DNA of 64,000 bases from Flavobacterium gelatinilyticum (GTDB taxonomy: Bacteria; Bacteroidota; Bacteroidia; Flavobacteriales; Flavobacteriaceae), in contig NZ_CP114287.1 in NCBI RefSeq assembly GCF_027111295.1, positions 434,001-498,000 of the forward strand. The letters are read 5' to 3'. The translations under genes were made by a program, and so were the position numbers. Position 1 is the stretch's first letter; each line of letters opens with the position of its first letter. Below are positions 1 through 64,000 of this stretch, piece after piece. Under the pieces are notes generated by a model, which saw only the letters and a list, made by a program, of their open reading frames with translations, made no database searches and was not told the DNA's origin.

Positions 1-700
1 AGACACCTCTGCCAGCAACGTATATTTAGTAGATGGAGGCGATGCACTGCTGGCTCCAATGAGCAAAGAATCTCAAAAAGATACTTACGAAGCCTTGACA
101 AAATTGGGCGTAGTTGTAAAACTAAATACCAAAGTTGTCGATTATGTAGATGATACCGTATTTTTTGAAAATGGCGAAACCATTAAAACCAAAAACTTAA
201 TCTGGGCTGCCGGGGTTTCGGCTAAAATTTTCGAAGGAATTCCGCAGGAAAGTTACGGACGCGGCCGACGCATGGCTACAGATCAATATAATAAAGTAAA
301 CGGATTAGATAATATTTATGCCATTGGCGATACTGCGATTTTATCAGGAGATCAAAATTTTCCGGGTGGTCATCCGCAGGTGGCACAGGTGGCAATTCAG
401 CAGGGATTGAATCTGGCAAAAAACTTTAAAGCCATGATTAAAAATCAGCCGTTGAAACCATTCGTGTACAAGGACAAAGGTTCTATGGCAATTATCGGGA
501 AAGCAAAAGCTGTGGTAGATCTGCCAAGTCCAAAATGGCACTTTAAAGGATTCTTTGCCTGGGTTATCTGGTTGTTTATCCACCTAATCTCATTAATAAC
601 GTACAGAAACCGATTAAATACATTTTGGAACTGGATGGTCGCTTATTTCGCAAGAGATCAGTCTCTTAGAATGATCATCAGACCGGATAAGAGAAACTAA
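1..700 (+). CDS. Type II NADH dehydrogenase (NDH-2), 3' part only
   Basis: Oxidises NADH and passes electrons to quinone through FAD without pumping protons, at the inner face of the cytoplasmic membrane. The reading frame is open from base 2, so the N-terminal half lies outside the window; about 232 residues remain. Visible are the second nucleotide-binding part (VYLVDGGDALL), the IWAAGV stretch, the FAD-contacting YAIGDTA motif, and a C-terminal hydrophobic/amphipathic segment (FFAWVIWLFIHLISLITY) typical of the NDH-2 membrane anchor. This order is characteristic of the family. A bidirectional hairpin terminator lies 85 bases downstream, shared with the convergent MFS gene. Confidence is high for the family; the quinone type cannot be read from the fragment. 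Confidence 0.9.
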   Translation, partial: DTSASNVYLVDGGDALLAPMSKESQKDTYEALTKLGVVVKLNTKVVDYVDDTVFFENGETIKTKNLIWAAGVSAKIFEGIPQESYGRGRRMATDQYNKVNGLDNIYAIGDTAILSGDQNFPGGHPQVAQVAIQQGLNLAKNFKAMIKNQPLKPFVYKDKGSMAIIGKAKAVVDLPSPKWHFKGFFAWVIWLFIHLISLITYRNRLNTFWNWMVAYFARDQSLRMIIRPDKRN

Positions 701-704
701 AGAC

Positions 705-890
705 TTCGTAAATTCAAATTTTTAAAATTCCAAATTCCAATGGATTGTCTTATAAATTTCAAATTATAAAATCTAAATACGAATAAAAAAGCCAGAATTT
801 TAAACTCTGGCTTTTTTGTATTATTTCCAAATATATTGAAACTTGCAATTTTAGTATTGGAATTTGGAATTTCAAATATTGGAATTTTAA
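705..890. repeat. Imperfect inverted word repeat around a terminator
   Basis: The gap between two convergent genes is built from AATTCCAAATT-like words. The left arm (TTTAAAATTCCAAATTCCAA near 720-740) recurs in reverse complement in the right arm (ATTGGAATTTGGAATTTC near 856-873, and TTGGAATTTTAAA near 880-892). The terminator hairpin sits in the middle. It belongs to the word-repeat spacers described in the findings. Confidence 0.7.
785..817. terminator. Bidirectional intrinsic terminator
   Basis: Stem GCCAGA (791-796) / TCTGGC (806-811), extended by A6 on the left and T6 on the right, so both strands end in a U-run. It serves the NDH-2 gene on plus and the MFS gene on minus. A closely related hairpin, GCCAGAAT/ATTCTGGC, occurs at 2682-2707. 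Confidence 0.9.
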
Positions 891-895
891 AAAAT

Positions 896-2125
896 TTAGT
901 GCCCAATCATTACATCATCATTTCCGCTCAATTCTACTTTATTCTTTATAAATCGTTTTCCGATATTTAAAACAATAAATGCCGTAATCGTCGTTGTTGT
1001 CATAATGGCAACCATTGGCGTAACCGAATCTTTTACAAAAACTCCAATCGCAAAAGAAGCTAAAGCTCCAAGCCCTAACTGAATAGCACCCATTAAAGCA
1101 GAAGCGCTTCCGGTATTTTTGGCAAATGGCGCAAGCGTCAATCCGGCTGTGTTTGGATTTGAAATTCCCAGACAGGCCAAAAACAGAAACAACATTATTA
1201 TAGTTTCATATAAACCCAAAAGATCATTTAAAGCCAAAATCAGGAAAATAATACTGATAACCGATTGCGAAATCAAAGCGCCAAAAATCATCTGCTGGCT
1301 CGAAAAACGTTTTAAAAGCATGGAATTCAGCTGACTGGAACCTATAAAACTAACCGACATAAAAGCAAAAATCCATCCGTATGCCTTAGCATCTACCCTA
1401 TAGATATCCATAAAAATGATAGGGGAGGCCGCTACATACGAAAATAGGCCCGAAAAAGCGATTGCTCCGGTAAAGGCGTACGTAAAAAACTGCGGTTCTT
1501 TTAGCACCTTTAAAAAATTACTGATAATAGGTTTTGGTTTTAATGAAATCGAAGTATCAGGTTTGTAGGTATTTGGCAATCCAATTTGCGACGCCGCCAG
1601 AATAAAAATTCCCATACACATCAGGATCAGGAAAACCATGTGCCAGCCTAAATCTTCTGTTACATAACCGCCAACTGTAGGCGCCAGCATCGGCGAAAGC
1701 CCAACAACAAGCATTAATAACGAAAATACTTTTGGAATATCTTTTACAGGAAATAAATCACGAACCATGGCAACCGAGGCAACTGTAGCTGCACAGCTCC
1801 CAACAGCCTGAACAAAGCGAAGAAAGATAAACGAATCAATATCAGTTACATAAATACAGCCCAACGAAGCCAGAATATAAACCGTAAGACCAATAAATAA
1901 AGGCTTTTTGCGTCCAAAACGATCTAAAAGCGGTCCGTAAAGTAATTGTCCGGCAGAAATCCCGATAAAATAGCTGGATAAACTCATCGAAACTTTGGCG
2001 ACTGTGGTATTTAAATCCTTTGCAATATCCGAAAAACCAGGTAAATACATGTCGATTGAAAATGGTCCTAGTGCTGTTAATGAACCTAAAATAAGGATAA
2101 GTTTGAAATATTTTTTTGTTGTCAT
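896..2125 (-). CDS. Bcr/CflA-type multidrug efflux MFS transporter
   Basis: A 409-residue, 12-helix inner-membrane proton antiporter of the DHA1 group, expected to export drugs. The N-terminus reads LGSLTALGPFSIDMYLPGF, with the Asp in helix 1 and the PxSIDMYLP pattern typical of Bcr/CflA proteins. The loop 2-3 motif appears as GPLLDRFGRKKPL (family GxxxDRxGRR). Length is normal. A -7-like box TACCTTTG lies at 2155-2162 on the minus strand, about 30 bases before the start. No regulator gene is adjacent. The substrate is unknown. Confidence 0.88.
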   Translation of the reverse strand: MTTKKYFKLILILGSLTALGPFSIDMYLPGFSDIAKDLNTTVAKVSMSLSSYFIGISAGQLLYGPLLDRFGRKKPLFIGLTVYILASLGCIYVTDIDSFIFLRFVQAVGSCAATVASVAMVRDLFPVKDIPKVFSLLMLVVGLSPMLAPTVGGYVTEDLGWHMVFLILMCMGIFILAASQIGLPNTYKPDTSISLKPKPIISNFLKVLKEPQFFTYAFTGAIAFSGLFSYVAASPIIFMDIYRVDAKAYGWIFAFMSVSFIGSSQLNSMLLKRFSSQQMIFGALISQSVISIIFLILALNDLLGLYETIIMLFLFLACLGISNPNTAGLTLAPFAKNTGSASALMGAIQLGLGALASFAIGVFVKDSVTPMVAIMTTTTITAFIVLNIGKRFIKNKVELSGNDDVMIGH

Positions 2126-2154
2126 TTTCTTAAAAAAACGCTTTAAATTTTCTG

Positions 2155-2162
2155 CAAAGGTA
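2155..2162 (-). promoter_or_regulatory. Candidate -7 promoter box for the MFS gene
   Basis: TACCTTTG fits the Bacteroidetes TAnnTTTG box. No TTG is found at the usual 19-21 bases upstream, so support is the -7 box and its position only. Confidence 0.4.
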
Positions 2163-2242
2163 AAGATTTCATATCTTGTTATAGTATTAAATGCATTTTA
2201 ATAACTAAAACAAAACATTATTAATCTTAAAAAGTAAGAATT

Positions 2243-2662
2243 ATGAAGAAGTATATTTTGTTATTATCTATTATTTTCACCTCAGTTTCATTTGCACAAA
2301 CAGTTACATCAAAAAAGGAAGATGTAAATGTCGAACAGTATGATTTGATTCAAAAAGTCAACAAATATTATCCGGACATTACGGTTAACAAAACAATTAC
2401 AAATTTTTATGTCGACGGAAAAATTATCGATTCACAGCAGGAATTTGATCTTTCGGGATCTAAATTCTCAAGCTATAAAATAGGAATCGAACCGGATAAC
2501 AAAAAATTGCTGTTTGAATATGTTTCTGATGAAACCGGAAAAGTCTACGGCGATGTTTCTGTCTTTAAAGGAAATCTGCTTCGAACTACGTTTACAGACA
2601 AAACCAATCAGATTGAAGTTTCACTTAACGGAAAATCTGTTTATTTGAAAAAATTAAAATAG
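2243..2662 (+). CDS. Small secreted protein, function unknown
   Basis: 139 residues starting with a clear Sec signal peptide (MKKYILLLSIIFTSVSFAQ, cleavage likely after SFA). The mature part of about 120 residues is rich in alternating polar and hydrophobic residues, consistent with a beta-rich fold, and has no cysteine or lipobox, so it is probably periplasmic or exported. I do not recognise a family. It is monocistronic, closed by a hairpin terminator 20 bases downstream, and is followed by a second small secreted gene in the same direction. Confidence 0.75.
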   Translation: MKKYILLLSIIFTSVSFAQTVTSKKEDVNVEQYDLIQKVNKYYPDITVNKTITNFYVDGKIIDSQQEFDLSGSKFSSYKIGIEPDNKKLLFEYVSDETGKVYGDVSVFKGNLLRTTFTDKTNQIEVSLNGKSVYLKKLK

Positions 2663-2681
2663 ATTAAAAAAATCCAATAAG

Positions 2682-2707
2682 GCCAGAATCTTAATTCTGG
2701 CTTTTTT
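2682..2707 (+). terminator. Intrinsic terminator
   Basis: GCCAGAAT (2682-2689), loop CTTA, ATTCTGGC (2694-2701), then six T. Ends the 139-residue secreted protein gene. The stem is nearly the same as that of the terminator at 785-817. Confidence 0.9.
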
Positions 2708-2787
2708 GTTTCTATCCGCAATATTAAAACTCAAAATTAAATTTTATTTCGTTTATTTGATAAACAATTCAGCGCTTTTTTAAATCT

Positions 2788-3171
2788 ATGAGAAAAATTA
2801 TTTTATTACTGATTTTAATCAGCTTTCCGTCGTATTCGCAAATCAATAAGCTGACCGGCACTTGGGGATCTCAAAAATGTAAAAATTGTAAGAAAGAATA
2901 TTTCTTTAAAATTACAATTGCACAGTCTAATTATAAGATTTCAGGAACTGCCGAAGTTACCAGTGAACACAAAGAACTAAATTCCGGAGTTTTGGATGTT
3001 ACAGGACATGTGTATCCAATGGGCGACAGAGCCCAAATAAAACTAATAGATAAAAACGGAGTAACTTACGGAGCTTATTTAATTGTAGAAGACGACATAT
3101 TGCAATTTACAAAACGCGGCAATCATGACATAGTGCCAAGTGAAGTGATAATGAAGAAATTATACGAATAA
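2788..3171 (+). CDS. Small secreted protein, function unknown
   Basis: 127 residues with a signal peptide (MRKIILLLILISFPSYSQ). The mature protein starts INKLTGTWGSQKCKNCKKEY, with a CxxC pair near residues 31-34, then a probable beta-barrel-like domain (repeated short strands, LTGTWG opening) resembling small lipocalin-like or DUF-type export proteins. That resemblance is only impressionistic. The stop codon lies five bases from the stop of the convergent XRE gene, so their 3' ends nearly touch and no separate terminator fits between them. Confidence 0.7.
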   Translation: MRKIILLLILISFPSYSQINKLTGTWGSQKCKNCKKEYFFKITIAQSNYKISGTAEVTSEHKELNSGVLDVTGHVYPMGDRAQIKLIDKNGVTYGAYLIVEDDILQFTKRGNHDIVPSEVIMKKLYE

Positions 3172-3175
3172 AACC

Positions 3176-3577
3176 TTATTTTATAAGCTTTTCCAGTTTC
3201 TCAATCATTTCTTTTTGCTGCTCAAGCATACGCTCGTAAAGTTCTACCATTTTATCTAAAGGATTAAACGTACAATTGAAATTTGCCTGAGAACCATCAG
3301 TAAAAGTATTTGCAACAGCACTATCGTGAAAAGTATTGGCTATTATATTAATTGCTGAATCTTCATCAAAATTCTCTATAGCTTCAACAGGCACTTTCAG
3401 AATTCTAGCTACCTGTTCTAAAATATTATTTTCAATCAATTCCTTTTGTTCCAAAAGAGAAATTTTCTTTTGGTTCCAATCTTCACCTAATTCATAAGCA
3501 AGGGCTTCTTGTTTTATGCCCAGCATTTCACGGAAACGCTTTATATTTCTGCCTTGATGTATTATTTTCTCTGTCAT
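3176..3577 (-). CDS. XRE-family helix-turn-helix regulator
   Basis: 133 residues. An N-terminal HTH_3 domain (about residues 5-60: IHQGRNIKRFREMLGIKQEA, then LGEDWNQKKISLLEQ) is followed by a linker and a C-terminal heptad-like helix (LDKMVELYERMLEQQKEMIE) that probably dimerises. I chose the ATG at 3577 over the in-frame one at 3601, because the -7-like box TATATTTG at 3599-3606 would overlap the longer start and the protein normally begins just before IHQGRN. The targets are unknown; it may regulate itself or the AT-rich neighbouring genes. Confidence 0.82.
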   Translation of the reverse strand: MTEKIIHQGRNIKRFREMLGIKQEALAYELGEDWNQKKISLLEQKELIENNILEQVARILKVPVEAIENFDEDSAINIIANTFHDSAVANTFTDGSQANFNCTFNPLDKMVELYERMLEQQKEMIEKLEKLIK

Positions 3578-3598
3578 ATTGATGTTTGTCCTAAGTGT

Positions 3599-3606
3599 CA
3601 AATATA
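3599..3606 (-). promoter_or_regulatory. Candidate -7 box for the XRE gene
   Basis: TATATTTG on the minus strand, matching TAnnTTTG, 22 bases before the chosen ATG. It would lie on top of the alternative start at 3601, which supports the shorter protein. Confidence 0.45.
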
Positions 3607-3695
3607 GGATTTTTAGTTATAATAATTATGGTAAACTAATAAATGATGTATTCTAAATTATCCTTTATTGAAGATAAAATAGATAAATTTAATTA

Positions 3696-4253
3696 TTAAT
3701 CCTTTGAAAAATAAGGATCAATAGATGATCTAGTGCCAACGATATTTTGACCATATAAAAAGTTTAAATCGTCTGAATATATTTGAGAAAAATCTAAACG
3801 AATCTTTTTACCTCTAGAAGAATTAGGAGCATCCTGAGTTACGATAGAATGAGGTTCTACGTTTTTAAAAAGCACACTTTCTGTTTTATAACAACTTCCA
3901 TTGTCGATAATGTAGCAAACGTCAACATAAGCATTATCGACTATATAATCAGAATCATTTTCAAAAGAAATTTGTAAATTCTCAATACCTCCAATTTCAT
4001 AGTAATCAAATTTATTATTACTGACTTTAAAGTAAATACTCCAATTATTTCTAATATCTCTATTCTTAATAGTTAAACCTGCTTCTTCTTCTCTAGACCT
4101 AACAATTGAATCTACGTGTTTCTCAACATCTATTTCACCAACTTCAGTATTATAATTATCAGTAGGTCGAGAGTTGATAAAAGACAAGGAAATTAGAATA
4201 ATAAGAACACTTACTAATCCAATCAAAATTTTTAATAAAGTTTTTTTTTTCAT
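3696..4253 (-). CDS. Membrane-anchored protein of unknown function
   Basis: 185 residues: a lysine-rich start, one hydrophobic helix (about residues 8-27, ILIGLVSVLIILISLSFI), then an acidic extracytoplasmic domain. The domain contains two Cys (DVCYIIDNGSCYK) and reads like a beta-sandwich with a possible disulfide. No lipobox is seen. I do not recognise a family. It is AT-rich even for this genome and lies next to an orphan gene and a repeat array, which suggests an accessory patch. Confidence 0.65.
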   Translation of the reverse strand: MKKKTLLKILIGLVSVLIILISLSFINSRPTDNYNTEVGEIDVEKHVDSIVRSREEEAGLTIKNRDIRNNWSIYFKVSNNKFDYYEIGGIENLQISFENDSDYIVDNAYVDVCYIIDNGSCYKTESVLFKNVEPHSIVTQDAPNSSRGKKIRLDFSQIYSDDLNFLYGQNIVGTRSSIDPYFSKD

Positions 4254-4315
4254 GTGGTATTATTTTGTGAGGTTATCGTTATTAAATATTTCCAAATATA
4301 ATACCAATAATTTTA

Positions 4316-4323
4316 TACTTTTG
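4316..4323 (+). promoter_or_regulatory. Candidate -7 box for the 138-residue orphan
   Basis: TACTTTTG matches TAnnTTTG and lies 26 bases before the ATG at 4349. No TTG was found at the expected distance upstream. The weak pairing of elements makes this tentative. Confidence 0.4.
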
Positions 4324-4348
4324 ATTTTATAAAGAAAAATTTATATTT

Positions 4349-4765
4349 ATGAAAATAGAAAGATTTAATAAGTTTAGAATTAAAAAAGAATTAAGAATGG
4401 CGTTACTAAAAGTATTAGAAGTGAAGTATCATTTATCTTATGATACAAAAGAAGGATCAGAAGATTTTGCAAATCATAATGAAGCAAGAAATTATGTATT
4501 GTGTGTGTTGATAAAATCAGGTTGTGTATCAATTGAATCATTTAACAATTCAAGCTTAATTATAACATACAGCGACAAGTACAAAAATCCTGATGATTTA
4601 TTCGCAATTTTAAGTAAAGATCTAAAATCTAGGTTTAACTATTCGATATCATTAATAGCAAAAAGTAGTACTTCTAGACATTTTGAGTCGCATAATCCAA
4701 GAAAAGATCTTAATAGCAATCTCCAAGATGATTTACAAAAACTTGATTGTAAAAAATATCAATAA
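4349..4765 (+). CDS. Orphan protein of unknown function
   Basis: 138 residues, basic, with no signal peptide or membrane segment, so probably cytoplasmic. The sequence alternates charged helices and short strands (for example YVLCVLIKSGCVSIES, then SLIITYSDKYKNPDDLFAIL). I do not recognise a domain. Codons are strongly A/T-ending, more than in the core genes nearby. A TAnnTTTG-like box lies upstream. The gene is followed by about 130 bases of AT-rich sequence and then the 136-bp repeat array. Coding status is supported by length, promoter box and position only. Confidence 0.55.
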   Translation: MKIERFNKFRIKKELRMALLKVLEVKYHLSYDTKEGSEDFANHNEARNYVLCVLIKSGCVSIESFNNSSLIITYSDKYKNPDDLFAILSKDLKSRFNYSISLIAKSSTSRHFESHNPRKDLNSNLQDDLQKLDCKKYQ

Positions 4766-4898
4766 TAATTTAAACATTGATTACGCATTGCTATAAAAGA
4801 ATAAATAATTATACCTTAAAAAATAACCCTTTCTAAATTAATACAAAGGCTTATTTATTATATAATCTCGAGAAATATAATTACCGTTTTATGGTTAT

Positions 4899-5447
4899 AA
4901 ATTTCGCGTATTTGCAGAATATTTTTTTCTTGAGCCAAATATGCGATTTTTAGCATTCGTCAAAATCGAATATTTAAAAGCAAATAATTTATTTTTTCAA
5001 ATATTGAATTTTTAATGGCAAATGATACAGCTTCAAATTTCGCGTATTTCAAAAATATTCTTTTCTTTGACCAAATATGCGATTTTTAGCTTTCGTCAAA
5101 ATCGAATATTTAAAAGCAAATATTTTATATTTTCAAATATCGGATTTTTGATGACGAATGATACAGCTTCAAATTTCGCGTATTTCAAAAATATTCTTTT
5201 CTTTGACCAAATATGCGATTTTTAGCTTTCGTCAAAATCGAATATTTGAAAAGAAATATTTTATATTTTCAAATATCGGATTTTTGATGACGAATGATAC
5301 AGCTTCAAATTTCGCGTATTTCTAAAATTTTTTTTTCTTTGGCCAAATATGCGATTTTTAGCGTTCGTCAAAAATCGAATATTTGAAAGCAAATAATTTA
5401 TTTTTTCAAATATCGAATTTTTGATGCATAATGAATGGTGCAGTTTT
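4899..5447. repeat. Tandem array of four 136-bp repeats
   Basis: The anchor AAATTTCGCGTATTT starts at 4899, 5035, 5171 and 5307, exactly 136 bases apart, with a degenerate fifth copy near 5447. Units two and three are almost identical; one and four are more diverged. Each unit contains four related 15-17-bp motifs in alternating orientation: AAATTTCGCGTATTTC, CAAATATGCGATTTTT, AAAATCGAATATTTG and CAAATATCGGATTTTTG. The middle pair forms a 15-bp stem with one mismatch around a loop of about ten bases (5072-5086 with 5098-5112 in unit two). No credible reading frame runs through it. Confidence 0.92.
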
Positions 5448-6009
5448 AAAATTCGACATATTTATGAAACTCGTTAGTGTGTCAAACAGACAAATAATTG
5501 TAACTGATTGTAAGCAGGAAAGTGAGGCTTCAAAAAACAACAGAGGAAATCTGAAATGAAAAATAACTATAATTGAGATTCCGGATAAAATTATAAAGAG
5601 AAACAATTATATAAAGAATCAAATGTTTAAAAATGAATAAAATAGCTCATTTCTGCAGTATTCTATTTGAACTATAATTTATATTATGTAAAATAGAAAA
5701 TTATAGAAACTCCTGCACAATCAATCATTCTGATATTCGTTCTTAGTACTAACGATTCTTTGTTAATGATTAATTGAGCACTAATTCAAAACCAAATCTC
5801 CTACTTGTTTCGTAAATAATTTTTTTTTTATAGAACTATAAATCAAATAATTATGTAACTTTAAAAAAAGTAAAAAGCTTTTCGAAGCCTTGAATTCAGT
5901 AAATCTTAACATTTATTTAAAATATTTAGATTCTGAACAACTTGCTTTCATTGTAAGACTTTATTTTCTTATTTTTACATTCGATACTTTAAAAAAATTA
6001 TCAACTATT
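5448..6009. other. AT-rich non-coding stretch
   Basis: About 560 bases between the repeat array and the CBS/DUF294 gene. I find no convincing gene: open frames here are short, AT-driven or use TTG starts. The last 60 bases (5950-6009) probably hold the promoter of the downstream gene. TTGTAAGACTTTATTT is similar to TCGTAAGATTTTACTTTG at 54500, but neither matches the consensus fully. Confidence 0.6.
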
Positions 6010-7923
6010 ATGAATACAATTGCTGAGCATATTGCAGATTTTTTAAAAGAATACCCGCCATTTGATAATTTAACTTTTCAGGAATTATCAGATATCGCGA
6101 CCAATATTCGTGTTATTAACTTAGAAAAGCATGCAGTACTGTTTCAAAATAATGACCCGCTGCACGACAGTTTTTACGTTGTGGCTTCTGGTGTAATTAA
6201 TTTAACCACGATTGCCGATGCTGAGGAAACGATTATAAACAAATGTCACGAAGGTGATATTTTTGGCCTGCGTCCGTTTTTTGCCAAGAATAACTACATG
6301 ATGACGGCAAAAGCGCGCGAAGAAACTATTATCTACGCTATTCCAATCGCTGTTTTTAGACCTTTTGTGGCTAATAACTCAGATGTGCTGAACTTTTTAC
6401 TGGAAAGTTTTGCAATGAATTCCAGACATACAAAAGATAATGCGCGTTCTAACGGAAAATTAGATACCGACAATGGTTTTCTGGATCATCAGTCTGAAAT
6501 ACAATACATTCAGTCGCTTACTTATAACAAAACGCCATTGACTACTGAGTCTCATCATATTGTAAAAGATGTTGCAATCCTGATGACGGAATCAATGGTT
6601 GATAATATTGTAGTCTGCGAAAAAAATAATCCTATTGGTATTGTAACCAATGCCGATTTATCGTCTAAAATTGCAACCGGACGTTATCCTATTACCGAAA
6701 CTATCGACAAAATTATGTCGTCGCCTGTTGTTACCGTAATCGAAAATGTTTCTTTGGCCGAAGCACAGCTGCTTATGCTAAAATACAATGTTTCGCATTT
6801 GTGTGTTACCAAAGACGGTACAAATAAATCTGCTGTAAGAGGAATTATTTCTGAACACGATCTTATTGTGGCTCAAGCCAGTAACCCTGGTGTATTAATT
6901 AAAGAGATTAAGCGTTCACAACTGCCAAAAGACTTAAAACAAATTCGTGATCGATTGTCTGATTTAATTCAGAATTCGATTCAGAAAAATATACCAATTT
7001 CTCACGTCAGTAATATTGCCAGCGAAATTAATCTTGCTATTATAAAACGTGCTGTCGAATTGTCTATTTTAGATTTAGGCTCACCTCCCGCCCGTTACGC
7101 TTGGTTAAGCATTGGTAGTCAAGGACGTAAGGAACAACTTTTACTTACAGATCAGGACAGCATTTTGATTTTTGAAGATGTTGCACCGGAGAAATACCGC
7201 GAAGTAAAAGATTATTTCTTAAGAATGGCAAAACGAACAACGGCTATTCTCGAAAAAGTAGGCTACGAATACTGCCCTAACGGACATATGGGAAGCAATA
7301 TGTTATGGTGTAAATCATTGAGTGACTGGACAAAACAATACAACAACTGGATGAATACTCCTGGTGAAAACAGCAATGATTTGAGCAGTATTTTCTTTGA
7401 TTATGAGATCGTTATTGGTGAACCAAAAATTGAAGAAGTAATAGAAAATGTAGTTTTCAAAAATGCGGTAAACAACACATTATTTTTTGACTTTTTAGGA
7501 AATGATGCTTTAAAAAGAAATTCCCCTTTGAATTTCTTCAAAAAATTTATTGTTGAAGAAGAAGGTCCGCATAAAGATAAATTTGATATTAAAACACGTG
7601 CTCTTATGCCGTTAATTGACAGTGCTCGTTTATTGATATTAAGTGCAAATATCAAAGGAATTCAGAATACGTATTTAAGATTCAAACAATTGGCTATTAG
7701 CGATTCTAAAAATTCCGAAATCTACTTAAGCTGTGCCGAAGCATTTCTGACACTTTCAAAGTTCAGGACTGTTGAAGGACTGAAAAATGATGATTCCGGA
7801 CAATATATTAATTTAAGAGAAATGTCTAAAACAGACAAAGAAAAGTTAAAAAGTGCTTTAACTCCGATGAAAGATCTTGAGGAATTAATAAAGAGTAAAT
7901 TTCAACTTACACAATTCTCGTAA
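6010..7923 (+). CDS. Cyclic-nucleotide-binding/CBS/DUF294 nucleotidyltransferase-like protein
   Basis: 637 residues, cytoplasmic. Domain order: cNMP-binding-type beta-barrel (about 1-135, with FYVVASGVINL and GDIFGLRPF); a CBS pair (about 165-290, PIGIVTNADLSSKI and RGIISEHDLIVA) that may bind adenine nucleotides; then a DUF294 GlnD-like nucleotidyltransferase core with GSQGRKEQ followed by TDQDS, matching the GS...DxD metal-binding pattern; then a C-terminal helical substrate-binding region. The ATG at 6010 is preferred to an in-frame TTG at 5890, because the extra 40 residues match nothing in the family. The next gene starts 2 bases after the stop, so the two are co-transcribed. The target of the transferase is unknown. 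Confidence 0.88.
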   Translation: MNTIAEHIADFLKEYPPFDNLTFQELSDIATNIRVINLEKHAVLFQNNDPLHDSFYVVASGVINLTTIADAEETIINKCHEGDIFGLRPFFAKNNYMMTAKAREETIIYAIPIAVFRPFVANNSDVLNFLLESFAMNSRHTKDNARSNGKLDTDNGFLDHQSEIQYIQSLTYNKTPLTTESHHIVKDVAILMTESMVDNIVVCEKNNPIGIVTNADLSSKIATGRYPITETIDKIMSSPVVTVIENVSLAEAQLLMLKYNVSHLCVTKDGTNKSAVRGIISEHDLIVAQASNPGVLIKEIKRSQLPKDLKQIRDRLSDLIQNSIQKNIPISHVSNIASEINLAIIKRAVELSILDLGSPPARYAWLSIGSQGRKEQLLLTDQDSILIFEDVAPEKYREVKDYFLRMAKRTTAILEKVGYEYCPNGHMGSNMLWCKSLSDWTKQYNNWMNTPGENSNDLSSIFFDYEIVIGEPKIEEVIENVVFKNAVNNTLFFDFLGNDALKRNSPLNFFKKFIVEEEGPHKDKFDIKTRALMPLIDSARLLILSANIKGIQNTYLRFKQLAISDSKNSEIYLSCAEAFLTLSKFRTVEGLKNDDSGQYINLREMSKTDKEKLKSALTPMKDLEELIKSKFQLTQFS

Positions 7924-7925
7924 AC

Positions 7926-8522
7926 ATGCTGGACTGGATTAAAAATATTAGTAAGGAACACCCCGAATTCTGGAAAGAATATTTAACAAAATTTGACGCA
8001 AAGCCAAACAAATTTGTGGTTTTGAGTACCGAAACTTCAGGTTTGAACCCAAACAAAGATGTTATTTTGTCTTTGGGTGCTTTTTCGGTTATTGATGACA
8101 GTATTGTAATTAAAGAAAATTTTGAAGCTGTTTTGCTTCAGTATAAATTTTTGGAAGATCACGGACTTTCGAATGAATTTATTATCGAAAGCAAAATGAC
8201 CAGAATGCCGGAACCGGAAGCTATTGAAGCGTTTATCAATTTTATTGGAAATGCCGTTCTTGTTGGACATCATATTAATTTTGACATTGAAATGCTGAAT
8301 GCTGCCCTGGAACGCCTTGACTGCGGCCGACTAAAAAATGAAGCGCTTGATATTGATGTAATGTACAGAAAACTTACAGATATTAATGACAAGCAGTTTT
8401 CGCTGAACGATTTATGCGAAATTTATAAAATCCCAAAAAGTGACCGAAATTCATCTGCCGAAGATGCGTACAAAATTGGATTGCTATTTTTAAAATTAAA
8501 ATCTCGCTTAGGAATTAAATAA
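7926..8522 (+). CDS. DnaQ-like 3'-5' exonuclease fold protein, probably inactive
   Basis: 198 residues, an RNase H-like DEDDh exonuclease fold. Motif I, normally DTETTGL, reads STETSGL, so the first metal-binding Asp is Ser (codon AGT). Motif II is intact (VGHHINFDIEML). Motif III, normally HxALxDA, reads RNSSAEDA, so the general-base His appears to be Asn. Two of the main catalytic positions are therefore changed, which suggests a binding or regulatory role. It directly follows the CBS/DUF294 gene; the same pairing, near acs, is one I recall from Gammaproteobacteria. A perfect palindromic terminator follows. Confidence 0.85.
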   Translation: MLDWIKNISKEHPEFWKEYLTKFDAKPNKFVVLSTETSGLNPNKDVILSLGAFSVIDDSIVIKENFEAVLLQYKFLEDHGLSNEFIIESKMTRMPEPEAIEAFINFIGNAVLVGHHINFDIEMLNAALERLDCGRLKNEALDIDVMYRKLTDINDKQFSLNDLCEIYKIPKSDRNSSAEDAYKIGLLFLKLKSRLGIK

Positions 8523-8523
8523 A

Positions 8524-8556
8524 TTAATTTTAGATTTTAGATTTTAGATTTATTCT
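8524..8556. repeat. TTTTAGATT word repeat
   Basis: Three tandem copies of TTTTAGA directly after the exonuclease stop. The same word builds the spacers at 26655-26748 and 58186-58300. Confidence 0.6.
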
Positions 8557-8592
8557 TCGCTTCGCTCAGAGTTCACTTGTCGAACTATATAA

Positions 8593-8622
8593 AAAATGCC
8601 TCTTAAATTTAAGAGGCATTTT
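8593..8622. terminator. Bidirectional intrinsic terminator
   Basis: A perfect 30-bp palindrome, AAAATGCCTCTTAAA and its complement, followed by T-rich sequence on both strands. It lies between the convergent exonuclease and acs genes and serves both. Confidence 0.93.
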
Positions 8623-8642
8623 GTTTTTATGTTTTAAGAATT

Positions 8643-10553
8643 TTAAGCTATTCTGTCTTTCATGATTTGTTCTACTACTTCCGGATTCAACAAAGTTGAA
8701 GTATCTCCAAAGTTAGAGAAATCACCTTCGGCAATTTTACGTAAAATTCTACGCATAATTTTTCCGGAACGTGTTTTTGGCAATCCTGAAACAAACTGAA
8801 TTTTATCCAGTTTTGCAATTGGCCCAATGTGATCCGCAATATACTGATTGATCTCTTTGGTCAGGTTTGTTCTGTCTCTGACTTCTCCGGTTTCTTTTAG
8901 AATAACAAAACCATATAAAGCATTTCCTTTAATATCATGCGGGAATCCAACAATCGCAGACTCGGCAACCGCAGGGTGTTCGTTAATAGCATCCTCAATT
9001 GGAGCTGTTCCAAGATTATGTCCTGAAACAATTACAACGTCATCTACTCTACCCGTAATTCTGTAATATCCAACTTCGTCTCTTAGAGCACCGTCTCCTG
9101 TAAAATATTTTCCAGGGAAAGCAGAGAAATACGTTTCTTTGTAACGATCGTGATTACCCCAGATTGTTCTGGCAATACCCGGCCATGGGAATTTAATACA
9201 CAAACTTCCAACCACTTGGTTTCCTTCGATTTCATTACGTTTTTCATCCATCAAAACAGGCTGAATTCCCGGTAATGGCAATGTAGCGTAAGTTGGTTTT
9301 GTAGGTGTAACAAATGCAATTGGCGAAATCATGATTCCGCCGGTTTCTGTCTGCCACCAGGTATCAACCACCGGACATCTTTTATCTCCTACGTGGTCAT
9401 TGAACCAGTGCCATGCTTCTTCGTTAATAGGTTCTCCAACTGACCCAATAACTTTTAGAGATTTTAGAGGATATTTTTGAATATAATCTAAGCTTTCTTT
9501 TGCTAATGAACGAATTGCTGTTGGCGCTGTATAGAATTGTGTGATTTTATGTTTTTCGATAATATCCCAAAAACGGCTGAAATCAGGATAAGACGGCACT
9601 CCCTCAAAAATTACAGTTGTTCCTCCATTCAATAATGGTCCGTACAATATGTATGAGTGTCCGGTAATCCAGCCAATATCTGCAGTACACCAGAAAATAT
9701 CATTTTCTTCGTGGCTGAATACATTTTTAAAAGTATAAGCTGTATATACCATGTACCCTGCTGTAGTATGCACCATACCTTTTGGCTTTCCTGTTGATCC
9801 TGAAGTATATAAGATAAATAACGGATCTTCGGCATCCATAATTTCAGCAACACTGTTATCCAGAGCTGCGTCTAATAATGGCTGTAACCAAATATCACGG
9901 CCTTCTCTCATTGCTACTTCAGTTTTTGTTCTTTTTACAACTAAAACTGTAGAAACAGACGGGCAGGTTTCAAGAGCTTCATCAACAATGGCTTTTAAGT
10001 CGATTGTTTTATTTCCTCTGTAACCGCCATCAGATGTGATTACCATTTTGCATTCGCAGTCAATAATTCTTGCTGATAATGCAGAAGCAGAAAATCCTGC
10101 AAAAACTACAGAGTGAATTGCCCCAATTCTGGCGCAGGCTAAAACAGCAACTGCAAGTTCCGGAATCATTGGCAGATAGATACATACGCGGTCTCCTTTT
10201 GTAATTCCCTGATCGCGAAGAACATTCGCCATTTTAGAAACTCGCTCGTATAATTCGTTATAAGTTATGTGTAATGCTTCTTCAGAAGGATCATTCGGTT
10301 CAAAAATAACAGCCGTTTTATCTCCTCTTTTGCTTAGATGTCTATCAATACAATTTTTAGTAATATTTACTTTTGCATCAGTAAACCATTTCACTTCGGC
10401 ATCGGCCATATTAAAATCAACAACCTTTTCCCACTGTTGATACCATGTAAAATTTTCTTCAGCAATTTTTCCCCAAAACTTTCTCGGCTCCCTTATGGAC
10501 TTATTGTAATGTTTAAAATATTGTTCTAAATTTTCTATTTTATAATAACTCAT
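8643..10553 (-). CDS. acs: Acetyl-CoA synthetase (acetate-CoA ligase)
   Basis: Activates acetate to acetyl-CoA via acetyl-AMP in the cytosol. 636 residues, a typical length. The AMP-binding signature is YTSGSTGKPKGMVH, followed by the Acs-type TVDTWWQTETGG motif and the TGDG hinge. The C-terminal domain ends with PKTRSGKIMRR, whose Lys is the conserved catalytic and acetylation site. It is convergent with the CBS/DUF294-exonuclease pair. A 500-base gap separates it from ilvC upstream, with a minus-strand terminator at 10714-10747, so acs should have its own promoter in 10554-10713. I saw no clear TAnnTTTG box there. Confidence 0.97.
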   Translation of the reverse strand: MSYYKIENLEQYFKHYNKSIREPRKFWGKIAEENFTWYQQWEKVVDFNMADAEVKWFTDAKVNITKNCIDRHLSKRGDKTAVIFEPNDPSEEALHITYNELYERVSKMANVLRDQGITKGDRVCIYLPMIPELAVAVLACARIGAIHSVVFAGFSASALSARIIDCECKMVITSDGGYRGNKTIDLKAIVDEALETCPSVSTVLVVKRTKTEVAMREGRDIWLQPLLDAALDNSVAEIMDAEDPLFILYTSGSTGKPKGMVHTTAGYMVYTAYTFKNVFSHEENDIFWCTADIGWITGHSYILYGPLLNGGTTVIFEGVPSYPDFSRFWDIIEKHKITQFYTAPTAIRSLAKESLDYIQKYPLKSLKVIGSVGEPINEEAWHWFNDHVGDKRCPVVDTWWQTETGGIMISPIAFVTPTKPTYATLPLPGIQPVLMDEKRNEIEGNQVVGSLCIKFPWPGIARTIWGNHDRYKETYFSAFPGKYFTGDGALRDEVGYYRITGRVDDVVIVSGHNLGTAPIEDAINEHPAVAESAIVGFPHDIKGNALYGFVILKETGEVRDRTNLTKEINQYIADHIGPIAKLDKIQFVSGLPKTRSGKIMRRILRKIAEGDFSNFGDTSTLLNPEVVEQIMKDRIA

Positions 10554-10713
10554 AGTTTTGTTGAATTTTTTTATAAATGTATTAAATCTGCTTCTATTCT
10601 TAAAATTATTTAATTCATTAATTATATTAAAAAAATGAACATTATTAACAAAATGTTATTTTTTTTAAAGTTTATCCTAAAAAAAGAGGATTTATCGCCA
10701 AAAAGTGAATCAC

Positions 10714-10747
10714 AAAAAAGGCGCGATAAATGAATATCACACCTTTT
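10714..10747 (-). terminator. Intrinsic terminator after ilvC
   Basis: Read on the minus strand: AAAAGGTGTGATA, loop TTCATT, TATCGCGCCTTTTTT. The 9-bp core includes two G-U pairs that work only in the minus-strand RNA. On the plus strand they would be C-A mismatches, which shows the orientation. It lies about 300 bases past ilvC and 160 before acs. Confidence 0.75.
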
Positions 10748-10898
10748 AATTTAACAAATTTCAATAACAATTAATTTTGTAATTCTGCATTACAATATTC
10801 TATCTATTTCGAAAATAGCAGCATCATTATTAATTAAAACAGAAATTTAAACAAAGCATATTTTTGTTTAAAAACATGCCCCTTTTATAGGGATTAGC

Positions 10899-10935
10899 TT
10901 CACTTAACTTACTTGTATATTTGAAGTTAAGTGAA
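10899..10935. repeat. 12-bp perfect inverted repeat in the ilvC 3' region
   Basis: TTCACTTAACTT (10899-10910) and AAGTTAAGTGAA (10924-10935), loop of 13 bases. No T-run follows on either strand, so it is not an ordinary terminator. It could protect the ilvC mRNA end or bind a protein. Confidence 0.6.
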
Positions 10936-11052
10936 TGCAATATGCATCTATATCCATTTACTTTAATAAGTGCTTACTAATTCAAAATATTAACCTAAAA
11001 CATTGATACAGAGCAAATTTCACTAAAAAATAAGTGAAAATTCCCAAATTTA

Positions 11053-12522
11053 TTATCCAATTTTTTTCATTGCGGTCATAGACTCTCTTAACCACGCTCC
11101 TACTTCTTCGATAGGGTGCTGGCGGATTTCTTTATTAACAGCAATTAAAACAGTATTGTCTACTCCGTTTGAAGTTGAAAACGGTTTTCCAATAATATTA
11201 GTATCCACTTTCTTCATGAATTCAGTCAACAATGGCTTACATGCATGATCAAACAAATAACATCCGTACTCAGCGGTATCAGAAATTACACGGTTCATTT
11301 CGAATAATTTCTTTCTTGCAATTGTGTTTGCAATTAATGGTAATTCGTGTAATGACTCGTAGTAAGCTGATTCTTCGATAATTCCTGCTTCTGTCATAGT
11401 TTCAAAAGCTAACTCTACACCTGCTTTTACCATAGCAATCATTAAAACTCCATTGTCAAAATATTCCTGCTCAGAAATTGGAGCTTCCTGCGGTGCTGTT
11501 TTTTCGAAGTTAGTTTCTCCTGTAGCCGCTCTCCATTTTAATAAGTTAACATCGTCGTTAGCCCAGTCAGCCATCATAGTTCTTGAGAATTCTCCAGAAA
11601 TGATATCGTCCTGGTGTTTTTGGAATAACGGACGCATAATGTCTTTTAATTCCTCAGCCAATTCGTATGCTTCAATTTTTGAAGGATTATTTAAACGATC
11701 CATCATATTTGTAATACCACCGTGTTTCAAAGCTTCAGTGATAGTTTCCCATCCGTACTGAATTAATTTTGAAGCATAAGCAGCATCGATTCCTTTTTCA
11801 ACCATTTTATCAAAACACAAAATAGATCCAGTTTGAAGAAGACCACAAAGAATAGTCTGTTCTCCCATTAAATCTGATTTTACCTCTGCTACGAAAGAAG
11901 ATCTTAAAACTCCTGCTCTGTGTCCTCCAGTTGCTACAGCGTAAGCTTTCGCCTGATCTAAACCTAATCCGTTTGGATCGTTTTCAGGGTGAACCGCGAT
12001 AAGTGTTGGCACACCAAAACCTCTTTTGTATTCTTCACGAACCTCAGAACCAGGACATTTAGGAGCACACATAATAACTGTGATATCTTTACGAATCTGC
12101 ATTCCTTCTTCGACAATATTAAAACCGTGAGAATAAGCCAAAGTTGAATCTTGTTTCATTAATGGCATAATTGCATTAACTACAGAAGTGTGTTGTTTAT
12201 CCGGAGTTAAGTTGCAAACTAAATCAGCAGTTGGAATCAATTCTTCATACGTACCAACTGTAAATCCGTTTTCAGTTGCATTTTTATATGAAGCTCTCTT
12301 TTCAGCAATTGCATCTGCACGCAATGCATAAGAAATGTCTAAACCAGAATCTCTCATATTTAAACCTTGATTCAAACCTTGTGCACCACAACCAACAATA
12401 ACAACTTTTTTTCCTGCTAATGCTGCAATTCCGTCTGCAAATTCTGACTGCTCCATAAATTCGCAAACTCCTAGTTGCTCTAATTGTAATCTAAGTGGTA
12501 ATGTGTTGAAATAATTTGCCAT
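11053..12522 (-). CDS. ilvC: Ketol-acid reductoisomerase (class II)
   Basis: Converts acetolactate and acetohydroxybutyrate to the dihydroxy acids of valine and isoleucine synthesis, using NADPH and Mg. 489 residues matches the long class II enzyme of enteric bacteria rather than the 330-residue class I. The Rossmann motif is [20 protein letters not shown], and the duplicated C-terminal helical domain has its metal ligands in [20 protein letters not shown]. It is the last gene of the ilvD-B-N-C run, 87 bases after ilvN. Expression should depend on the attenuator in front of ilvD. Confidence 0.97.
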
Positions 12523-12609
12523 TTTGTTTTAAAATATTTAATGAAATGAAATTTAATAATTAATTTGTATATAAATGATTGTGATGATGTTATATCACAT
12601 TTTATTTTT

Positions 12610-13131
12610 TTATTTGAAGGTTTCTAACAATGCCGAAATCTCCATTTTTTGTTTTGAAACCGAAATTCTTCCAGAACGTACAAACTGCATGATTCCATAT
12701 GGCTTGAATTTTGCGTACAATTCCTCAATTTCTGATCGTCTTCCTGATTTTGAAATCACGAAGAAATCTCTTGAAACAGTTACAATTGTCGCCTGGCTTT
12801 CTTTGATGATATTCTGAATTTGTTTTTCGTCAAACAACAAACTTGAAGCGATTTTGAACAATGCATTTTCAAGATAAATTGTTTCTTCATCTGTATGATA
12901 AAATGCTTTTATAACCTCAATTTGCTTTTCAATCTGTCCTACGATATTCTGAACCCATTTCTCTGTAGTATTTACTACGATGATAAATCTTGAAACATTC
13001 TCTATTTCTGATTCAGAAACATTTAGACTTAGTATATTAATGTGACGCTTTAAGAATATACCTGATATTCTGTTTAATAAACCCACGTTATTTTCTGAGT
13101 ATACCGATATGGTAAATGTTTTATCTTCCAT
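12610..13131 (-). CDS. ilvN: Acetolactate synthase small (regulatory) subunit
   Basis: 173 residues with an N-terminal ACT domain (FTISVYSENNVGLLNRISGI and the following NILSLNVSESE), which binds valine for feedback control in this family, then the ALS_ss C-terminal domain. It associates with the large subunit encoded 84 bases upstream. The gap on each side carries a spacer rather than an overlap, unusual for genes whose products form one complex. Confidence 0.95.
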   Translation of the reverse strand: MEDKTFTISVYSENNVGLLNRISGIFLKRHINILSLNVSESEIENVSRFIIVVNTTEKWVQNIVGQIEKQIEVIKAFYHTDEETIYLENALFKIASSLLFDEKQIQNIIKESQATIVTVSRDFFVISKSGRRSEIEELYAKFKPYGIMQFVRSGRISVSKQKMEISALLETFK

Positions 13132-13139
13132 GTTGTTTT

Positions 13140-13208
13140 TTAGTTTTTTTAGTTTCAGGTTTCACGTTCCAAGTTTTAAACTTGCAACCTGAAACATGAA
13201 ACATGAAA
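13140..13208. repeat. GTTTCAGG word inverted repeat, ilvB-ilvN gap
   Basis: The left arm AGTTTCAGGTTTCACGTTCC and the right arm AACCTGAAACATGAAAC mirror each other around AAGTTTTAAACTTG. The word is the same as in the gaps at 27337-27417 and 41150-41195. Confidence 0.75.
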
Positions 13209-13215
13209 CCTTTTT

Positions 13216-14904
13216 TTAACTTAATCTAATTTCTGACACACAAGCTCCTGTTGGAATCATTGGGAAAACGTTGTTTTCTTTTTCAACAACGACTTCTAAG
13301 AAATAGGAATCTTTCGAAGCCAGCATTTCTGCAATAGCTACGTCAAGATCTTCTCTTTGTGTAACTTTTTTAGATTTGATATGATATCCTTCGGCAATGG
13401 CAATGAAATTTGGATTAATCATTCGGGTAGAAGCATATCTGTTATCAAAGAATAATTCCTGCCATTGGCGAACCATTCCTAAAAATTCATTGTTTAAAAC
13501 CACGATTTTAACCGGAACTTCGGTTTGGAAAATCGTTCCAAGTTCCTGAATGGTCATCTGGAAACCACCATCGCCAATAATCGCAACTACTTCACGCTCT
13601 GGTTTACCCATTTTAGCACCAATTGCTGCAGGAAGTGCGAATCCCATAGTTCCTAAACCTCCTGAAGTAATATTACTTTTAGTCGAATTGAACTTAGCGT
13701 ATCGGCAGGCAAACATTTGGTGCTGACCAACATCAGAAACAATAATTGCGTCTCCATTTGAATGTTTGTTGATCATTTCAATAGTTTCTCCCATTGAAAT
13801 TCCTTTGCCGTTTGTTGGATTTAATTCTTCTTTAATTACAGAATCGTATTCAACCTTACTTAATTCTTTAAACTCATTATGCCATGCATCGTGAGATTTT
13901 GCCTCAAGAAGCGGTAATAAAGCTGCTAAAGATTCTTTTACATCTCCTAAAACAGCGATTTCTGTTTTAACGTTTTTATCAATCTCTGCCGGATCAATTT
14001 CGAAGTGAATCACTTTTGCCTGTTTAGCATAAGTACTTAATTTACCTGTAACACGATCATCGAAACGCATTCCGAAAGCGATTAAAACATCACATTCGTT
14101 TGTTAGTAAATTAGGCGCATAATTTCCGTGCATTCCTAACATTCCCACATTTAGCGGATGATCTGTTGGTAAAGCAGAAAGTCCTAAAATTGTCCATCCA
14201 GCCGGTATTCCTGATTTTTCGATTACTGCTTTAAATTCGGCTTCAGCCTGACCTAAAATAATTCCCTGTCCGAAAACAATGAAAGGTTTTTTAGCACTGT
14301 TGATTAAAGCGGCAGCTTCGGCAACTTTGTCAAGGTTTAATTTTGGAACCGGAACATAACTTCTTATCCCTGTGCATTTTTCGTAACTAAAATCAAACTC
14401 GTCAAACTGAGCGTTTTTAGTAATATCGACCAATACAGGTCCCGGACGCCCGGAACGTGCAATATAGAATGCTTTTGCGATAATTTCGGGAATCTGAGAA
14501 GCTTCAGTAACCTGAAAATTCCATTTTGTAACCGGAGTTGAAATTCCGATGATATCCGTTTCCTGAAAAGCATCAGAACCTAATAAATGTCTTCCAACTT
14601 GTCCAGTAATACAAACCAACGGTGTAGAATCGATTTGTGCATCAGCGATTCCGGTCACTAAATTGGTTGCTCCCGGTCCAGAAGTAGCGATTGCAACCCC
14701 TACTTTTCCTGTGGCTCTGGCATATCCCTGAGCGGCGTGGGTAGCGCCTTGTTCGTGACGCACCAAAACGTGGTGCAACTGGTCCTGAAATTTATATAAT
14801 TCGTCGTAAACCGGCATTATGGCTCCTCCCGGATATCCATAAATTAAGTCTACTCCTTCTTCTAACAAACATCTGATAACGGCTTCTGCCCCTGATATTC
14901 TCAT
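13216..14904 (-). CDS. ilvB: Acetolactate synthase large (catalytic) subunit
   Basis: TPP-dependent first common step of branched-chain amino acid synthesis. 562 residues from the ATG at 14904; a TTG eight codons earlier is open but not needed, since the family starts at MRISGAEA. Seen are YGYPGGAIMPVYDEL with its neighbour Glu in RHEQGATHAAQGYARATG (TPP activation), the central FAD-type domain, and the TPP/Mg motif GDGGFQMTIQELGT. It follows ilvD after a 155-base word-repeat gap and pairs with ilvN. Confidence 0.96.
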   Translation of the reverse strand: MRISGAEAVIRCLLEEGVDLIYGYPGGAIMPVYDELYKFQDQLHHVLVRHEQGATHAAQGYARATGKVGVAIATSGPGATNLVTGIADAQIDSTPLVCITGQVGRHLLGSDAFQETDIIGISTPVTKWNFQVTEASQIPEIIAKAFYIARSGRPGPVLVDITKNAQFDEFDFSYEKCTGIRSYVPVPKLNLDKVAEAAALINSAKKPFIVFGQGIILGQAEAEFKAVIEKSGIPAGWTILGLSALPTDHPLNVGMLGMHGNYAPNLLTNECDVLIAFGMRFDDRVTGKLSTYAKQAKVIHFEIDPAEIDKNVKTEIAVLGDVKESLAALLPLLEAKSHDAWHNEFKELSKVEYDSVIKEELNPTNGKGISMGETIEMINKHSNGDAIIVSDVGQHQMFACRYAKFNSTKSNITSGGLGTMGFALPAAIGAKMGKPEREVVAIIGDGGFQMTIQELGTIFQTEVPVKIVVLNNEFLGMVRQWQELFFDNRYASTRMINPNFIAIAEGYHIKSKKVTQREDLDVAIAEMLASKDSYFLEVVVEKENNVFPMIPTGACVSEIRLS

Positions 14905-14926
14905 AGTATATTGTTTTTTCAATGTC

Positions 14927-15050
14927 AAAATTCAATTCCAAAATTCAATGGCAATGGTAAAATTCAATTTCAATTATAAATTTTAAATTGAATTTTTTAT
15001 TTATTACTATTTGAATTTTGTTATTGTCATTGATATTGATTTTTGATATT
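14927..15050. repeat. AATTCAATT word inverted repeat, ilvD-ilvB gap
   Basis: AAAATTCAATTCCAAAATTC and AAAATTCAATTTCAATT on one arm, AAATTGAATTTTTTA and TTTGAATTTTG on the other. No gene or terminator was seen in the gap. Confidence 0.7.
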
Positions 15051-15059
15051 ATTTTAAAA

Positions 15060-16733
15060 TTAATTATCGGTTACACATCCTGTTGATGCGCTTGAAACCG
15101 ATCTGGCGTATTTAAGTAAAACTCCTCTGTCGACTTTTAAAGGCGGCTTAACCCATGCTGCTTTTCTTGCTGCAAATTCCTCGTCAGATATTTTCAGGTC
15201 GATAGTATTTTTTACAGCATCGATAGCGATTAAATCTCCATCTTTTACAAGTGCAATACCACCTCCGTCATAAGCCTCTGGTGTTACGTGTCCTACCACG
15301 AATCCGTGCGAACCTCCGGAGAATCGGCCGTCTGTGATTAGTGCACAGCTGCTTCCTAATCCGGCTCCAATGATGGCAGATGTAGGTTTTAGCATTTCCG
15401 GCATTCCCGGACCACCTTTTGGCCCGCATCCTCTAATGACGACTACATTACCTGGTTTAATCTTTCCGGCCTGAAGTCCCGGAATTACTTCAAATTCACC
15501 TTCAAATACTACAGCCGGTCCTTCGAAATATTCTCCTTCTTTTCCGCTGATTTTTGCTACAGCACCTTCAGAAGCAAGATTTCCGTATAAAACCTGAATA
15601 TTTCCTGTTGGTTTTAACGCTTTTTGAATTTCATGAATTACTTCTTGTCCGTCTTGTAAATCCGGAGTTGAAGCTAAGTTTTCAGCAACTGTTTTCCCTG
15701 TTACCGTTAAACAATCTCCGTGAATAAGTCCTACTTTTAGTAAATATTTCATTACCCCCGGAATACCTCCAACTTCGTGAATATCTTCCATCATATATTT
15801 ACCGCTTGGTTTCATATCGGCAAGAACAGGCGTTCTGTCGTTAATAGCCTGAAAATCATCAAGAGTAATGGTAATTCCAACAGAATGTGCCATTGCAATT
15901 AAGTGCATAACAGCGTTTGTAGAACCTCCTAAAACAGCTACAATTGTAATAGCGTTTTCGAAAGCCTTACGAGTCATAATGTCTCTTGGCTTAATATCTT
16001 TTTCTAATAAAATTTTGATCGCTGCTCCGGCAGCAAGACATTCGTCTCTTTTTTCCTGGCTTAAAGCCGGATTAGAAGAACTGTATGGCATACTCATACC
16101 TAATGCTTCGATTGCAGAAGACATCGTATTTGCGGTATACATACCACCGCAGGCACCAGCACCCGGGCAGGCATTTTGAATAACACCTTTAAAATCTTCC
16201 GGAGTAATTTCGCCTTTTACTTTTTTTCCTAAAGCTTCAAAAGCAGAAACAATGTTTAAAGATTCTCCTTTCCATTTTCCTGAGTGTATTGAACCTCCGT
16301 AAACCATCATTGACGGACGGTTTAATCTTCCCATTGCGATTAACGCTCCGGGCATATTTTTATCGCAGCCGGGAATAGCAATAATACTGTCGTACCACTG
16401 TGCTCCGGCAACAGTTTCGATAGAATCTGCAATTACATCTCTGGAAACCAAAGAATAACGCATTCCTTCGGTTCCATTTGAAATTCCGTCACTAACGCCA
16501 ATAGTATTAAAAATAAGTCCGACCAGATCAGCATCCCAAACACCTTTTTTAACATCCTGAGCTAAATCATTTAAGTGCATGTTGCAGGTATTTCCGTCGT
16601 AACCCATGCTGACAATACCTACTTGTGCTTTTTTCAAATCTTCTTCAGTTAAACCAATTCCGTATAACATGGCTTGCGCCGCAGGTTGTGTCTGATCTTG
16701 GGTGATGGTCTTGCTGTACTTATTTAATTCCAT
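15060..16733 (-). CDS. ilvD: Dihydroxy-acid dehydratase
   Basis: Fe-S enzyme forming the 2-keto acids of valine and isoleucine. 557 residues, the normal length. Cluster Cys residues are seen in [17 protein letters not shown] and the [16 protein letters not shown] stretch. The C-terminal part has [19 protein letters not shown]. First gene of the ilv run, directly behind a leader-peptide attenuator (leader at 16820-16894, terminator at 16766-16797), so it is likely induced when charged tRNA-Ile or tRNA-Val is scarce. Confidence 0.97.
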
Positions 16734-16765
16734 TATTGTCTTGTTTTTTTACTTTATTTTTATTC

Positions 16766-16797
16766 AAAAAAAAACCTTCCAGTATTTGGAAGGTTTG
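16766..16797 (-). terminator. Attenuator terminator before ilvD
   Basis: Minus strand: AAACCTTCCA, loop AATAC, TGGAAGGTTT, then nine T in total. It lies 23 bases after the leader stop and 32 bases before the ilvD ATG, too close to be the leuB terminator. GGAAGG of plus-strand 16788-16793 can instead be paired by the end of the leader (16825-16831, minus GGAATGG, one bulged base), giving an antiterminator. Confidence 0.9.
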
Positions 16798-16819
16798 TAA
16801 TATAGTTTTTCAATTATAT

Positions 16820-16894
16820 TTATACCATTCCCGCTGCAGATGTGCTGAACACATTGACAACAACGACAGAAGTGATAATAATTGAGATTTGCAT
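16820..16894 (-). CDS. ilv leader peptide (Ile/Val-rich)
   Basis: A 24-codon ORF, ATG to TAA, whose product begins MQISIIITSVVVVNV and ends AAGMV. It has four Ile (positions 3, 5, 6, 7) and six Val (10-13, 15, 24) codons, far above chance and matching the products of the genes that follow. The terminator starts just after it. This is the layout of ribosome-mediated transcription attenuation: stalling at the Ile/Val codons leaves the leader end free to pair with the terminator's first arm. A promoter -7 box lies 22 bases upstream. There is no Shine-Dalgarno, as is usual in Bacteroidetes. Confidence 0.88.
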   Translation of the reverse strand: MQISIIITSVVVVNVFSTSAAGMV

Positions 16895-16915
16895 TTCTTT
16901 ATTTTTTTAGTGTTA

Positions 16916-16923
16916 CAAAAGTA
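16916..16923 (-). promoter_or_regulatory. -7 promoter box for the ilv leader transcript
   Basis: TACTTTTG, an exact TAnnTTTG match. The start of transcription would fall near 16909, giving a 5' UTR of about 15 bases before the leader ATG. The -33 position has a T-run instead of TTG. Its place after leuB means ilvDBNC can be transcribed apart from leuAB. Confidence 0.6.
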
Positions 16924-17005
16924 CAAAAACTTTAAGAACTAAAAAAATAAAATCTCAACATTTTCAATACTTCTTGTTATTTAATTCATTATTTTAATAA
17001 AAAAT

Positions 17006-18124
17006 CTAAACTATTGTCGATTGACCAATCGAAACATTATCATTATTAAAATACAACAGATCATCTTTGCTGAAAATGAAATTAGAAACAAACTCTCCTA
17101 CTTCATTTGTACCAAATTTTGAATCCGGTTTTAAATCAACTGTAACCACTTCGTATTCAATTGCTTTTTCTATTGCTTTATGAATCATTTCAGCTTCTGT
17201 AAACAATCCGAAATGTTCCAAAAGCATTGCTGCCGATAAAATAGAAGCGATTGGGTTGGCAATATTTTTTCCTTTTGCCTGAGGATATGATCCGTGGATA
17301 GGTTCGAAAAGCGCATTATTTTCACCTAATGATGCCGAAGCCAATAAACCAATCGAACCTGTAATGACGCTGGCTTCATCTGATAAAATATCGCCAAATA
17401 AATTCTCAGTTAAAATCACATCAAATTGTTTTGGATTTAAAATCAGCTGCATTGCCGCATTATCTACAAATAAGAAGTCTAAGATTACATCAGGATAATT
17501 TTCTCCTACTTTCTGAACCACTTTTCTCCACAATCTTGAAGTTTCCAAAACATTCGCTTTGTCAACCATTGTAAGCTTTTTGCGTCGGTTTTGCGCTTGT
17601 TTAAAAGCTAAATGCGCAATTCTGGTGATTTCTTCTTCTGAATACTCACATAAATCTGAAGCATGTGTACCCTCTTCATTTAATGTTTTAGCTCCAAAAT
17701 AAGCACCGCCGGTTAATTCTCTGAAAATAGTAAAATCAGCTCCTTCAATAATTTCTCTTTTTAAAGGAGAAGCACCTACTAATGCTTTATAAGGTTTTAT
17801 AGGGCGAATGTTCGCAAACAAACCTAATTCTTTACGAAGTTTCAACAATCCCTGCTCCGGACGAACTTTTGCATTTGGATTATTATCGTATTTTGGATCT
17901 CCAATAGCACCAAATAAAACAGCATCAGTATTCAAACAAAGATTTAAAGTCTGCTCCGGGAGCGGATTTCCGGTTTTGTCAATGGCGATCGCTCCCATGA
18001 GAGCTTCTTCAAAAACAAATTCATGATTGTACACTTCACCAATAGCATACAATGCTTTCTTGGCTTGTGCAATAACTTCCGGTCCAATTCCGTCTCCTGG
18101 TAAAACTGCTATTTTCAAATTCAT
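17006..18124 (-). CDS. leuB: 3-Isopropylmalate dehydrogenase
   Basis: NAD-dependent oxidative decarboxylation of 3-isopropylmalate in leucine synthesis. 372 residues. N-terminal LPGDGIGPEV, the substrate-binding LKLRKELGLFANIRP, the catalytic Tyr/Lys region (ELTGGAYFG and MVDKANVLETSRLW) and the metal-binding NLFGDILSDEASVITGS are all present. It follows leuA by 87 bases. leuC and leuD, needed between the two reactions, are not in the window, so the pathway is split. Confidence 0.97.
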   Translation of the reverse strand: MNLKIAVLPGDGIGPEVIAQAKKALYAIGEVYNHEFVFEEALMGAIAIDKTGNPLPEQTLNLCLNTDAVLFGAIGDPKYDNNPNAKVRPEQGLLKLRKELGLFANIRPIKPYKALVGASPLKREIIEGADFTIFRELTGGAYFGAKTLNEEGTHASDLCEYSEEEITRIAHLAFKQAQNRRKKLTMVDKANVLETSRLWRKVVQKVGENYPDVILDFLFVDNAAMQLILNPKQFDVILTENLFGDILSDEASVITGSIGLLASASLGENNALFEPIHGSYPQAKGKNIANPIASILSAAMLLEHFGLFTEAEMIHKAIEKAIEYEVVTVDLKPDSKFGTNEVGEFVSNFIFSKDDLLYFNNDNVSIGQSTIV

Positions 18125-18211
18125 AACGTCTCGTTCTTTATGATTTAAATCTTTGTTTGTTTTTTCTTTTTTATTCTATTCTGTTTACTCTATTTTCTAT
18201 ATTCTTTTTAA

Positions 18212-19393
18212 TTAATTTCTGATCAATTCGCCTTCAATTTTAGAAGCTTCGATAATCTGATGAATATCAGCATCTACTACTTCTTTTTTAATATCGGCAA
18301 ACTTTAAGAATTCAATATAAACAATGTCTAATTGTACTTTTGTAAGCTCGTAACCTACTTTTTTTGCACGGTAAGCTAATGCTGCTCTTCCGCTTCTTGC
18401 AGTTAAAATGATTGAAGATTCGTTTACACCAACATCAAGCGGATCCATTATTTCGTAAGTTGCTCTGTTTTTGATCACACCATCCTGATGAATTCCGGAA
18501 CTGTGAGCAAAAGCATTTGCGCCAACGATTGCTTTGTTTGGCTGTACAATCATTCCCATACTTTCAGAAACTAAACGGCTCATTTCGTTTAATTCTCTTG
18601 TATTGATGTTAGTATCTAAATTTAAGTAAGGATGTTGTTTGAAAATCATTACCACTTCTTCAAGAGCTGTATTTCCTGCTCTTTCCCCGATACCATTAAT
18701 AGTACACTCGATTTGTCTTGCACCATTAATAGCTCCTGCAATTGAGTTTGCAGTTGCCATTCCTAAATCATTATGACAGTGGCATGAAAGGATTACGTTT
18801 TCGATTCCTTTTACGTTTTCTTTTAAATATTTGATTTTTGCTCCGTATTCTTCCGGAAGACAATATCCTGTTGTATCAGGAATATTTAATACCGTTGCTC
18901 CGGACTTAATAACTTCTTCACAAACTTTTGCAAGGAAAGCATTATCTGTTCTGCCGGCATCTTCGGCGTAGAATTCTACATCTTCTACGTACGATTTTGC
19001 ATGGGCTACAGCATATTTTGCTCTTGCAATAATATCTTCAGGCGTAGTTTGCAGTTTGTGGAGTATATGAGATTCTGAAGTTCCGATTCCGGTATGGATT
19101 CTAGGTTTCTTAGCATGCTTTAAAGCAGCTGCCGCAACATCAATGTCATTTTTTACGGCTCTTGTCAGTCCGCAGACGGTTGCATTTTCTACAATTTTAC
19201 AAATCTCAGAGACCGATAAAAAATCGCCCGGACTTGACACAGGAAAACCGGCTTCGATAATATCAACTCCCATTTTGTCTAGTCGTTCTGCGATTACTAA
19301 TTTTTGTTTAGTATCTAACTTGCATCCTGGGACCTGTTCACCGTCGCGTAAGGTGGTGTCAAAAATTTGAACTTTCTCTCTATTCATATTCAT
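18212..19393 (-). CDS. leuA: 2-Isopropylmalate synthase, short form
   Basis: Claisen condensation of acetyl-CoA with 2-ketoisovalerate. 393 residues with the HMGL-like catalytic barrel: [13 protein letters not shown], the metal ligands in [14 protein letters not shown] and the [16 protein letters not shown] stretch. Standard LeuA is about 510 residues with a C-terminal leucine-binding domain; that domain is missing, so feedback inhibition may differ. The family includes homocitrate and citramalate synthases, but the context (leuB, ilv) favours isopropylmalate. The start could also be the ATG at 19387. A -7-like box TATATTTG lies at 19423-19430. Confidence 0.9.
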
Positions 19394-19422
19394 TTATTTA
19401 ATGTAATTTCACATCTTGATAA

Positions 19423-19430
19423 CAAATATA
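19423..19430 (-). promoter_or_regulatory. Candidate -7 box for leuA
   Basis: TATATTTG, exact TAnnTTTG, 30 bases before the leuA ATG. No TTG at the usual distance. No leucine-rich leader ORF was found between this box and leuA. Confidence 0.45.
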
Positions 19431-19542
19431 TATTGTACTTCTTCAGCACGAAATTCATTTTAATGAAATTATACTGTGCATAACACAATTTATAACGAGT
19501 TAAATATTTAATAATCAATAAGTTATATTATTATTTTTTACA

Positions 19543-21087
19543 ATGGCTAACCATCAAAAAGATTTCTTATTTGTGTTGATTAAATCACTTTCGAAATCTG
19601 AAAAAAGACAGTTTAAAATTTTTGCAAGCCGATTAGAGACAAGTTCGAACACTAAATTCATTGAATTGTTCAATATTCTGGACAGATCTGAAACCTACGA
19701 TGAAAAACTGATTCTTAAGAGCGGCAGCATCAAAAAAGTACAGCTGTCTAACTTAAAATCATACTTATACAAACAAATCCTGGTAAGTATCCGTTTGAAT
19801 ATCCCAAGCCAGAACATTCGTTATCAATTGCGGGAACAGATTGATTTTGCGGTAATTCTATATAATAAAGGTCTTTATAAACAGAGTTTGAAAATTTTGG
19901 ACAAAACCAAACAGCAGGCTCTTGAAAATGACGAAAAATACATGGCGTATGAAATTGTCGAATTCGAAAAACTGATAGAATCGCAATACATTACCCGAAG
20001 TATTCAGGGCCGTGCCGATGAACTGGTTGTTCAGGCCAAAGAACTGAATTACCGAAACACCATTTCTAGTAAATTATCCAATCTTTCGCTTCAGTTATAC
20101 GGAATCATGCTGAAAACGGGTTACGTAAAAAGTGATGAGGAATATAAATATATAGACGATTATTTTAATAAACATATTGCCAAACTTGACGAAAGTAAGT
20201 TTGGTTTCAGGGAAAAGTATTGGTTTTACAACGCTAATCTTTGGCGAAGCTTTTTGGTTCAGGATTTTTTAGCGAGTTATAAATTTGCTTACAAATGGGT
20301 CAGATTATTTTATGATAATCCAAACATGATTTATCTGAACCCGGTTTTCTTTTTAAAAGGGAATCATTATTTTCTGGAATCGCTTTATATGTTGAAATAC
20401 ACGTCTAATTTCAAACGTTATCTTTCACTTTTAGAAGAAACTATCGAGGATGAAAAATTTCCGGTAAATGATAATATTGCGTCATTATCATTTTTATATG
20501 TGTATAACAACAAACTAAACCTGCATATTTTAGAAGGTACATTTGAAGAAAGCGAATATCTGATTCCTGAGATTCTGGAAAAATTAAAAATTCACAGCGA
20601 GCATCTGGACGAACATCACGAAATGTTGTTTTTCTACAAATTTGCTTCGATTTATTTTGGAAACGAAAAGTACAATGAGTGCATTAACTATCTTGATAAA
20701 ATAATCAACAACAAGAACTTAACCATGCGTGAGGACTTATTGTGCTTTGCAAGATTGTTATCGCTTATTGCGCATTATGAATTAGGGAAAGACTATTACC
20801 TGGAGAATCATCTTAAAAACACGTATAAGTTTTTACTAAAAATGAATGATTTGCACGAGGTTCAAAAAGAAATCATCAAATTCCTGCGAAACCTAAACAA
20901 TTTTTATCCTGCTGATATTAAAAAGGAATTCAAAAAAATGCATACCCGTTTTGTTGAACTTGAGAAAAATACCTACGAGAAAAGGGCTTTCTTATACCTT
21001 GATATTATTTCGTGGCTGGAAAGTAAAATTGAGAACAGAAAAATTGCCGATATAATTAAGGAGAAAGCGAAATTGAATAACCGATAA
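19543..21087 (+). CDS. Helical protein of unknown function
   Basis: 514 residues, cytoplasmic (no signal peptide or membrane helix), beginning MANHQKDFLFVLIKSLSKSEKRQFKIFASRLE. The whole length reads as paired amphipathic helices with many aromatic residues (for example LYKQSLKILDKTKQQALE and YNECINYLDKIINN), suggesting a TPR-like alpha-solenoid used for protein binding. I do not recognise a named family. It is divergent from leuA with a 149-base shared gap and ends before a repeat element and a strong terminator. No enzymatic motif is visible. Confidence 0.75.
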   Translation: MANHQKDFLFVLIKSLSKSEKRQFKIFASRLETSSNTKFIELFNILDRSETYDEKLILKSGSIKKVQLSNLKSYLYKQILVSIRLNIPSQNIRYQLREQIDFAVILYNKGLYKQSLKILDKTKQQALENDEKYMAYEIVEFEKLIESQYITRSIQGRADELVVQAKELNYRNTISSKLSNLSLQLYGIMLKTGYVKSDEEYKYIDDYFNKHIAKLDESKFGFREKYWFYNANLWRSFLVQDFLASYKFAYKWVRLFYDNPNMIYLNPVFFLKGNHYFLESLYMLKYTSNFKRYLSLLEETIEDEKFPVNDNIASLSFLYVYNNKLNLHILEGTFEESEYLIPEILEKLKIHSEHLDEHHEMLFFYKFASIYFGNEKYNECINYLDKIINNKNLTMREDLLCFARLLSLIAHYELGKDYYLENHLKNTYKFLLKMNDLHEVQKEIIKFLRNLNNFYPADIKKEFKKMHTRFVELEKNTYEKRAFLYLDIISWLESKIENRKIADIIKEKAKLNNR

Positions 21088-21117
21088 GGTTTGATCTGAA
21101 AGCTATCACACAATATT

Positions 21118-21244
21118 TGTCATTTCGAGGAACGAGACCCTAGCGATAGCGAACTGGCGAAGCAAATCACACACGAAACTCTACAAAAATTAGCTATTAC
21201 TGTGGAGAAATACTAGTGCGATTTCTCCTTACGTCGAAATGACA
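21118..21244. repeat. Intergenic element with 11-bp terminal inverted repeats
   Basis: About 127 bp bounded by TGTCATTTCGA (21118-21128) and TCGAAATGACA (21234-21244), with internal matching parts (GCAAATCACAC on the left half, GTGCGATTTCTCC on the right). It has no ORF. The form resembles a MITE or a palindromic intergenic repeat. It sits between a gene end and its terminator, so it would be part of the 3' UTR. Confidence 0.75.
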
Positions 21245-21267
21245 TACTTTATCTTTAAAAGTAAAAA

Positions 21268-21303
21268 AATCCCAAAATCCCGAGGCTTCGGGATTTTGGG
21301 ATT
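21268..21303. terminator. Bidirectional intrinsic terminator
   Basis: 16-bp stem AAATCCCAAAATCCCGA / TCGGGATTTTGGGATTT with a short GGCT loop and A/T runs on both sides. Shared by the helical protein gene (plus) and the M1 peptidase gene (minus). Confidence 0.93.
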
Positions 21304-21325
21304 TATATTTTGTATTTTAAAAAAC

Positions 21326-22981
21326 TTATTCTACGATATTAGAAGTAGTAACATAGAAATCTTTATCAACTTCTACTTTTCTGTCTTCATTAGTAGTTTT
21401 TTCAGACTGCCATTCTGTTGTTGGTTTCAGCCAAGTTTCAACTCCGTTTAATTTCACTCTTACCGGCATATCAAATTTTGCAATACAATTTGTCCAGTGA
21501 TACCCAAAAGTTCCATTTTTAAACATATATTCAAGAACCGGAATCTGAGTTGTTGTTAGATATTGAGCAAAAACTCTGTTAAAATTAATCCCAGACTGCT
21601 CATTAATATAATCCTGAATCTGTTTTGAAGTAACGGTTTGGTGATAAAAAGTTTTATTTAAACCTCTTAGAATTGATTTCCATTTTGCATCATCATTAAT
21701 AATCTGACGCATCATATGCAGCATTGTCGCCCCTTTTGGATACATATCTCCTGAACCTTCGTGGTTTACATCATAATGTCCGATGATTGGAATATCATTC
21801 TGAATGTTTTTTCTGCATCCGATGATGTATTCTGCTGCTGCATCTTTTCCGTAATAATATTCAAGGAAAAGACTTTCTGAATAGTTTGTAAAACTTTCGT
21901 GAATCCACATATCTGCAATATCCTTATACGTAATATTGTTGGCAAACCATTCGTGCCCTGATTCGTGAATAATGATAAAATCAAATTTTAATCCCCAGCC
22001 TGTTCCGCTTAAATCACGTCCCAGATAACCATTTTTGTACTGGTTTCCGTAAGTTACAGAACTTTGGTGCTCCATTCCTAAATACGGAACTTCAACCAGT
22101 TTGTAGCTGTCTTCGTAAAACGGATACGGCCCAAACCAGTTTTCGAAAGCTTTCAGCATCTTTCCTGCATCTTTAAACTGCTCTTTTGCTAAAGCCAGAT
22201 TATCTCTTAATACATAGTAACTACAATCTAAATTTCCTTTTTCGCCTTTAAAAACCTCAGAAAAATTAACGTAATCACCAATATTGATATTTACACCATA
22301 ATTATTAATTGGATTCGAAACGTACCAATTGAATGTTTTTGTTCCGTCTTTTTCTTTTTTAACACTTTTTAATCTACCGTTTGAAACCTCAGTTAAATCA
22401 CCCGGAACATTCACGCTGATTAACATATTCTCAACTTCATCGTACATGTGGTCTTTACACGGCCACCATACACTTGCGCCTAAACCCTGACAAGATGTAG
22501 CAATAAAATCTTTTCCGTTTTTATCTTTCTTCCATGAAAATCCGCCGTCCCACGGAGCTTTAACTGCTTCTTTTGGTTTCCCGTTAAAGAAAACCACAAT
22601 TTCTTTTATATCACCCGGTTTTTGGTTTTCTGTCAAAGTAATAAAAAAAGCATTTCCGTCTCTTTCAAATTTTAATTCTTTACCATTCTGCGTTACTTTG
22701 GTAATATTCATTGGTTCCTGCAAATCGATCTGCATACGGTTATTCTCTGTTAAAACAGTATAACGAACCGTATTTGAACCTGATATTGATTTTTCAGCCG
22801 GATTAACCTTTACATTAAGGTGATAATATTTCAAATCCCACCAGGCTCTTTCTTTAGTGATGCTGCCACGTAAAGTATCCTGATGTGTAAAAACTGTTTC
22901 TGACTTATTCAAAAGTCCCTGAGCATTAGCGCTAAAACCAATTAATAAAGCAGTTAAAATGCTTCCAAAGTATTTTTTCAT
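21326..22981 (-). CDS. M1-family zinc metallopeptidase (aminopeptidase N-like)
   Basis: 551 residues, with signal peptide (cleavage after FSANA, about residue 20), so it acts in the periplasm or outside. The zinc site is HESGH at 339-343 plus the Glu of HESFTNY at 362, the HExxH-18-E spacing of the M1 family. The substrate-N-terminus motif GxMEN appears as GMEHQS (about 302-307). The protein ends soon after the catalytic helical domain, so it is a short form (about 550 against 850 residues) lacking the long C-terminal domain of PepN. No type IX secretion tail is evident. A -7-like box TACATTTG lies at 23029-23036. Confidence 0.9.
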   Translation of the reverse strand: MKKYFGSILTALLIGFSANAQGLLNKSETVFTHQDTLRGSITKERAWWDLKYYHLNVKVNPAEKSISGSNTVRYTVLTENNRMQIDLQEPMNITKVTQNGKELKFERDGNAFFITLTENQKPGDIKEIVVFFNGKPKEAVKAPWDGGFSWKKDKNGKDFIATSCQGLGASVWWPCKDHMYDEVENMLISVNVPGDLTEVSNGRLKSVKKEKDGTKTFNWYVSNPINNYGVNINIGDYVNFSEVFKGEKGNLDCSYYVLRDNLALAKEQFKDAGKMLKAFENWFGPYPFYEDSYKLVEVPYLGMEHQSSVTYGNQYKNGYLGRDLSGTGWGLKFDFIIIHESGHEWFANNITYKDIADMWIHESFTNYSESLFLEYYYGKDAAAEYIIGCRKNIQNDIPIIGHYDVNHEGSGDMYPKGATMLHMMRQIINDDAKWKSILRGLNKTFYHQTVTSKQIQDYINEQSGINFNRVFAQYLTTTQIPVLEYMFKNGTFGYHWTNCIAKFDMPVRVKLNGVETWLKPTTEWQSEKTTNEDRKVEVDKDFYVTTSNIVE

Positions 22982-23028
22982 TAGCTGGAAATATAAAATA
23001 ATAAGAATTTATAGAACTTAATCTGAAA

Positions 23029-23036
23029 CAAATGTA
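23029..23036 (-). promoter_or_regulatory. Candidate -7 box for the M1 peptidase gene
   Basis: TACATTTG matches TAnnTTTG, 48 bases before the ATG. No clear -33 TTG. Confidence 0.4.
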
Positions 23037-23134
23037 ATCATTCGAATTAAGTTTTTAATTTCTATTCTCTTAAAATTAATAGTGAAGTTCCTTTATTCTT
23101 CTTTATTTTAGCCATTTCAAATCAAACCTAAATT

Positions 23135-23833
23135 ATGAAATTCTATCTGCCTTTATTCTTTATCTCGGTGATTTTCACGAATTCAATTTATTCCCAGTCG
23201 ATACCAATTTATAAAACAAATGAAAAAATTAGTATTGACGGCGATTTAAGCGATTGGAAAAACCCCTTTCTGGGTCCGTTTGTCATTCATAATTCAGGAG
23301 AAAAAGCGGTGCAGAGTACAATGGTTTCATTTTCATGGAATGACCAGAATCTTTATATAGCGTATCGTTCTGCTGATTCCCAAATAGTTGGAAAATCCCA
23401 GCCAAAAGATTCTAAAATTTATGAAACGGATGATTTGGTGGAGATTTTTATTGATCCTGACGGAGACGGAAAAAACTACGTTGAAATTGGTGTAAATGCT
23501 TTCTCAACCTATTACGACATGCTTTTAAAATGTATTTCTCCTGAATGCGGCGGATGGAATACATCAATGGATTTTGACATTATCGGCTTAGAAGCTGTAA
23601 GCAAAACAACTCCCGAAGGTTTTTGCACCGAAATAAAAATCCCGTTTTCAAGTCTTGAAAAGATCGAAAATGGTAATTTCACAAGACCAAAAGCAGGCAC
23701 AAAATGGAAAGGAAACGCTTTTAGAATTGATTACAGTAACACAACCGAATATCTTGCTTTACAACCTTATAAGAGTTTAAAATTTGGTTTTCACCAGCCA
23801 AAGGAATTTGCCGTTTTTGAGTTTGTGGAGTAA
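23135..23833 (+). CDS. Secreted protein with a CBM9-like domain
   Basis: 232 residues with a signal peptide (MKFYLPLFFISVIFTNSIYSQ). The mature part is one carbohydrate-binding family 9-like domain: it opens with KISIDGDLSDWKN, a typical IDG-DW entry, then ETDDLVEIFIDPDGDGKNYVEI (acidic, metal-binding type) and a closing IKIPFSSLE strand. Such domains in Bacteroidetes often stand alone and may bind sugars or heme/cytochrome partners. The ligand cannot be deduced. It is monocistronic and divergent from the M1 peptidase gene. Confidence 0.85.
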   Translation: MKFYLPLFFISVIFTNSIYSQSIPIYKTNEKISIDGDLSDWKNPFLGPFVIHNSGEKAVQSTMVSFSWNDQNLYIAYRSADSQIVGKSQPKDSKIYETDDLVEIFIDPDGDGKNYVEIGVNAFSTYYDMLLKCISPECGGWNTSMDFDIIGLEAVSKTTPEGFCTEIKIPFSSLEKIENGNFTRPKAGTKWKGNAFRIDYSNTTEYLALQPYKSLKFGFHQPKEFAVFEFVE

Positions 23834-23838
23834 ATAAA

Positions 23839-24282
23839 TCAAAAATTACTTCTCTGAACTTTATTTAAATCATTTATTCCTTTAAATAAAAAAAGTAAAC
23901 CAAATAATAAAATACTAATTACAAAGAAAATAGGTGCTCTTTCAAATTCATTTTGAAACAGAAAGTAACATCCTATACTAAAGATTACCATAAAAACTCC
24001 CAGATATATTTTGGTTTTTGATTCTTTTTCTAAAAATCTTCTTTCAATAGGAAGTATATTTTTAATCTTTGAAATTAAAGTTTCAGGAATCTCTAAACCA
24101 TTATCTAAAATCATAATTTTTATTCGACTATAATTTCTATAATTATAAAATGAATGCAAATTATTTTCAAATCTACTTAGATTTAAAACAGTATCCAGAA
24201 AGTTTTCTAAAAGTAAGAAAAGTTCATTTTCTGTTAATATTTTATTATTTAAATAATTTTGTTTGATTAATTCAATTTCCAT
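23839..24282 (-). CDS. Small membrane protein of unknown function
   Basis: 147 residues from the ATG at 24282; a TTG 18 codons upstream is open but its extension looks like untranslated sequence. The N-terminal 90 residues are charged helices. Two hydrophobic helices follow (IYLGVFMVIFSIGCYFLF and IFFVISILLFGLLFLF), then a short basic tail. No family was recognised. It ends 6 bases from the stop of the convergent CBM9 gene and lies just downstream of the his operon, which may read into it because I saw no terminator after hisIE. Confidence 0.6.
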   Translation of the reverse strand: MEIELIKQNYLNNKILTENELFLLLENFLDTVLNLSRFENNLHSFYNYRNYSRIKIMILDNGLEIPETLISKIKNILPIERRFLEKESKTKIYLGVFMVIFSIGCYFLFQNEFERAPIFFVISILLFGLLFLFKGINDLNKVQRSNF

Positions 24283-24385
24283 TCTACTTTTTCTCAAAGA
24301 TATATTAAGAAAATAATTTAAAAAAGGAGAAACCAAAATATTATACTATATTGATTTCTCCTAATAATTAATTATAATAGAATAA

Positions 24386-24982
24386 CTATTTCTGGCGTCC
24401 CTTCAGAACTTCAACAACATCATTTAACTGATATCCTTTGGCCTGCAGCAGAATTAAATAATGAAATAATAAATCAGCGCTTTCGCTAAGGAATAAATCA
24501 TCATTATTATCTTTTGCTTCAATAACCACTTCTACCGCTTCCTCACCTACTTTTTGGGCAATTTTATTGATTCCTTTTCCGAATAAAGAAGCTACATAAC
24601 TCTTCTCAGAATCAGCATTTTCTCTTCTGGTTTTAATAGTATTTTCTAACTGAGAAATGAAACCGTAATTCGTGTCGTTTGGTTCTTGCCAGCAAGTATC
24701 TGCGCCTGTGTGACACGTTGGTCCAACTGGTTTTGCCTGAATCAAAAGCGTATCGCCGTCGCAGTCATTTTTTATACTTACTAATTCTAAAAAGTTGCCA
24801 CTCTCCTCGCCTTTTGTCCAAAGTCTTTGTTTGGATCGGCTGAAAAAAGTTACTTTTTGAGTTTCTATTGTTTTTTGAAGCGATTCTTCGTTCATATAAC
24901 CCAGCATCAAAACATTTTTTGTCTCTGAATCCTGGATTATAGCCGGAATTAATCCGTGTGCGCTTTTAATATCGATTTCCAT
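24386..24982 (-). CDS. hisIE: Bifunctional PR-AMP cyclohydrolase / PR-ATP pyrophosphatase
   Basis: Steps 2 and 3 of histidine synthesis in one 198-residue protein. The N-terminal HisI part has the zinc/Mg motifs NDCDGDTLLIQ and GPTCHTGADTCW. The C-terminal HisE part (from about residue 110) has the MazG-like helices with KVGEEAVEVVIEAKD and LFLSESADLLFHYL. Last gene of the his operon, 101 bases after hisF. Both halves appear intact. Confidence 0.97.
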   Translation of the reverse strand: MEIDIKSAHGLIPAIIQDSETKNVLMLGYMNEESLQKTIETQKVTFFSRSKQRLWTKGEESGNFLELVSIKNDCDGDTLLIQAKPVGPTCHTGADTCWQEPNDTNYGFISQLENTIKTRRENADSEKSYVASLFGKGINKIAQKVGEEAVEVVIEAKDNNDDLFLSESADLLFHYLILLQAKGYQLNDVVEVLKGRQK

Positions 24983-24985
24983 ATT

Positions 24986-25080
24986 AGTCTAAAGTTGTAA
25001 AGTCGAAAGTCTTAAAGTCTAAATTCGAACTTAAATATTATTTTTTTATTGTTTTAAATCTTTCTTCCTGCTTCTTTCAT
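24986..25080. repeat. AAAGTCTAA word spacer, hisF-hisIE gap
   Basis: AGTCTAAAGTTGTAAAGTCG then AAAGTCTTAAAGTCTAAAT in tandem, with a partial mirrored arm near hisF. A weaker member of the word-repeat spacers. Confidence 0.5.
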
Positions 25081-25083
25081 CTA

Positions 25084-25839
25084 TTAAAGTCTAACTTCAA
25101 TATCGTTATCTCTAAGTTCCTGTTTCAACGCTTTGATCTCGATTTCTTTAAAGTGAAAAACACTTGCTGCCAAAGCGGCGTCAGCTTTTCCTTCTTTAAA
25201 CGAATCTACGAAATGCTGAATGTTTCCTGCACCTCCCGAAGCAATAATCGGAATATTTACCATTTGGGATAGTTTAGCCAAAGCTTCGTTTGCAAAACCA
25301 TTTTTAGTTCCGTCATTATCCATAGAAGTGAATAAAATTTCTCCTGCACCACGTTCTGCTACTTCAACAGCCCAATCGAATAAATTTAACTCCGTTGGCA
25401 CTTTTCCGCCCACTAAATGCACAATCCATTGTCCGTCAATTTGTTTAGCGTCGATTGCCACCACAACGCACTGGCTGCCGAATTTCCGGGCCAAATCATT
25501 AATCAATTGCGGATTTTTAACAGCCGATGAATTGATCGAAACTTTATCTGCTCCGTTATTCAGCAGAATATCAACATCTTCTACAGATGAAATGCCGCCG
25601 CCAACTGTAAACGGAATATTGATTTTTTCTGCCACGCTTCGTACCATATTTACAAGCGTTTTGCGTCTTTCTTCGGTTGCTGAAATATCCAGGAAAACCA
25701 ATTCGTCCGCACCTTCAGCTGAATAAATTGCAGCCAGTTCCACAGGATCTCCGGCATCGCGTAAATCAACAAAATTAACGCCTTTTACCGTTCTTCCGTT
25801 TTTTATATCTAAGCAGGGTATAATTCTTTTTGCTAACAT
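25084..25839 (-). CDS. hisF: Imidazole glycerol phosphate synthase, cyclase subunit
   Basis: Forms IGP and AICAR using ammonia from HisH. 251 residues, a (beta/alpha)8 barrel opening [20 protein letters not shown] with the catalytic Asp at position 11. The second catalytic Asp lies in [10 protein letters not shown], and the phosphate sites are GGGISS and ASGGAGN. It acts as a complex with HisH, encoded two genes upstream with hisA between them. Confidence 0.97.
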
Positions 25840-25852
25840 TTTTTTTTTGTTA

Positions 25853-25924
25853 ATTGTGACATGTAAAACGTGAAATGATATTTGTTAAAAATTAGACTTT
25901 CAATAGACATTTTACATTTCACTT
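25853..25924. repeat. GTAAAANGTGAAATG inverted word repeat, hisA-hisF gap
   Basis: ACATGTAAAACGTGAAATGA on one side and CATTTTACATTTCACTTTTT on the other, around about 30 bases of AT-rich loop. Confidence 0.75.
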
Positions 25925-25925
25925 T

Positions 25926-26654
25926 TTACATTCTACCAATAATATAATTTTCTAGTTGTTTCAGCGTGATTCTTCCTTCGTAAATCGCTTTTCCAATGAT
26001 GGTTCCTTCGCAACCTAGTTCTGCTAATTTTGGTAATTCGTCGAAAGTTGAAATTCCACCAGAAGCGATTAGTTTTATGCCTTTTGCTTCTGCTAAAATT
26101 TTACCATATAAATCAAAACTTGGTCCCTGAAGCATTCCGTCTTTGGCAATATCGGTACAAATAACGTATTGAATTCCCTTATTCTGATAATCCTGAATGA
26201 ATGGCACCAAATCTTCATTTGATTCTTCTAACCAACCTGAAACGGCAATTTTTTCATCTTTTGCATCTGCTCCAAGAATAATTTTTTCAGTTCCGTATTC
26301 CGAAATCCATTTTTCGAAAATTGCTCTGTTTTTTACAGCAATACTGCCTCCAGTAATTTGATTTGCACCGCTTTCAAAGGCAATTCTCAAATCATCATCT
26401 GATTTTAATCCGCCTCCAAAATCAATTTTCAGGCTCGTTTGCGATGCGATTTGTTCTAATATTTTATAATTGACAATTTTGCTCGATTTTGCACCGTCAA
26501 GATCCACTAAATGCAGATATTCGATTCCGTGTGCTTCAAATGATTTTGCCACTTCAAGCGGATTTTCATTATAAATTATCTTCGTATCATAATCACCTTT
26601 GGATAAACGAACGCATTTTCCTTCAATGATATCTATGGCTGGTATTATTCTCAT
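25926..26654 (-). CDS. hisA: ProFAR isomerase
   Basis: Amadori isomerisation of ProFAR to PRFAR, step 4 of the pathway. 242 residues, a barrel homologous to HisF. Opening [17 protein letters not shown] with the catalytic Asp at position 8, the second half-barrel Asp in [13 protein letters not shown], and phosphate loops in DFGGGLK and IASGGIST. Gaps of 86 and 97 bases separate it from hisF and hisH. Confidence 0.97.
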
Positions 26655-26748
26655 TTTTATAATTTTAGATTTCTGATTTTAGATTGTAGATTTTTCTAAA
26701 ATTGAAATTTTGATTGATTTTTGAAATTGTTATTGAATTGGAATTTGG
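26655..26748. repeat. TTTTAGATT / AATTGAAATTTTGA word spacer, hisH-hisA gap
   Basis: ATTTTAGATTTCTGATTTTAG followed by AAAATTGAAATTTTGATTG and similar words. It mixes two word families that occur alone elsewhere (8524-8556 and 14927-15050). Confidence 0.65.
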
Positions 26749-26751
26749 GAT

Positions 26752-27333
26752 TTACATGTTTAAAAAGTTCCCTAAAATCTTCTCTCCAACATCACCGCTT
26801 TTTTCCGGGTGAAACTGCGTTCCATAAAAATTCTCTTTTTGCAAAGCCGATGCATATTCTACGTCATAATTAGTTGTTGCGATAGTTTCTGCGCAGTTTG
26901 GCGCATAAAAACTGTGAACCAGATACATAAATTCATTTTCAGAAATGTCTTTAAACAAATCGGTTTTTAAATCATAAATCTGATTCCAGCCCATTTGCGG
27001 CACTTTTACATTGTTTGAAAATTTCAAAACATCCACATCAAAAATTCCTAAACCTTCTGTATTACCTTCTTCGGTTTTATTACACATCAACTGCATTCCA
27101 AGACAAATTCCTAAAACCGGCTGTTTCAATTGTGGAATCAAACTATCTAAACCGCTTTCGCGAAGTTTTGTCATTGCTGAACTTGCCTCGCCAACGCCAG
27201 GAAAAATTACTTTATCTGCTGCTTTAATTTCGTCCGGATTATTACTTAGAACAGCCTTAAAACCCAATCTTTCAATAGCAAACATAATGCTCTGAATATT
27301 TCCCGCTCCGTAATTTATTATTACTATTTTCAT
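26752..27333 (-). CDS. hisH: Imidazole glycerol phosphate synthase, glutaminase subunit
   Basis: Class I glutamine amidotransferase feeding ammonia to HisF. 193 residues. The nucleophile Cys is in LGICLGMQL, the His and Glu of the triad in FYGTQFHPEKSG near the C-terminus, and the oxyanion-side motif in IFPGVGEA. All triad residues are present. Located between hisB and hisA with word-repeat gaps on both sides. Confidence 0.97.
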   Translation of the reverse strand: MKIVIINYGAGNIQSIMFAIERLGFKAVLSNNPDEIKAADKVIFPGVGEASSAMTKLRESGLDSLIPQLKQPVLGICLGMQLMCNKTEEGNTEGLGIFDVDVLKFSNNVKVPQMGWNQIYDLKTDLFKDISENEFMYLVHSFYAPNCAETIATTNYDVEYASALQKENFYGTQFHPEKSGDVGEKILGNFLNM

Positions 27334-27336
27334 TCT

Positions 27337-27417
27337 TTTTTCGTTTGTTTTGTTTCAAGTTTCATGTTTCAAGTTCTCTACTTAACGTGAAACCTGAAAC
27401 TTTAAACTTGAAACAAA
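27337..27417. repeat. GTTTCAAG inverted word repeat, hisB-hisH gap
   Basis: TTTGTTTCAAGTTTCATGTT on the left and AACCTGAAACTTTAAACTTG with GAAACAAATTTT on the right are reverse complements with few differences, forming a hairpin of about 30 bp per arm. Confidence 0.8.
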
Positions 27418-27419
27418 TT

Positions 27420-28556
27420 TTAAAGCATTCCTTTCGTCGAAGGCAAAATCATTTTTTCGGTATCTCTTTTTACAGCCACTTTTATCGCTTTTGCGAAAGC
27501 TTTAAAGATCGCTTCGATTTTGTGATGCTCGTTGATTCCTTCTGCTTTGATGTTTAAGTTGGCTTTTGCTCCGTCTGTGAACGATTTAAAGAAGTGATAA
27601 AACATTTCTGTTGGCATTTTGCCTACCATTTCACGTTTAAATTCTGTTTCCCATATCAGCCAGTTTCTACCTCCGAAGTCAATTGCAGCCTGTGCTAAAC
27701 AATCGTCCATTGGTAAGCAGAATCCGTAACGCTCGATCCCTAATTTATTTCCTAATGCTTTTGCAAAAACTTCCCCAAGCGCAATTGCCGTATCTTCGAT
27801 CGTATGATGTTCGTCTACTTCTAAATCGCCTTTAACCGTGATTTCCAAATCCATTTGACCATGACGCGAGATTTGGTCTAACATGTGGTCGAAAAATGCA
27901 ATTCCGGTATCGATTTTGCTTTTTCCTGTTCCATCAAGGTTCAAGTTGATGTAAATATCAGTTTCATTCGTTTTTCTTGTAATCGATGCCGAACGTGCTT
28001 CTAATTTCAAAAATTCGTAAATTCTTTTCCAGTCGGTTGTTTGTAAAGCAATTGTCTCGTTTAATTCTTCACGTTTAGACGAAATTTCATTACTGCCAAT
28101 TCCATCTGTCATATTCATAAAAATCGCTTTTGCACCAAGGTTTTTAGCCAATTCCACATCGGTTAAACGATCACCCAAAACAAAAGAATTTTCTAAATCA
28201 TATTCCGGATTGTTAAGGTATTTTGTCAACATTCCGGTTCTTGGCTTTCGGGTTGGCGCATTTTCTTCCGGGAAAGTTCTGTCTACGAAGATTTCATCAA
28301 AAACAACTCCTTCATTTTCAAATGCTTTTAGGATAAAATTTTGCGTTGGCCAAAACGTATCTTCAGGAAAACTATCTGTTCCTAATCCGTCCTGATTGGT
28401 TACCATTGCTAGTTCGTAATCTAATTCGGCAGCAATTTTAGCCAGATATTGAAACGCTTTCGGATAAAACTCCAGTTTATCTAAACTGTCTAATTGGTAA
28501 TTTTCAGGTTCTAAAACAATCGTTCCATCACGATCGATAAAAAGTACTTTTTTCAT
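27420..28556 (-). CDS. hisB: Bifunctional histidinol-phosphatase / IGP dehydratase
   Basis: Steps 6 and 8. 378 residues: an N-terminal HAD phosphatase (about 1-165, [12 protein letters not shown] with both Asp, and [12 protein letters not shown]), then the IGP dehydratase domain with its Mn-binding His-rich motifs ([30 protein letters not shown] and [17 protein letters not shown]). The fusion is usual in Bacteroidetes and Gammaproteobacteria. Separated from hisC by a 53-base gap holding a palindrome. Confidence 0.97.
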
Positions 28557-28570
28557 TTTTGTATTGTTTC

Positions 28571-28602
28571 AGACCTAAAAGGTTTTGAAAACTGTTAGGT
28601 CT
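28571..28602. repeat. AGACCTAA palindromic element, hisC-hisB gap
   Basis: AGACCTAA (28571-28578) and TTAGGTCT (28595-28602) with an inner stem GTTTT/AAAAC. No T-run follows, so transcription should continue into hisB. The form is like palindromic intergenic repeats I recall from flavobacteria. Confidence 0.7.
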
Positions 28603-28609
28603 TGTTGTG

Positions 28610-29659
28610 TTATTTCAATTGTTTTAATTCTTTAATTACAACCGCATTTTCTTCTTTTGTTCCAATGGTAAAACGAAGACAATTTTCACATAATGGCTGC
28701 GTGGTTCTGTTGCGGATAACGATTCCTTTTTCGATTAACTGATCGTATCTTTTATTGGCATCATCTACTTTTGCCAGAATGAAATTAGCTTCTGTCGGAT
28801 ATACTTTCTCAACAAAACTCACTTCAAGTAAAACTTTAAGCAATTCTTCTCTCTGCTCAATAATAGAAGCTATTTCTTGTTTTATTTTATCCGAATCTTT
28901 TAAACGTTCGATTGCACGCTGCTGCGTTAATTCGTTTACATTGTAAGGAGGTTTAATTTTGTTTAAAATTGAAATTACAGCCTCAGAAGCATAACAAATT
29001 CCTAAACGAATTCCAGCCAAACCATAGGCTTTAGAAAGCGTTTGTGTAATCACTAAATTTGGATAAGCATCTATTTCTGTCATCCAGCTTTCTTTATCTG
29101 AAAAGTCAATATACGCTTCATCAATCACTACTAAACCTTTAAAGTTTTGAAGCAGTTTCACCACACTTTCATTAGAAAATGAATTTCCTGTCGGGTTATT
29201 TGGCGAGCATAAAAAGATAATTTTTGTATTCTTGTCTACGGCTTCTAAAATCTTTTCTACTTGCGGCTGAAAATCTGTCGATAGAAGAATTTCTCTATTT
29301 TCAACTGCATTGATATTCGCTAAAACACCGTACATTCCGTATGTTGGCGGCAGCGAAATAATATTGTCTTTATTGGGTTCGCAAAAGGCTCTAAAAAGTA
29401 AATCAAGAACTTCATCACTTCCGTTTCCTAATAAAATCTGATTTTGCTTTACTAAATTATTTTTAGCGAGAATTGCTTTAACCGAATTTTGTTGTGGATC
29501 AGGATAACGATTTACCCCGTTTTGAAACGGATTTTCATTGGCATCCAAAAAAATCATTTCGGCTGTATCGAAATCTTCAAACTCATCTCTTGCAGACGAA
29601 TACGGTTTTAAAGACTTTACGTTTTCACGTGTTATTGTATTTATATCGAAGGTACTCAT
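28610..29659 (-). CDS. hisC: Histidinol-phosphate aminotransferase
   Basis: PLP-dependent step 7. 349 residues from the ATG at 29659 (MSTFDINTITR); a TTG 23 codons upstream is open but its extension comes from the word-repeat gap. Seen are the fold type I motifs: FLCSPNNPTGN, the DEAYIDF Asp, the PLP Lys in TQTLSKAYGLAGIRLG, and the C-terminal Arg in LRFTIGT. A heptamer repeat tract lies upstream toward hisD. Confidence 0.96.
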   Translation of the reverse strand: MSTFDINTITRENVKSLKPYSSARDEFEDFDTAEMIFLDANENPFQNGVNRYPDPQQNSVKAILAKNNLVKQNQILLGNGSDEVLDLLFRAFCEPNKDNIISLPPTYGMYGVLANINAVENREILLSTDFQPQVEKILEAVDKNTKIIFLCSPNNPTGNSFSNESVVKLLQNFKGLVVIDEAYIDFSDKESWMTEIDAYPNLVITQTLSKAYGLAGIRLGICYASEAVISILNKIKPPYNVNELTQQRAIERLKDSDKIKQEIASIIEQREELLKVLLEVSFVEKVYPTEANFILAKVDDANKRYDQLIEKGIVIRNRTTQPLCENCLRFTIGTKEENAVVIKELKQLK

Positions 29660-29748
29660 TGTTGTTTTTTTCTTGTTTTTTTTTAGAAAATAGATGAAAG
29701 AAGCAAGAGGAAAGACTTTCTGTCTCACTTATTTCGCTCTTCTTTTTT

Positions 29749-29790
29749 CTTTCTTCTTTCTTCTTTCTTCTTTCTTCTTTCTTCTTTCTT
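29749..29790. repeat. Heptanucleotide microsatellite, six CTTTCTT units
   Basis: Exactly six tandem copies of CTTTCTT (AAGAAAG on the coding strand), followed by related CTACTTT units to about 29825. It lies in the 168-base hisD-hisC gap, about 90 bases before hisC. It is non-coding, so any copy-number change would alter spacing or RNA structure rather than a reading frame. Confidence 0.9.
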
Positions 29791-29827
29791 CTTGCCTCTT
29801 TTCTCTACTTTCTCTACTTTCTCTTTC

Positions 29828-31111
29828 TTACTCTAAACTCTTTAATCTTAACGTCACAGCATTTTTATGCGCTTGCAATCCTTCAGCTTCTGCCATTGTT
29901 TCGATTGCTTTTCCTATAGTTTGGATTCCTTTTTCTGAGATTTTCTGGAATGTCATCGATTTCATAAAACTATCCAGATTCACACCGCTGTAATTCTTGG
30001 CATAACCGTTTGTTGGTAAGGTGTGATTGGTTCCGGATGCATAATCTCCGGCACTTTCCGGTGTATAATTTCCAATAAAAACAGAACCTGCATTTACGAT
30101 TCCGTTACAGTAGAAATCATCATATTGAGAGCAGATTATAAAGTGTTCAGGGCCGTATTCATTAATTAAATCTAAAGCTATTTGATCACTTTCAACATAA
30201 ATTAATTTTGAATTTTCGATTGCTTTTTCAGCGATTGCTTTTCTTGGAAGCAATTCTAATTGAGCCTGAACTTCTTTTTCTACTTCGGCAATTAGTTTTT
30301 TTGAAGTAGAAACCAGAATTACCTGACTGTCTGTTCCGTGTTCTGCCTGAGACAATAAATCTGAAGCTACGAAAGCAGGAACTGCTGTATCATCAGCAAC
30401 AATCAATAATTCTGAAGGGCCCGCCGGCATATCGATTGCCACTCCAAACTGTGTTGCCAGTTGTTTTGCTACTGTTACAAATTGATTTCCAGGTCCGAAG
30501 ATTTTATATACTTTAGGAATTGATTGTGTTCCAAAAGTCATTCCTGCAATTGCCTGAATACCGCCAACTTTTAAAATTTTAGTTACACCGCATAATTTTG
30601 CGGCATACAAAATTGCCGGATTAATTTTTCCTTTTTTATCCGGAGGCGAACACAATACGATTTCTTTACAACCCGCAATATCAGCCGGAACAGCCAGCAT
30701 TAAAACAGTTGAAAACAAAGGTGCTGTCCCGCCCGGAATATACAAACCAATTTTTTGAATTGGTCTTTTTTCCTGCCAGCAGTTTACTCCCTCGATGGTT
30801 TCAATTTCGACTTTTTCGGTTTTCTGTGCTTTGTGGAATTTGTATATATTGTCTTTTGCTAATTGGATTGCTTCTTTTAATTCATTTGGAATCAATTGAA
30901 CGGCTTCGTTTATTTCTTCAGCCGAAACTTCATAATTTTCCTGAGAAATTCCGTCAAAAATAGAAGTGTATTTTGCTACTGCTTCGTCTCCTTTTTTCTG
31001 AACTTCTTTGAAAATTTCTTTTACCGTAACCTCGATATCATCAATGGTCTGGGTAGGTCTTTTTAATATTTCTGACCAGGTTTCTGGTTTTGGATTGTCT
31101 ATTTTATTCAT
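29828..31111 (-). CDS. hisD: Histidinol dehydrogenase
   Basis: Last two oxidations to histidine, zinc- and NAD-dependent. 427 residues. The NAD/zinc motifs are visible: IFGPGNQFVTVAKQ, DMPAGPSELLI, the LLSQAEHGTDSQVILVS ligands and the catalytic ENYGPEHFII-type stretch (EYGPEHFII). Second gene of the operon, 155 bases after hisG. Confidence 0.97.
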   Translation of the reverse strand: MNKIDNPKPETWSEILKRPTQTIDDIEVTVKEIFKEVQKKGDEAVAKYTSIFDGISQENYEVSAEEINEAVQLIPNELKEAIQLAKDNIYKFHKAQKTEKVEIETIEGVNCWQEKRPIQKIGLYIPGGTAPLFSTVLMLAVPADIAGCKEIVLCSPPDKKGKINPAILYAAKLCGVTKILKVGGIQAIAGMTFGTQSIPKVYKIFGPGNQFVTVAKQLATQFGVAIDMPAGPSELLIVADDTAVPAFVASDLLSQAEHGTDSQVILVSTSKKLIAEVEKEVQAQLELLPRKAIAEKAIENSKLIYVESDQIALDLINEYGPEHFIICSQYDDFYCNGIVNAGSVFIGNYTPESAGDYASGTNHTLPTNGYAKNYSGVNLDSFMKSMTFQKISEKGIQTIGKAIETMAEAEGLQAHKNAVTLRLKSLE

Positions 31112-31114
31112 TTT

Positions 31115-31258
31115 TTTACGCTTTTAAGCTTTAAGCTATAGGCTATAAACTTTCTAAACTTTGTCTTTTTTTATGCTTTATGCTTTAAGCAATAGGCTTT
31201 AAGCTTTTTTTACTTTGTCTTTTTCGGCTTAAAGCTTACTGCCTAAAGCCTATAGCGG
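31115..31258. repeat. GCTTTAAGC word inverted repeats, hisG-hisD gap
   Basis: Several copies of GCTTTAAGC, GCTATAGGCT and AAGCAATAGGCTTTAAGC in both orientations, ending with GCCTAAAGCCTATAGC. The longest of the his spacers. No ORF or terminator was seen. Confidence 0.8.
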
Positions 31259-31266
31259 GCGGAACC

Positions 31267-32124
31267 CTAAAGAACCATTTTCTCAATTGGGCAAACTAAA
31301 ATCCCTTCGGCTCCTACTTCTTTTAACTGGTCAATTACATCCCAAAAAGTGTCTTTATCGATTACGGAGTGAACACTGCTCCAGCCTTCTTGTGCTAATG
31401 GAAGTACTGTTAAACTTCTAAGAACCGGAAGGATTTTTCCAACTGCCTCTATTTTGTCGTTTGGCACATTCATTAGTATATATTTTGAGTTTCGGGCTCT
31501 TAAAACGGCCTGAATCCTGAATTTTAAAGTATCGATGTGTTTTTGAATTTCTGGTGAAACTTTTGGAGAAACTGCCAGAACGGCTTCGCTTTTCAAAATA
31601 ACTTCTACTTCTTTTAAGTTGTTTTTGAATAAGGTGCTGCCACTTGAAACAATATCTACAATCGCGTCAGCAAGTCCGATATTCGGGGCAATTTCTACCG
31701 AACCTGAAATTTGGTGAATATCAACAGTCAAACCAAATTTACTAAAATATTCGGTAACCGTATTTGGATATGAAGTGGCAATACGAAGGTTAGCTAAATC
31801 CTGTACTGAGTTGTATTCGAAAGTTTTAGGAACTGCTACCGAAACCTTACATTTAGAAAATCCCAGTTTCTGTACTACTTCAATTCCTTTTCCTTTTTCG
31901 ACTAAAAGATTATCACCAACTATGGCTAAATCCACGACTCCGTCAATTAAATACTGAGGAATATCCGAATTTCTAAGATATAAAACTTCAAGAGGAAAAT
32001 TTGAAGCTTCGGCTTTTAACTGGTCGATTCCGTTGTTGATAGAAATACCGCAGTCTTTAAGGATCTGGATGCTGTCTTCGTTTAAACGACCTGATTTTTG
32101 AATTGCAATTTTTAAAGTACTCAT
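31267..32124 (-). CDS. hisG: ATP phosphoribosyltransferase, long form
   Basis: First committed step of histidine synthesis, condensing ATP and PRPP. 285 residues is the long form (HisG_L), with a C-terminal ACT-like domain that binds histidine for feedback inhibition, so no HisZ partner is needed. Visible are IAIQKSGRLNEDS at the N-terminus and the PRPP loop IVDIVSSGSTLFKNNL. First structural gene of the operon, 54 bases behind the attenuator hairpin and 111 bases behind the His leader, so it is controlled by both transcription attenuation and the allosteric domain. Confidence 0.97.
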   Translation of the reverse strand: MSTLKIAIQKSGRLNEDSIQILKDCGISINNGIDQLKAEASNFPLEVLYLRNSDIPQYLIDGVVDLAIVGDNLLVEKGKGIEVVQKLGFSKCKVSVAVPKTFEYNSVQDLANLRIATSYPNTVTEYFSKFGLTVDIHQISGSVEIAPNIGLADAIVDIVSSGSTLFKNNLKEVEVILKSEAVLAVSPKVSPEIQKHIDTLKFRIQAVLRARNSKYILMNVPNDKIEAVGKILPVLRSLTVLPLAQEGWSSVHSVIDKDTFWDVIDQLKEVGAEGILVCPIEKMVL

Positions 32125-32171
32125 TTTTTTTAGTTGTTTGTCTGATTAATAGTTTGAGTACAAAGAATTGG

Positions 32172-32208
32172 TATAAAAAAACCCGTTTGATGTACTCAAA
32201 CGGGTTTT
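32172..32208 (-). terminator. Attenuator terminator before hisG
   Basis: Minus strand: AAAACCCGTTTGA, loop GTACA, TCAAACGGGTTTT, then more T. A 13-bp perfect stem. Its first arm (CGTTTGA, plus 32196-32202) can instead pair with TCAAGCG at the end of the leader (plus 32245-32251), seven pairs with one G-U. Confidence 0.92.
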
Positions 32209-32235
32209 AAAATATGATGATTTACACACATACCA

Positions 32236-32295
32236 TTAACACATCGCTTGAGAGCAATAATGTAAATGATGATGATGTAATTGAATTGAAATCAT
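32236..32295 (-). CDS. his leader peptide
   Basis: A 19-residue ORF, MISIQLHHHHLHYCSQAMC, with five His codons (four in a row), between a consensus promoter and the attenuator terminator. Stalling at the His run would leave the last codons (Ser-Gln-Ala-Met-Cys) free, and exactly that segment pairs with the terminator's first arm. If the ribosome reaches the stop it covers the segment and the terminator forms. This is the E. coli his logic, but with a different peptide and no Shine-Dalgarno. Confidence 0.93.
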   Translation of the reverse strand: MISIQLHHHHLHYCSQAMC

Positions 32296-32330
32296 TGTTT
32301 GGTTTGTTTTATAATTCTTTGATTCGGTTG

Positions 32331-32362
32331 CAAATATACTAGATAAAATAATTAAAAAGCAA
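32331..32362 (-). promoter_or_regulatory. his operon promoter
   Basis: Minus strand: TTG (32362-32360), 21 bases, then TATATTTG (32338-32331), matching the Bacteroidetes -33/-7 pair. Transcription would start near 32324, about 30 bases before the leader ATG. Confidence 0.75.
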
Positions 32363-32452
32363 TTTTTATTTTAACTTAACGATAGTTTATTGTTAAAAAT
32401 TAATTTCGGCACGATTTAGATTATTAATTTCCAAATCATTTTAACAGATGAT

Positions 32453-33835
32453 TTACTCATCAAAAACCAGTGAAACTTTGGTTCCAACGCCAATTTCGCT
32501 TTCTATTTTAAAATCGATCTGCAATAAATCAGTCATTCTTTTTACAATGAATAAACCAAGTCCATTTCCTTTAATATCAGAATGATCTAAAGCGTTAGAC
32601 CTGAAAAACGGATTTAGAATCGACGTCAAATCTTCTTTTTCAATTCCAATTCCCTTATCGGTTATGGTACAGGAAATTTTCTGATTTTCCCTTTTCAGAC
32701 TGATTAAGACTTCGCTATTGTCATTAGAATATTTAATGGCATTTGATATGATATTTCTAAGAATTGTAACTACAAGGTAATTATCTGAAAAAATGGTAAA
32801 TTCCTCTTTGGCATCAAAAATAAGATTCATTTTTTTGTCGTTTATCCTTTCTGAGTTCAGAGTCAAAACGTCTAAAATTGTCGCATTGAGATAAATGGAT
32901 TCTTTATTGATATTCTGTTTTTGATTTTCGAAACGAGCCATTAAAAGCAGCTGATCAACCAATGAATTTAAATGATCGACTTCGCTAATGCAATAGTTTA
33001 TTTTTTCTTCGTACTCCTTATTATCTCTGGGTTTACGAATCAGTACTTCAAGTGTTCCTTTAATAACGGTTAGAGGCGTCCTTAATTCGTGAGAAGCATC
33101 TGATGTAAATTGTTTTTCACGTTCAATCGCATCCTCAATTCTATTTAATAAATTATTGATTGTAGTCGAAAGGACAAACAATTCATCACGTGTTTTTGGA
33201 AGTGGAATTCTGGTTTTAAGGTTGTCCTTGGTAATGATTTTAGAGGTATTTATAATCTCATTTATCGGGCTTATACTTCTTCCGGCCAGAAAACGGGCAA
33301 TAAAAAACAGCAGTAAAAGAATTATTGGAAAGGTAATTAATAAGGTGTCAAGCAGGTTTTCTAAAACCTTTGTTGAATCTGACAATGACATGGCGATAAT
33401 CAAATATCCTATTTTTTCTGATTTTACATGAAGCGGCACCTGAATCTGCCGGATTTTATTGTTTAATAATTTGGTATCAAACAATTCAAAACCCGATTTA
33501 CTTTCATCAAATACCAGTTTTTCATTCTTTAAATTGGGTGATTTTTCGATCAGTTTTTTGTTCAAATCTAAAAACTGGACAAAAACCGGATTTACATCTA
33601 CTGAATTATGTTCTCTTTCTTCCCATTCTTCAGCATCCATTAAAATAACGGCTTTTTTTTCAATTTTTATTTCACTGAGATGATCGCGGACTTCTATTAG
33701 TAAGTTTTCATCAATATGATTGTAAACAGTAAGTCTGACAATAAAATAAATAGCCGAAAAGACTGCCAATACCAGCAGTCCTGTGGTAATAATGTAATTT
33801 AATGCGATTCTGTTTTTAAAGGAAAGCTGTATCAT
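32453..33835 (-). CDS. Sensor histidine kinase
   Basis: 460 residues in the inner membrane: TM1 (about 12-34), a periplasmic domain of about 130 residues, TM2 (about 162-182), HAMP, then HisKA with the phospho-accepting His249 (SDASHELRTPL) and HATPase_c (N box NAIKYS, GIGIEKEDL and GNGLGLFIVKR). It is an OmpR-partner type kinase. The ATG abuts the stop of the response regulator gene, so they form one unit. The signal is unknown; the divergent LTA-synthase-like gene suggests a link to the cell envelope. Confidence 0.95.
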   Translation of the reverse strand: MIQLSFKNRIALNYIITTGLLVLAVFSAIYFIVRLTVYNHIDENLLIEVRDHLSEIKIEKKAVILMDAEEWEEREHNSVDVNPVFVQFLDLNKKLIEKSPNLKNEKLVFDESKSGFELFDTKLLNNKIRQIQVPLHVKSEKIGYLIIAMSLSDSTKVLENLLDTLLITFPIILLLLFFIARFLAGRSISPINEIINTSKIITKDNLKTRIPLPKTRDELFVLSTTINNLLNRIEDAIEREKQFTSDASHELRTPLTVIKGTLEVLIRKPRDNKEYEEKINYCISEVDHLNSLVDQLLLMARFENQKQNINKESIYLNATILDVLTLNSERINDKKMNLIFDAKEEFTIFSDNYLVVTILRNIISNAIKYSNDNSEVLISLKRENQKISCTITDKGIGIEKEDLTSILNPFFRSNALDHSDIKGNGLGLFIVKRMTDLLQIDFKIESEIGVGTKVSLVFDE

Positions 33836-34504
33836 TTAGAAATCGTCATTAGCAATGTATCCAATACCACGGACGGTTTTTATGTAATCTTCTTCAATTT
33901 TGAGGTTGAGTTTTTTTCGAATGGCGTTTATAAAAACGTCAATTACACCTGTGTCATATTCAAAATAAATCTCCCAAACATCTTTTAAAATCTGGTTTCG
34001 GGTGCATACTTTTCCTTTGTGCTGCACTAAATACGTTAAAAGCTCGAATTCTCTCTGGGTGAGCGACACTTCTTCTCGGTTTTTTAGAATTATATGTTTG
34101 GACAAATCAATGGTTATAGTTCCTAAAGTCAGGGTTTCTGTTCGTTTTTTAGTTCTAAAATGTACTTTTATACGTTCAACCAGTTCTTCAAAACTAAACG
34201 GTTTTTTGATATAATCATTCGCCCCTGCTTTTAAGCCTTCTATTGTTTCCTGAACTGTGTCTTTGGCAGTTAAAAAGATTATAGGAGTTGTTTCGTCCTT
34301 TATTCGTATGGCTTTGCATAAATCGAGTCCGTTGATTTTCGGCAGCATCCAGTCTAATAAAATCAGGTCAAATTTCTGGTTCTGAACCAATTCAAAACCT
34401 TTAGAGCCGTCATTTGCAGTGGTTATTTCATACCCTTCTTCCTGCAGACCCTGTTTTAAAAACTGAACAATTCCTAATTCGTCTTCTACTATTAAAATAT
34501 GCAT
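33836..34504 (-). CDS. OmpR/PhoB-type response regulator
   Basis: 222 residues. Receiver domain with acidic pocket EDE (7-9), phospho-acceptor Asp51 (LILLDWMLP), Thr and Lys105-type residues (FLTAKD, YIKKPF), then a winged-helix DNA-binding domain (REFELLTYLVQHKGKVCTR). Its stop touches the kinase start. The promoter TATCTTTG lies at 34547-34554. The TTAA array at 34605-34663, spaced at one helical turn, is the natural candidate for its binding site. Confidence 0.95.
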   Translation of the reverse strand: MHILIVEDELGIVQFLKQGLQEEGYEITTANDGSKGFELVQNQKFDLILLDWMLPKINGLDLCKAIRIKDETTPIIFLTAKDTVQETIEGLKAGANDYIKKPFSFEELVERIKVHFRTKKRTETLTLGTITIDLSKHIILKNREEVSLTQREFELLTYLVQHKGKVCTRNQILKDVWEIYFEYDTGVIDVFINAIRKKLNLKIEEDYIKTVRGIGYIANDDF

Positions 34505-34546
34505 TTTTTTGTATTTAATTAAGATCTCCTAACCGATTTGAAAGAT

Positions 34547-34578
34547 CAAAGATAGAAATTAAAAAAATGAGAGTTCAA
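34547..34578 (-). promoter_or_regulatory. Promoter of the response regulator/kinase genes
   Basis: Minus strand: TTG (34578-34576), 21 bases, TATCTTTG (34554-34547). It matches the Bacteroidetes promoter. The TTAA array begins 27 bases further upstream, in activator position. Confidence 0.7.
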
Positions 34579-34604
34579 CTTTAACTGCACAGAAAATCAT
34601 CACC

Positions 34605-34663
34605 TTAAGCAAATATTAAGTTTGCATTAAGCGAAGTTAAAGTACGGCTTAATCTCAACTTAA
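34605..34663. promoter_or_regulatory. Phased TTAA array, probable response-regulator operator
   Basis: TTAA occurs at 34605, 34616, 34627, 34637, 34649 and 34660, spaced 11, 11, 10, 12 and 11 bases. OmpR/PhoB regulators bind direct repeats with an 11-base period. The array lies between the regulator gene and the divergent LTA-synthase-like gene, so it could control both. Confidence 0.65.
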
Positions 34664-34697
34664 TCTTTCAAAATTAATTTTGTCAAAATTTTTTCTG

Positions 34698-36839
34698 ATG
34701 AATTTACTCAAAAAACTTTCACCGCTTTACAATCTTGCAATTTTCTATTTTGTAATCAGTTTCATTTTACGAATTGTTTTATTCTTTCACCCTATAACAC
34801 AAACTTCTTTTTCGATTACAGAAAGCCTGAAAATCTTTAGTTTAGGATTAATCTCGGATTTCTTTGTGTTTGTCATTGCGAGTGGTTTTATGTGGCTGTA
34901 TTTAATTTTTATCTCAAATTCTAAATACAACAAACCTTCGGGGTATATTGTTCTGGCTTTATTATGCGCGTTATTTCTTTATGTGGCTTCAGGAAAAAGT
35001 ATTCTTGACGAGTATGGAGGTGCTTTGCCGAGAATTGCTTTATTATTTATTGGTATTAAAACTGTTCTGTTCGGAGCTTTCCTTTTCCTGCCAAAATTAA
35101 GGGACAAAATCAGGTTCTGGCTTTTTGCTTTTGTTGTTTTCTTATATGTTTTATTGATTCTGCAAAATGGTTTAAGCGAATATTTCTTTTGGAATGAATT
35201 TGGTGTAAAATACAATTTCATTGCTGTTAACTATCTTATTTATACTAATGAAGTAATAGGAAACATCATGCAGTCTTATCCTGTTGTTCCTATTTCTTCG
35301 GCTTTGTTCATTATAACAGCAGCGATTACTTATTTCATTGTAAAGAGGTCTAAAAATTATCTGACTGAAATTCCGGATTTTTCTGAAAAGTTAAAAATCA
35401 GTATTTTATACATCGGATTGTTTTTAGTATCGCTGATTGTAATTCCTGATTTGGCTAAAACTGAAAATTCTAAAAATGTATTTGTAAATGAATTACAGTC
35501 TAACGGATTGTATAAATTTTACCTGGCTTTTCAAAACAGCAAATTAGATTATTTCAAATTTTACAAAACGATTCCGGAACAAAAAGCATTTGCTATTTTA
35601 AAACAGCAGATACCGGCTATTTCAGGAAAAAATAATTTGCAGCAAATCAAAAATGACGCTGCTGAAACTCGTAAAAATGTAGTTCTTATAACTATCGAAA
35701 GTCTTAGTGCCGATTTTATGAAGATGTATGGCAACACGCAGAATATTACCCCCTTTTTAGACAGCCTGGCACAAAAAAGTCTTGTTTTTACGAATATTTA
35801 TGCTGCCGGAAACCGTACGGTGCGAGGGCTTGAAGCTGTAACATTATGTCTGCCTCCAACTGCCGGCGAAAGTGTTGTAAAAAGAGAGGATAACAAGAAT
35901 AAGTTTTCGACCGGAGCGGTTTTTAAACAAAAGGGATATACTGTAAAATTCCTTTATGGCGGTGATGCCTTTTTTGATAATATGCAGGATTTCTATTCCG
36001 GAAACGGTTATCAGATTTTAGATAAATCGAGTTTTAAACCTGAAGAAATTACGTTTTCAAATGTTTGGGGTGTTTGTGATGAAGATATGTATACGAAAGC
36101 GATCAGCGTTATGAACGCCGAAGCAAAAGAAAACAAACCTTTCTTTAATCATATCATGACGGTAAGCAATCACAGACCGTTTACTTATCCGGAAAATAAA
36201 ATCGATATTCCGGGTAACATTAAATCTCGCGACGGCGGCGTAAAATATACCGATTATGCTTTGAGAAGATTTTTTGAAATGGCCGAAAAACAGCCCTGGT
36301 TCAAAAATACAGTTTTTGTAATCGTTGCCGATCATTGCGCCTCAAGTGCAGGAAAAACAGAACTTCCGCTGGATAAATACCGAATCCCGGCTTTAATTTA
36401 CAGTCCGGAAATGAAACCTGAAAAATACACGAAATTAATGTCGCAGATTGATGTTATGCCAACGCTTTTCGGCCTGCTTCATTTTGATTACGAAAGTAAA
36501 TTTTTCGGACATGATGTTTTTAAAGCAGATTATAGTCCGCGTGCTTTTATCGCTACTTATCAGGATTTGGGTTTAATAAAAGATAATGTTTTGACGGTTT
36601 TATCTCCAAAACAAAAAATCAGACAATTTCAGTTGAAACAGAATCTTAAAGATAATATTTCGCCTGATTGTCAGATATATTATGATCAGATTCCTTTACA
36701 ATCTGAAAAAACAGATTTGGTAAATCAAACTATTTCGTATTATCAATCGGCATCATATTTATTAAAGGAGAAAGAATATCAATTTAAGGATTTCGATGTA
36801 ATCGCAAAGAATTCAAAGTTATATGCGAAGGTTCGTTAA
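34698..36839 (+). CDS. LTA-synthase-like sulfatase/phosphoethanolamine-type transferase
   Basis: 713 residues from the ATG at 34698 (a TTG six codons upstream is ignored). The N-terminal part has five membrane helices (residues up to about 255). The extracytoplasmic domain belongs to the alkaline phosphatase/sulfatase superfamily: Glu in VLITIESLSADF, the Thr nucleophile in GNRTVRGLEAV, and metal ligands in VIVADHCAS. In Gram-positive bacteria LtaS makes lipoteichoic acid. Gram-negative relatives transfer glycerol phosphate or phosphoethanolamine to surface glycans, so the acceptor here is unknown. Divergent from the two-component genes. Confidence 0.9.
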   Translation: MNLLKKLSPLYNLAIFYFVISFILRIVLFFHPITQTSFSITESLKIFSLGLISDFFVFVIASGFMWLYLIFISNSKYNKPSGYIVLALLCALFLYVASGKSILDEYGGALPRIALLFIGIKTVLFGAFLFLPKLRDKIRFWLFAFVVFLYVLLILQNGLSEYFFWNEFGVKYNFIAVNYLIYTNEVIGNIMQSYPVVPISSALFIITAAITYFIVKRSKNYLTEIPDFSEKLKISILYIGLFLVSLIVIPDLAKTENSKNVFVNELQSNGLYKFYLAFQNSKLDYFKFYKTIPEQKAFAILKQQIPAISGKNNLQQIKNDAAETRKNVVLITIESLSADFMKMYGNTQNITPFLDSLAQKSLVFTNIYAAGNRTVRGLEAVTLCLPPTAGESVVKREDNKNKFSTGAVFKQKGYTVKFLYGGDAFFDNMQDFYSGNGYQILDKSSFKPEEITFSNVWGVCDEDMYTKAISVMNAEAKENKPFFNHIMTVSNHRPFTYPENKIDIPGNIKSRDGGVKYTDYALRRFFEMAEKQPWFKNTVFVIVADHCASSAGKTELPLDKYRIPALIYSPEMKPEKYTKLMSQIDVMPTLFGLLHFDYESKFFGHDVFKADYSPRAFIATYQDLGLIKDNVLTVLSPKQKIRQFQLKQNLKDNISPDCQIYYDQIPLQSEKTDLVNQTISYYQSASYLLKEKEYQFKDFDVIAKNSKLYAKVR

Positions 36840-37078
36840 AAGTAAGTTATAGGATAATCGTACATTCTTTGCAATTATCTAATTCGTTCCTACGGAATTA
36901 TATCATTTTTAATTAACTAGTACAATTTTCATAATTGTATTAATTTCATAAATTCAAAAGCCTCAAATTCAATAAGAATTTGAGGCTTTTGCTTATGTTC
37001 AATTTTCAAATAAAACAGAAAACGCTGATTTACTTAAAAACCCTGCAGGACTATAAACTGAGACTGCGGCTGATTTTT
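36840..37078. other. Gap with terminator only
   Basis: Apart from the terminator at 36956-36990 I see no gene or repeat here. Confidence 0.5.
36956..36990. terminator. Intrinsic terminator
   Basis: 15-bp stem AAAAGCCTCAAATTC / GAATTTGAGGCTTTT, loop AATAA. Lies between the convergent LTA-synthase-like gene and the PLC/S1-P1-like gene and can serve both. Confidence 0.9.
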
Positions 37079-38077
37079 TTAGTCATTCTGATTCTTCATT
37101 CCGAATAAATCACCGCTTTGGAACAATTTTAAATCATCTCTTAAAGCCTGATTGTTTCTTTGCGTAACTGCCGGCGAATCTAAACTGCTTAAATCTGGTT
37201 TTCCGGCGTTTACCCATGCCGTATACCAAAAGCTTGCTGTTGCTGTAATCGCTTTTTTCATTTGGTTTTCGACCATTCCGTTTAATTCTTTATGCAGTTT
37301 TTCAGCATATTTCTCAGAGAAAACAGCTGTATTGTATTTGGTTTTCATCACTTTTCCGTCAGCGTCCATATTGAATACCTGATTTTCCGGTGTCGAAGTT
37401 CGCAGCTTTTTTTCAATATCTAATAATGGCTGTGCTAAACTATGCGTATCATTTATCATATCCCAAACAGCTTTGTGAACATCCTGATAATATTGTGCTT
37501 CCGGAACATTTAATTTATAGTTTTTTGCGAATAATTCAGGCAGTCTGCTTTCCCATAGTGAGTGAATCCCTTTTTGATCGCTTAATTGTCCGTCGTGATT
37601 TGCAGAAGTATGCAATGGCATATGTGCATCGCCAATATAATGACCTAAATCTGCGGCAAGAAATAAGATTTCCGCTCTGTTTTTTTCTTTGAAAGCTTTG
37701 GTTAATTTTACCATCATATCTTCGATATACCAAGGCAGAATACCATTATCACTTAAAAATTTAGCGTCGTATTTTTGTTTTGCTTCTTCTAATGTTTTCG
37801 GATAAGTGTCAGCAGGACCAAAATTTTCCATATCAAAATAATGTCTTGGACCTTCTTCTTTATAATTTAGAGCATATTTACGAATATCAGGAACTGAAGC
37901 TTCTTGTGTAATAAAATCGATATGATTATAAAAGAAAACTCTAAGCTGGTTGGGCAAAGCCATAACAGCAGCTTTATTAATACGTTCATGGCCTACAATT
38001 CCCCATGATAAGGTAAAGAAGCCAATAATTAAAACACAAAGGGTGATTAATTTTGGTCTCATTTGGAAATTTTTCAT
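37079..38077 (-). CDS. Secreted PLC/S1-P1-type zinc hydrolase
   Basis: 332 residues from the ATG at 38077. A signal sequence ends before FFTLSWGIVGHERINKAAV; the mature Trp followed by GH is the zinc ligand pattern of the S1/P1 nuclease and zinc-dependent phospholipase C superfamily. The other ligands are in FLAADLGHYIGDAHMPLH and GIHSLWE. These families are close, so either a nuclease or a lipase is possible; the DAHMPLH stretch favours the PLC-like group. Promoter TTG-19-TAAATTTG lies at 38099-38128, an exact consensus. Confidence 0.85.
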   Translation of the reverse strand: MKNFQMRPKLITLCVLIIGFFTLSWGIVGHERINKAAVMALPNQLRVFFYNHIDFITQEASVPDIRKYALNYKEEGPRHYFDMENFGPADTYPKTLEEAKQKYDAKFLSDNGILPWYIEDMMVKLTKAFKEKNRAEILFLAADLGHYIGDAHMPLHTSANHDGQLSDQKGIHSLWESRLPELFAKNYKLNVPEAQYYQDVHKAVWDMINDTHSLAQPLLDIEKKLRTSTPENQVFNMDADGKVMKTKYNTAVFSEKYAEKLHKELNGMVENQMKKAITATASFWYTAWVNAGKPDLSSLDSPAVTQRNNQALRDDLKLFQSGDLFGMKNQND

Positions 38078-38098
38078 TTGTTTTTTTATTAGAGGGAG

Positions 38099-38128
38099 CA
38101 AATTTAACTTTAATTAAAGAATACGCAA
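38099..38128 (-). promoter_or_regulatory. Consensus promoter of the PLC/S1-P1-like gene
   Basis: Minus strand: TTG (38128-38126), exactly 19 bases, TAAATTTG (38106-38099). The best TTG-N19-TAnnTTTG match seen in the window. Confidence 0.8.
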
Positions 38129-38249
38129 AGAATACTATTTAAGATTCTGCTTTTTTAACTTTTTAAAGTTTTTCCATCATATAAGTGACAGAAGCTCACT
38201 TTAACAATCATTTTCTTTGTATGTTTGTTTTTATTACTAAACCCACTTT

Positions 38250-39200
38250 ATGCGCCGTATTATTTTTTGTTTCGTCCTGTTAATTACCACTTTTTGTTTC
38301 GCACAAGAAACTGATATACAGCTTAAAAATATAAGTGATACTATTTTAAATACCAAAAGAGTCCTTAAAGTTTCTGATCCTTTGGATGGTGTAAAAACAA
38401 TGCACAAATTGTTTCCCGGAAAATTAAACCATCTTGCCGAAAAAAACACTTTCATAAGCTGGAAATGCAAAAATTGTAAACCCGCACCCTTTACAGATGT
38501 AAATGGTGTCGAGGGCGATCAGTTATTTCCTTATGAAAACGGAGTTGCTACAAGGCTTTTGACTGCTATTGATTATGCTGATTCCAAAGGAAATCAATTT
38601 AAAATACTGGCTTTCAATCATTCTGTTCATGACGAAGACGGTTTACAAACCGGACGTTTTTTCGGCGGTTTATTAGGATTAGCCAAGTTTGTAAAAAACG
38701 GAACTGTCTGGGAAATGCGATCGTTTCAGCCTGCTGTTGCTGCTTTTGGTGCTTTTGCTCAGTCTCCAAAACCTAAACTTTTACAAATTGGAGAAGATCA
38801 GTTTGCTTTTACATTACTGCATGTAAACGGTGGTGCCGGCGGACCTTTTGAAGGATGGCTGTATCTTGTTGCCGGTTTCGACGGTAGATATCAGCCTATT
38901 CTCGAAGTTAATAATTACCAGCTTACCAATATTGAAAGTGTAAAATGGTCCGGTTCGTATACGGTTGTTGATGACGGTACGAAAAAGCATTTTAGAGATA
39001 TCATCATTAAAACAAAAGGTACTTTTAACAAAGCTGCAAAAGTTGAAGATGAATTTGAAGCAGAACTTCCCGAAGAAATTGCGGCGATGGGAAAAACTAA
39101 AAAGTCATTTGATTTTGAAATTGAAAGACGTTTCGCATTTAAAGGAAAATTCTATAAAATGATTGATAAGCCAATCGTAAAATTTTCGAACGTAAAATAA
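38250..39200 (+). CDS. Secreted protein of unknown function
   Basis: 316 residues with a signal peptide (MRRIIFCFVLLITTFCFAQ). The mature part has a CxxC near residues 71-74 (SWKCKNCKPAP) and Gly/aromatic-rich beta strands (GRFFGGLLGLAKFV, NGGAGGPFEGWLYLVAGF). Late in the protein is an acidic segment (VEDEFEAELPEEI). I do not recognise a domain. It shares a divergent promoter region with the PLC/S1-P1-like gene and ends 6 bases before the convergent YeiH-type gene. Confidence 0.7.
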   Translation: MRRIIFCFVLLITTFCFAQETDIQLKNISDTILNTKRVLKVSDPLDGVKTMHKLFPGKLNHLAEKNTFISWKCKNCKPAPFTDVNGVEGDQLFPYENGVATRLLTAIDYADSKGNQFKILAFNHSVHDEDGLQTGRFFGGLLGLAKFVKNGTVWEMRSFQPAVAAFGAFAQSPKPKLLQIGEDQFAFTLLHVNGGAGGPFEGWLYLVAGFDGRYQPILEVNNYQLTNIESVKWSGSYTVVDDGTKKHFRDIIIKTKGTFNKAAKVEDEFEAELPEEIAAMGKTKKSFDFEIERRFAFKGKFYKMIDKPIVKFSNVK

Positions 39201-39206
39201 TGTTTT

Positions 39207-40169
39207 CTAGAAATAAAGGATTGAAAACAACGCCAGAACGGCAATAAATATCCAAAGTAAAACACCTTGCAGCAAAGGCTTCACTCCTACTGATTTTAAA
39301 GTGCTTATATTTAATGTTGCACCAATTAAAAAAAGTGTTACTGTTAATCCAATCTTAGCAAAATTCACCACGTAAGGTGCAAAAACTGAAACTTTTGGAA
39401 CATATGAATTTAAAAGCATAGCCAAAATAAACAGTCCTATAAAGTATGGAATTTTGATTTTGCTGTTTTTATTTTTGAAAATTACTGCGGTTAAAAGTGA
39501 AATAGGAATTATCCACAAAGCTCTTGCTAATTTTACTGTTGTCGCAATCTGTAAGGCTTCTGTTCCGTATTTGTTTGCAGCCCCCACAACCGAACTTGTA
39601 TCGTGAATAGCAATGGCACACCATAATCCAAAATCTTTTTGTGATAAATCAAGCTGATGTCCGATAAACGGAAAAACAAACAAAGCAATTGAGTTTAGTA
39701 TAAAAATAACTCCCAAGGCAATTGAAGTCTGGTTTTCGTTTGATTTAATTACAGGTGAAATTGCAGCGATTGCACTACCACCGCAAATTGCTGTTCCGCA
39801 GGAAATTAGATGTGATGTTTTTTTCTCGGTTTTGAACCATTTTCCTAAAAGAAATCCAAAAAGTAAAGTGCTGAAAATGGAAGCGATAGTTAATAGAAAA
39901 CCTTCTTTTCCTGCTGAAAGTGCACTTGAAGCGTTCATTCCGAATCCTAAGCCTACAACTGAAAACTGTAACAAAAATGTAATGGTCTTATGATTGAATT
40001 CGACAAATGGATTTCCGAATACGTTTACAAGCACAACTCCTGCTAACAAAGCAATTGGCGGGGAAATTATTGAGAACAAACAAAGGAAAATTACTGCAAT
40101 AAAAATAGCCTGCTGCAAATAATGGTTAATTTCAAATAATTGTGACGCTGTATGTTCTTTTGTTTTCAA
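39207..40169 (-). CDS. YeiH-type putative sulfate/anion exporter
   Basis: 320 residues, about 10 membrane helices, UPF0324 family. The family stretches GLGFGMNASSAL and CGTAICGGSAIAAISPVI are present, as is HDTSSVVGAA. The open frame starts with TTG (MKTKEHTASQ) at 40169; there is no upstream in-frame ATG before a stop and no early internal ATG, so a TTG start is most likely real. It is encoded next to a LysR gene in the same direction, the same pairing as yeiE-yeiH in enteric bacteria, where the regulator responds to sulfite. A role in sulfur anion export is inferred. Confidence 0.87.
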   Translation of the reverse strand: MKTKEHTASQLFEINHYLQQAIFIAVIFLCLFSIISPPIALLAGVVLVNVFGNPFVEFNHKTITFLLQFSVVGLGFGMNASSALSAGKEGFLLTIASIFSTLLFGFLLGKWFKTEKKTSHLISCGTAICGGSAIAAISPVIKSNENQTSIALGVIFILNSIALFVFPFIGHQLDLSQKDFGLWCAIAIHDTSSVVGAANKYGTEALQIATTVKLARALWIIPISLLTAVIFKNKNSKIKIPYFIGLFILAMLLNSYVPKVSVFAPYVVNFAKIGLTVTLFLIGATLNISTLKSVGVKPLLQGVLLWIFIAVLALFSILYF

Positions 40170-40216
40170 AATAGGATAACTTATAATTACCCTGCAAAGT
40201 TCTGGTGTTTATACCA

Positions 40217-40244
40217 CAATTGCCAATCGCAAATTGCAATTGGC
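40217..40244. repeat. CAATTGCCAAT short inverted repeat
   Basis: GCCAAT (40222-40227) and ATTGGC (40239-40244) with CAATTGC/GCAATTG parts inside, between the LysR and YeiH-type genes. A small version of the word spacers. Confidence 0.5.
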
Positions 40245-41140
40245 TATAACTTCACGTTATAATGAGCCGAAATATTTTGAATAAACAACTCTGATAATGG
40301 GTCTGATTTTCCTTGTAAAGTAATAATGTAAAAGTATCTCTCAATTTCCAGATTTTCTACATCCAAGACAATCAATTCTTTGTTTTTTAACTCTTTACTC
40401 ACAGCATGAATAGACATAAATGCTAAGCAGTCTGAATTTAATAAATACGATTTTATGCTTTCTGTACTTCCTAACTGCATTTCGATCTGTAAGTCTGAAA
40501 GTTTTAAGTTCAGGTTTTTCAAAGCAAATTCTATAACCTCAAGTGTTCCTGAGCCGCGTTCACGGGTAATGAATTTCATTGATTTTAAATCGTTTACCGA
40601 AATTTCATTTTGTTTTGCAAATGGATTGTTGCTGCTGCAAACCAAGACCAGTTCGTCATTTAAAAACGGGATGTATTTTATGGATTGATTTTTTGATTGT
40701 CCTTCGACAATTCCAATTTCGATTTCTTTATTAATAAGGGCATTTTCAATCTGCTCTGTATTTCCATTCAGCAGATTGACTTTTATATCTTTCTGTTTCT
40801 GATGAAAACGAGCCAAAACTGGCGAAATAATATACTGCGAAATGGTTGTACTTGCCCCTAATCTTAGCAAACCCTGACGTTCATTGATAAAAGAACTCAT
40901 TTCAAAATCTATTTCACGATAAATTTCAAAAATATCTTTTGTATGTTTTAATAGAATTTTTCCTGCTGGTGTTAATGCGATTTTAGAACCGTTTCGTTCA
41001 AAGAGCTTGGTTTTATAAGTTTCTTCAAGTTCCTGAATGTGTTTTGAAACGGCTGGCTGTGTAATATACAATTCGGTTGCGGCCTTAGTAAAATTAAGAC
41101 GGAGCGCAACGGTGTAAAATACTTTTAGCCTGAAGTCCAT
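40244..41140 (-). CDS. LysR-family regulator
   Basis: 298 residues. N-terminal winged HTH (LNFTKAATELYITQPAVSKH), then a periplasmic-binding-protein-like effector domain with LRLGASTTISQYIISPVL. This group (CysB/CbbR/YeiE-like) senses small anions. It is located 74 bases upstream of the exporter it probably controls. Both are on the minus strand, so this is co-transcription, not the usual divergent LysR layout. Confidence 0.93.
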   Translation of the reverse strand: MDFRLKVFYTVALRLNFTKAATELYITQPAVSKHIQELEETYKTKLFERNGSKIALTPAGKILLKHTKDIFEIYREIDFEMSSFINERQGLLRLGASTTISQYIISPVLARFHQKQKDIKVNLLNGNTEQIENALINKEIEIGIVEGQSKNQSIKYIPFLNDELVLVCSSNNPFAKQNEISVNDLKSMKFITRERGSGTLEVIEFALKNLNLKLSDLQIEMQLGSTESIKSYLLNSDCLAFMSIHAVSKELKNKELIVLDVENLEIERYFYIITLQGKSDPLSELFIQNISAHYNVKL

Positions 41141-41149
41141 TTTATGTTA

Positions 41150-41195
41150 TGTTTTGTTTCAAGTTTCAGGTTTCAGGTTTCAGGTTTTCAAACCT
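41150..41195. repeat. GTTTCAGG tandem word repeat
   Basis: TTTTGTTTCAAGTTTCAGGT then repeated TTTCAGG, ending TTTTCAAACC. Shares its word with 13140-13208 and 27337-27417 but lacks the second arm. Confidence 0.65.
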
Positions 41196-41229
41196 TTGTA
41201 ACTTTTTCTCTCTGAACCCTTGTTATAAT

Positions 41230-43257
41230 CTAAAGCAATCCATTATATTTTCTAACAAACCATTCTGCAGTTAATAAAGCCGCAATCAAAATCAATAACC
41301 AAACCCAGTCAATTATTGGTGTTTTAGTCGAAACATTTTTCTCAATCGATTTGTATTCTTTATTTTCAAGAAGCGTGTTAATCAAATCTTCCGCCTGATT
41401 TTCAAAGAAAGCTTTTCCGTTGGTTTGCAATGCCAGTTGTTTTAACTTTAAAACATCTGGGTTTACGAATTGTTTTTCAATATCAAAGTCTAAAATTTCA
41501 AAATGACTTGAATAAGAAGTATTTGAATTTAATTCTTTTACTGTAAAGTTATATTTTCCAGCTGTTAATCCATCCAGATTTACAGAGAAAGAATTGTTTC
41601 CTTTTAATAAGTCGTAGTTTTTACTTTGTTTGGTTTCGGCATTTGTAACCGAAATGGTCAGCCTTGCTTTTTCATCAAACTCGTAATTTTTATTAAAATA
41701 CTGGGCATTGATTATAATTTCGTCTCCAGAATTATAGAAGTTTTCGTGTGTAACAACCAGTGATTTCTTTGATGCTGATGTTGCCAAAAACTGAATTATT
41801 TTATCGATAAAAATATCATATTTTTCAAATGACTGATTGTCGATATGACTTTGCAGACGCCATTTCCAGCTGTTTTCTCCTAAAAGAAAAGCGGTTCGTT
41901 TACCTTGATTTTCGGCGAAAGCCAATAAAGGCGCATTTGTAGAAACATTTCTAATTTTTGATGAAAGTAAAACAGAAACATCTCCTTTTGCAGTAATGGT
42001 TCCGAATGCATTTTGTAACGGTGGGAAATTTTCAAATCCTATATTATCGATCGCAAATAAATTGAATTGTGACTGAAATTCAGCTAAATAATCTTCTCTC
42101 TGACCGCTCATTCTGAATTCTAAATTATTCTGCTGCTGGTTTAAGAAATTAAAATCGGTGTTGTTTCCGGTAATAATAAAAGTGTTTCTTCCTGCTGTTT
42201 TGTTATTGTCAAAAACCGGTCTGAAAGCTGTTGTTGGCTGATATAAAACTAAAACCGAAGCTTCTTGTAACTGACTAATATCGTTTGGCTTAACCAAAAT
42301 CACTTTACGCTGCGCATTAACTTCAATTGATCGTTTTAATGCAGCAATATCAGGATGATTTATTAACGAAACGATTGCAATTGTCGACTTTTGATCGATT
42401 ATTTCAACTGCAAAGTTTTTGATATTGTTATAACTGTTTTTTTCTTTTGCACTGGATGAAATGCTGGCTCTAAAAACCTGAAGACCAACCTTATCTGCCG
42501 GCAATAATAAATTTAAAGAGGCTGTTTTTTTAGACGGAGAAAAAGAAACTTTCTCTCTGGTTATAACTGAATTTCCCTGCGAAATAGTAAAATCGGCTGT
42601 TGCTGCCTTGTTTCCTGCATATTGCAGAAATACTTCGACCAGAAATTTATTCTTATGAAAAGCGTATTTATTTACGTTTAGCTGATTTATTTTTAAATCA
42701 AAAAAAGTGGTTGTATCTCCCACAACCAAAGGATATACTTTATTGGCAGGATCAAATCGATATACGTAATCGTTTCCTGTTGTCTGATTTCCATCGGTAA
42801 TAATTACGGTTGGAAAAGTCAGGTTTTTATTGATGCTTTTGAGGTTTTTAGCAACTTGATCGAGATTGGTCTGATTTCCTTTAAAATCAAACTTATCCGA
42901 AGTTTTAAAATCGGCATCAAACTGATAGGTCTGAATTTCAAATTTCTCTTTTAATGCAGGATTTGAAACTAGTTTTTGATATAATTCTACTGCTTTTTTA
43001 TCTGAATTTAATGCAGTTATGGAGCTTGAATTATCTACGGCAATTGCCAGGGGTGTTTTAGTGATTTCGAGCGAACTTTTGGAAACTATCGGATTTATCA
43101 ATAAAACCAACAATCCGAAAATCGCCAGAAAACGTAAAAAAGCCAAAAACCAAATCAGATTTGATTTGTTTCTGGCTTTAAAAAAATATTGAAAGTACGA
43201 CAAACCACCTGCTATTACTAATGAAAGTAATATTAATAAAATCGTGTTTGTAGTCAT
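41230..43257 (-). CDS. Large membrane protein with VWA-like domain
   Basis: 675 residues: two N-terminal membrane helices (about 5-27 and 36-58), a long extracytoplasmic region, and one C-terminal helix (about 647-667) followed by a short tail. After the second helix comes TPLAIAVDNSSSI, which looks like a VWA start with MIDAS DxSxS changed to DNSSS, then VIITDGNQTTG. The middle is probably beta-sandwich. The architecture resembles BatA/BatB-related or glutamine-amidotransferase-like membrane proteins of Bacteroidetes. The function is unknown. Confidence 0.72.
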   Translation of the reverse strand: MTTNTILLILLSLVIAGGLSYFQYFFKARNKSNLIWFLAFLRFLAIFGLLVLLINPIVSKSSLEITKTPLAIAVDNSSSITALNSDKKAVELYQKLVSNPALKEKFEIQTYQFDADFKTSDKFDFKGNQTNLDQVAKNLKSINKNLTFPTVIITDGNQTTGNDYVYRFDPANKVYPLVVGDTTTFFDLKINQLNVNKYAFHKNKFLVEVFLQYAGNKAATADFTISQGNSVITREKVSFSPSKKTASLNLLLPADKVGLQVFRASISSSAKEKNSYNNIKNFAVEIIDQKSTIAIVSLINHPDIAALKRSIEVNAQRKVILVKPNDISQLQEASVLVLYQPTTAFRPVFDNNKTAGRNTFIITGNNTDFNFLNQQQNNLEFRMSGQREDYLAEFQSQFNLFAIDNIGFENFPPLQNAFGTITAKGDVSVLLSSKIRNVSTNAPLLAFAENQGKRTAFLLGENSWKWRLQSHIDNQSFEKYDIFIDKIIQFLATSASKKSLVVTHENFYNSGDEIIINAQYFNKNYEFDEKARLTISVTNAETKQSKNYDLLKGNNSFSVNLDGLTAGKYNFTVKELNSNTSYSSHFEILDFDIEKQFVNPDVLKLKQLALQTNGKAFFENQAEDLINTLLENKEYKSIEKNVSTKTPIIDWVWLLILIAALLTAEWFVRKYNGLL

Positions 43258-43383
43258 ATTATTTAGTGTTCGGTAATCAGTTTTTAGTGATCAGAATTTA
43301 AAAATCGGATTATAACAAATGTGTTCTTTTATTATTTTCAGACTGGATTTACTGAATTCTTAAAAACTGAACACGGCAAACTA
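43258..43383. other. Gap between fabG and the VWA-like gene
   Basis: 126 bases with a partly mirrored sequence: TTCGGTAATCAGTTTTTAG near 43267 and CTTAAAAACTGAACACGG near 43360. A weak word spacer. No gene. Confidence 0.4.
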
Positions 43384-44130
43384 TTAAGTAAGCATTCCTC
43401 CGCAAACGTTAAGAACTTGTCCTGTAATGTAAGAACTCATGTCTGAAGCTAAGAAAAGACAAGCGTTTGCTACATCTTCTGTAGTTCCGCCTCGTTTTAA
43501 CGGAATACCTTCTCTCCATCCTTTTACTACATCTTCGGATAATTTTGCTGTCATTTCAGTTTCGATGAATCCCGGTGCAATGGCGTTGCAGCGAATATTA
43601 CGAGACCCTAATTCAAGTGCAACAGATTTTGTAAAACCAATTGCTCCTGCTTTAGATGCTGCATAGTTTGTCTGACCTGCATTTCCAGAAACCCCAACAA
43701 CTGAACTGATGTTGATGATAGATCCTGCACGTTGTTTTAGGAAAGTTTTCTGAATCGCTTTTGTCATATTGAAAACTGATTTCAGGTTAACATCGATTAC
43801 CTGGTCAAAATCGGCTTCAGACATACGCATTAACAGGTTGTCTTTGGTAATTCCGGCGTTGTTGATTAAGATATCAACTGTTCCAAAATCAGCTAAAACA
43901 GCATCAACAAAAGTCTGTGCTTCGTTAAAATCAGCAGCATTTGACTGATATCCTTTTGCTTTAACTCCTAATGCATTTAATTCAGCTTCAAGAGCTTCTG
44001 CAGATGCAGCAGATGAGCTGTAGGTAAATGCCACGTTTGCTCCGTGTTTAGCAAAAACTTCTGCAATTCCTTTACCAATTCCACGGCTGGCGCCGGTAAT
44101 GATTGCTACTTTTCCTTCTAGTAATTTCAT
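43384..44130 (-). CDS. fabG: 3-oxoacyl-[ACP] reductase
   Basis: Reduces 3-oxoacyl-ACP with NADPH in fatty acid elongation. 248 residues, classical SDR. Rossmann TGASRGIGKG, NNAG at about 89-92, catalytic Ser in INISSVVG and the YxxxK pair in QTNYAASKAG, ending with the SSYITGQVLNVCGGM tail typical of FabG. A -7 box TATATTTG lies at 44162-44169. It stands alone rather than with fabD/acpP/fabF, as is common in Bacteroidetes. Confidence 0.96.
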   Translation of the reverse strand: MKLLEGKVAIITGASRGIGKGIAEVFAKHGANVAFTYSSSAASAEALEAELNALGVKAKGYQSNAADFNEAQTFVDAVLADFGTVDILINNAGITKDNLLMRMSEADFDQVIDVNLKSVFNMTKAIQKTFLKQRAGSIINISSVVGVSGNAGQTNYAASKAGAIGFTKSVALELGSRNIRCNAIAPGFIETEMTAKLSEDVVKGWREGIPLKRGGTTEDVANACLFLASDMSSYITGQVLNVCGGMLT

Positions 44131-44161
44131 ATTAAGGTATTCGTTTTTATTTTTCGAATTA

Positions 44162-44169
44162 CAAATATA
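44162..44169 (-). promoter_or_regulatory. Candidate -7 box for fabG
   Basis: TATATTTG, exact TAnnTTTG, 32 bases before the fabG ATG. The -33 TTG is not evident. Confidence 0.5.
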
Positions 44170-44254
44170 GAGTATTTGGGCATTTAATAAAATTTGAATT
44201 GTAAAAAATGGCTTAGAATATGATTTCTGATGATAAATCTGAAATAGTAAAAAA

Positions 44255-44284
44255 AAATACCACTTCAGAAATGAAATGGTATTT
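44255..44284 (-). terminator. Intrinsic terminator of the small peptide gene
   Basis: AAATACCA (44255-44262) / TGGTATTT (44277-44284) with an inner TTC/GAA, followed on the minus strand by a T-run. It lies 23 bases after the 73-residue gene. Confidence 0.8.
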
Positions 44285-44306
44285 GTAAATAAACTTATTT
44301 TTTAAA

Positions 44307-44528
44307 TCAGCATTCTAAAATAGTTCCATCCGGCAATATTGTAGGCAGGCATGGCACCGGCTCATAAATATCCGCACACGGATAATTAGGATATTCTGCC
44401 GGATTTGCATTTATCGGCGCCCAGTTGCCATCTGAACAAACCGGATGCAGTTCTCTTCCCATAATATATTTTTGTTCTTCTTTGCTTAAAACTTCTATTC
44501 CTCTAAAATTTAAAATTGACTTCAACAT
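44307..44528 (-). CDS. Short Cys-containing peptide with a bacteriocin-type leader
   Basis: 73 residues. The first 25, MLKSILNFRGIEVLSKEEQK then YIMGR, match the leader pattern of Bacteroidetes secreted peptides (LxxxGxxxLSKxEQKxIxGG), but the cleavage GG is GR here. The rest has four Cys, many Pro and acidic residues (HPVCSDGNW, YPNYPCADIYEPVPC, ILEC). The family leaders are cut by a peptidase-containing ABC exporter; none is encoded nearby, so export would need a distant transporter. A terminator on each side makes it an independent unit. The function of the mature peptide is unknown. Confidence 0.75.
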   Translation of the reverse strand: MLKSILNFRGIEVLSKEEQKYIMGRELHPVCSDGNWAPINANPAEYPNYPCADIYEPVPCLPTILPDGTILEC

Positions 44529-44604
44529 AATAATTTAGGTAATTAAATTTGTCAGCTCAATCATTTTTACGTCTGTTGAGATTCAGACTTTACAGAAAAT
44601 AAAG

Positions 44605-44631
44605 AGAAAAAACAGCCCGGTTAAGGGCTGT
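44605..44631 (-). terminator. Terminator of the SUS-type operon
   Basis: Minus strand: ACAGCCC, loop TTAACC, GGGCTGT, then TTTTTT. Lies 38 bases after the DUF4302 gene. Confidence 0.9.
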
Positions 44632-44668
44632 CCCCTTTCAAAATAAAAATTAAAACTAAAAACTAACC

Positions 44669-46009
44669 TTAAAGCTCCCAAGCCGACATTCTAAACGAAC
44701 TTGACGAACTTGTAAATGTAAATACGGTATTGGTATATCCTATTTTAAAGTTTTCTCGTTTAAAATAAATACCGTTAGGATCTGTAAGGTGACTGTCGAA
44801 AGCAGCTAAGAATGGCGGTGCCGGAGCTGTTGTATTGCCGCTCCATGACTTATGTTTTAAAATAACCTTTTTACCTTCGGCATCTTCTACTACGTCAACA
44901 AAATGGAAAATTGCTCCTCTTCCAACAAATGTATAATAGATGAAATTTCCAAGTGAATGGTTCATATAAATCTGGATTGATGATATGGCCTGTCCTGCAG
45001 GAAGCAAATCATCTACCTTAGCCAATTCCTGCTTAAATAATACTGAATTTGTAGATGCGTCTTCTATATAATCTCCAGGATAATATCCAAATACAGCTAA
45101 TGGTCTTCCCGGAAGCAGCATTTTATAATCGTCTGTTAATATTGGAGGTGTGTTTGTAAACTTAATAGTTGCTGTAACACCGCCTGTTCCTGTTGCCACG
45201 AAATTATTCGTTGCGGCATCATATACGAAATTCGTTAATTTTTGATCTTTAACTTTAACCGCCGGTTTTACTGATGCTCCTTCTGCTGTGTAAGCTACTG
45301 CAACATTAAAACTGTCGTTTGAATTTGGGATTAAAGAGGTTGCCGTACCAAAACGTGCGTTAGTATTAAAATTAAACTCATACTGTTTTACAGAAGTTCC
45401 ATCATTTATTTCAATCAGTCTAAATAAAGGGCTTGTAGCTGTTCCTGTAATATGATTGTTCATCAGGGCACTTCCTGCCAAATCTGTCCAGTCTTCATCG
45501 GTTGCTTTTACAAATCGTACTTCATGACCATTTCTGTTGGTTCTAAAAATGATTTGTCCATTTTCCTGTCCATAATAGAAGAATTGAAAATCTCCTAAAT
45601 ATCCTTTACCTAATAAAGCTGCTGTTGGAAAGTTAGCTGCATCTGACAATAGATGTATTCTGTTTTGAGTTGTAAAAACCAAACTTACTGTACTTCCTAA
45701 CTGAATTTCGTACTGGCTGGTTTGTTTGGTTGTTGTATCATCAAAATCTGAAGCCATTTCTACTTTTCCTTCAGGAAGAAATTTAAATACATGTGTAAAA
45801 CCACCCAATTGTGTACTATCTGTATAATACACAGCCTTCCAGCCTTCTGCTGAAGAAAGAAGCAGATCATTTAATTCTTTTTTACGGGCATTTAATCTTT
45901 CAGTTGGTCCCTGATCAAATTTAGGATCAACTTCTGTACTCGTACATGCACCCATTATTACTGCTATAACAGCTATAACGAGGTACTTATATATGCTTTT
46001 AATTTTCAT
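44669..46009 (-). CDS. DUF4302-type surface lipoprotein
   Basis: 446 residues. Lipoprotein signal peptide with lipobox MGAC, Cys22. After the Cys, TERLNARKKELNDLLLSSAE then GWKAVYYTD matches the DUF4302 start as I remember it; the remainder is beta-rich. Members of this family are encoded with SusC/SusD and a zinc metallohydrolase lipoprotein, as here. The family role is not known; surface display and substrate binding are inferred. Last gene of the locus, 30 bases after the metallohydrolase gene. Confidence 0.82.
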   Translation of the reverse strand: MKIKSIYKYLVIAVIAVIMGACTSTEVDPKFDQGPTERLNARKKELNDLLLSSAEGWKAVYYTDSTQLGGFTHVFKFLPEGKVEMASDFDDTTTKQTSQYEIQLGSTVSLVFTTQNRIHLLSDAANFPTAALLGKGYLGDFQFFYYGQENGQIIFRTNRNGHEVRFVKATDEDWTDLAGSALMNNHITGTATSPLFRLIEINDGTSVKQYEFNFNTNARFGTATSLIPNSNDSFNVAVAYTAEGASVKPAVKVKDQKLTNFVYDAATNNFVATGTGGVTATIKFTNTPPILTDDYKMLLPGRPLAVFGYYPGDYIEDASTNSVLFKQELAKVDDLLPAGQAISSIQIYMNHSLGNFIYYTFVGRGAIFHFVDVVEDAEGKKVILKHKSWSGNTTAPAPPFLAAFDSHLTDPNGIYFKRENFKIGYTNTVFTFTSSSSSFRMSAWEL

Positions 46010-46039
46010 AATATTGATTTTTTACTTAATTAGTCATTA

Positions 46040-46912
46040 TTATTTTTTCTTTTGAGTGCTGATTACAGCATCAGTATTTTTTTGTGCTTCATCTCTTAAA
46101 GCATAAAAATTGATATTAAAAGCTTCTTTATAATATCGAACAACAAGTGCTTCTTTCTTTTTAATATTTTCCACACCAAAAGGATCTTCAATACTTTCAA
46201 GCAAAGCCTGGTATTCTTCAGGTGAGCTTATCAAAATCATCGAAGCAGTTTCTGCAAAATCTTCGGTAACATTTAATCTGGCATAACTTGTTACAAAACC
46301 TAATTCTCTTGAATCAGCATCATCTTCTACGTACCAGCTTGATGTATATCCTGAAGGTGTCAGTTTTGACCAGGTTTTAATATCAAATGGTTTGGTCTGG
46401 TTCAGGATGTGTACATATTCATGCTGAATGGTGTGAATAAACTCGGTTACATCAGCCCTGTCTGTTTTGTCCAGATCATTTACCTGAAACAGGGAAACTC
46501 TCTGTCCGCCTTCTGCTAAACCTAAAGTTCTGGTACCGTTTGTATTTAGGTTCATACCTCCAACTAAAACAAATTCTCTTGGAGCAATTATTTTTACAAA
46601 ATCAGTTCCGCCAACAGCTGTATAACTGTCGATCCAGATCTTTTTTACTACCTCCATTGCCGGCTGTACTTTATCGACAGCAGGCGGGAATAAATAACGG
46701 CTGTTATCTACGAGATTCTGATCCCATTCGTAGTATACTTTAATATTATAAGGATCCAGGAAACTGGTGTCGATCCATCTGTCAAGATCTGTTTTTATAG
46801 GAGTTGAATAATCTAACTGACTCTCGGTTGGCTGATCTTCCTGAGCGCATGCAGTAAAAAGTACTAATCCTGTAATTACTGCTATTCTTTTATATAGATT
46901 TACTATTTTCAT
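46040..46912 (-). CDS. SUS-associated zinc metallohydrolase lipoprotein
   Basis: 290 residues. Lipobox FTAC, Cys22. The catalytic site HEYVH is at 164-168 in a helix (IHTIQHEYVHILNQ), the HExxH zinc pattern; the third ligand is probably the Glu in NVTEDFAET or an upstream Asp in YVEDDADSRELG. This matches the substrate-import-associated zinc metallohydrolase family. It suggests that the imported substrate contains peptide or ester bonds. 19 bases after susD. Confidence 0.85.
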   Translation of the reverse strand: MKIVNLYKRIAVITGLVLFTACAQEDQPTESQLDYSTPIKTDLDRWIDTSFLDPYNIKVYYEWDQNLVDNSRYLFPPAVDKVQPAMEVVKKIWIDSYTAVGGTDFVKIIAPREFVLVGGMNLNTNGTRTLGLAEGGQRVSLFQVNDLDKTDRADVTEFIHTIQHEYVHILNQTKPFDIKTWSKLTPSGYTSSWYVEDDADSRELGFVTSYARLNVTEDFAETASMILISSPEEYQALLESIEDPFGVENIKKKEALVVRYYKEAFNINFYALRDEAQKNTDAVISTQKKK

Positions 46913-46931
46913 ACTAATTTAGATTTGTTTT

Positions 46932-48416
46932 TTACCTTGGATTTTGCTCTATTCCGTTATCTATTGCTCTCTGAGGTATCTGCAATACTCTTCGTTTATC
47001 ATTTTTCTGCAGTATATTGTTATTCACAACCTGTCCAAACTGATATGTATTGTGTTCTACAACAAGATTAAAGCGTCTGATATCAAACCATCTTATTCCT
47101 TCATGAAGAAACTCTCTTCTTCTAGCTTCTGCAATTGCTTTTATATAAGAAGTCTGCAGAGGAGTTAGTGTATAGTACGGAGTAAACTCATTATCCACAA
47201 CCGGATACATATCTACAATCATTTCTTCTGTTAATATATCTGCCGCTGGATTGTACCCGCTTGTTCTGGTTCCCAGAAAATATTGTAACTCGTCATTTGC
47301 TTCAGCAATCTGATTTTTCATTACAAGAGCTTCAATTCTGTTAAGGTAAAACTCATCATTGCTTAATAAAACGGTACCTGTATAAGCTTCTCCAATTCCG
47401 GCAGTTACGTTAGTATATTTAAAATATTCATAGAACTTAGGAACCAAAACCGTTATACCGCCTCTATACTGTCCTGAAGCTGTAATCAGCCAGCGTTTTC
47501 CCCAAATATTAGTAGCTGGTCCTAAAATCTGATCGGATCTGTTTCCTGCAAGAGTAAATCTGTTTGTATAACTTCTTCCCCAGATTGAGTTTGGATACGA
47601 TACTAACAAATTGGTTTCTGTATCTACTTTAGAATATTCCAAAGGTCTGTCAGCAAAAGGAGTGGCATTAAAAGCAGCATAATTTCTCAGGTTATCCGGT
47701 TTAGAACCTAAACTTTGAGAAACTTCCAAAACTTTGTCCCAATCTCCTTTTACAAGATAAAAACGGCTTGCAAATGCTTTAGCGGCTTCTACTGTAAAAT
47801 GATATCTTGGTTCTTTATATTCATTAGTAACATATTTTAAACCTTCTGTAAGATCCTGCTCGATAAAATCGAATACTTCTTTAACGGTATTTCTTTTATA
47901 AGGCTCTAATAAAACTTTTTCCGGTTTTGTAACATACGGAACACCAAGATCCTTAGAAGCAGTAGCCGGATTATAGGCATTGCCCCAGAATGAAACCAGC
48001 ATAAAGTGCGAATACGCTCTTGCTATCAAAGCTTCTCCTTTCTGCGGATTCAAACTTGAAGGATTACCTAACTCGTCAATCGCTGCCAAAGCCTGATTAG
48101 CAGCTGCAATTGCTTTGTAAGATGCATTCCAGAATGAAGATTCTGTGTCAATATCAAGCTGGGTCTGCACCTCCCAGTTGTAACTTTGTCTGTTATCAAT
48201 ATCAGAACTGGTTAGCTCACTGTCAAACACATTATCTGACATTGTTTCTGCAATTGCCATATAAGTGTTTTCAGGATAAGCTGTAACTAATAGTTCTGAA
48301 ATCTTTTCAGGTGTATCGATTTGAGTTCTGTTATCCGGAATCTCTGAAAGAAAATCATCGCAGCTGCAAAGACTTATTATCAATAATAATGAAAGTGCTG
48401 TTTTTATATTTTTCAT
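46932..48416 (-). CDS. SusD/RagB-family surface lipoprotein
   Basis: 494 residues. Lipobox around LCSC, Cys19, followed by DDFL. TPR-containing SusD core (LIARAYSHFMLVSFWGNAYN, ARAYSHF helix pair) and the C-terminal RRREFLHEGIRWFDIRRFNL stretch typical of RagB/SusD. It caps the SusC barrel and binds substrate. 11 bases after susC, so co-transcribed. Confidence 0.95.
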   Translation of the reverse strand: MKNIKTALSLLLIISLCSCDDFLSEIPDNRTQIDTPEKISELLVTAYPENTYMAIAETMSDNVFDSELTSSDIDNRQSYNWEVQTQLDIDTESSFWNASYKAIAAANQALAAIDELGNPSSLNPQKGEALIARAYSHFMLVSFWGNAYNPATASKDLGVPYVTKPEKVLLEPYKRNTVKEVFDFIEQDLTEGLKYVTNEYKEPRYHFTVEAAKAFASRFYLVKGDWDKVLEVSQSLGSKPDNLRNYAAFNATPFADRPLEYSKVDTETNLLVSYPNSIWGRSYTNRFTLAGNRSDQILGPATNIWGKRWLITASGQYRGGITVLVPKFYEYFKYTNVTAGIGEAYTGTVLLSNDEFYLNRIEALVMKNQIAEANDELQYFLGTRTSGYNPAADILTEEMIVDMYPVVDNEFTPYYTLTPLQTSYIKAIAEARRREFLHEGIRWFDIRRFNLVVEHNTYQFGQVVNNNILQKNDKRRVLQIPQRAIDNGIEQNPR

Positions 48417-48427
48417 GATTAATCTAA

Positions 48428-51400
48428 TTAAAATGAAAGATTTATAGTAAATGTATACTGAGAAGTGATTGGGAAAGCAACCCCTCCTGTGTTACGGAAC
48501 TCAGGATCTTGTCCGTTTAGTCTCTTATCTGAATAAATCAGCCAAGGATTCACAGCAGAACCTTTAAGAGTAAAAGTGCTTAATCCTAGTTTTTTCTTGT
48601 AATCACTAGGAAATTCCCAGCTAAGTGATACATTTTTCAAACGTACGAAGTCACCATCAGCAACTCTTACATCAGAGAAATTATAAGTATTGTAAGCAAT
48701 CTGTAAATCTCTTTCTCCGTAATTTCTGTTTAGCAGTCTGTCTGCAATAACCGGAACATTGGTGTAATTTTCATCTCCCGGATTGATCCATCTGTTTGTA
48801 TATTCTTTTGTAAAAACAGTTAAATCAGTATATTCATTACTGTAAACCGGATTCAAACGAACTTTATTTCCTCCTGATCCTACAACAAAAACATATAAAG
48901 ACCAGTTTTTGTATGTAAAGGTATTTGCCAGACCCACTGATTTGTTAGGTTCGATTGATCCCTCATATTTCAGATAGCTTGTAACATCTTTTGTATCCTG
49001 AAAATCAGCTTTTGTAATATTGTTTTCTGCTCCGTCCTGTAAAAGGAAAGTTGGAAGACCTTCTCTGTTTAATCCTGTAAACTGATACGAATAAATAGAG
49101 TTTCTAGGATGTCCTACAGCATTTCCTCCGTTTGAATCGACTAAGTCAAATGCTGTTGGTCTGTTTTGCAGTTTTGTAATTTTCTGATCAAATACTGAGA
49201 AATTCAAAGTTGTAGACCATTTAAAACTGTCTGTTTTAATATTTTGAGTTGTTATACCAAATTCAATACCCTTCGTTTCCATATCGGCATTGTTTCCTTG
49301 TTTAATAGATTCTCCGCCGATTCCTGAAGTAATTACATAGTCAATTAAATCGAATGCTTTACGACGGTAAATATCTGTCGTTAAAGAGATTCTGTTATTA
49401 AACATTCCTAAATCTACTCCAATATTGGTTTCAAATTGTTTCTCCCAAGTTAAGTCCTGGTTTTGTAAATCTTCGATTCTGATAGCATTTTCTCTGTCAT
49501 CAAGATTAAAACGGTCTGTTATAAAACTCTTATAAATTGCCAGTGAATTGGTCGCAGGACCAGCAGTAGCAGTAAGACCGTAAGAAGCTCTTAAAGCCAA
49601 AGTGTTGATTGTTTCATTGTTTTTCATGAAGCTTTCTTCGGCAACATTCCATTTTCCACTGAAAGTATAAGTTGGAAGCCATCTTGATGAATTGCTGTTT
49701 CCTTGTCTGTTAGAACCATCGTAACGACCTGTAACAGAAGCTGTATAACGACGATCGTATGTATATCCAACTTTCCCGAAGAAACCTACTGTACGCTCTC
49801 TTTCTTCTCCAAATTCATAATAAGAATCTCCTCCATTTACAATTTTTTCAATGATTTTAGGATCAATGAAAGAAGTAAATCCTTTGTCATACTGCAATCC
49901 TACAGCTGTAAAATTATCATTTGTTCTGTCCAGAGATCTAAGTTCTGTACCAAAGAAACCTTCTAATTCATGCTTTTCATTTAATGTATTTCTGTACGTA
50001 ATACTATTTCTAACATTATAAGAAGTCATATCGTTGGTAAACTTTCTTAAGAATCCGCCGCTTGGTAAAACAGATACTTTTGGAGCCGTTAAATCATTTG
50101 GATCCTGATATAAAAATACGTTAGCTTCTTGAATTTGTGCATTTTCGTTATCTCCCACACCTGCATTATATGCGCCGACAACATTTGATCCTTCATAAAT
50201 TTGGTGTTGTCTTGATGTATTAGCATAACGAGCTGATGCTGTTAAATTGTAGTTTAAGTTTTTATTGATTTTATAATCTAAATCCATTTGAAAACGAATG
50301 TCTTTTACATCAATTTCCAAAGTATTGTTTGCAAGCTCGTTGATGATATTCATTGGAGCCCAGTTGTTCTGGTAGTACTCCAGATTACCGTTTTCATCAT
50401 ACGGTCTTAAAGTTCTGCTTGTACTTAAAACATAGTTAAATGGGTTGATATCAAAATCTCTGGTTGTTTTTCCAAACACCACATCCTGTTTGCTTTCGTA
50501 AGATCCCGGAGCACCTTGTTTACGAATAGATCCTAAAGTAGATAACGTAATATTTAGTTTATCATTTACAAAGAAAGTCCCTTTAATGTTTGATGATAAC
50601 TGCTGTACATTATCAGCTATTGTCCATCCCGGATCTGTATAATATCCTAAAGACGCATAAAATGTATTGTTTTTTCCACCGCCTGAGAAGCTTAATGAGT
50701 GATTTTGAGTAATTGATGGTCTGAATAAAACATTAAACCAGTCCGTATTGGCTAATTCGTATTTTCTTAGGAATTCGTTAATGTAAGGCTGATCGTTTTT
50801 AACTCCAAACTGACCTCCGGATGTGTTATAACGGTTTACTTCTTTTGCTAAAATATTATAAGCTCCTCCAAATCTTCCTGTATAAGAAGAACTTAAATCA
50901 AGATATCCTTTTTGTTTCATTTCCTGAAATACACTCATAGATTCCTGAGAGTTCAGAATATCATACTGTGTATAACTTGGAACTGTTCTTACGGTGTTTT
51001 CTACCGAATAGCTTATTTTTAAAGGTGAATCTCTGCGTCCTTGTTTTGTTGTCACGACCACTACTCCATTTAGCGATCTTGATCCATAAATTGACGTAGC
51101 CGATGCATCCTTAAGAACTTCGATACTTTGGATATCATTGGCATTTAAACCTGCTACAGAAGAACTTAACAAAGTTGCTGAGTTTCCTGAAGCTAAATCT
51201 GCAAATGTTACATTGATAATATCTTCCTGAACAACACCGTCAATTACCCATAATGGTTTTGTATCTCCAAAAATTGAAGAAGATCCACGCACAGTAATTT
51301 TAGGAGCGGTACCAAAAGTTCCTGTAACATTCTGTACGGTTACCCCTGCTGCTTTTCCTTCAATCATTCGGCTTACGTCAACAACACCTTCAACTTTTAA

Positions 51401-52144
51401 TTCTGATCCGGAAATTTTACTGATCGCTCCGGTAAATGTTCTTTTAGAAGTTTTTTCGTAACCTGTCGTTACAATTACCTCTTTTAAATTTTGTCCAGCT
51501 TCGGTTAATACTACTGTCGGCGTAACATTCTCGATTCCTATTTCTTTTGTCTCCATACCTACGTAAGAAATAATAAGTCTGTCTGAGTTTGCCGGCATTT
51601 CGATCGTAAAATTACCATCGAAATCAGTTAATACAGCTATTTTTGTCCCTTTTGCCATTACAGTAGCTCCTGGAAGAGGGCTTCCGCTCTGATCTGTAAT
51701 TTTACCTTTAATAATTGGACCTGCTGTTAAGGCTTCAAAAAGAGAATCATGAATATCTGCATTGGCAAAAGAATTAACATTAGCCGATTTTTGCAGAATA
51801 ATCTGATTGCTCACTTCTGAAAAAGTGATATTAAAAGGCACCAAAATTCGGCTCAAAATACTTGAGAGCGTTTCCTGATTTGCTTCAATACTTACTTTGT
51901 TCGCCAATTGGGGAAGTCTGGAATTGTACGAAAATTTTACATGCGCAGACTTTTCAATTTTAGACAATGCATTATCAAGAGTCAAATTTTCAACTGTAAT
52001 TGTAACTTTGGTATCTAATTTTTTTTGTCCATTTACATTATTTGCCACAGCAAAGCTTGAAAACACAAGTGCTAAGACAAACTGAAATAGTGTTATTTTC
52101 ATGATTCTATGGAGTAATCGTTGTTTAACAACTGGTTTTTTCAT
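48428..52144 (-). CDS. SusC/RagA TonB-dependent transporter with STN signalling domain
   Basis: 1238 residues. The N-terminus has a membrane segment and an STN (secretin/TonB short N-terminal) domain (about 45-120, ALSKIEKSAHVKFSYNSR), then a carboxypeptidase-regulatory-like beta-sandwich (GKITDQSGSPLPGATVMAKG), the plug (VVVTTKQGRR, SSIFGDTKPLWVIDGVVQ) and a 22-strand barrel ending in Phe (YTFTINLSF). The STN domain contacts FecR in the periplasm, so this protein is both importer and sensor. It imports its substrate with TonB energy together with SusD. Confidence 0.95.
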   Translation of the reverse strand: MKKPVVKQRLLHRIMKITLFQFVLALVFSSFAVANNVNGQKKLDTKVTITVENLTLDNALSKIEKSAHVKFSYNSRLPQLANKVSIEANQETLSSILSRILVPFNITFSEVSNQIILQKSANVNSFANADIHDSLFEALTAGPIIKGKITDQSGSPLPGATVMAKGTKIAVLTDFDGNFTIEMPANSDRLIISYVGMETKEIGIENVTPTVVLTEAGQNLKEVIVTTGYEKTSKRTFTGAISKISGSELKVEGVVDVSRMIEGKAAGVTVQNVTGTFGTAPKITVRGSSSIFGDTKPLWVIDGVVQEDIINVTFADLASGNSATLLSSSVAGLNANDIQSIEVLKDASATSIYGSRSLNGVVVVTTKQGRRDSPLKISYSVENTVRTVPSYTQYDILNSQESMSVFQEMKQKGYLDLSSSYTGRFGGAYNILAKEVNRYNTSGGQFGVKNDQPYINEFLRKYELANTDWFNVLFRPSITQNHSLSFSGGGKNNTFYASLGYYTDPGWTIADNVQQLSSNIKGTFFVNDKLNITLSTLGSIRKQGAPGSYESKQDVVFGKTTRDFDINPFNYVLSTSRTLRPYDENGNLEYYQNNWAPMNIINELANNTLEIDVKDIRFQMDLDYKINKNLNYNLTASARYANTSRQHQIYEGSNVVGAYNAGVGDNENAQIQEANVFLYQDPNDLTAPKVSVLPSGGFLRKFTNDMTSYNVRNSITYRNTLNEKHELEGFFGTELRSLDRTNDNFTAVGLQYDKGFTSFIDPKIIEKIVNGGDSYYEFGEERERTVGFFGKVGYTYDRRYTASVTGRYDGSNRQGNSNSSRWLPTYTFSGKWNVAEESFMKNNETINTLALRASYGLTATAGPATNSLAIYKSFITDRFNLDDRENAIRIEDLQNQDLTWEKQFETNIGVDLGMFNNRISLTTDIYRRKAFDLIDYVITSGIGGESIKQGNNADMETKGIEFGITTQNIKTDSFKWSTTLNFSVFDQKITKLQNRPTAFDLVDSNGGNAVGHPRNSIYSYQFTGLNREGLPTFLLQDGAENNITKADFQDTKDVTSYLKYEGSIEPNKSVGLANTFTYKNWSLYVFVVGSGGNKVRLNPVYSNEYTDLTVFTKEYTNRWINPGDENYTNVPVIADRLLNRNYGERDLQIAYNTYNFSDVRVADGDFVRLKNVSLSWEFPSDYKKKLGLSTFTLKGSAVNPWLIYSDKRLNGQDPEFRNTGGVAFPITSQYTFTINLSF

Positions 52145-52451
52145 AATTTTGATTTGTTTTGATTAATACTAATTCGAGTGTATTCTAAGAAACGTGAATT
52201 GCTCTTTACAGAGAGAAATTCAAACTTGTAAGTGTCGATAATGTTACAGCATTTCGGCACTTTTTTTATGCATTCTTTTCTACATAGGCATTTACTGGTT
52301 TTGGTTGGTTTAGTTTTTAGTTTTGTTATTTTGATAAATTAAAAAGGAAATAAATTACATTTCACAATAAAATTGAAGGACTTTACCTCAAAAATTTAAT
52401 TATTAAAAACAAACAGTCCACGCAGTGTAATTACAGTTACACTACAAAAGA
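52145..52451. other. SusC promoter region
   Basis: 307 bases, AT-rich. It should contain the ECF-dependent promoter of susC, but I see no known motif. GTGTAA (52425-52430) and TTACAC (52437-52442) form a short inverted repeat just after fecR. Confidence 0.5.
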
Positions 52452-53561
52452 CTAATTACAACCGTCTGAGGTTATAATAATCTGGCTGCCATTCATCTCA
52501 AAGCTCGTGTTATTGCCTATGCTTTTACAGACAATTTTCAGCTTTTCTGTTAAAGGCTGATCACTCAGTGAAGTGGTTAAATGACAATCTGATAATTTAT
52601 TTTTTGGATAATCTATATTTACTAAATAAGCCTGTTCGATAGTTTCAAAAATCTGCGAAACCGGAATATCGTTGAATTCAAAACTCAATTGCTCGATATT
52701 TCCAACGCTCTGTGTTAAAACAACATCCTGAGTAATATTGGTTATTTTATCAAATTTTAAATTATTGCGATAAAATCGCAGCGCCTGATTGGGCAGCAGA
52801 ATAATTTCTTCTTTATCTGACTTAGATACTAAATCATTCGACTTTACTTTTACTTTACCTGTGCGGACCAAAATCTCGACATTTGACTGATCTGAATATG
52901 CTTTTACCCTAAAACTGGTTCCAACTACTTTTGTAACAATTTCGTTAGCATATACAAAGAATGGCTTTTGCGGATTTTTACTGATTTCAAAAAAACCTTC
53001 TCCTGACAGATATACCTTTCTTTCATTACCGGTAAAGATTTTAGGATAGCTTAATTTACTATCCGGTTGTAACAGCACCGAACTTCCATCTGACAAAGTA
53101 ATGCTCTGTGCTTTATCGGTATTATTAGTCTGCTCAACCAAACCTTCGTTATCGTCTTCGATCAGTTCGTTGTAAGTAACTTTGTTATCTGATTTTAAAT
53201 AAGACGAATAAAACCATGAAGACAAAAAACAGATAAACAATGTCGCGGCAACACCGGTTAGAACTCGTTTTCTTAAAAATCTAACTTTTACAGTCTTTAC
53301 TGCTCTTTGATTCTCTTTTTCGCGGATTTTAAGCCAGGTATTTTGCAACGCTCTGTGAATATCAGAACCAGAAAGCTGATTTCCCGGAATTTGCATTGCC
53401 AGCAAAATCAACCTTGCATCTTCTACTAATTTAGCACGGTGACGGCTTTCTAAAGTCCACTCTTCCCAGCCATCGTTATCAATCTTGTGCAAAACCCAGG
53501 ACTGAAATGATTCATCTGATAAAAAATCTTCTAATTCGGTATAATTATTACGTTTTTGCAT
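52452..53561 (-). CDS. FecR-family anti-sigma factor
   Basis: 369 residues. Cytoplasmic N-terminus (about 1-90, helical), a membrane segment (about 93-112, VLTGVAATLFICFLSSW), the FecR domain (SITLSDGSSVLLQPDSKL then FTGNERKVYLSGEGFFEI) and a C-terminal DUF4974 domain (LSFEFNDIPVSQIFETIEQA). It holds the ECF sigma factor until the STN domain of SusC signals. Located between sigma and susC with an intergenic gap on each side. Confidence 0.94.
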   Translation of the reverse strand: MQKRNNYTELEDFLSDESFQSWVLHKIDNDGWEEWTLESRHRAKLVEDARLILLAMQIPGNQLSGSDIHRALQNTWLKIREKENQRAVKTVKVRFLRKRVLTGVAATLFICFLSSWFYSSYLKSDNKVTYNELIEDDNEGLVEQTNNTDKAQSITLSDGSSVLLQPDSKLSYPKIFTGNERKVYLSGEGFFEISKNPQKPFFVYANEIVTKVVGTSFRVKAYSDQSNVEILVRTGKVKVKSNDLVSKSDKEEIILLPNQALRFYRNNLKFDKITNITQDVVLTQSVGNIEQLSFEFNDIPVSQIFETIEQAYLVNIDYPKNKLSDCHLTTSLSDQPLTEKLKIVCKSIGNNTSFEMNGSQIIITSDGCN

Positions 53562-53650
53562 CTAATAATGAGGTTACAAAAACATAGAGGACAGTTTTCT
53601 TATTATATACTCACCAAATTAAGATTTTTTTTGTTTTTTTTTAACTTTAT

Positions 53651-54262
53651 TTAAAGAGTGCTTGAAAATAGTAAAGTAACAAGTGGTAAAGCACCTTTCC
53701 ATTCCTTACGAAGAGTAAGTAAACCACGATGCAATAAGTTACTCGCTGATTGATAATTAACATCCAGCATTTCTGCAATCTGTTCAACACTCAGTCCCTG
53801 ATGATATCTCAGGTAAAGCGCCTCTTTTTGTCTGGGAGGCAGTTCATTAAGAAGTTTATTTAAATATTTCACCTTTTCTTTAGTAAACTCATCATCATCG
53901 ATCAGTTCATTTTCTACCGAAAATTCCAAAAGAAAGGCAATATCATCTGTACTGGCTGTTTTTCTAAAAATATGATCTCTTTCATGCAATCGGGCAATTC
54001 TTTTGCGTACGCTCGACAAAAGATATGCTTTTACAACCACAGCACCCTGTAAAGAGTTCCGATATACCCAAATATCTGTAAATACATCCTGTACACAGTC
54101 CTGCACTTTTTCAGCAAACGGAGAAAGAGAATTTCCATAGTTTACCAAATCGTTGTAATACCTTTCGAATAATAAAGAAAAAGATTTTTCATCACCAATC
54201 TTTAAATTATTCCAAAGCGTAATATCATCAACAGTATTGACAGGCAGAATTCGGGTCTTCAT
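53651..54262 (-). CDS. ECF sigma factor (sigma-70 family)
   Basis: 203 residues from the ATG at 54262; a GTG at 54283 is open but adds 7 residues without support. Region 2 is FSLLFERYYNDLVNYGNSL with the VQDCVQDVFTDIW stretch; region 4 is LPPRQKEALYLRYHQGLSVE and QIAEMLDVNYQSAS. It is a FecI-like ECF factor of the Bacteroidetes SUS-associated type, expected to drive the susC operon when released by FecR. Confidence 0.94.
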   Translation of the reverse strand: MKTRILPVNTVDDITLWNNLKIGDEKSFSLLFERYYNDLVNYGNSLSPFAEKVQDCVQDVFTDIWVYRNSLQGAVVVKAYLLSSVRKRIARLHERDHIFRKTASTDDIAFLLEFSVENELIDDDEFTKEKVKYLNKLLNELPPRQKEALYLRYHQGLSVEQIAEMLDVNYQSASNLLHRGLLTLRKEWKGALPLVTLLFSSTL

Positions 54263-54672
54263 ATTTTCAGGGGTTTTTATCACAATGAAAAAGCCAATAA
54301 TTAATGTAAAAAATACACTATTTTAACATTAACTTTTTATTTTGTTTGATAAATATAGAAAAGTGAAGAATTAAAAACAATTCATTTACAAAAAAGAGAC
54401 TGTTAGATAACACTGAAAATCGCCTGCTTTCTTTGCTATTACTGGGATTAACCAGAAATGTTAAAATTTTAACATTAGTTGAAGATTTAGAATTTATCGT
54501 AAGATTTTACTTTGTTTTTACATTTAAACAAATTTGCTCTCGCTTTATTTAAATCAGCTTTTTAACATAAAAAATAAAGCATTCCGGCTTTTCACTTTGA
54601 AAACATAAACAAATAAAAAAGTCTTACTAAACTAAGTAAGACTTTTGAAATTATATTTTGAGAAGAAAATCT
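54263..54672. other. 410-base gap upstream of the sigma gene
   Basis: No gene is evident on either strand. It holds the terminator at 54617-54646 and a plus-strand promoter-like stretch (TTG near 54479, TAAGATTT near 54500) that points toward that terminator, so a short RNA is conceivable but unproven. Confidence 0.45.
54617..54646. terminator. Intrinsic terminator
   Basis: 12-bp stem AAAAGTCTTACT / AGTAAGACTTTT, loop of six. A/T runs on both sides. It serves the minus-strand 142-residue gene. Confidence 0.85.
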
Positions 54673-55101
54673 TTAAAAAGCGACATTCCATCTTGGTAAT
54701 TTAGCATTTTCATCTAAGAAATTCTGCAAAACCTGCCCTTCAACAGCAGTTGGAATTGCTTTTGCATCTGCATTAAAAGTTTCGTACCAAACTACTTCAA
54801 GTTCTGAAATGTTTTCTAATTTCATTTGTGCAGGCCAAGAGTATTTTCTTCCTGTTTTTGCAAATTGGTGACCGTTTACAATTTTATCGTAAAGTCCGCC
54901 GCTTTTACTTTTTAAAGTTCCGTCATTTTGTACCGTTCCGGTAGAACCAACCATAATTAGTTCTTTTTCATTTCCTTCAACTGCAAATACCACAAAAATT
55001 CCGGCGCTTCCTTCCGGAGCATTGCAAACTTCTTCTAAACTATCATTTACAGTAAAAGTGAAACTGTTTGTTGATTTAAACTTTTCTAATTCTTTATACA
55101 T
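54673..55101 (-). CDS. Cytoplasmic protein, possible distant GIY-YIG fold
   Basis: 142 residues, no signal peptide. GIF (34-36) followed by ELIMVGSTG (from about 47) and a C-terminal EGQVLQNFLDENAKLPRWN together resemble the GIY...YVG...E plan of GIY-YIG nucleases, but the Tyr residues and a clear catalytic Arg are not evident. This is a suggestion only. Otherwise unrecognised. It is downstream of sucD on the same strand, but a terminator separates them, so it is probably independent. Confidence 0.6.
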   Translation of the reverse strand: MYKELEKFKSTNSFTFTVNDSLEEVCNAPEGSAGIFVVFAVEGNEKELIMVGSTGTVQNDGTLKSKSGGLYDKIVNGHQFAKTGRKYSWPAQMKLENISELEVVWYETFNADAKAIPTAVEGQVLQNFLDENAKLPRWNVAF

Positions 55102-55181
55102 ATTTTTTTGTTTAAGCTCCTGAGCAGTTTAAGACTCAGAGATGCTAAGTTCTTTTGTTTTTACTTGTATTACAAAATGGA

Positions 55182-55210
55182 AAAAAGTCTCAACAAAATT
55201 GAGACTTTTT
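55182..55210 (-). terminator. Intrinsic terminator of sucD
   Basis: 12-bp stem AAAAAGTCTCAA / TTGAGACTTTTT, loop of five. 28 bases after the sucD stop. Confidence 0.9.
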
Positions 55211-55237
55211 AGAATTTATTATTTTGAATACCGGAGA

Positions 55238-56110
55238 TTATCCAAGTACTTCTTTTACTTTTTTACCAATTTCAGCTGGTGAATCAACAACGTGGATTCC
55301 GTTGTCTCTCATGATTTGTTTTTTAGCAGCAGCTGTATCATCAGAACCTCCAACGATAGCACCTGCGTGACCCATTGTTCTACCAGCAGGAGCAGTTTCT
55401 CCAGCGATAAAACCAATAACTGGTTTACGGTTACCATCAGCTTTTACCCATCTTGCAGCATCAGCTTCTAACTGACCTCCAATTTCACCAATCATAATGA
55501 TTGCTTCAGTTTCAGGATCATTCATTAATAATTCAACAGCTTCTTTAGTTGTAGTTCCAATAATTGGATCTCCACCAATTCCAATAGCTGTAGTGATTCC
55601 TAAACCTTGTTTTACAACCTGGTCTGCAGCTTCGTAAGTTAAAGTTCCTGATTTAGAAACGATACCAACTGTTCCTTTTTTGAAAACAAAACCTGGCATA
55701 ATACCAACTTTAGCTTCTCCCGGAGTAATTACACCTGGACAGTTTGGACCAATTAATCTTGAATTTCTTTCTTTAACATAATTATTTGCTTTAATCATGT
55801 CTGCTACAGGAATACCTTCTGTAATAGCGATAATTACTTTAATTCCTGCATCAGCAGCTTCCATAATTGCATCAGCAGCAAAAGCAGGCGGAACAAAAAT
55901 GATAGATGTGTCAGCTCCAGCTTGGTCTACAGCGTCTTTTACTGTATTAAAAACCGGACGGTCTAAATGGCTTGTACCACCTTTTCCAGGAGTTACACCT
56001 CCAACAACATTAGTACCGTACTCAATCATTTGAGAAGCGTGGAAAGTTCCTTCGCTTCCTGTAAATCCCTGAACAATTATTTTGGAATCTTTATTAACTA
56101 AAACACTCAT
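55238..56110 (-). CDS. sucD: Succinyl-CoA synthetase alpha subunit
   Basis: TCA-cycle substrate-level phosphorylation. 290 residues. The CoA-binding Rossmann part has [16 protein letters not shown], and the active-site His that is phosphorylated is in [13 protein letters not shown] near the C-terminus. The beta subunit gene sucC is not in the window, so the subunits are encoded apart, as is common in Bacteroidetes. A -7 box TATTTTTG lies at 56146-56153. Confidence 0.97.
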
Positions 56111-56145
56111 GATATATATTTTATGTAGTTTTTAAATTTGTGTTG

Positions 56146-56153
56146 CAAAAATA
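56146..56153 (-). promoter_or_regulatory. Candidate -7 box for sucD
   Basis: TATTTTTG, exact TAnnTTTG, 36 bases before the ATG. No -33 TTG at the usual distance. Confidence 0.5.
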
Positions 56154-56196
56154 AGGTTTTGTAATGTAATTTGCCTCTTTTATTGTCAAAAAAATA

Positions 56197-56559
56197 TTAA
56201 GAAAATTGACTCATCTGATAACCTCTGTAGAGCTTATCATCTTTTATCTGCCAGATTACTGCAAAATGGGCCAGCAGCATTTCCTCACGCGGGTTCTCGA
56301 TTGTTTTTACATAATGAGAATAACGTACTGATACTAAATCATCTTCAGTAATAATATGACTTATTCTTACTTTAGAACGCACATAAGCCCTGCTGAGCTC
56401 ATTGGCCATTTCAAGAATAGAATCATAATTCATCTGAATAAATCCTTTACTGCTGTTCCAGTCAATAATAACATCGGGATGCAGATATGTTTTTAGAATT
56501 TCACTATCAATTAAGGCATCCGACTTATAAAATTTTTGTACAAATTCTTTAATAGACAT
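56197..56559 (-). CDS. NTF2-like/SnoaL-fold protein
   Basis: 120 residues, cytoplasmic. Pattern of an N-terminal helix pair (VQKFYKSDALIDSEILKTYL), PDVIIDWNSS, then a curved sheet ending HFAVIWQIKDDKLYRGYQ, as in the NTF2/SnoaL superfamily. The stop of the LpxD paralogue lies 1 base upstream of its start, so they are co-transcribed. The ligand or reaction is unknown; a small hydrophobic pocket is inferred. Confidence 0.8.
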   Translation of the reverse strand: MSIKEFVQKFYKSDALIDSEILKTYLHPDVIIDWNSSKGFIQMNYDSILEMANELSRAYVRSKVRISHIITEDDLVSVRYSHYVKTIENPREEMLLAHFAVIWQIKDDKLYRGYQMSQFS

Positions 56560-56560
56560 A

Positions 56561-57490
56561 TTACTTTAATTTACTTAGAATTTCAGGAATCTTTTTGATA
56601 TTGGCTAATTGTTTTAACTTTTCTCTTGATTCTTCGATTGGAGTTCCAAAATATGATTTTCCTCCTTCAACCGATTTAGTAACGCCTGTCTGTCCCATAA
56701 TAACAGCTTTCGCTCCTATTGTGATGCCGCTTGTTGTTCCTACCTGACCCCAGATGGTAACTTCATCTTCTATAACAACACAGCCCGCAATTCCGGTTTG
56801 TGATGCAATTAAACATTTTTTACCTATCACAGAATCATGTCCAACATGCACCTGATTGTCGATTTTTGTTCCTTCTCCAATTGTGGTATCTCCGGTAACT
56901 CCTTTGTCAATTGTACAAAGTGCTCCTATACCAACATTATCTTCAATAATAACCCTTCCGCCGGAAATTAACTGATCAAAACCTTCCGGACGTTTTTTGT
57001 AATAAAAAGCATCGGCGCCTAAAATAGTTCCGGCATGAATAATTACGTTATCACCAATTATGGTGTGGTCATAAATAGAAACATTCGAATGAATCAGACA
57101 GTTTTTTCCAATTTTAACGTGATTACCAATAAAGCTGTTAGGCTGAATCACAGTACCCTCTCCAATTTCAGCAGATGAAGCGATTGCCACATTTGCAAAC
57201 TGAAAAGGTTTAAAATGTCTGGTTAAAGTATTGAAATCTCTGAAAGGATCATCAGAAATTAAAAGAGCTTTACCTTCCGGGCAGTCCACTTTTTTATTAA
57301 TTAAAACAATAGTTGCTGCAGATTGTAAAGCTTTGTCGTAGTATTTTGGGTGGTCAACAAAAACAATATCGCCAGGTTCAACAACATGAATCTCATTCAT
57401 GCCCAAAACCTGAAAGTCTTTATCGCCAACGAATTCGCAGTTAAGCAAACTTGCAATTTCATGTAAAGAATGACTCTTTGGAAATTTCAT
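56561..57490 (-). CDS. LpxD-like hexapeptide N-acyltransferase, second copy
   Basis: 309 residues. N-terminal uridine-binding-like domain (HSLHEIASLLNCEFVGDKDF) then a left-handed beta-helix of hexapeptides (IGEGTVIQPNSFIGNHVKIG and following) and a C-terminal helix. It is a diverged LpxD, 38 residues shorter than the lpxD at 60539. The expected acyl-acceptor His may be HSNVSIYDH or NQVHVGHD. It probably acylates a UDP-sugar other than the lipid A precursor, or adjusts acyl chains. It lies between efp and the NTF2-like gene. Confidence 0.85.
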   Translation of the reverse strand: MKFPKSHSLHEIASLLNCEFVGDKDFQVLGMNEIHVVEPGDIVFVDHPKYYDKALQSAATIVLINKKVDCPEGKALLISDDPFRDFNTLTRHFKPFQFANVAIASSAEIGEGTVIQPNSFIGNHVKIGKNCLIHSNVSIYDHTIIGDNVIIHAGTILGADAFYYKKRPEGFDQLISGGRVIIEDNVGIGALCTIDKGVTGDTTIGEGTKIDNQVHVGHDSVIGKKCLIASQTGIAGCVVIEDEVTIWGQVGTTSGITIGAKAVIMGQTGVTKSVEGGKSYFGTPIEESREKLKQLANIKKIPEILSKLK

Positions 57491-57493
57491 ATA

Positions 57494-57602
57494 TAATAAT
57501 TAGAAAATTTGTCAATTAGAAAATGAGTCAATTAGAATGTGAATATACAAAATTATGCCGATTCACAAATTATCTAATTGACTCATTGTCAAATTATCTT
57601 AA
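57494..57602. repeat. AATTAGAAAAT inverted word repeat, efp-LpxD-like gap
   Basis: AATTTGTCAATTAGAAAATG and GAGTCAATTAGAATGTGAAT on one side, ATTCACAAATTATCTAATTG and GACTCATTGTCAAATTATC on the other. About 45-base arms are reverse complements with a few differences, around a 16-base loop. Confidence 0.85.
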
Positions 57603-57610
57603 TTAAAGAC

Positions 57611-58177
57611 TTACTCTTTTACACGCTCCATGTATGAACCTGTAGCAGTATCGATTTTAATTTTATCTCCTTCGTTAATAAACAATGGTACGTTTACGGA
57701 TGCTCCAGTCTCAACTGTTGCATTTTTTGTTGCATTTGTAGCTGTATTTCCTTTTACTCCAGGCTCAGCGTAAGTAACTTCAAGAATTACAGATGCAGGC
57801 ATATCTACAGATAAAGGTAAATCAGTTTCTGTATTAATCTGAACCATTACGTTTGTTCCTTCTTTTAACAAATCCGGAGCATCAAGGATATTTTTGTTTA
57901 AAGAGATCTGCTCGAATGTTTCAGCATTCATAAAATGAAATTCATCACCTTCAGGATATAAAAACTGAAATGTATGTGTTTCAACACGGATAACATCAAT
58001 TTTGTGTCCTGCAGAAAAAGTATTATCCAATACTTTACCTGAAGTTAAACTTTTTAGCTTCGTTCTTACGAAAGCAGGACCTTTTCCTGGTTTTACGTGA
58101 AGGAACTCAATAATTTTGTAGATGTCGTGATTAAATTTAATACACAATCCGTTTCTAATATCTGATGTAGATGCCAT
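57611..58177 (-). CDS. efp: Elongation factor P
   Basis: Stimulates peptide bond formation at polyproline on the ribosome. 188 residues, three OB/KOW-like domains. The loop Lys that is modified in other species is in VKPGKGPAFVRTK, and domains II-III end with PLFINEGDKIKIDTATGSYM. The Lys is kept, with Gly on both sides. Sited between lpxA and the LpxD paralogue, a placement common in flavobacteria. Confidence 0.97.
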   Translation of the reverse strand: MASTSDIRNGLCIKFNHDIYKIIEFLHVKPGKGPAFVRTKLKSLTSGKVLDNTFSAGHKIDVIRVETHTFQFLYPEGDEFHFMNAETFEQISLNKNILDAPDLLKEGTNVMVQINTETDLPLSVDMPASVILEVTYAEPGVKGNTATNATKNATVETGASVNVPLFINEGDKIKIDTATGSYMERVKE

Positions 58178-58185
58178 TTGTTTTT

Positions 58186-58300
58186 TTATTTTAGATTTTA
58201 GAGTGTAGATTTTAGATTTACTAAAGACCTAAAAATACACATTTTTAATATTTTTTATTATCTAGTTTAGAAATCTAAAATCAGAAATCTAAACTCTAAA
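58186..58300. repeat. TTTTAGATT inverted word repeat, lpxA-efp gap
   Basis: ATTTTAGATTTTAGAGTGTA and GATTTTAGATTTACTAAAG on the left, GTTTAGAAATCTAAAATCAG and AAATCTAAACTCTAAAATTA on the right, mirror images with a 30-base centre. Confidence 0.85.
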
Positions 58301-58301
58301 A

Positions 58302-59087
58302 TTAATAGTTACCTGAATAACCTTTCATTATTCCACGGGATGAATTTCTGATAAAATCTAAAATTTCATCTCTCTCAGGAGTTGCTTCCATTTCAGCTTC
58401 AATAATACTTAAAGCCTGAGTTGTGTTGTAATTCTTCTGATATAAAATTCTGTAAATTTCCTGAATTTCTCTAATTTTTTCAGTACTAAATCCTCTTCTT
58501 CTTAAACCAACAGAATTAATTCCAACATACGACAATGGTTCTTTAGCCGCTTTTGTATAAGGAGGAACATCTTTTCTTACCAGAGATCCGCCCGAAATCA
58601 TCGCATGATCCCCAATATGAATAAACTGGTGAATAGCTGCTAAACCGCCAATAACAGCGTGATTACCAACTACAACGTGACCTGCTAAAGCCACACCATT
58701 TACGATAATCGCATTATTGCCAATCTCACAGTCATGCGCAATGTGCGCGTAAGCCATTACAAGACAATTATTTCCAAGAATAGTCTGCCCGGAAGCAATT
58801 GTTCCTCTGTTTATTGTAACGCACTCTCTAATAGTACAGTTATCTCCAATAATTGCTAAAGAATCTTCCCCGCCAAATTTTAAATCCTGCGGTACTGCCG
58901 AAATTACAGCTCCCGGAAAAATGTTGCAGTTTTTTCCTATTCGAGCCCCTTCCATAATGGTTACATTTGAACCAATCCAAGTACCATCACCAATAACAAC
59001 ATTATTGTGAATAGTTGTAAAAGGCTCAATTACAACGTTTTTAGCGATTTTCGCGCCAGGATGAACATATGCTAATGGTTGATTCAT
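58302..59087 (-). CDS. lpxA: UDP-N-acetylglucosamine O-acyltransferase
   Basis: First step of lipid A synthesis. 261 residues. Left-handed beta-helix of hexapeptides (AYVHPGAKIAKNVVIEPF and so on) and a C-terminal helical bundle (LRRRGFSTEKIREIQEIYRI). The active-site His region is VMAYAHIAHDCEIGN. Transcribed from the same block as lpxD and lpxC-fabZ. Confidence 0.97.
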   Translation of the reverse strand: MNQPLAYVHPGAKIAKNVVIEPFTTIHNNVVIGDGTWIGSNVTIMEGARIGKNCNIFPGAVISAVPQDLKFGGEDSLAIIGDNCTIRECVTINRGTIASGQTILGNNCLVMAYAHIAHDCEIGNNAIIVNGVALAGHVVVGNHAVIGGLAAIHQFIHIGDHAMISGGSLVRKDVPPYTKAAKEPLSYVGINSVGLRRRGFSTEKIREIQEIYRILYQKNYNTTQALSIIEAEMEATPERDEILDFIRNSSRGIMKGYSGNY

Positions 59088-59157
59088 CTATATTTTATAT
59101 TTTAAATTAAAATAATCTGATTTGAGGGCAACAAACCTAAACAATAAATTTGATTAA

Positions 59158-60546
59158 TTATTGTTTTCTTGCAATTTGTGCCATTAATTCTGCCTCAGTC
59201 ACTAATTTTCCATTTGCATAAGCATTTGCCTGCATATGACAGATCCCTCTTCTGATAGGAGAAATCAACTCACATTTAAAAATTAATGTATCACCCGGCA
59301 ATACTTTATGTTTAAATTTAACATTGTCAATTTTCATGAAGTATGTTAAATAATTTTCCGGATCCGGAACAGTGCTTAAAACTAAAATCCCACCTGTCTG
59401 CGCCATTGCTTCAACAATTAATACTCCAGGCATAACCGGTGCTTCAGGAAAATGTCCTACAAAGAAATTTTCGTTCATCGTAACATTCTTCAATCCAACC
59501 ACATGACGATCAGACATTTCGATAATTCTGTCGATTAACAAAAATGGAGGTCTGTGAGGAAGCATTGACATAATTTTGTGAATATCCATCAAAGGCTCCT
59601 GATTCAAATCATAAACCGGAACATGATTTCTTTGTTCGATTTTAATGATTTTAGCAAGTTTTTTAGCAAATTGAGTATTTACAAAATGACCTGGTTTATT
59701 AGCAATAATTTTTCCTTGAATACGTACTCCAATTAGAGATAAATCCCCAATAACATCAAGCAATTTATGTCTTGCTGCTTCGTTTGGATAATGCAGGGTA
59801 AGGTTATCTAAAACTCCGTTTGGTTTTACAGAAATTTCATCCTTTCCAAAAGCTTTCTTTAAATTCTCCATTGTAGACTCAGAAATCTCTTTATCTACGT
59901 AAACAATAGCATTATTTAAATCACCTCCTTTAATAAGTCCGTTTTCTAACAATGATTCTAATTCATGTAAAAAACTGAAAGTTCTTGAGTTTGCGATTTC
60001 TTCTTTAAAATCTGCAATGCTTTTAAGTGTAGCATTCTGAGTACCTAAAACTTTAGTACCAAAATCTACCATTGTAGTAACTTGATAATCATCGCTTGGC
60101 ATAACAAGAATTTCACTTCCTGTAGCTTCGTCAGTAAACGAAATAACTTCTTTTACTACATAAACATTACGGCTTGCGTCTTGTTCTTCAATACCAGCTT
60201 TTTCAATTGCTTCAACAAAATATTTTGATGAACCGTCCATAATAGGAAGTTCAGAGGCATTTAATTCAATAATAATATTGTCCAAGTCGCAGCCAACTAC
60301 TGCTGCTAACACGTGCTCAGGAGTTTGAATTTTTACACCTAATTTTTCTAAATTAGTGCCTCTTTGCGTGTTTACAACATAATTAGCGTCGGCCTCAATG
60401 ACTGGCTGACCCTGTAAATCTACTCTGACAAAAGTGAAACCATTATTAATTGGAGCTGGTTTAAAAGTCATTGTAACTTCTTTTCCAGTGTGTAATCCAA
60501 CTCCTGTTAGTGAAATTTCATTCTTGATGGTCTTCTGTTTAACCAT
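59158..60546 (-). CDS. lpxC-fabZ: Fused LpxC deacetylase / FabZ dehydratase
   Basis: 462 residues from the ATG at 60546 (MVKQKTIKN); another ATG three codons earlier overlaps lpxD more. The N-terminal LpxC (about 1-305) has zinc ligands in [17 protein letters not shown] and in [17 protein letters not shown] (HxxxD). The C-terminal FabZ hot-dog (about 315-460) has the active His in [13 protein letters not shown] and Glu in [13 protein letters not shown]. The fusion joins lipid A deacetylation to fatty acid elongation and is typical of Bacteroidetes. Its start overlaps the lpxD end. Confidence 0.97.
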
Positions 60547-61582
60547 TATTTCCATTTTTTGGGTTTATTATTTGTTTCTTTAATTCTTCCAGTTCGGCAA
60601 CTATCTTAGGAAAGTTTTTAAAATGCACATACGATTTATTAAAATCAGAATATGACAAAGATGGCGTTCCCTGCAAAATTTCATCATCTTTAATATTTCT
60701 TGCTACTCCTGATTGTGCCTGCATTCTAACATTATTACCTATTGTTAAATGTCCAACAATACCTACCTGCCCGCCAATCATACAGTTCTCTCCAATTTTG
60801 GTAGATCCGGCAACACCGCTTTGTGCAGCAATTACAGTATTCTTACCAATTTCGACATTGTGAGCGATTTGGATTTGATTGTCTAACTTAACTCCTTTTC
60901 TAATTATAGTAGATCCAAGAGTTGCTCTGTCAATTGTAGTGTTTGCACCAATATCAACATTATCTTCAATAATAACGTTACCAATTTGCGGCACTTTACT
61001 ATATGATCCATCCTCATTTGGGGCAAATCCAAAACCATCTGCACCTATTATAACACCAGAGTGAATCGTGCAATTATTACCAATTACAGTTTCAGAATAA
61101 ATTTTTGCACCGGCAAAAATAAAAACATTATCTCCAATAACAACATTATCACCAATAAAGCTGTTTGGATAAATTTTTACATTATCACCCAAAACAACAT
61201 TTTGTCCTATATAACTAAAGCTTCCTAAATATAGATTTTCTCCATGTTTAGTTCCTTCAGACATAAATGACTGAGGTTCGATACCTGTTTTATTTAATTT
61301 TACCTGATTATAAAAATGTAAAAGTTTAGAAAAAGCCGCGTAAGCATCTTCAACTTTTATTAAAGTAGTTGTAATATCCTGTTCCGGAACAAAGCTGTCG
61401 TTAACAATTGTAACTGTGGCTTTTGTACTGTATATGTAATTGATATATTTGGGATTAGCCAAAAAAGTAAGGGACCCCTCGTCACCCTCTTCTATTTTAG
61501 AAAGTCTCGAAACTTCGGCATTGGGATTTCCAACAACTTCACCTTCTAAAATTCCTGCTATTTGTTCTGCTGTAAATTTCAT
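60539..61582 (-). CDS. lpxD: UDP-3-O-acylglucosamine N-acyltransferase
   Basis: 347 residues. N-terminal uridine-binding domain ([20 protein letters not shown]), then beta-helix repeats with the catalytic-type His in [13 protein letters not shown] and a C-terminal helix ([20 protein letters not shown]). Overlaps the lpxC-fabZ start by 8 bases, so they are translationally coupled. Standard length, unlike the shorter paralogue at 56561. Confidence 0.97.
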
Positions 61583-61621
61583 CGCGACAAAAATATAAAA
61601 AATAGATTTTAAATGTTAATT

Positions 61622-62851
61622 TTAGATAAGTTGTTTTGGAAAACAGATATAATATTTTGTTACTAATTTAGATAACGATTTCAAATTCAACTGGTCAGAA
61701 GCTTCAACAACATCTTCAATTGTTTTATCTTTTTTCAAAATTCGTATAGGTTCCGCTTCTTTACTATAAGCCTGATTCTTAATTTTACCTCTAAAAATGA
61801 AATATCCTGCATCTACTGCCGATATATTATGGGCTTCTGCAAATTCTTCTTTTAAAGACTGTGATTCTTCCACTGGGATTTTCTCTGCACTTAATTTTAT
61901 CTTTAGCAAATCCCTGTTAATGATCATCTTACTTAAAGTAGAAAGAATAAAATCAGGATGTCTCTGCCATGATTTTAAGGCGCTGATAATATCAAAATCG
62001 TCTAATTGAGAAAATAAATCCAGTTTTTCTGTATCAAAATTCTCAAGCGTAATTTTGTTCTGCATGAAATACAGCAATGGCTCACTGCACGGAAGTTTCA
62101 CTCCTTTTAATGTTAATTCTTTTGCTCTTTTAAGCACTTTCATTAAAATTAATTCGGCTACAAGGCTGGTTTTGTGCAGATACGCCTGCCAGTACATTAA
62201 TCTTCTGGAAAGCAGAAATTTTTCAACAGAATAAATTCCTTTTTCTTCTATAACTAAAACATCATCTACTACATTCATCATCTGGATTAATCGTCCGGAA
62301 TTTACATTTCCTTCAGCAACTCCTGTATAAAAACTATCTCTTTTAAGATAATCCATTCTATCCATATCCAATTGACTTGAAATCAACTGCAGCATGAATT
62401 TCCTGTGATATTCACCTTTAAAAACCTGAATGGCGAGGCTTAGTTTTCCGTCAAACTCATCATTAAGCTTATTCATAAATAATAAGGAAATAGCCTCATG
62501 ATTTACATCTTCAACAATACTTCTTTCCATAGCATGCGAAAACGGTCCATGTCCTATATCATGAAGTAAAATAGCGATATACAAAGCACATTCTTCATCG
62601 CTGGAAATAGCAACTCCTTTAAAACGGAGCGTTTCAACTGCCTTTTGCATTAAATGCATACAGCCCAGAGCATGATGAAAACGCGTGTGATTGGCTCCCG
62701 GATAAACCAAATACGACAATCCCATCTGCGAAATACGGCGTAAACGCTGAAAATAAGGATGCTGGATCAGGTCGTAAATAAGTTCATTGGGGATAGATAT
62801 GAACCCGTAAATTGGGTCGTTGAATATTTTTAATTTATTAATATGAGTCAC
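61622..62851 (-). CDS. HD-domain phosphohydrolase
   Basis: 409 residues. The HD metal motifs are HHALGCMHLMQKA then ILLHDIGHGPFSHAMERS, with the later Asp in LDMDRMDYLKRDS, as in dGTPase-like and SAMHD1-like proteins. The start is GTG at 62851 (MTHINKLKIFNDPIYGF), the only one that gives the normal N-terminus. It lies 39 bases upstream of lpxD and may share its transcript. The substrate is unknown; dNTP or nucleotide hydrolysis is a family inference. Confidence 0.9.
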   Translation of the reverse strand: MTHINKLKIFNDPIYGFISIPNELIYDLIQHPYFQRLRRISQMGLSYLVYPGANHTRFHHALGCMHLMQKAVETLRFKGVAISSDEECALYIAILLHDIGHGPFSHAMERSIVEDVNHEAISLLFMNKLNDEFDGKLSLAIQVFKGEYHRKFMLQLISSQLDMDRMDYLKRDSFYTGVAEGNVNSGRLIQMMNVVDDVLVIEEKGIYSVEKFLLSRRLMYWQAYLHKTSLVAELILMKVLKRAKELTLKGVKLPCSEPLLYFMQNKITLENFDTEKLDLFSQLDDFDIISALKSWQRHPDFILSTLSKMIINRDLLKIKLSAEKIPVEESQSLKEEFAEAHNISAVDAGYFIFRGKIKNQAYSKEAEPIRILKKDKTIEDVVEASDQLNLKSLSKLVTKYYICFPKQLI

Positions 62852-63072
62852 TATTGGGTTATTTTTTTGGTCAACAAATATAACTAAAATAAGTATAAAC
62901 AGATTTGAGTTTTTAACTTAAAAATCCATATTGATCATCAGTAAATTCTTAAAAGTTTAAAAAACGAAAAGAATATCATAAAATAAATTTCATTTTAACA
63001 TATCTAATTTTATACTATTTTTAATACTTTTTAAGTTCTATAGCTTTAAATTGCATTAAAATAAATTTGTTT
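62852..63072. other. Divergent promoter region, HD gene / porX
   Basis: 221 bases of AT-rich DNA. It contains a minus-strand TATATTTG (62875-62882), about 25 bases before the HD start, and a plus-strand TAAATTTG at 63062-63069 that nearly touches the porX ATG. Neither has a clear -33 TTG. Confidence 0.5.
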
Positions 63073-64000
63073 ATGGATAAAATAAAAATACTTTGGGTCG
63101 ATGACGAAATCGATCTTCTAAAGCCTCATATATTGTTTCTGGAGAAAAAAAACTACTCCGTAACTACCAGTAATAACGGTCTTGACGCCATTGCACTTTT
63201 TGAAGAAGAGAATTTTGATATTGTTTTTCTTGATGAAAATATGCCGGGAATGAGCGGACTGGAAACCTTATCGGAAATGAAAGAAAAAAAATCAGCCATT
63301 CCGATGATTATGATCACAAAAAGTGAGGAAGAATATATAATGGAGGAAGCAATTGGTTCTAAAATAGCCGATTATCTTATAAAACCTGTAAATCCAAACC
63401 AGATCCTGCTGAGTTTGAAGAAAAACCTGGACGATTCAAGATTAATTTCTGAAAAAACAACTTTAGATTATCAAAAGGAATTCAGAAAAATTTCGATGGA
63501 ATTAGCAATGGTTAATTCTTATGAAGACTGGGTAGAATTATATAAAAAACTTCTTTTCTGGGAATTAAAACTGGAAAACATCAACGATCAGGCAATGATC
63601 GAAATTCTTGAATCTCAAAAAATTGAAGCCAATTCGCAGTTCGGGAAATATATAGAAAGAAATTACGAAGACTGGTTTGCGCCAAAAGCCGATAAACCGA
63701 TTCAGTCTAATACTCTTTTTAAGGAATTGGTCGTTCCGGAAATCAAAAAGAAAGACAAACCAATTTTATTTGTTGTAATTGATAACCTTCGCTACGATCA
63801 GTGGAAATCTTTTGAAACTGTGGTTTCAAATTATTACAAACTCGAAAAGGAGGTTCCGTATTATTCAATTCTTCCAACCGCTACACAATATGCCAGAAAC
63901 TCTATTTTCTCGGGTTTAATGCCTTTAGAAATGGAAAAACAACATCCGGAATACTGGAAAAATGATGTCGAAGACGGCGGAAAAAACCTGTACGAAGCTG
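63073..64000 (+). CDS. porX: PorX-type response regulator with PglZ domain (cut at window end)
   Basis: About 309 residues of a protein of about 515. An N-terminal receiver (acidic pair DDE 10-12, phospho-acceptor Asp54 in VFLDENMPG, and YLIKPVNP Lys) is followed by a helical linker and the start of a PglZ/alkaline phosphatase-like domain (KPILFVVIDNLRYDQWKSFE). That order is the PorX signature; PorX with the kinase PorY controls type IX secretion. The reading frame continues past the window end. The start was chosen as the first ATG, with a TAnnTTTG-like box just before it. Confidence 0.92.
   Translation, partial: MDKIKILWVDDEIDLLKPHILFLEKKNYSVTTSNNGLDAIALFEEENFDIVFLDENMPGMSGLETLSEMKEKKSAIPMIMITKSEEEYIMEEAIGSKIADYLIKPVNPNQILLSLKKNLDDSRLISEKTTLDYQKEFRKISMELAMVNSYEDWVELYKKLLFWELKLENINDQAMIEILESQKIEANSQFGKYIERNYEDWFAPKADKPIQSNTLFKELVVPEIKKKDKPILFVVIDNLRYDQWKSFETVVSNYYKLEKEVPYYSILPTATQYARNSIFSGLMPLEMEKQHPEYWKNDVEDGGKNLYEA

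Follow-up and report, generated by a model that had tools for sequence, protein, structure and literature searches.

The best-known switch of the kind described here is the his attenuator of enteric bacteria, hisL. A leader with His codons is followed by a terminator, an antiterminator arm overlaps the leader, and hisG comes next. The enteric HisL peptide has seven His codons, and leaders in flavobacteria have four or five; the flavobacterial leader also has fewer alternative hairpins than the enteric one. Vitreschak and colleagues are said to have reported in 2004 candidate attenuators of the same kind in Bacteroidetes/Chlorobi, the same phylum as the organism studied here.

In their available text, surveys place leader-peptide systems in Proteobacteria, Actinobacteria and some Firmicutes (PMC2965389, PMC9413887). 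The first of these states that, before its own Firmicutes case, such systems were known just in Proteobacteria and Actinobacteria. The second describes His-leader attenuators in the Bacillus cereus group, Peptostreptococcaceae and Erysipelotrichales, which likewise have three to five consecutive His codons, a terminator and an antiterminator before his operons. These belong to a different phylum, and the comparison with them concerns layout. The available part of a study of superphylum his genes mentions attenuation for enterics only (PMC8305728), and short ORFs reminiscent of leader peptides have been noted in Bacteroides (PMC7366714).

The nearest precedent is a transcriptome of F. psychrophilum, in which amino-acid operons showed strong signs of attenuation by leader peptides in their upstream regions (PMC9723704; ISME Commun, 2021). 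Its 5′ elements before hisG and pheA are described as conserved in other genera and as lacking Rfam matches; the available text gives no peptide, pairings or reach beyond the family. The flavobacterial mechanism is already reported there in outline, and the kind of switch is classical. What is new here is the anatomy of the his attenuator, its covariation and its reach. A literature search, mostly outside subscription papers, found no account of a his attenuator across Bacteroidota.

The DNA analysed, called the window, is a stretch of 64,000 nucleotides from Flavobacterium gelatinilyticum (contig NZ_CP114287.1, positions 434,001 to 498,000). Its minus strand carries a sensor kinase gene and, downstream, a his operon (Table 1). 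The gap between the kinase gene and hisG, read on the same strand, holds a promoter-like TTG-N21-TATATTTG, a 19-codon ORF and a 13-bp terminator. An earlier note on this DNA had proposed that these parts form a his attenuator. Re-reading the sequence confirmed all of its coordinates, as well as the five His codons of the ORF, which are all CAT.

The leader ORF, the antiterminator arm and the terminator very probably make up a ribosome-mediated transcription attenuator that senses charged His-tRNA. The his genes are likely switched on at histidine shortage, both in the window and in most relatives examined. The locus has three sequence properties of a classical attenuator: a short leader ORF with codons for the amino acid that the operon makes, an intrinsic terminator between this ORF and the first gene, and exclusive pairings of an arm that a ribosome would cover at the stop codon and leave free at the sensor codons. 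Compared with enteric hisL, the stems, the promoter and the peptide differ, and there is no Shine-Dalgarno sequence; the earlier note had taken the peptide to be an unrelated one.

Table 1. Features of the his and ilvD leader regions in the window.
Feature	Position	Strand	Basis
Sensor kinase gene, upstream of and co-directional with the his operon	32453-33835	minus	
TTG, possible -33 element	32360..32362	minus	sequence; weak motif
TATATTTG, putative -7 promoter element (TAnnTTTG)	32331..32338	minus	motif conservation
Leader ORF MISIQLHHHHLHYCSQAMC, 19 codons, A-rich start region without Shine-Dalgarno	32236..32295	minus	sequence and conservation
His run, CAT x4, putative sensor	32266..32277	minus	codon conservation
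Fifth CAT codon of leader ORF	32262-32260	minus	sequence
Predicted early hairpin, in which the His codons pair with sequence that follows the leader and the antiterminator arm is held	32222..32280	minus	minimum-energy fold
Antiterminator arm CTCAAGCG within leader ORF, codons Ser-Gln-Ala	32245..32252	minus	pairing kept
Antiterminator partner CGTTTGAG within terminator first arm	32195..32202	minus	covariation
Terminator stem, first arm	32196..32208	minus	fold and covariation
Terminator stem, second arm	32178..32190	minus	fold and covariation
T run of terminator	32181-32175	minus	sequence
hisG, first operon gene	31267..32124	minus	NCBIfam TIGR00070 and TIGR03455
hisD, hisC, hisB, hisH, hisA, hisF, hisIE, in that order	24386..31111	minus	NCBIfam equivalogs
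TACTTTTG, promoter-like box before Ile/Val leader	16923-16916	minus	sequence
Ile/Val leader MQISIIITSVVVVNVFSTSAAGMV before ilvD	16894-16820	minus	sequence
Terminator AACCTTCC..GGAAGGTT with T run, after Ile/Val leader	16795-16766	minus	sequence
ilvD, behind second attenuator candidate	15066-16679	minus	

The reach of the leader was studied in DNA upstream of hisG from 212 distinct genomes: 92 of the genus, 77 of other Flavobacteriaceae, 3 of the order, 20 of the class and 20 from beyond. A hisG match was found in 82 of 121 Flavobacterium genomes; since the other 39 have none, loss of histidine synthesis seems to be common in the genus. The family search covered 149 genomes (123 with hisG) and the phylum search 247 (213 with hisG). 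The family loci are 68 from the 121 hisG-bearing members of other genera in the family search (28 best and 40 weakest) and 9 from the phylum search, two of which are in the family search as well. The 43 loci beyond the family were hand-picked from 186 hisG-bearing non-family genomes, about one per genus, with closer HisG preferred.

A first scan looked for an ORF with an ATG start and 3 His in 5 residues, at most 300 nt before hisG. It was positive in 196 of the 212 loci (genus 92/92, family 71/77, order 3/3, class 18/20, beyond 12/20). Reverse complements gave 0/212 and shuffles 25/4240, and these two controls rule out a chance ORF. A second scan admitted ATG or GTG and required 3 His in 4 residues in the genus and family. 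The conserved His run that was to be looked for before hisG in relatives is present in 92/92 Flavobacterium and 73/77 other Flavobacteriaceae loci, next to 3/3 in the order, 19/20 in the class and 12/20 beyond the class. Three of the family misses (L096, L109, L176) have by eye an ORF in the same place with merely two His close together, and the fourth (L200) has 118 nt of upstream DNA. Among 142 distinct family leader sequences, the first three positions of the run are His codons (CAT or CAC) in 415 of 426 cases.

No His-run ORF was found within 300 nt before hisG in 8 of the 20 phylum loci and 1 of the 20 class loci. Only two loci come from a distant HisG group (about 27-31% identity), and neither has a leader. 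Because hisG may not head the operon in distant lineages, an absent leader there says little. In a separate scan of named genomes, which counts every ORF with 3 His in 5 residues, 77 of 80 loci have one, and the upstream DNA of the remaining three is 43 to 111 nt long; before its hisG, F. psychrophilum DSM 3660 carries MSLNQLHHHHFHICSQAKC.

A second small ORF, MCVNHHILKPV, lies at 32235-32196 in the window and ends in the first arm of the terminator; 23 genus loci have it as MHVNHHILKPV. It was considered as a second sensor, M(H/C/R..)VNHHILKPV, and dropped, since 45 of the 92 genus loci have no NHHI ORF and the frame continues differently in other loci.

The hairpin could also be a mere terminator between the kinase gene and the his operon, with the His-rich ORF there by chance or for an unrelated reason. 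The kinase gene is co-directional and ends at 32453, and a terminator at this place would insulate hisG. Such an arrangement leaves the His-run ORF before hisG, found family-wide and in none of the reverse complements, unaccounted for. It likewise does not fit the covariation of the ORF's arm with the terminator, or the matches of a covariance model before hisG in every hisG-bearing family genome searched, and is for these reasons very unlikely.

Support for a his attenuator comes from the stems themselves. The terminator consists of 13 perfect pairs with a loop of 5, as the earlier note had it. The pairing between the leader and the terminator also exists, and its length is 8 pairs (one G-U), one more than had been noted. 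A segment of 163 nt containing the leader folds 5.2 SD below dinucleotide shuffles. A simple terminator pattern scan listed none at the hisG leader, probably because the scan wants a T run after the stem and four T here pair with A. A script found a terminator between the leader ORF and hisG in 188 of 200 leader-bearing loci (211 loci examined, one a duplicate).

An alignment of 120 family rows keeps the 8-bp antiterminator paired in 95.7% of 955 cells; both sides have changed in 18 cells, and shuffles give 5.8. For the terminator, pairing holds in 99.1% of 1319 cells, and here the compensatory stem changes that an alignment was expected to reveal number 35 double-changed cells against 4.1. 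Neither value was matched in any of 500 shuffles, and slid pairings reach at most 48.4% for the antiterminator and 54.2% for the terminator. As the rows are related, these changes do not count as independent events. One column is common to both helices. Read as leader arm, first terminator arm and second terminator arm, it is A-T-A in 41 rows, G-T-A in 19 and G-C-G in 11. In the 12 rows whose first arm has C for T, G stands in the second arm of all 12 and in the leader arm of 11.

These counts were made on all 120 rows since a smaller alignment of 82 had been chosen from them by hand, dropping 38 that include 15 family rows, several with odd stems. In the 82 rows, the share of paired cells is 88.5% for an 11-pair antiterminator, 99.6% for the terminator and 86.1% for the early hairpin. 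Pair types in the antiterminator are no more numerous there than in shuffles (228 of 500 were as high). The early hairpin, counted in this alignment alone, has pairs with double changes within the shuffle range (214 of 500 as high). The predicted early hairpin is therefore the least sure part of the element, with weaker comparative support than the terminator and the antiterminator.

A covariance model was built from the 82 family rows, with the pairs of the terminator as its sole pairs, and run on 100 whole family genomes. It matches upstream of hisG in 81 of 81 hisG-bearing genomes, 14-121 nt away and with E-values of 1.1e-6 or better; 31 of the 81 are new, in that their upstream DNA had not been taken earlier, and the match in G168 is truncated at a contig end. 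The his leader of the window's own genome is matched at 3e-27, and the next best hit there is at 8e-5. The 19 genomes without a hisG match contain one strong match to the model (G147, 2.8e-17). It is a His leader and terminator before the start of a cut-short hisG (G147:C11:12000-15000, L361), followed by a 362-aa ORF that by eye resembles a CorA-type transporter. Either the operon was lost with the leader left behind, or this is an assembly join. The other strong matches (L362-L368) were read as gene ends or plain terminators and rejected as His leaders.

Of 165 leaders from the genus and family, 149 have a recognisable arm motif and enter the spacing counts; the other 16 have none. The antiterminator arm lies 17 nt past the final His of the first run in 116 of the 149, and ends 3 or 6 nt before the leader stop codon in 139. 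The 3′ edge of a ribosome lies about 12-13 nt past the first base of the A site. A ribosome at the His run would thus leave the arm free and one at the stop codon would cover it, so that the spacing fits the ribosome footprint.

When RNA is folded with a ribosome on the run, the antiterminator has a probability above 0.5 in 131 of 132 distinct loci. Folding with no ribosome still favours it at the same threshold in 36 of the 132, which makes the default-off state less sure outside the genus. Folding with the ribosome at the stop codon omits the arm by construction, and shows merely that the terminator folds. For the window's partial transcript the best fold is the antiterminator, but within the range of shuffles (z -1.06, 35/200). 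The complete RNA prefers the terminator, also when its 5′ portion is taken away, and the switch would therefore have to be kinetic. Kinetic switching also occurs in known attenuators.

Of the promoter proposed in the earlier note, TTG and TATATTTG separated by 21 nt, the second element has counterparts in relatives, and so has the lack of a Shine-Dalgarno sequence. The Bacteroidetes promoter consensus is given as TTTG / TANNTTTG in the available text of PMC6847099. Exact matches to TANNTTTG occur 17-39 nt before the leader start in 92/92 genus and 34/73 other family loci, and in 6/164 control windows. Of 150 distinct leaders, 2 have a Shine-Dalgarno-like 4-mer ahead of the start. At -3 the most frequent base is A (0.68), and A stays high through -15, the same pattern as the A-rich starts without Shine-Dalgarno described for F. 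johnsoniae genes (PMC6847099).

These sequences, with their conservation, covariation and spacing, allow a prediction of where transcription starts, of ORF translation and termination, and of how the operon responds to histidine. RNA polymerase would start about 5 nt past TATATTTG, and a ribosome would load on the A-rich leader start, which has no Shine-Dalgarno sequence. With ample His-tRNA, the ribosome would reach the stop codon and cover CTCAAGCG, the 13-bp terminator would form, and the transcript would end at about 150 nt. With scarce His-tRNA, it would pause on the His run, whose last codon is 17 nt before the arm. The arm, left free, would pair with the first arm of the terminator once this is made, and the polymerase would continue into hisGDCBHAF-hisIE. 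Without a ribosome, the early hairpin could hold the arm, giving the terminator by default.

Outside the Flavobacteriaceae, both stems differ in sequence and pairing is mostly kept. In several class members the stems are GGCTTACC/GGTAAGCC, and the leader arm changes along with them. Across 161 non-redundant loci, a leader's own duplex beats at least 95 of 100 leader-arm shuffles in 43/64 genus, 57/71 family, 3/3 order, 10/13 class and 6/10 phylum loci. When 23 distant leaders from the class and phylum were offered foreign arms, 17 preferred their own terminator arm over at least 95% of them; of the remainder, four were marginal at 10-13% and two (L147 and L170) had no preference. In three loci (L138, L139, L144) the antiterminator arm, as delimited in this comparison, includes the leader stop codon.

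One locus labelled as outside the class (L154, from G413) has a HisG 64% identical to that of the window. Its leader, MNLLQLHHHRHHHTCSQARW, is Flavobacteriaceae-like and shares the CCCGTCTGAG stem. A joint horizontal transfer of operon and attenuator may lie behind this.

The peptide itself might be what acts, for example if His-bound metal arrested the ribosome, and the operon would then answer to metal and not to His-tRNA. In its favour, the peptide abounds in His, and much of the family shares QLHHHH. The conservation of the codons flanking the run, however, is explained by their overlap with the RNA arms: Ser-Gln-Ala forms the antiterminator arm. Beyond the Flavobacteriaceae the His pattern is loose and hisG still follows. 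Other operons of the genome, too, are preceded by leaders rich in the amino acid concerned. A peptide acting through metal accordingly deserves very little credence.

One of these other leaders lies within the window, where a second attenuator candidate precedes ilvD (16766-16923, minus strand). Elsewhere in the genome, trpE has the leader MKTLMNNTWWWKNLRQTS with WWW (L254), pheA has MASNRFYFSNNFYFFFSRSQDCAMVI with FYFF (L216), and one of two thrA genes has MKSNSIKYHSTSITAQTEAAIAATTISTTTTTTP with TTTTTT (L270). In 13 genus genomes, searched for each gene family, leaders of this sort stand at 10/10 pheA and 11/11 trpE loci read. For thrA they occur in 5/5 of one type and 0/5 of the other. For ilvD they are clear in 4/11, and the misses include two loci of a second ilvD copy.

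That a tRNA-binding T-box, which controls his genes in Firmicutes (PMC9413887, available text), or a metabolite-binding riboswitch governs the operon, with the ORF secondary, has a negligible probability, since in the window no Rfam family scores at its gathering threshold or above, the T-box covariance model has no match there at that score or at E up to 10, and the best match at a lax threshold is His_leader. This match to RF00514, at the leader of the proposed attenuator, spans the whole model with 32.9 bits and E 0.001; the gathering cut-off of the family is 49 bits.

Taken jointly, the loci make it reasonably probable that his attenuation is ancestral in Bacteroidia and several lineages beyond, carried out by Shine-Dalgarno-independent ribosomes. 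Families would have replaced all stem sequences and kept the three-way exclusive pairing, some with the stop codon in the arm, and one flavobacterium would have a full enteric-like set of His, Trp, Phe, Ile/Val and Thr leaders.

What was a one-sentence report for one fish-associated flavobacterium becomes a defined element with arms, covariation and reach, which can be annotated and tested. An attenuator requires a ribosome close behind RNA polymerase from the first codons. Because nearly all Flavobacteriaceae examined have this one ahead of their his operon, it is genome-side evidence for coupling. Tight coupling of transcription and translation is thus supported, from the genome side, in bacteria without Shine-Dalgarno sites, in agreement with a list of phyla with runaway transcription that, in the available text, omits Bacteroidota (PMC13323073, 2026).
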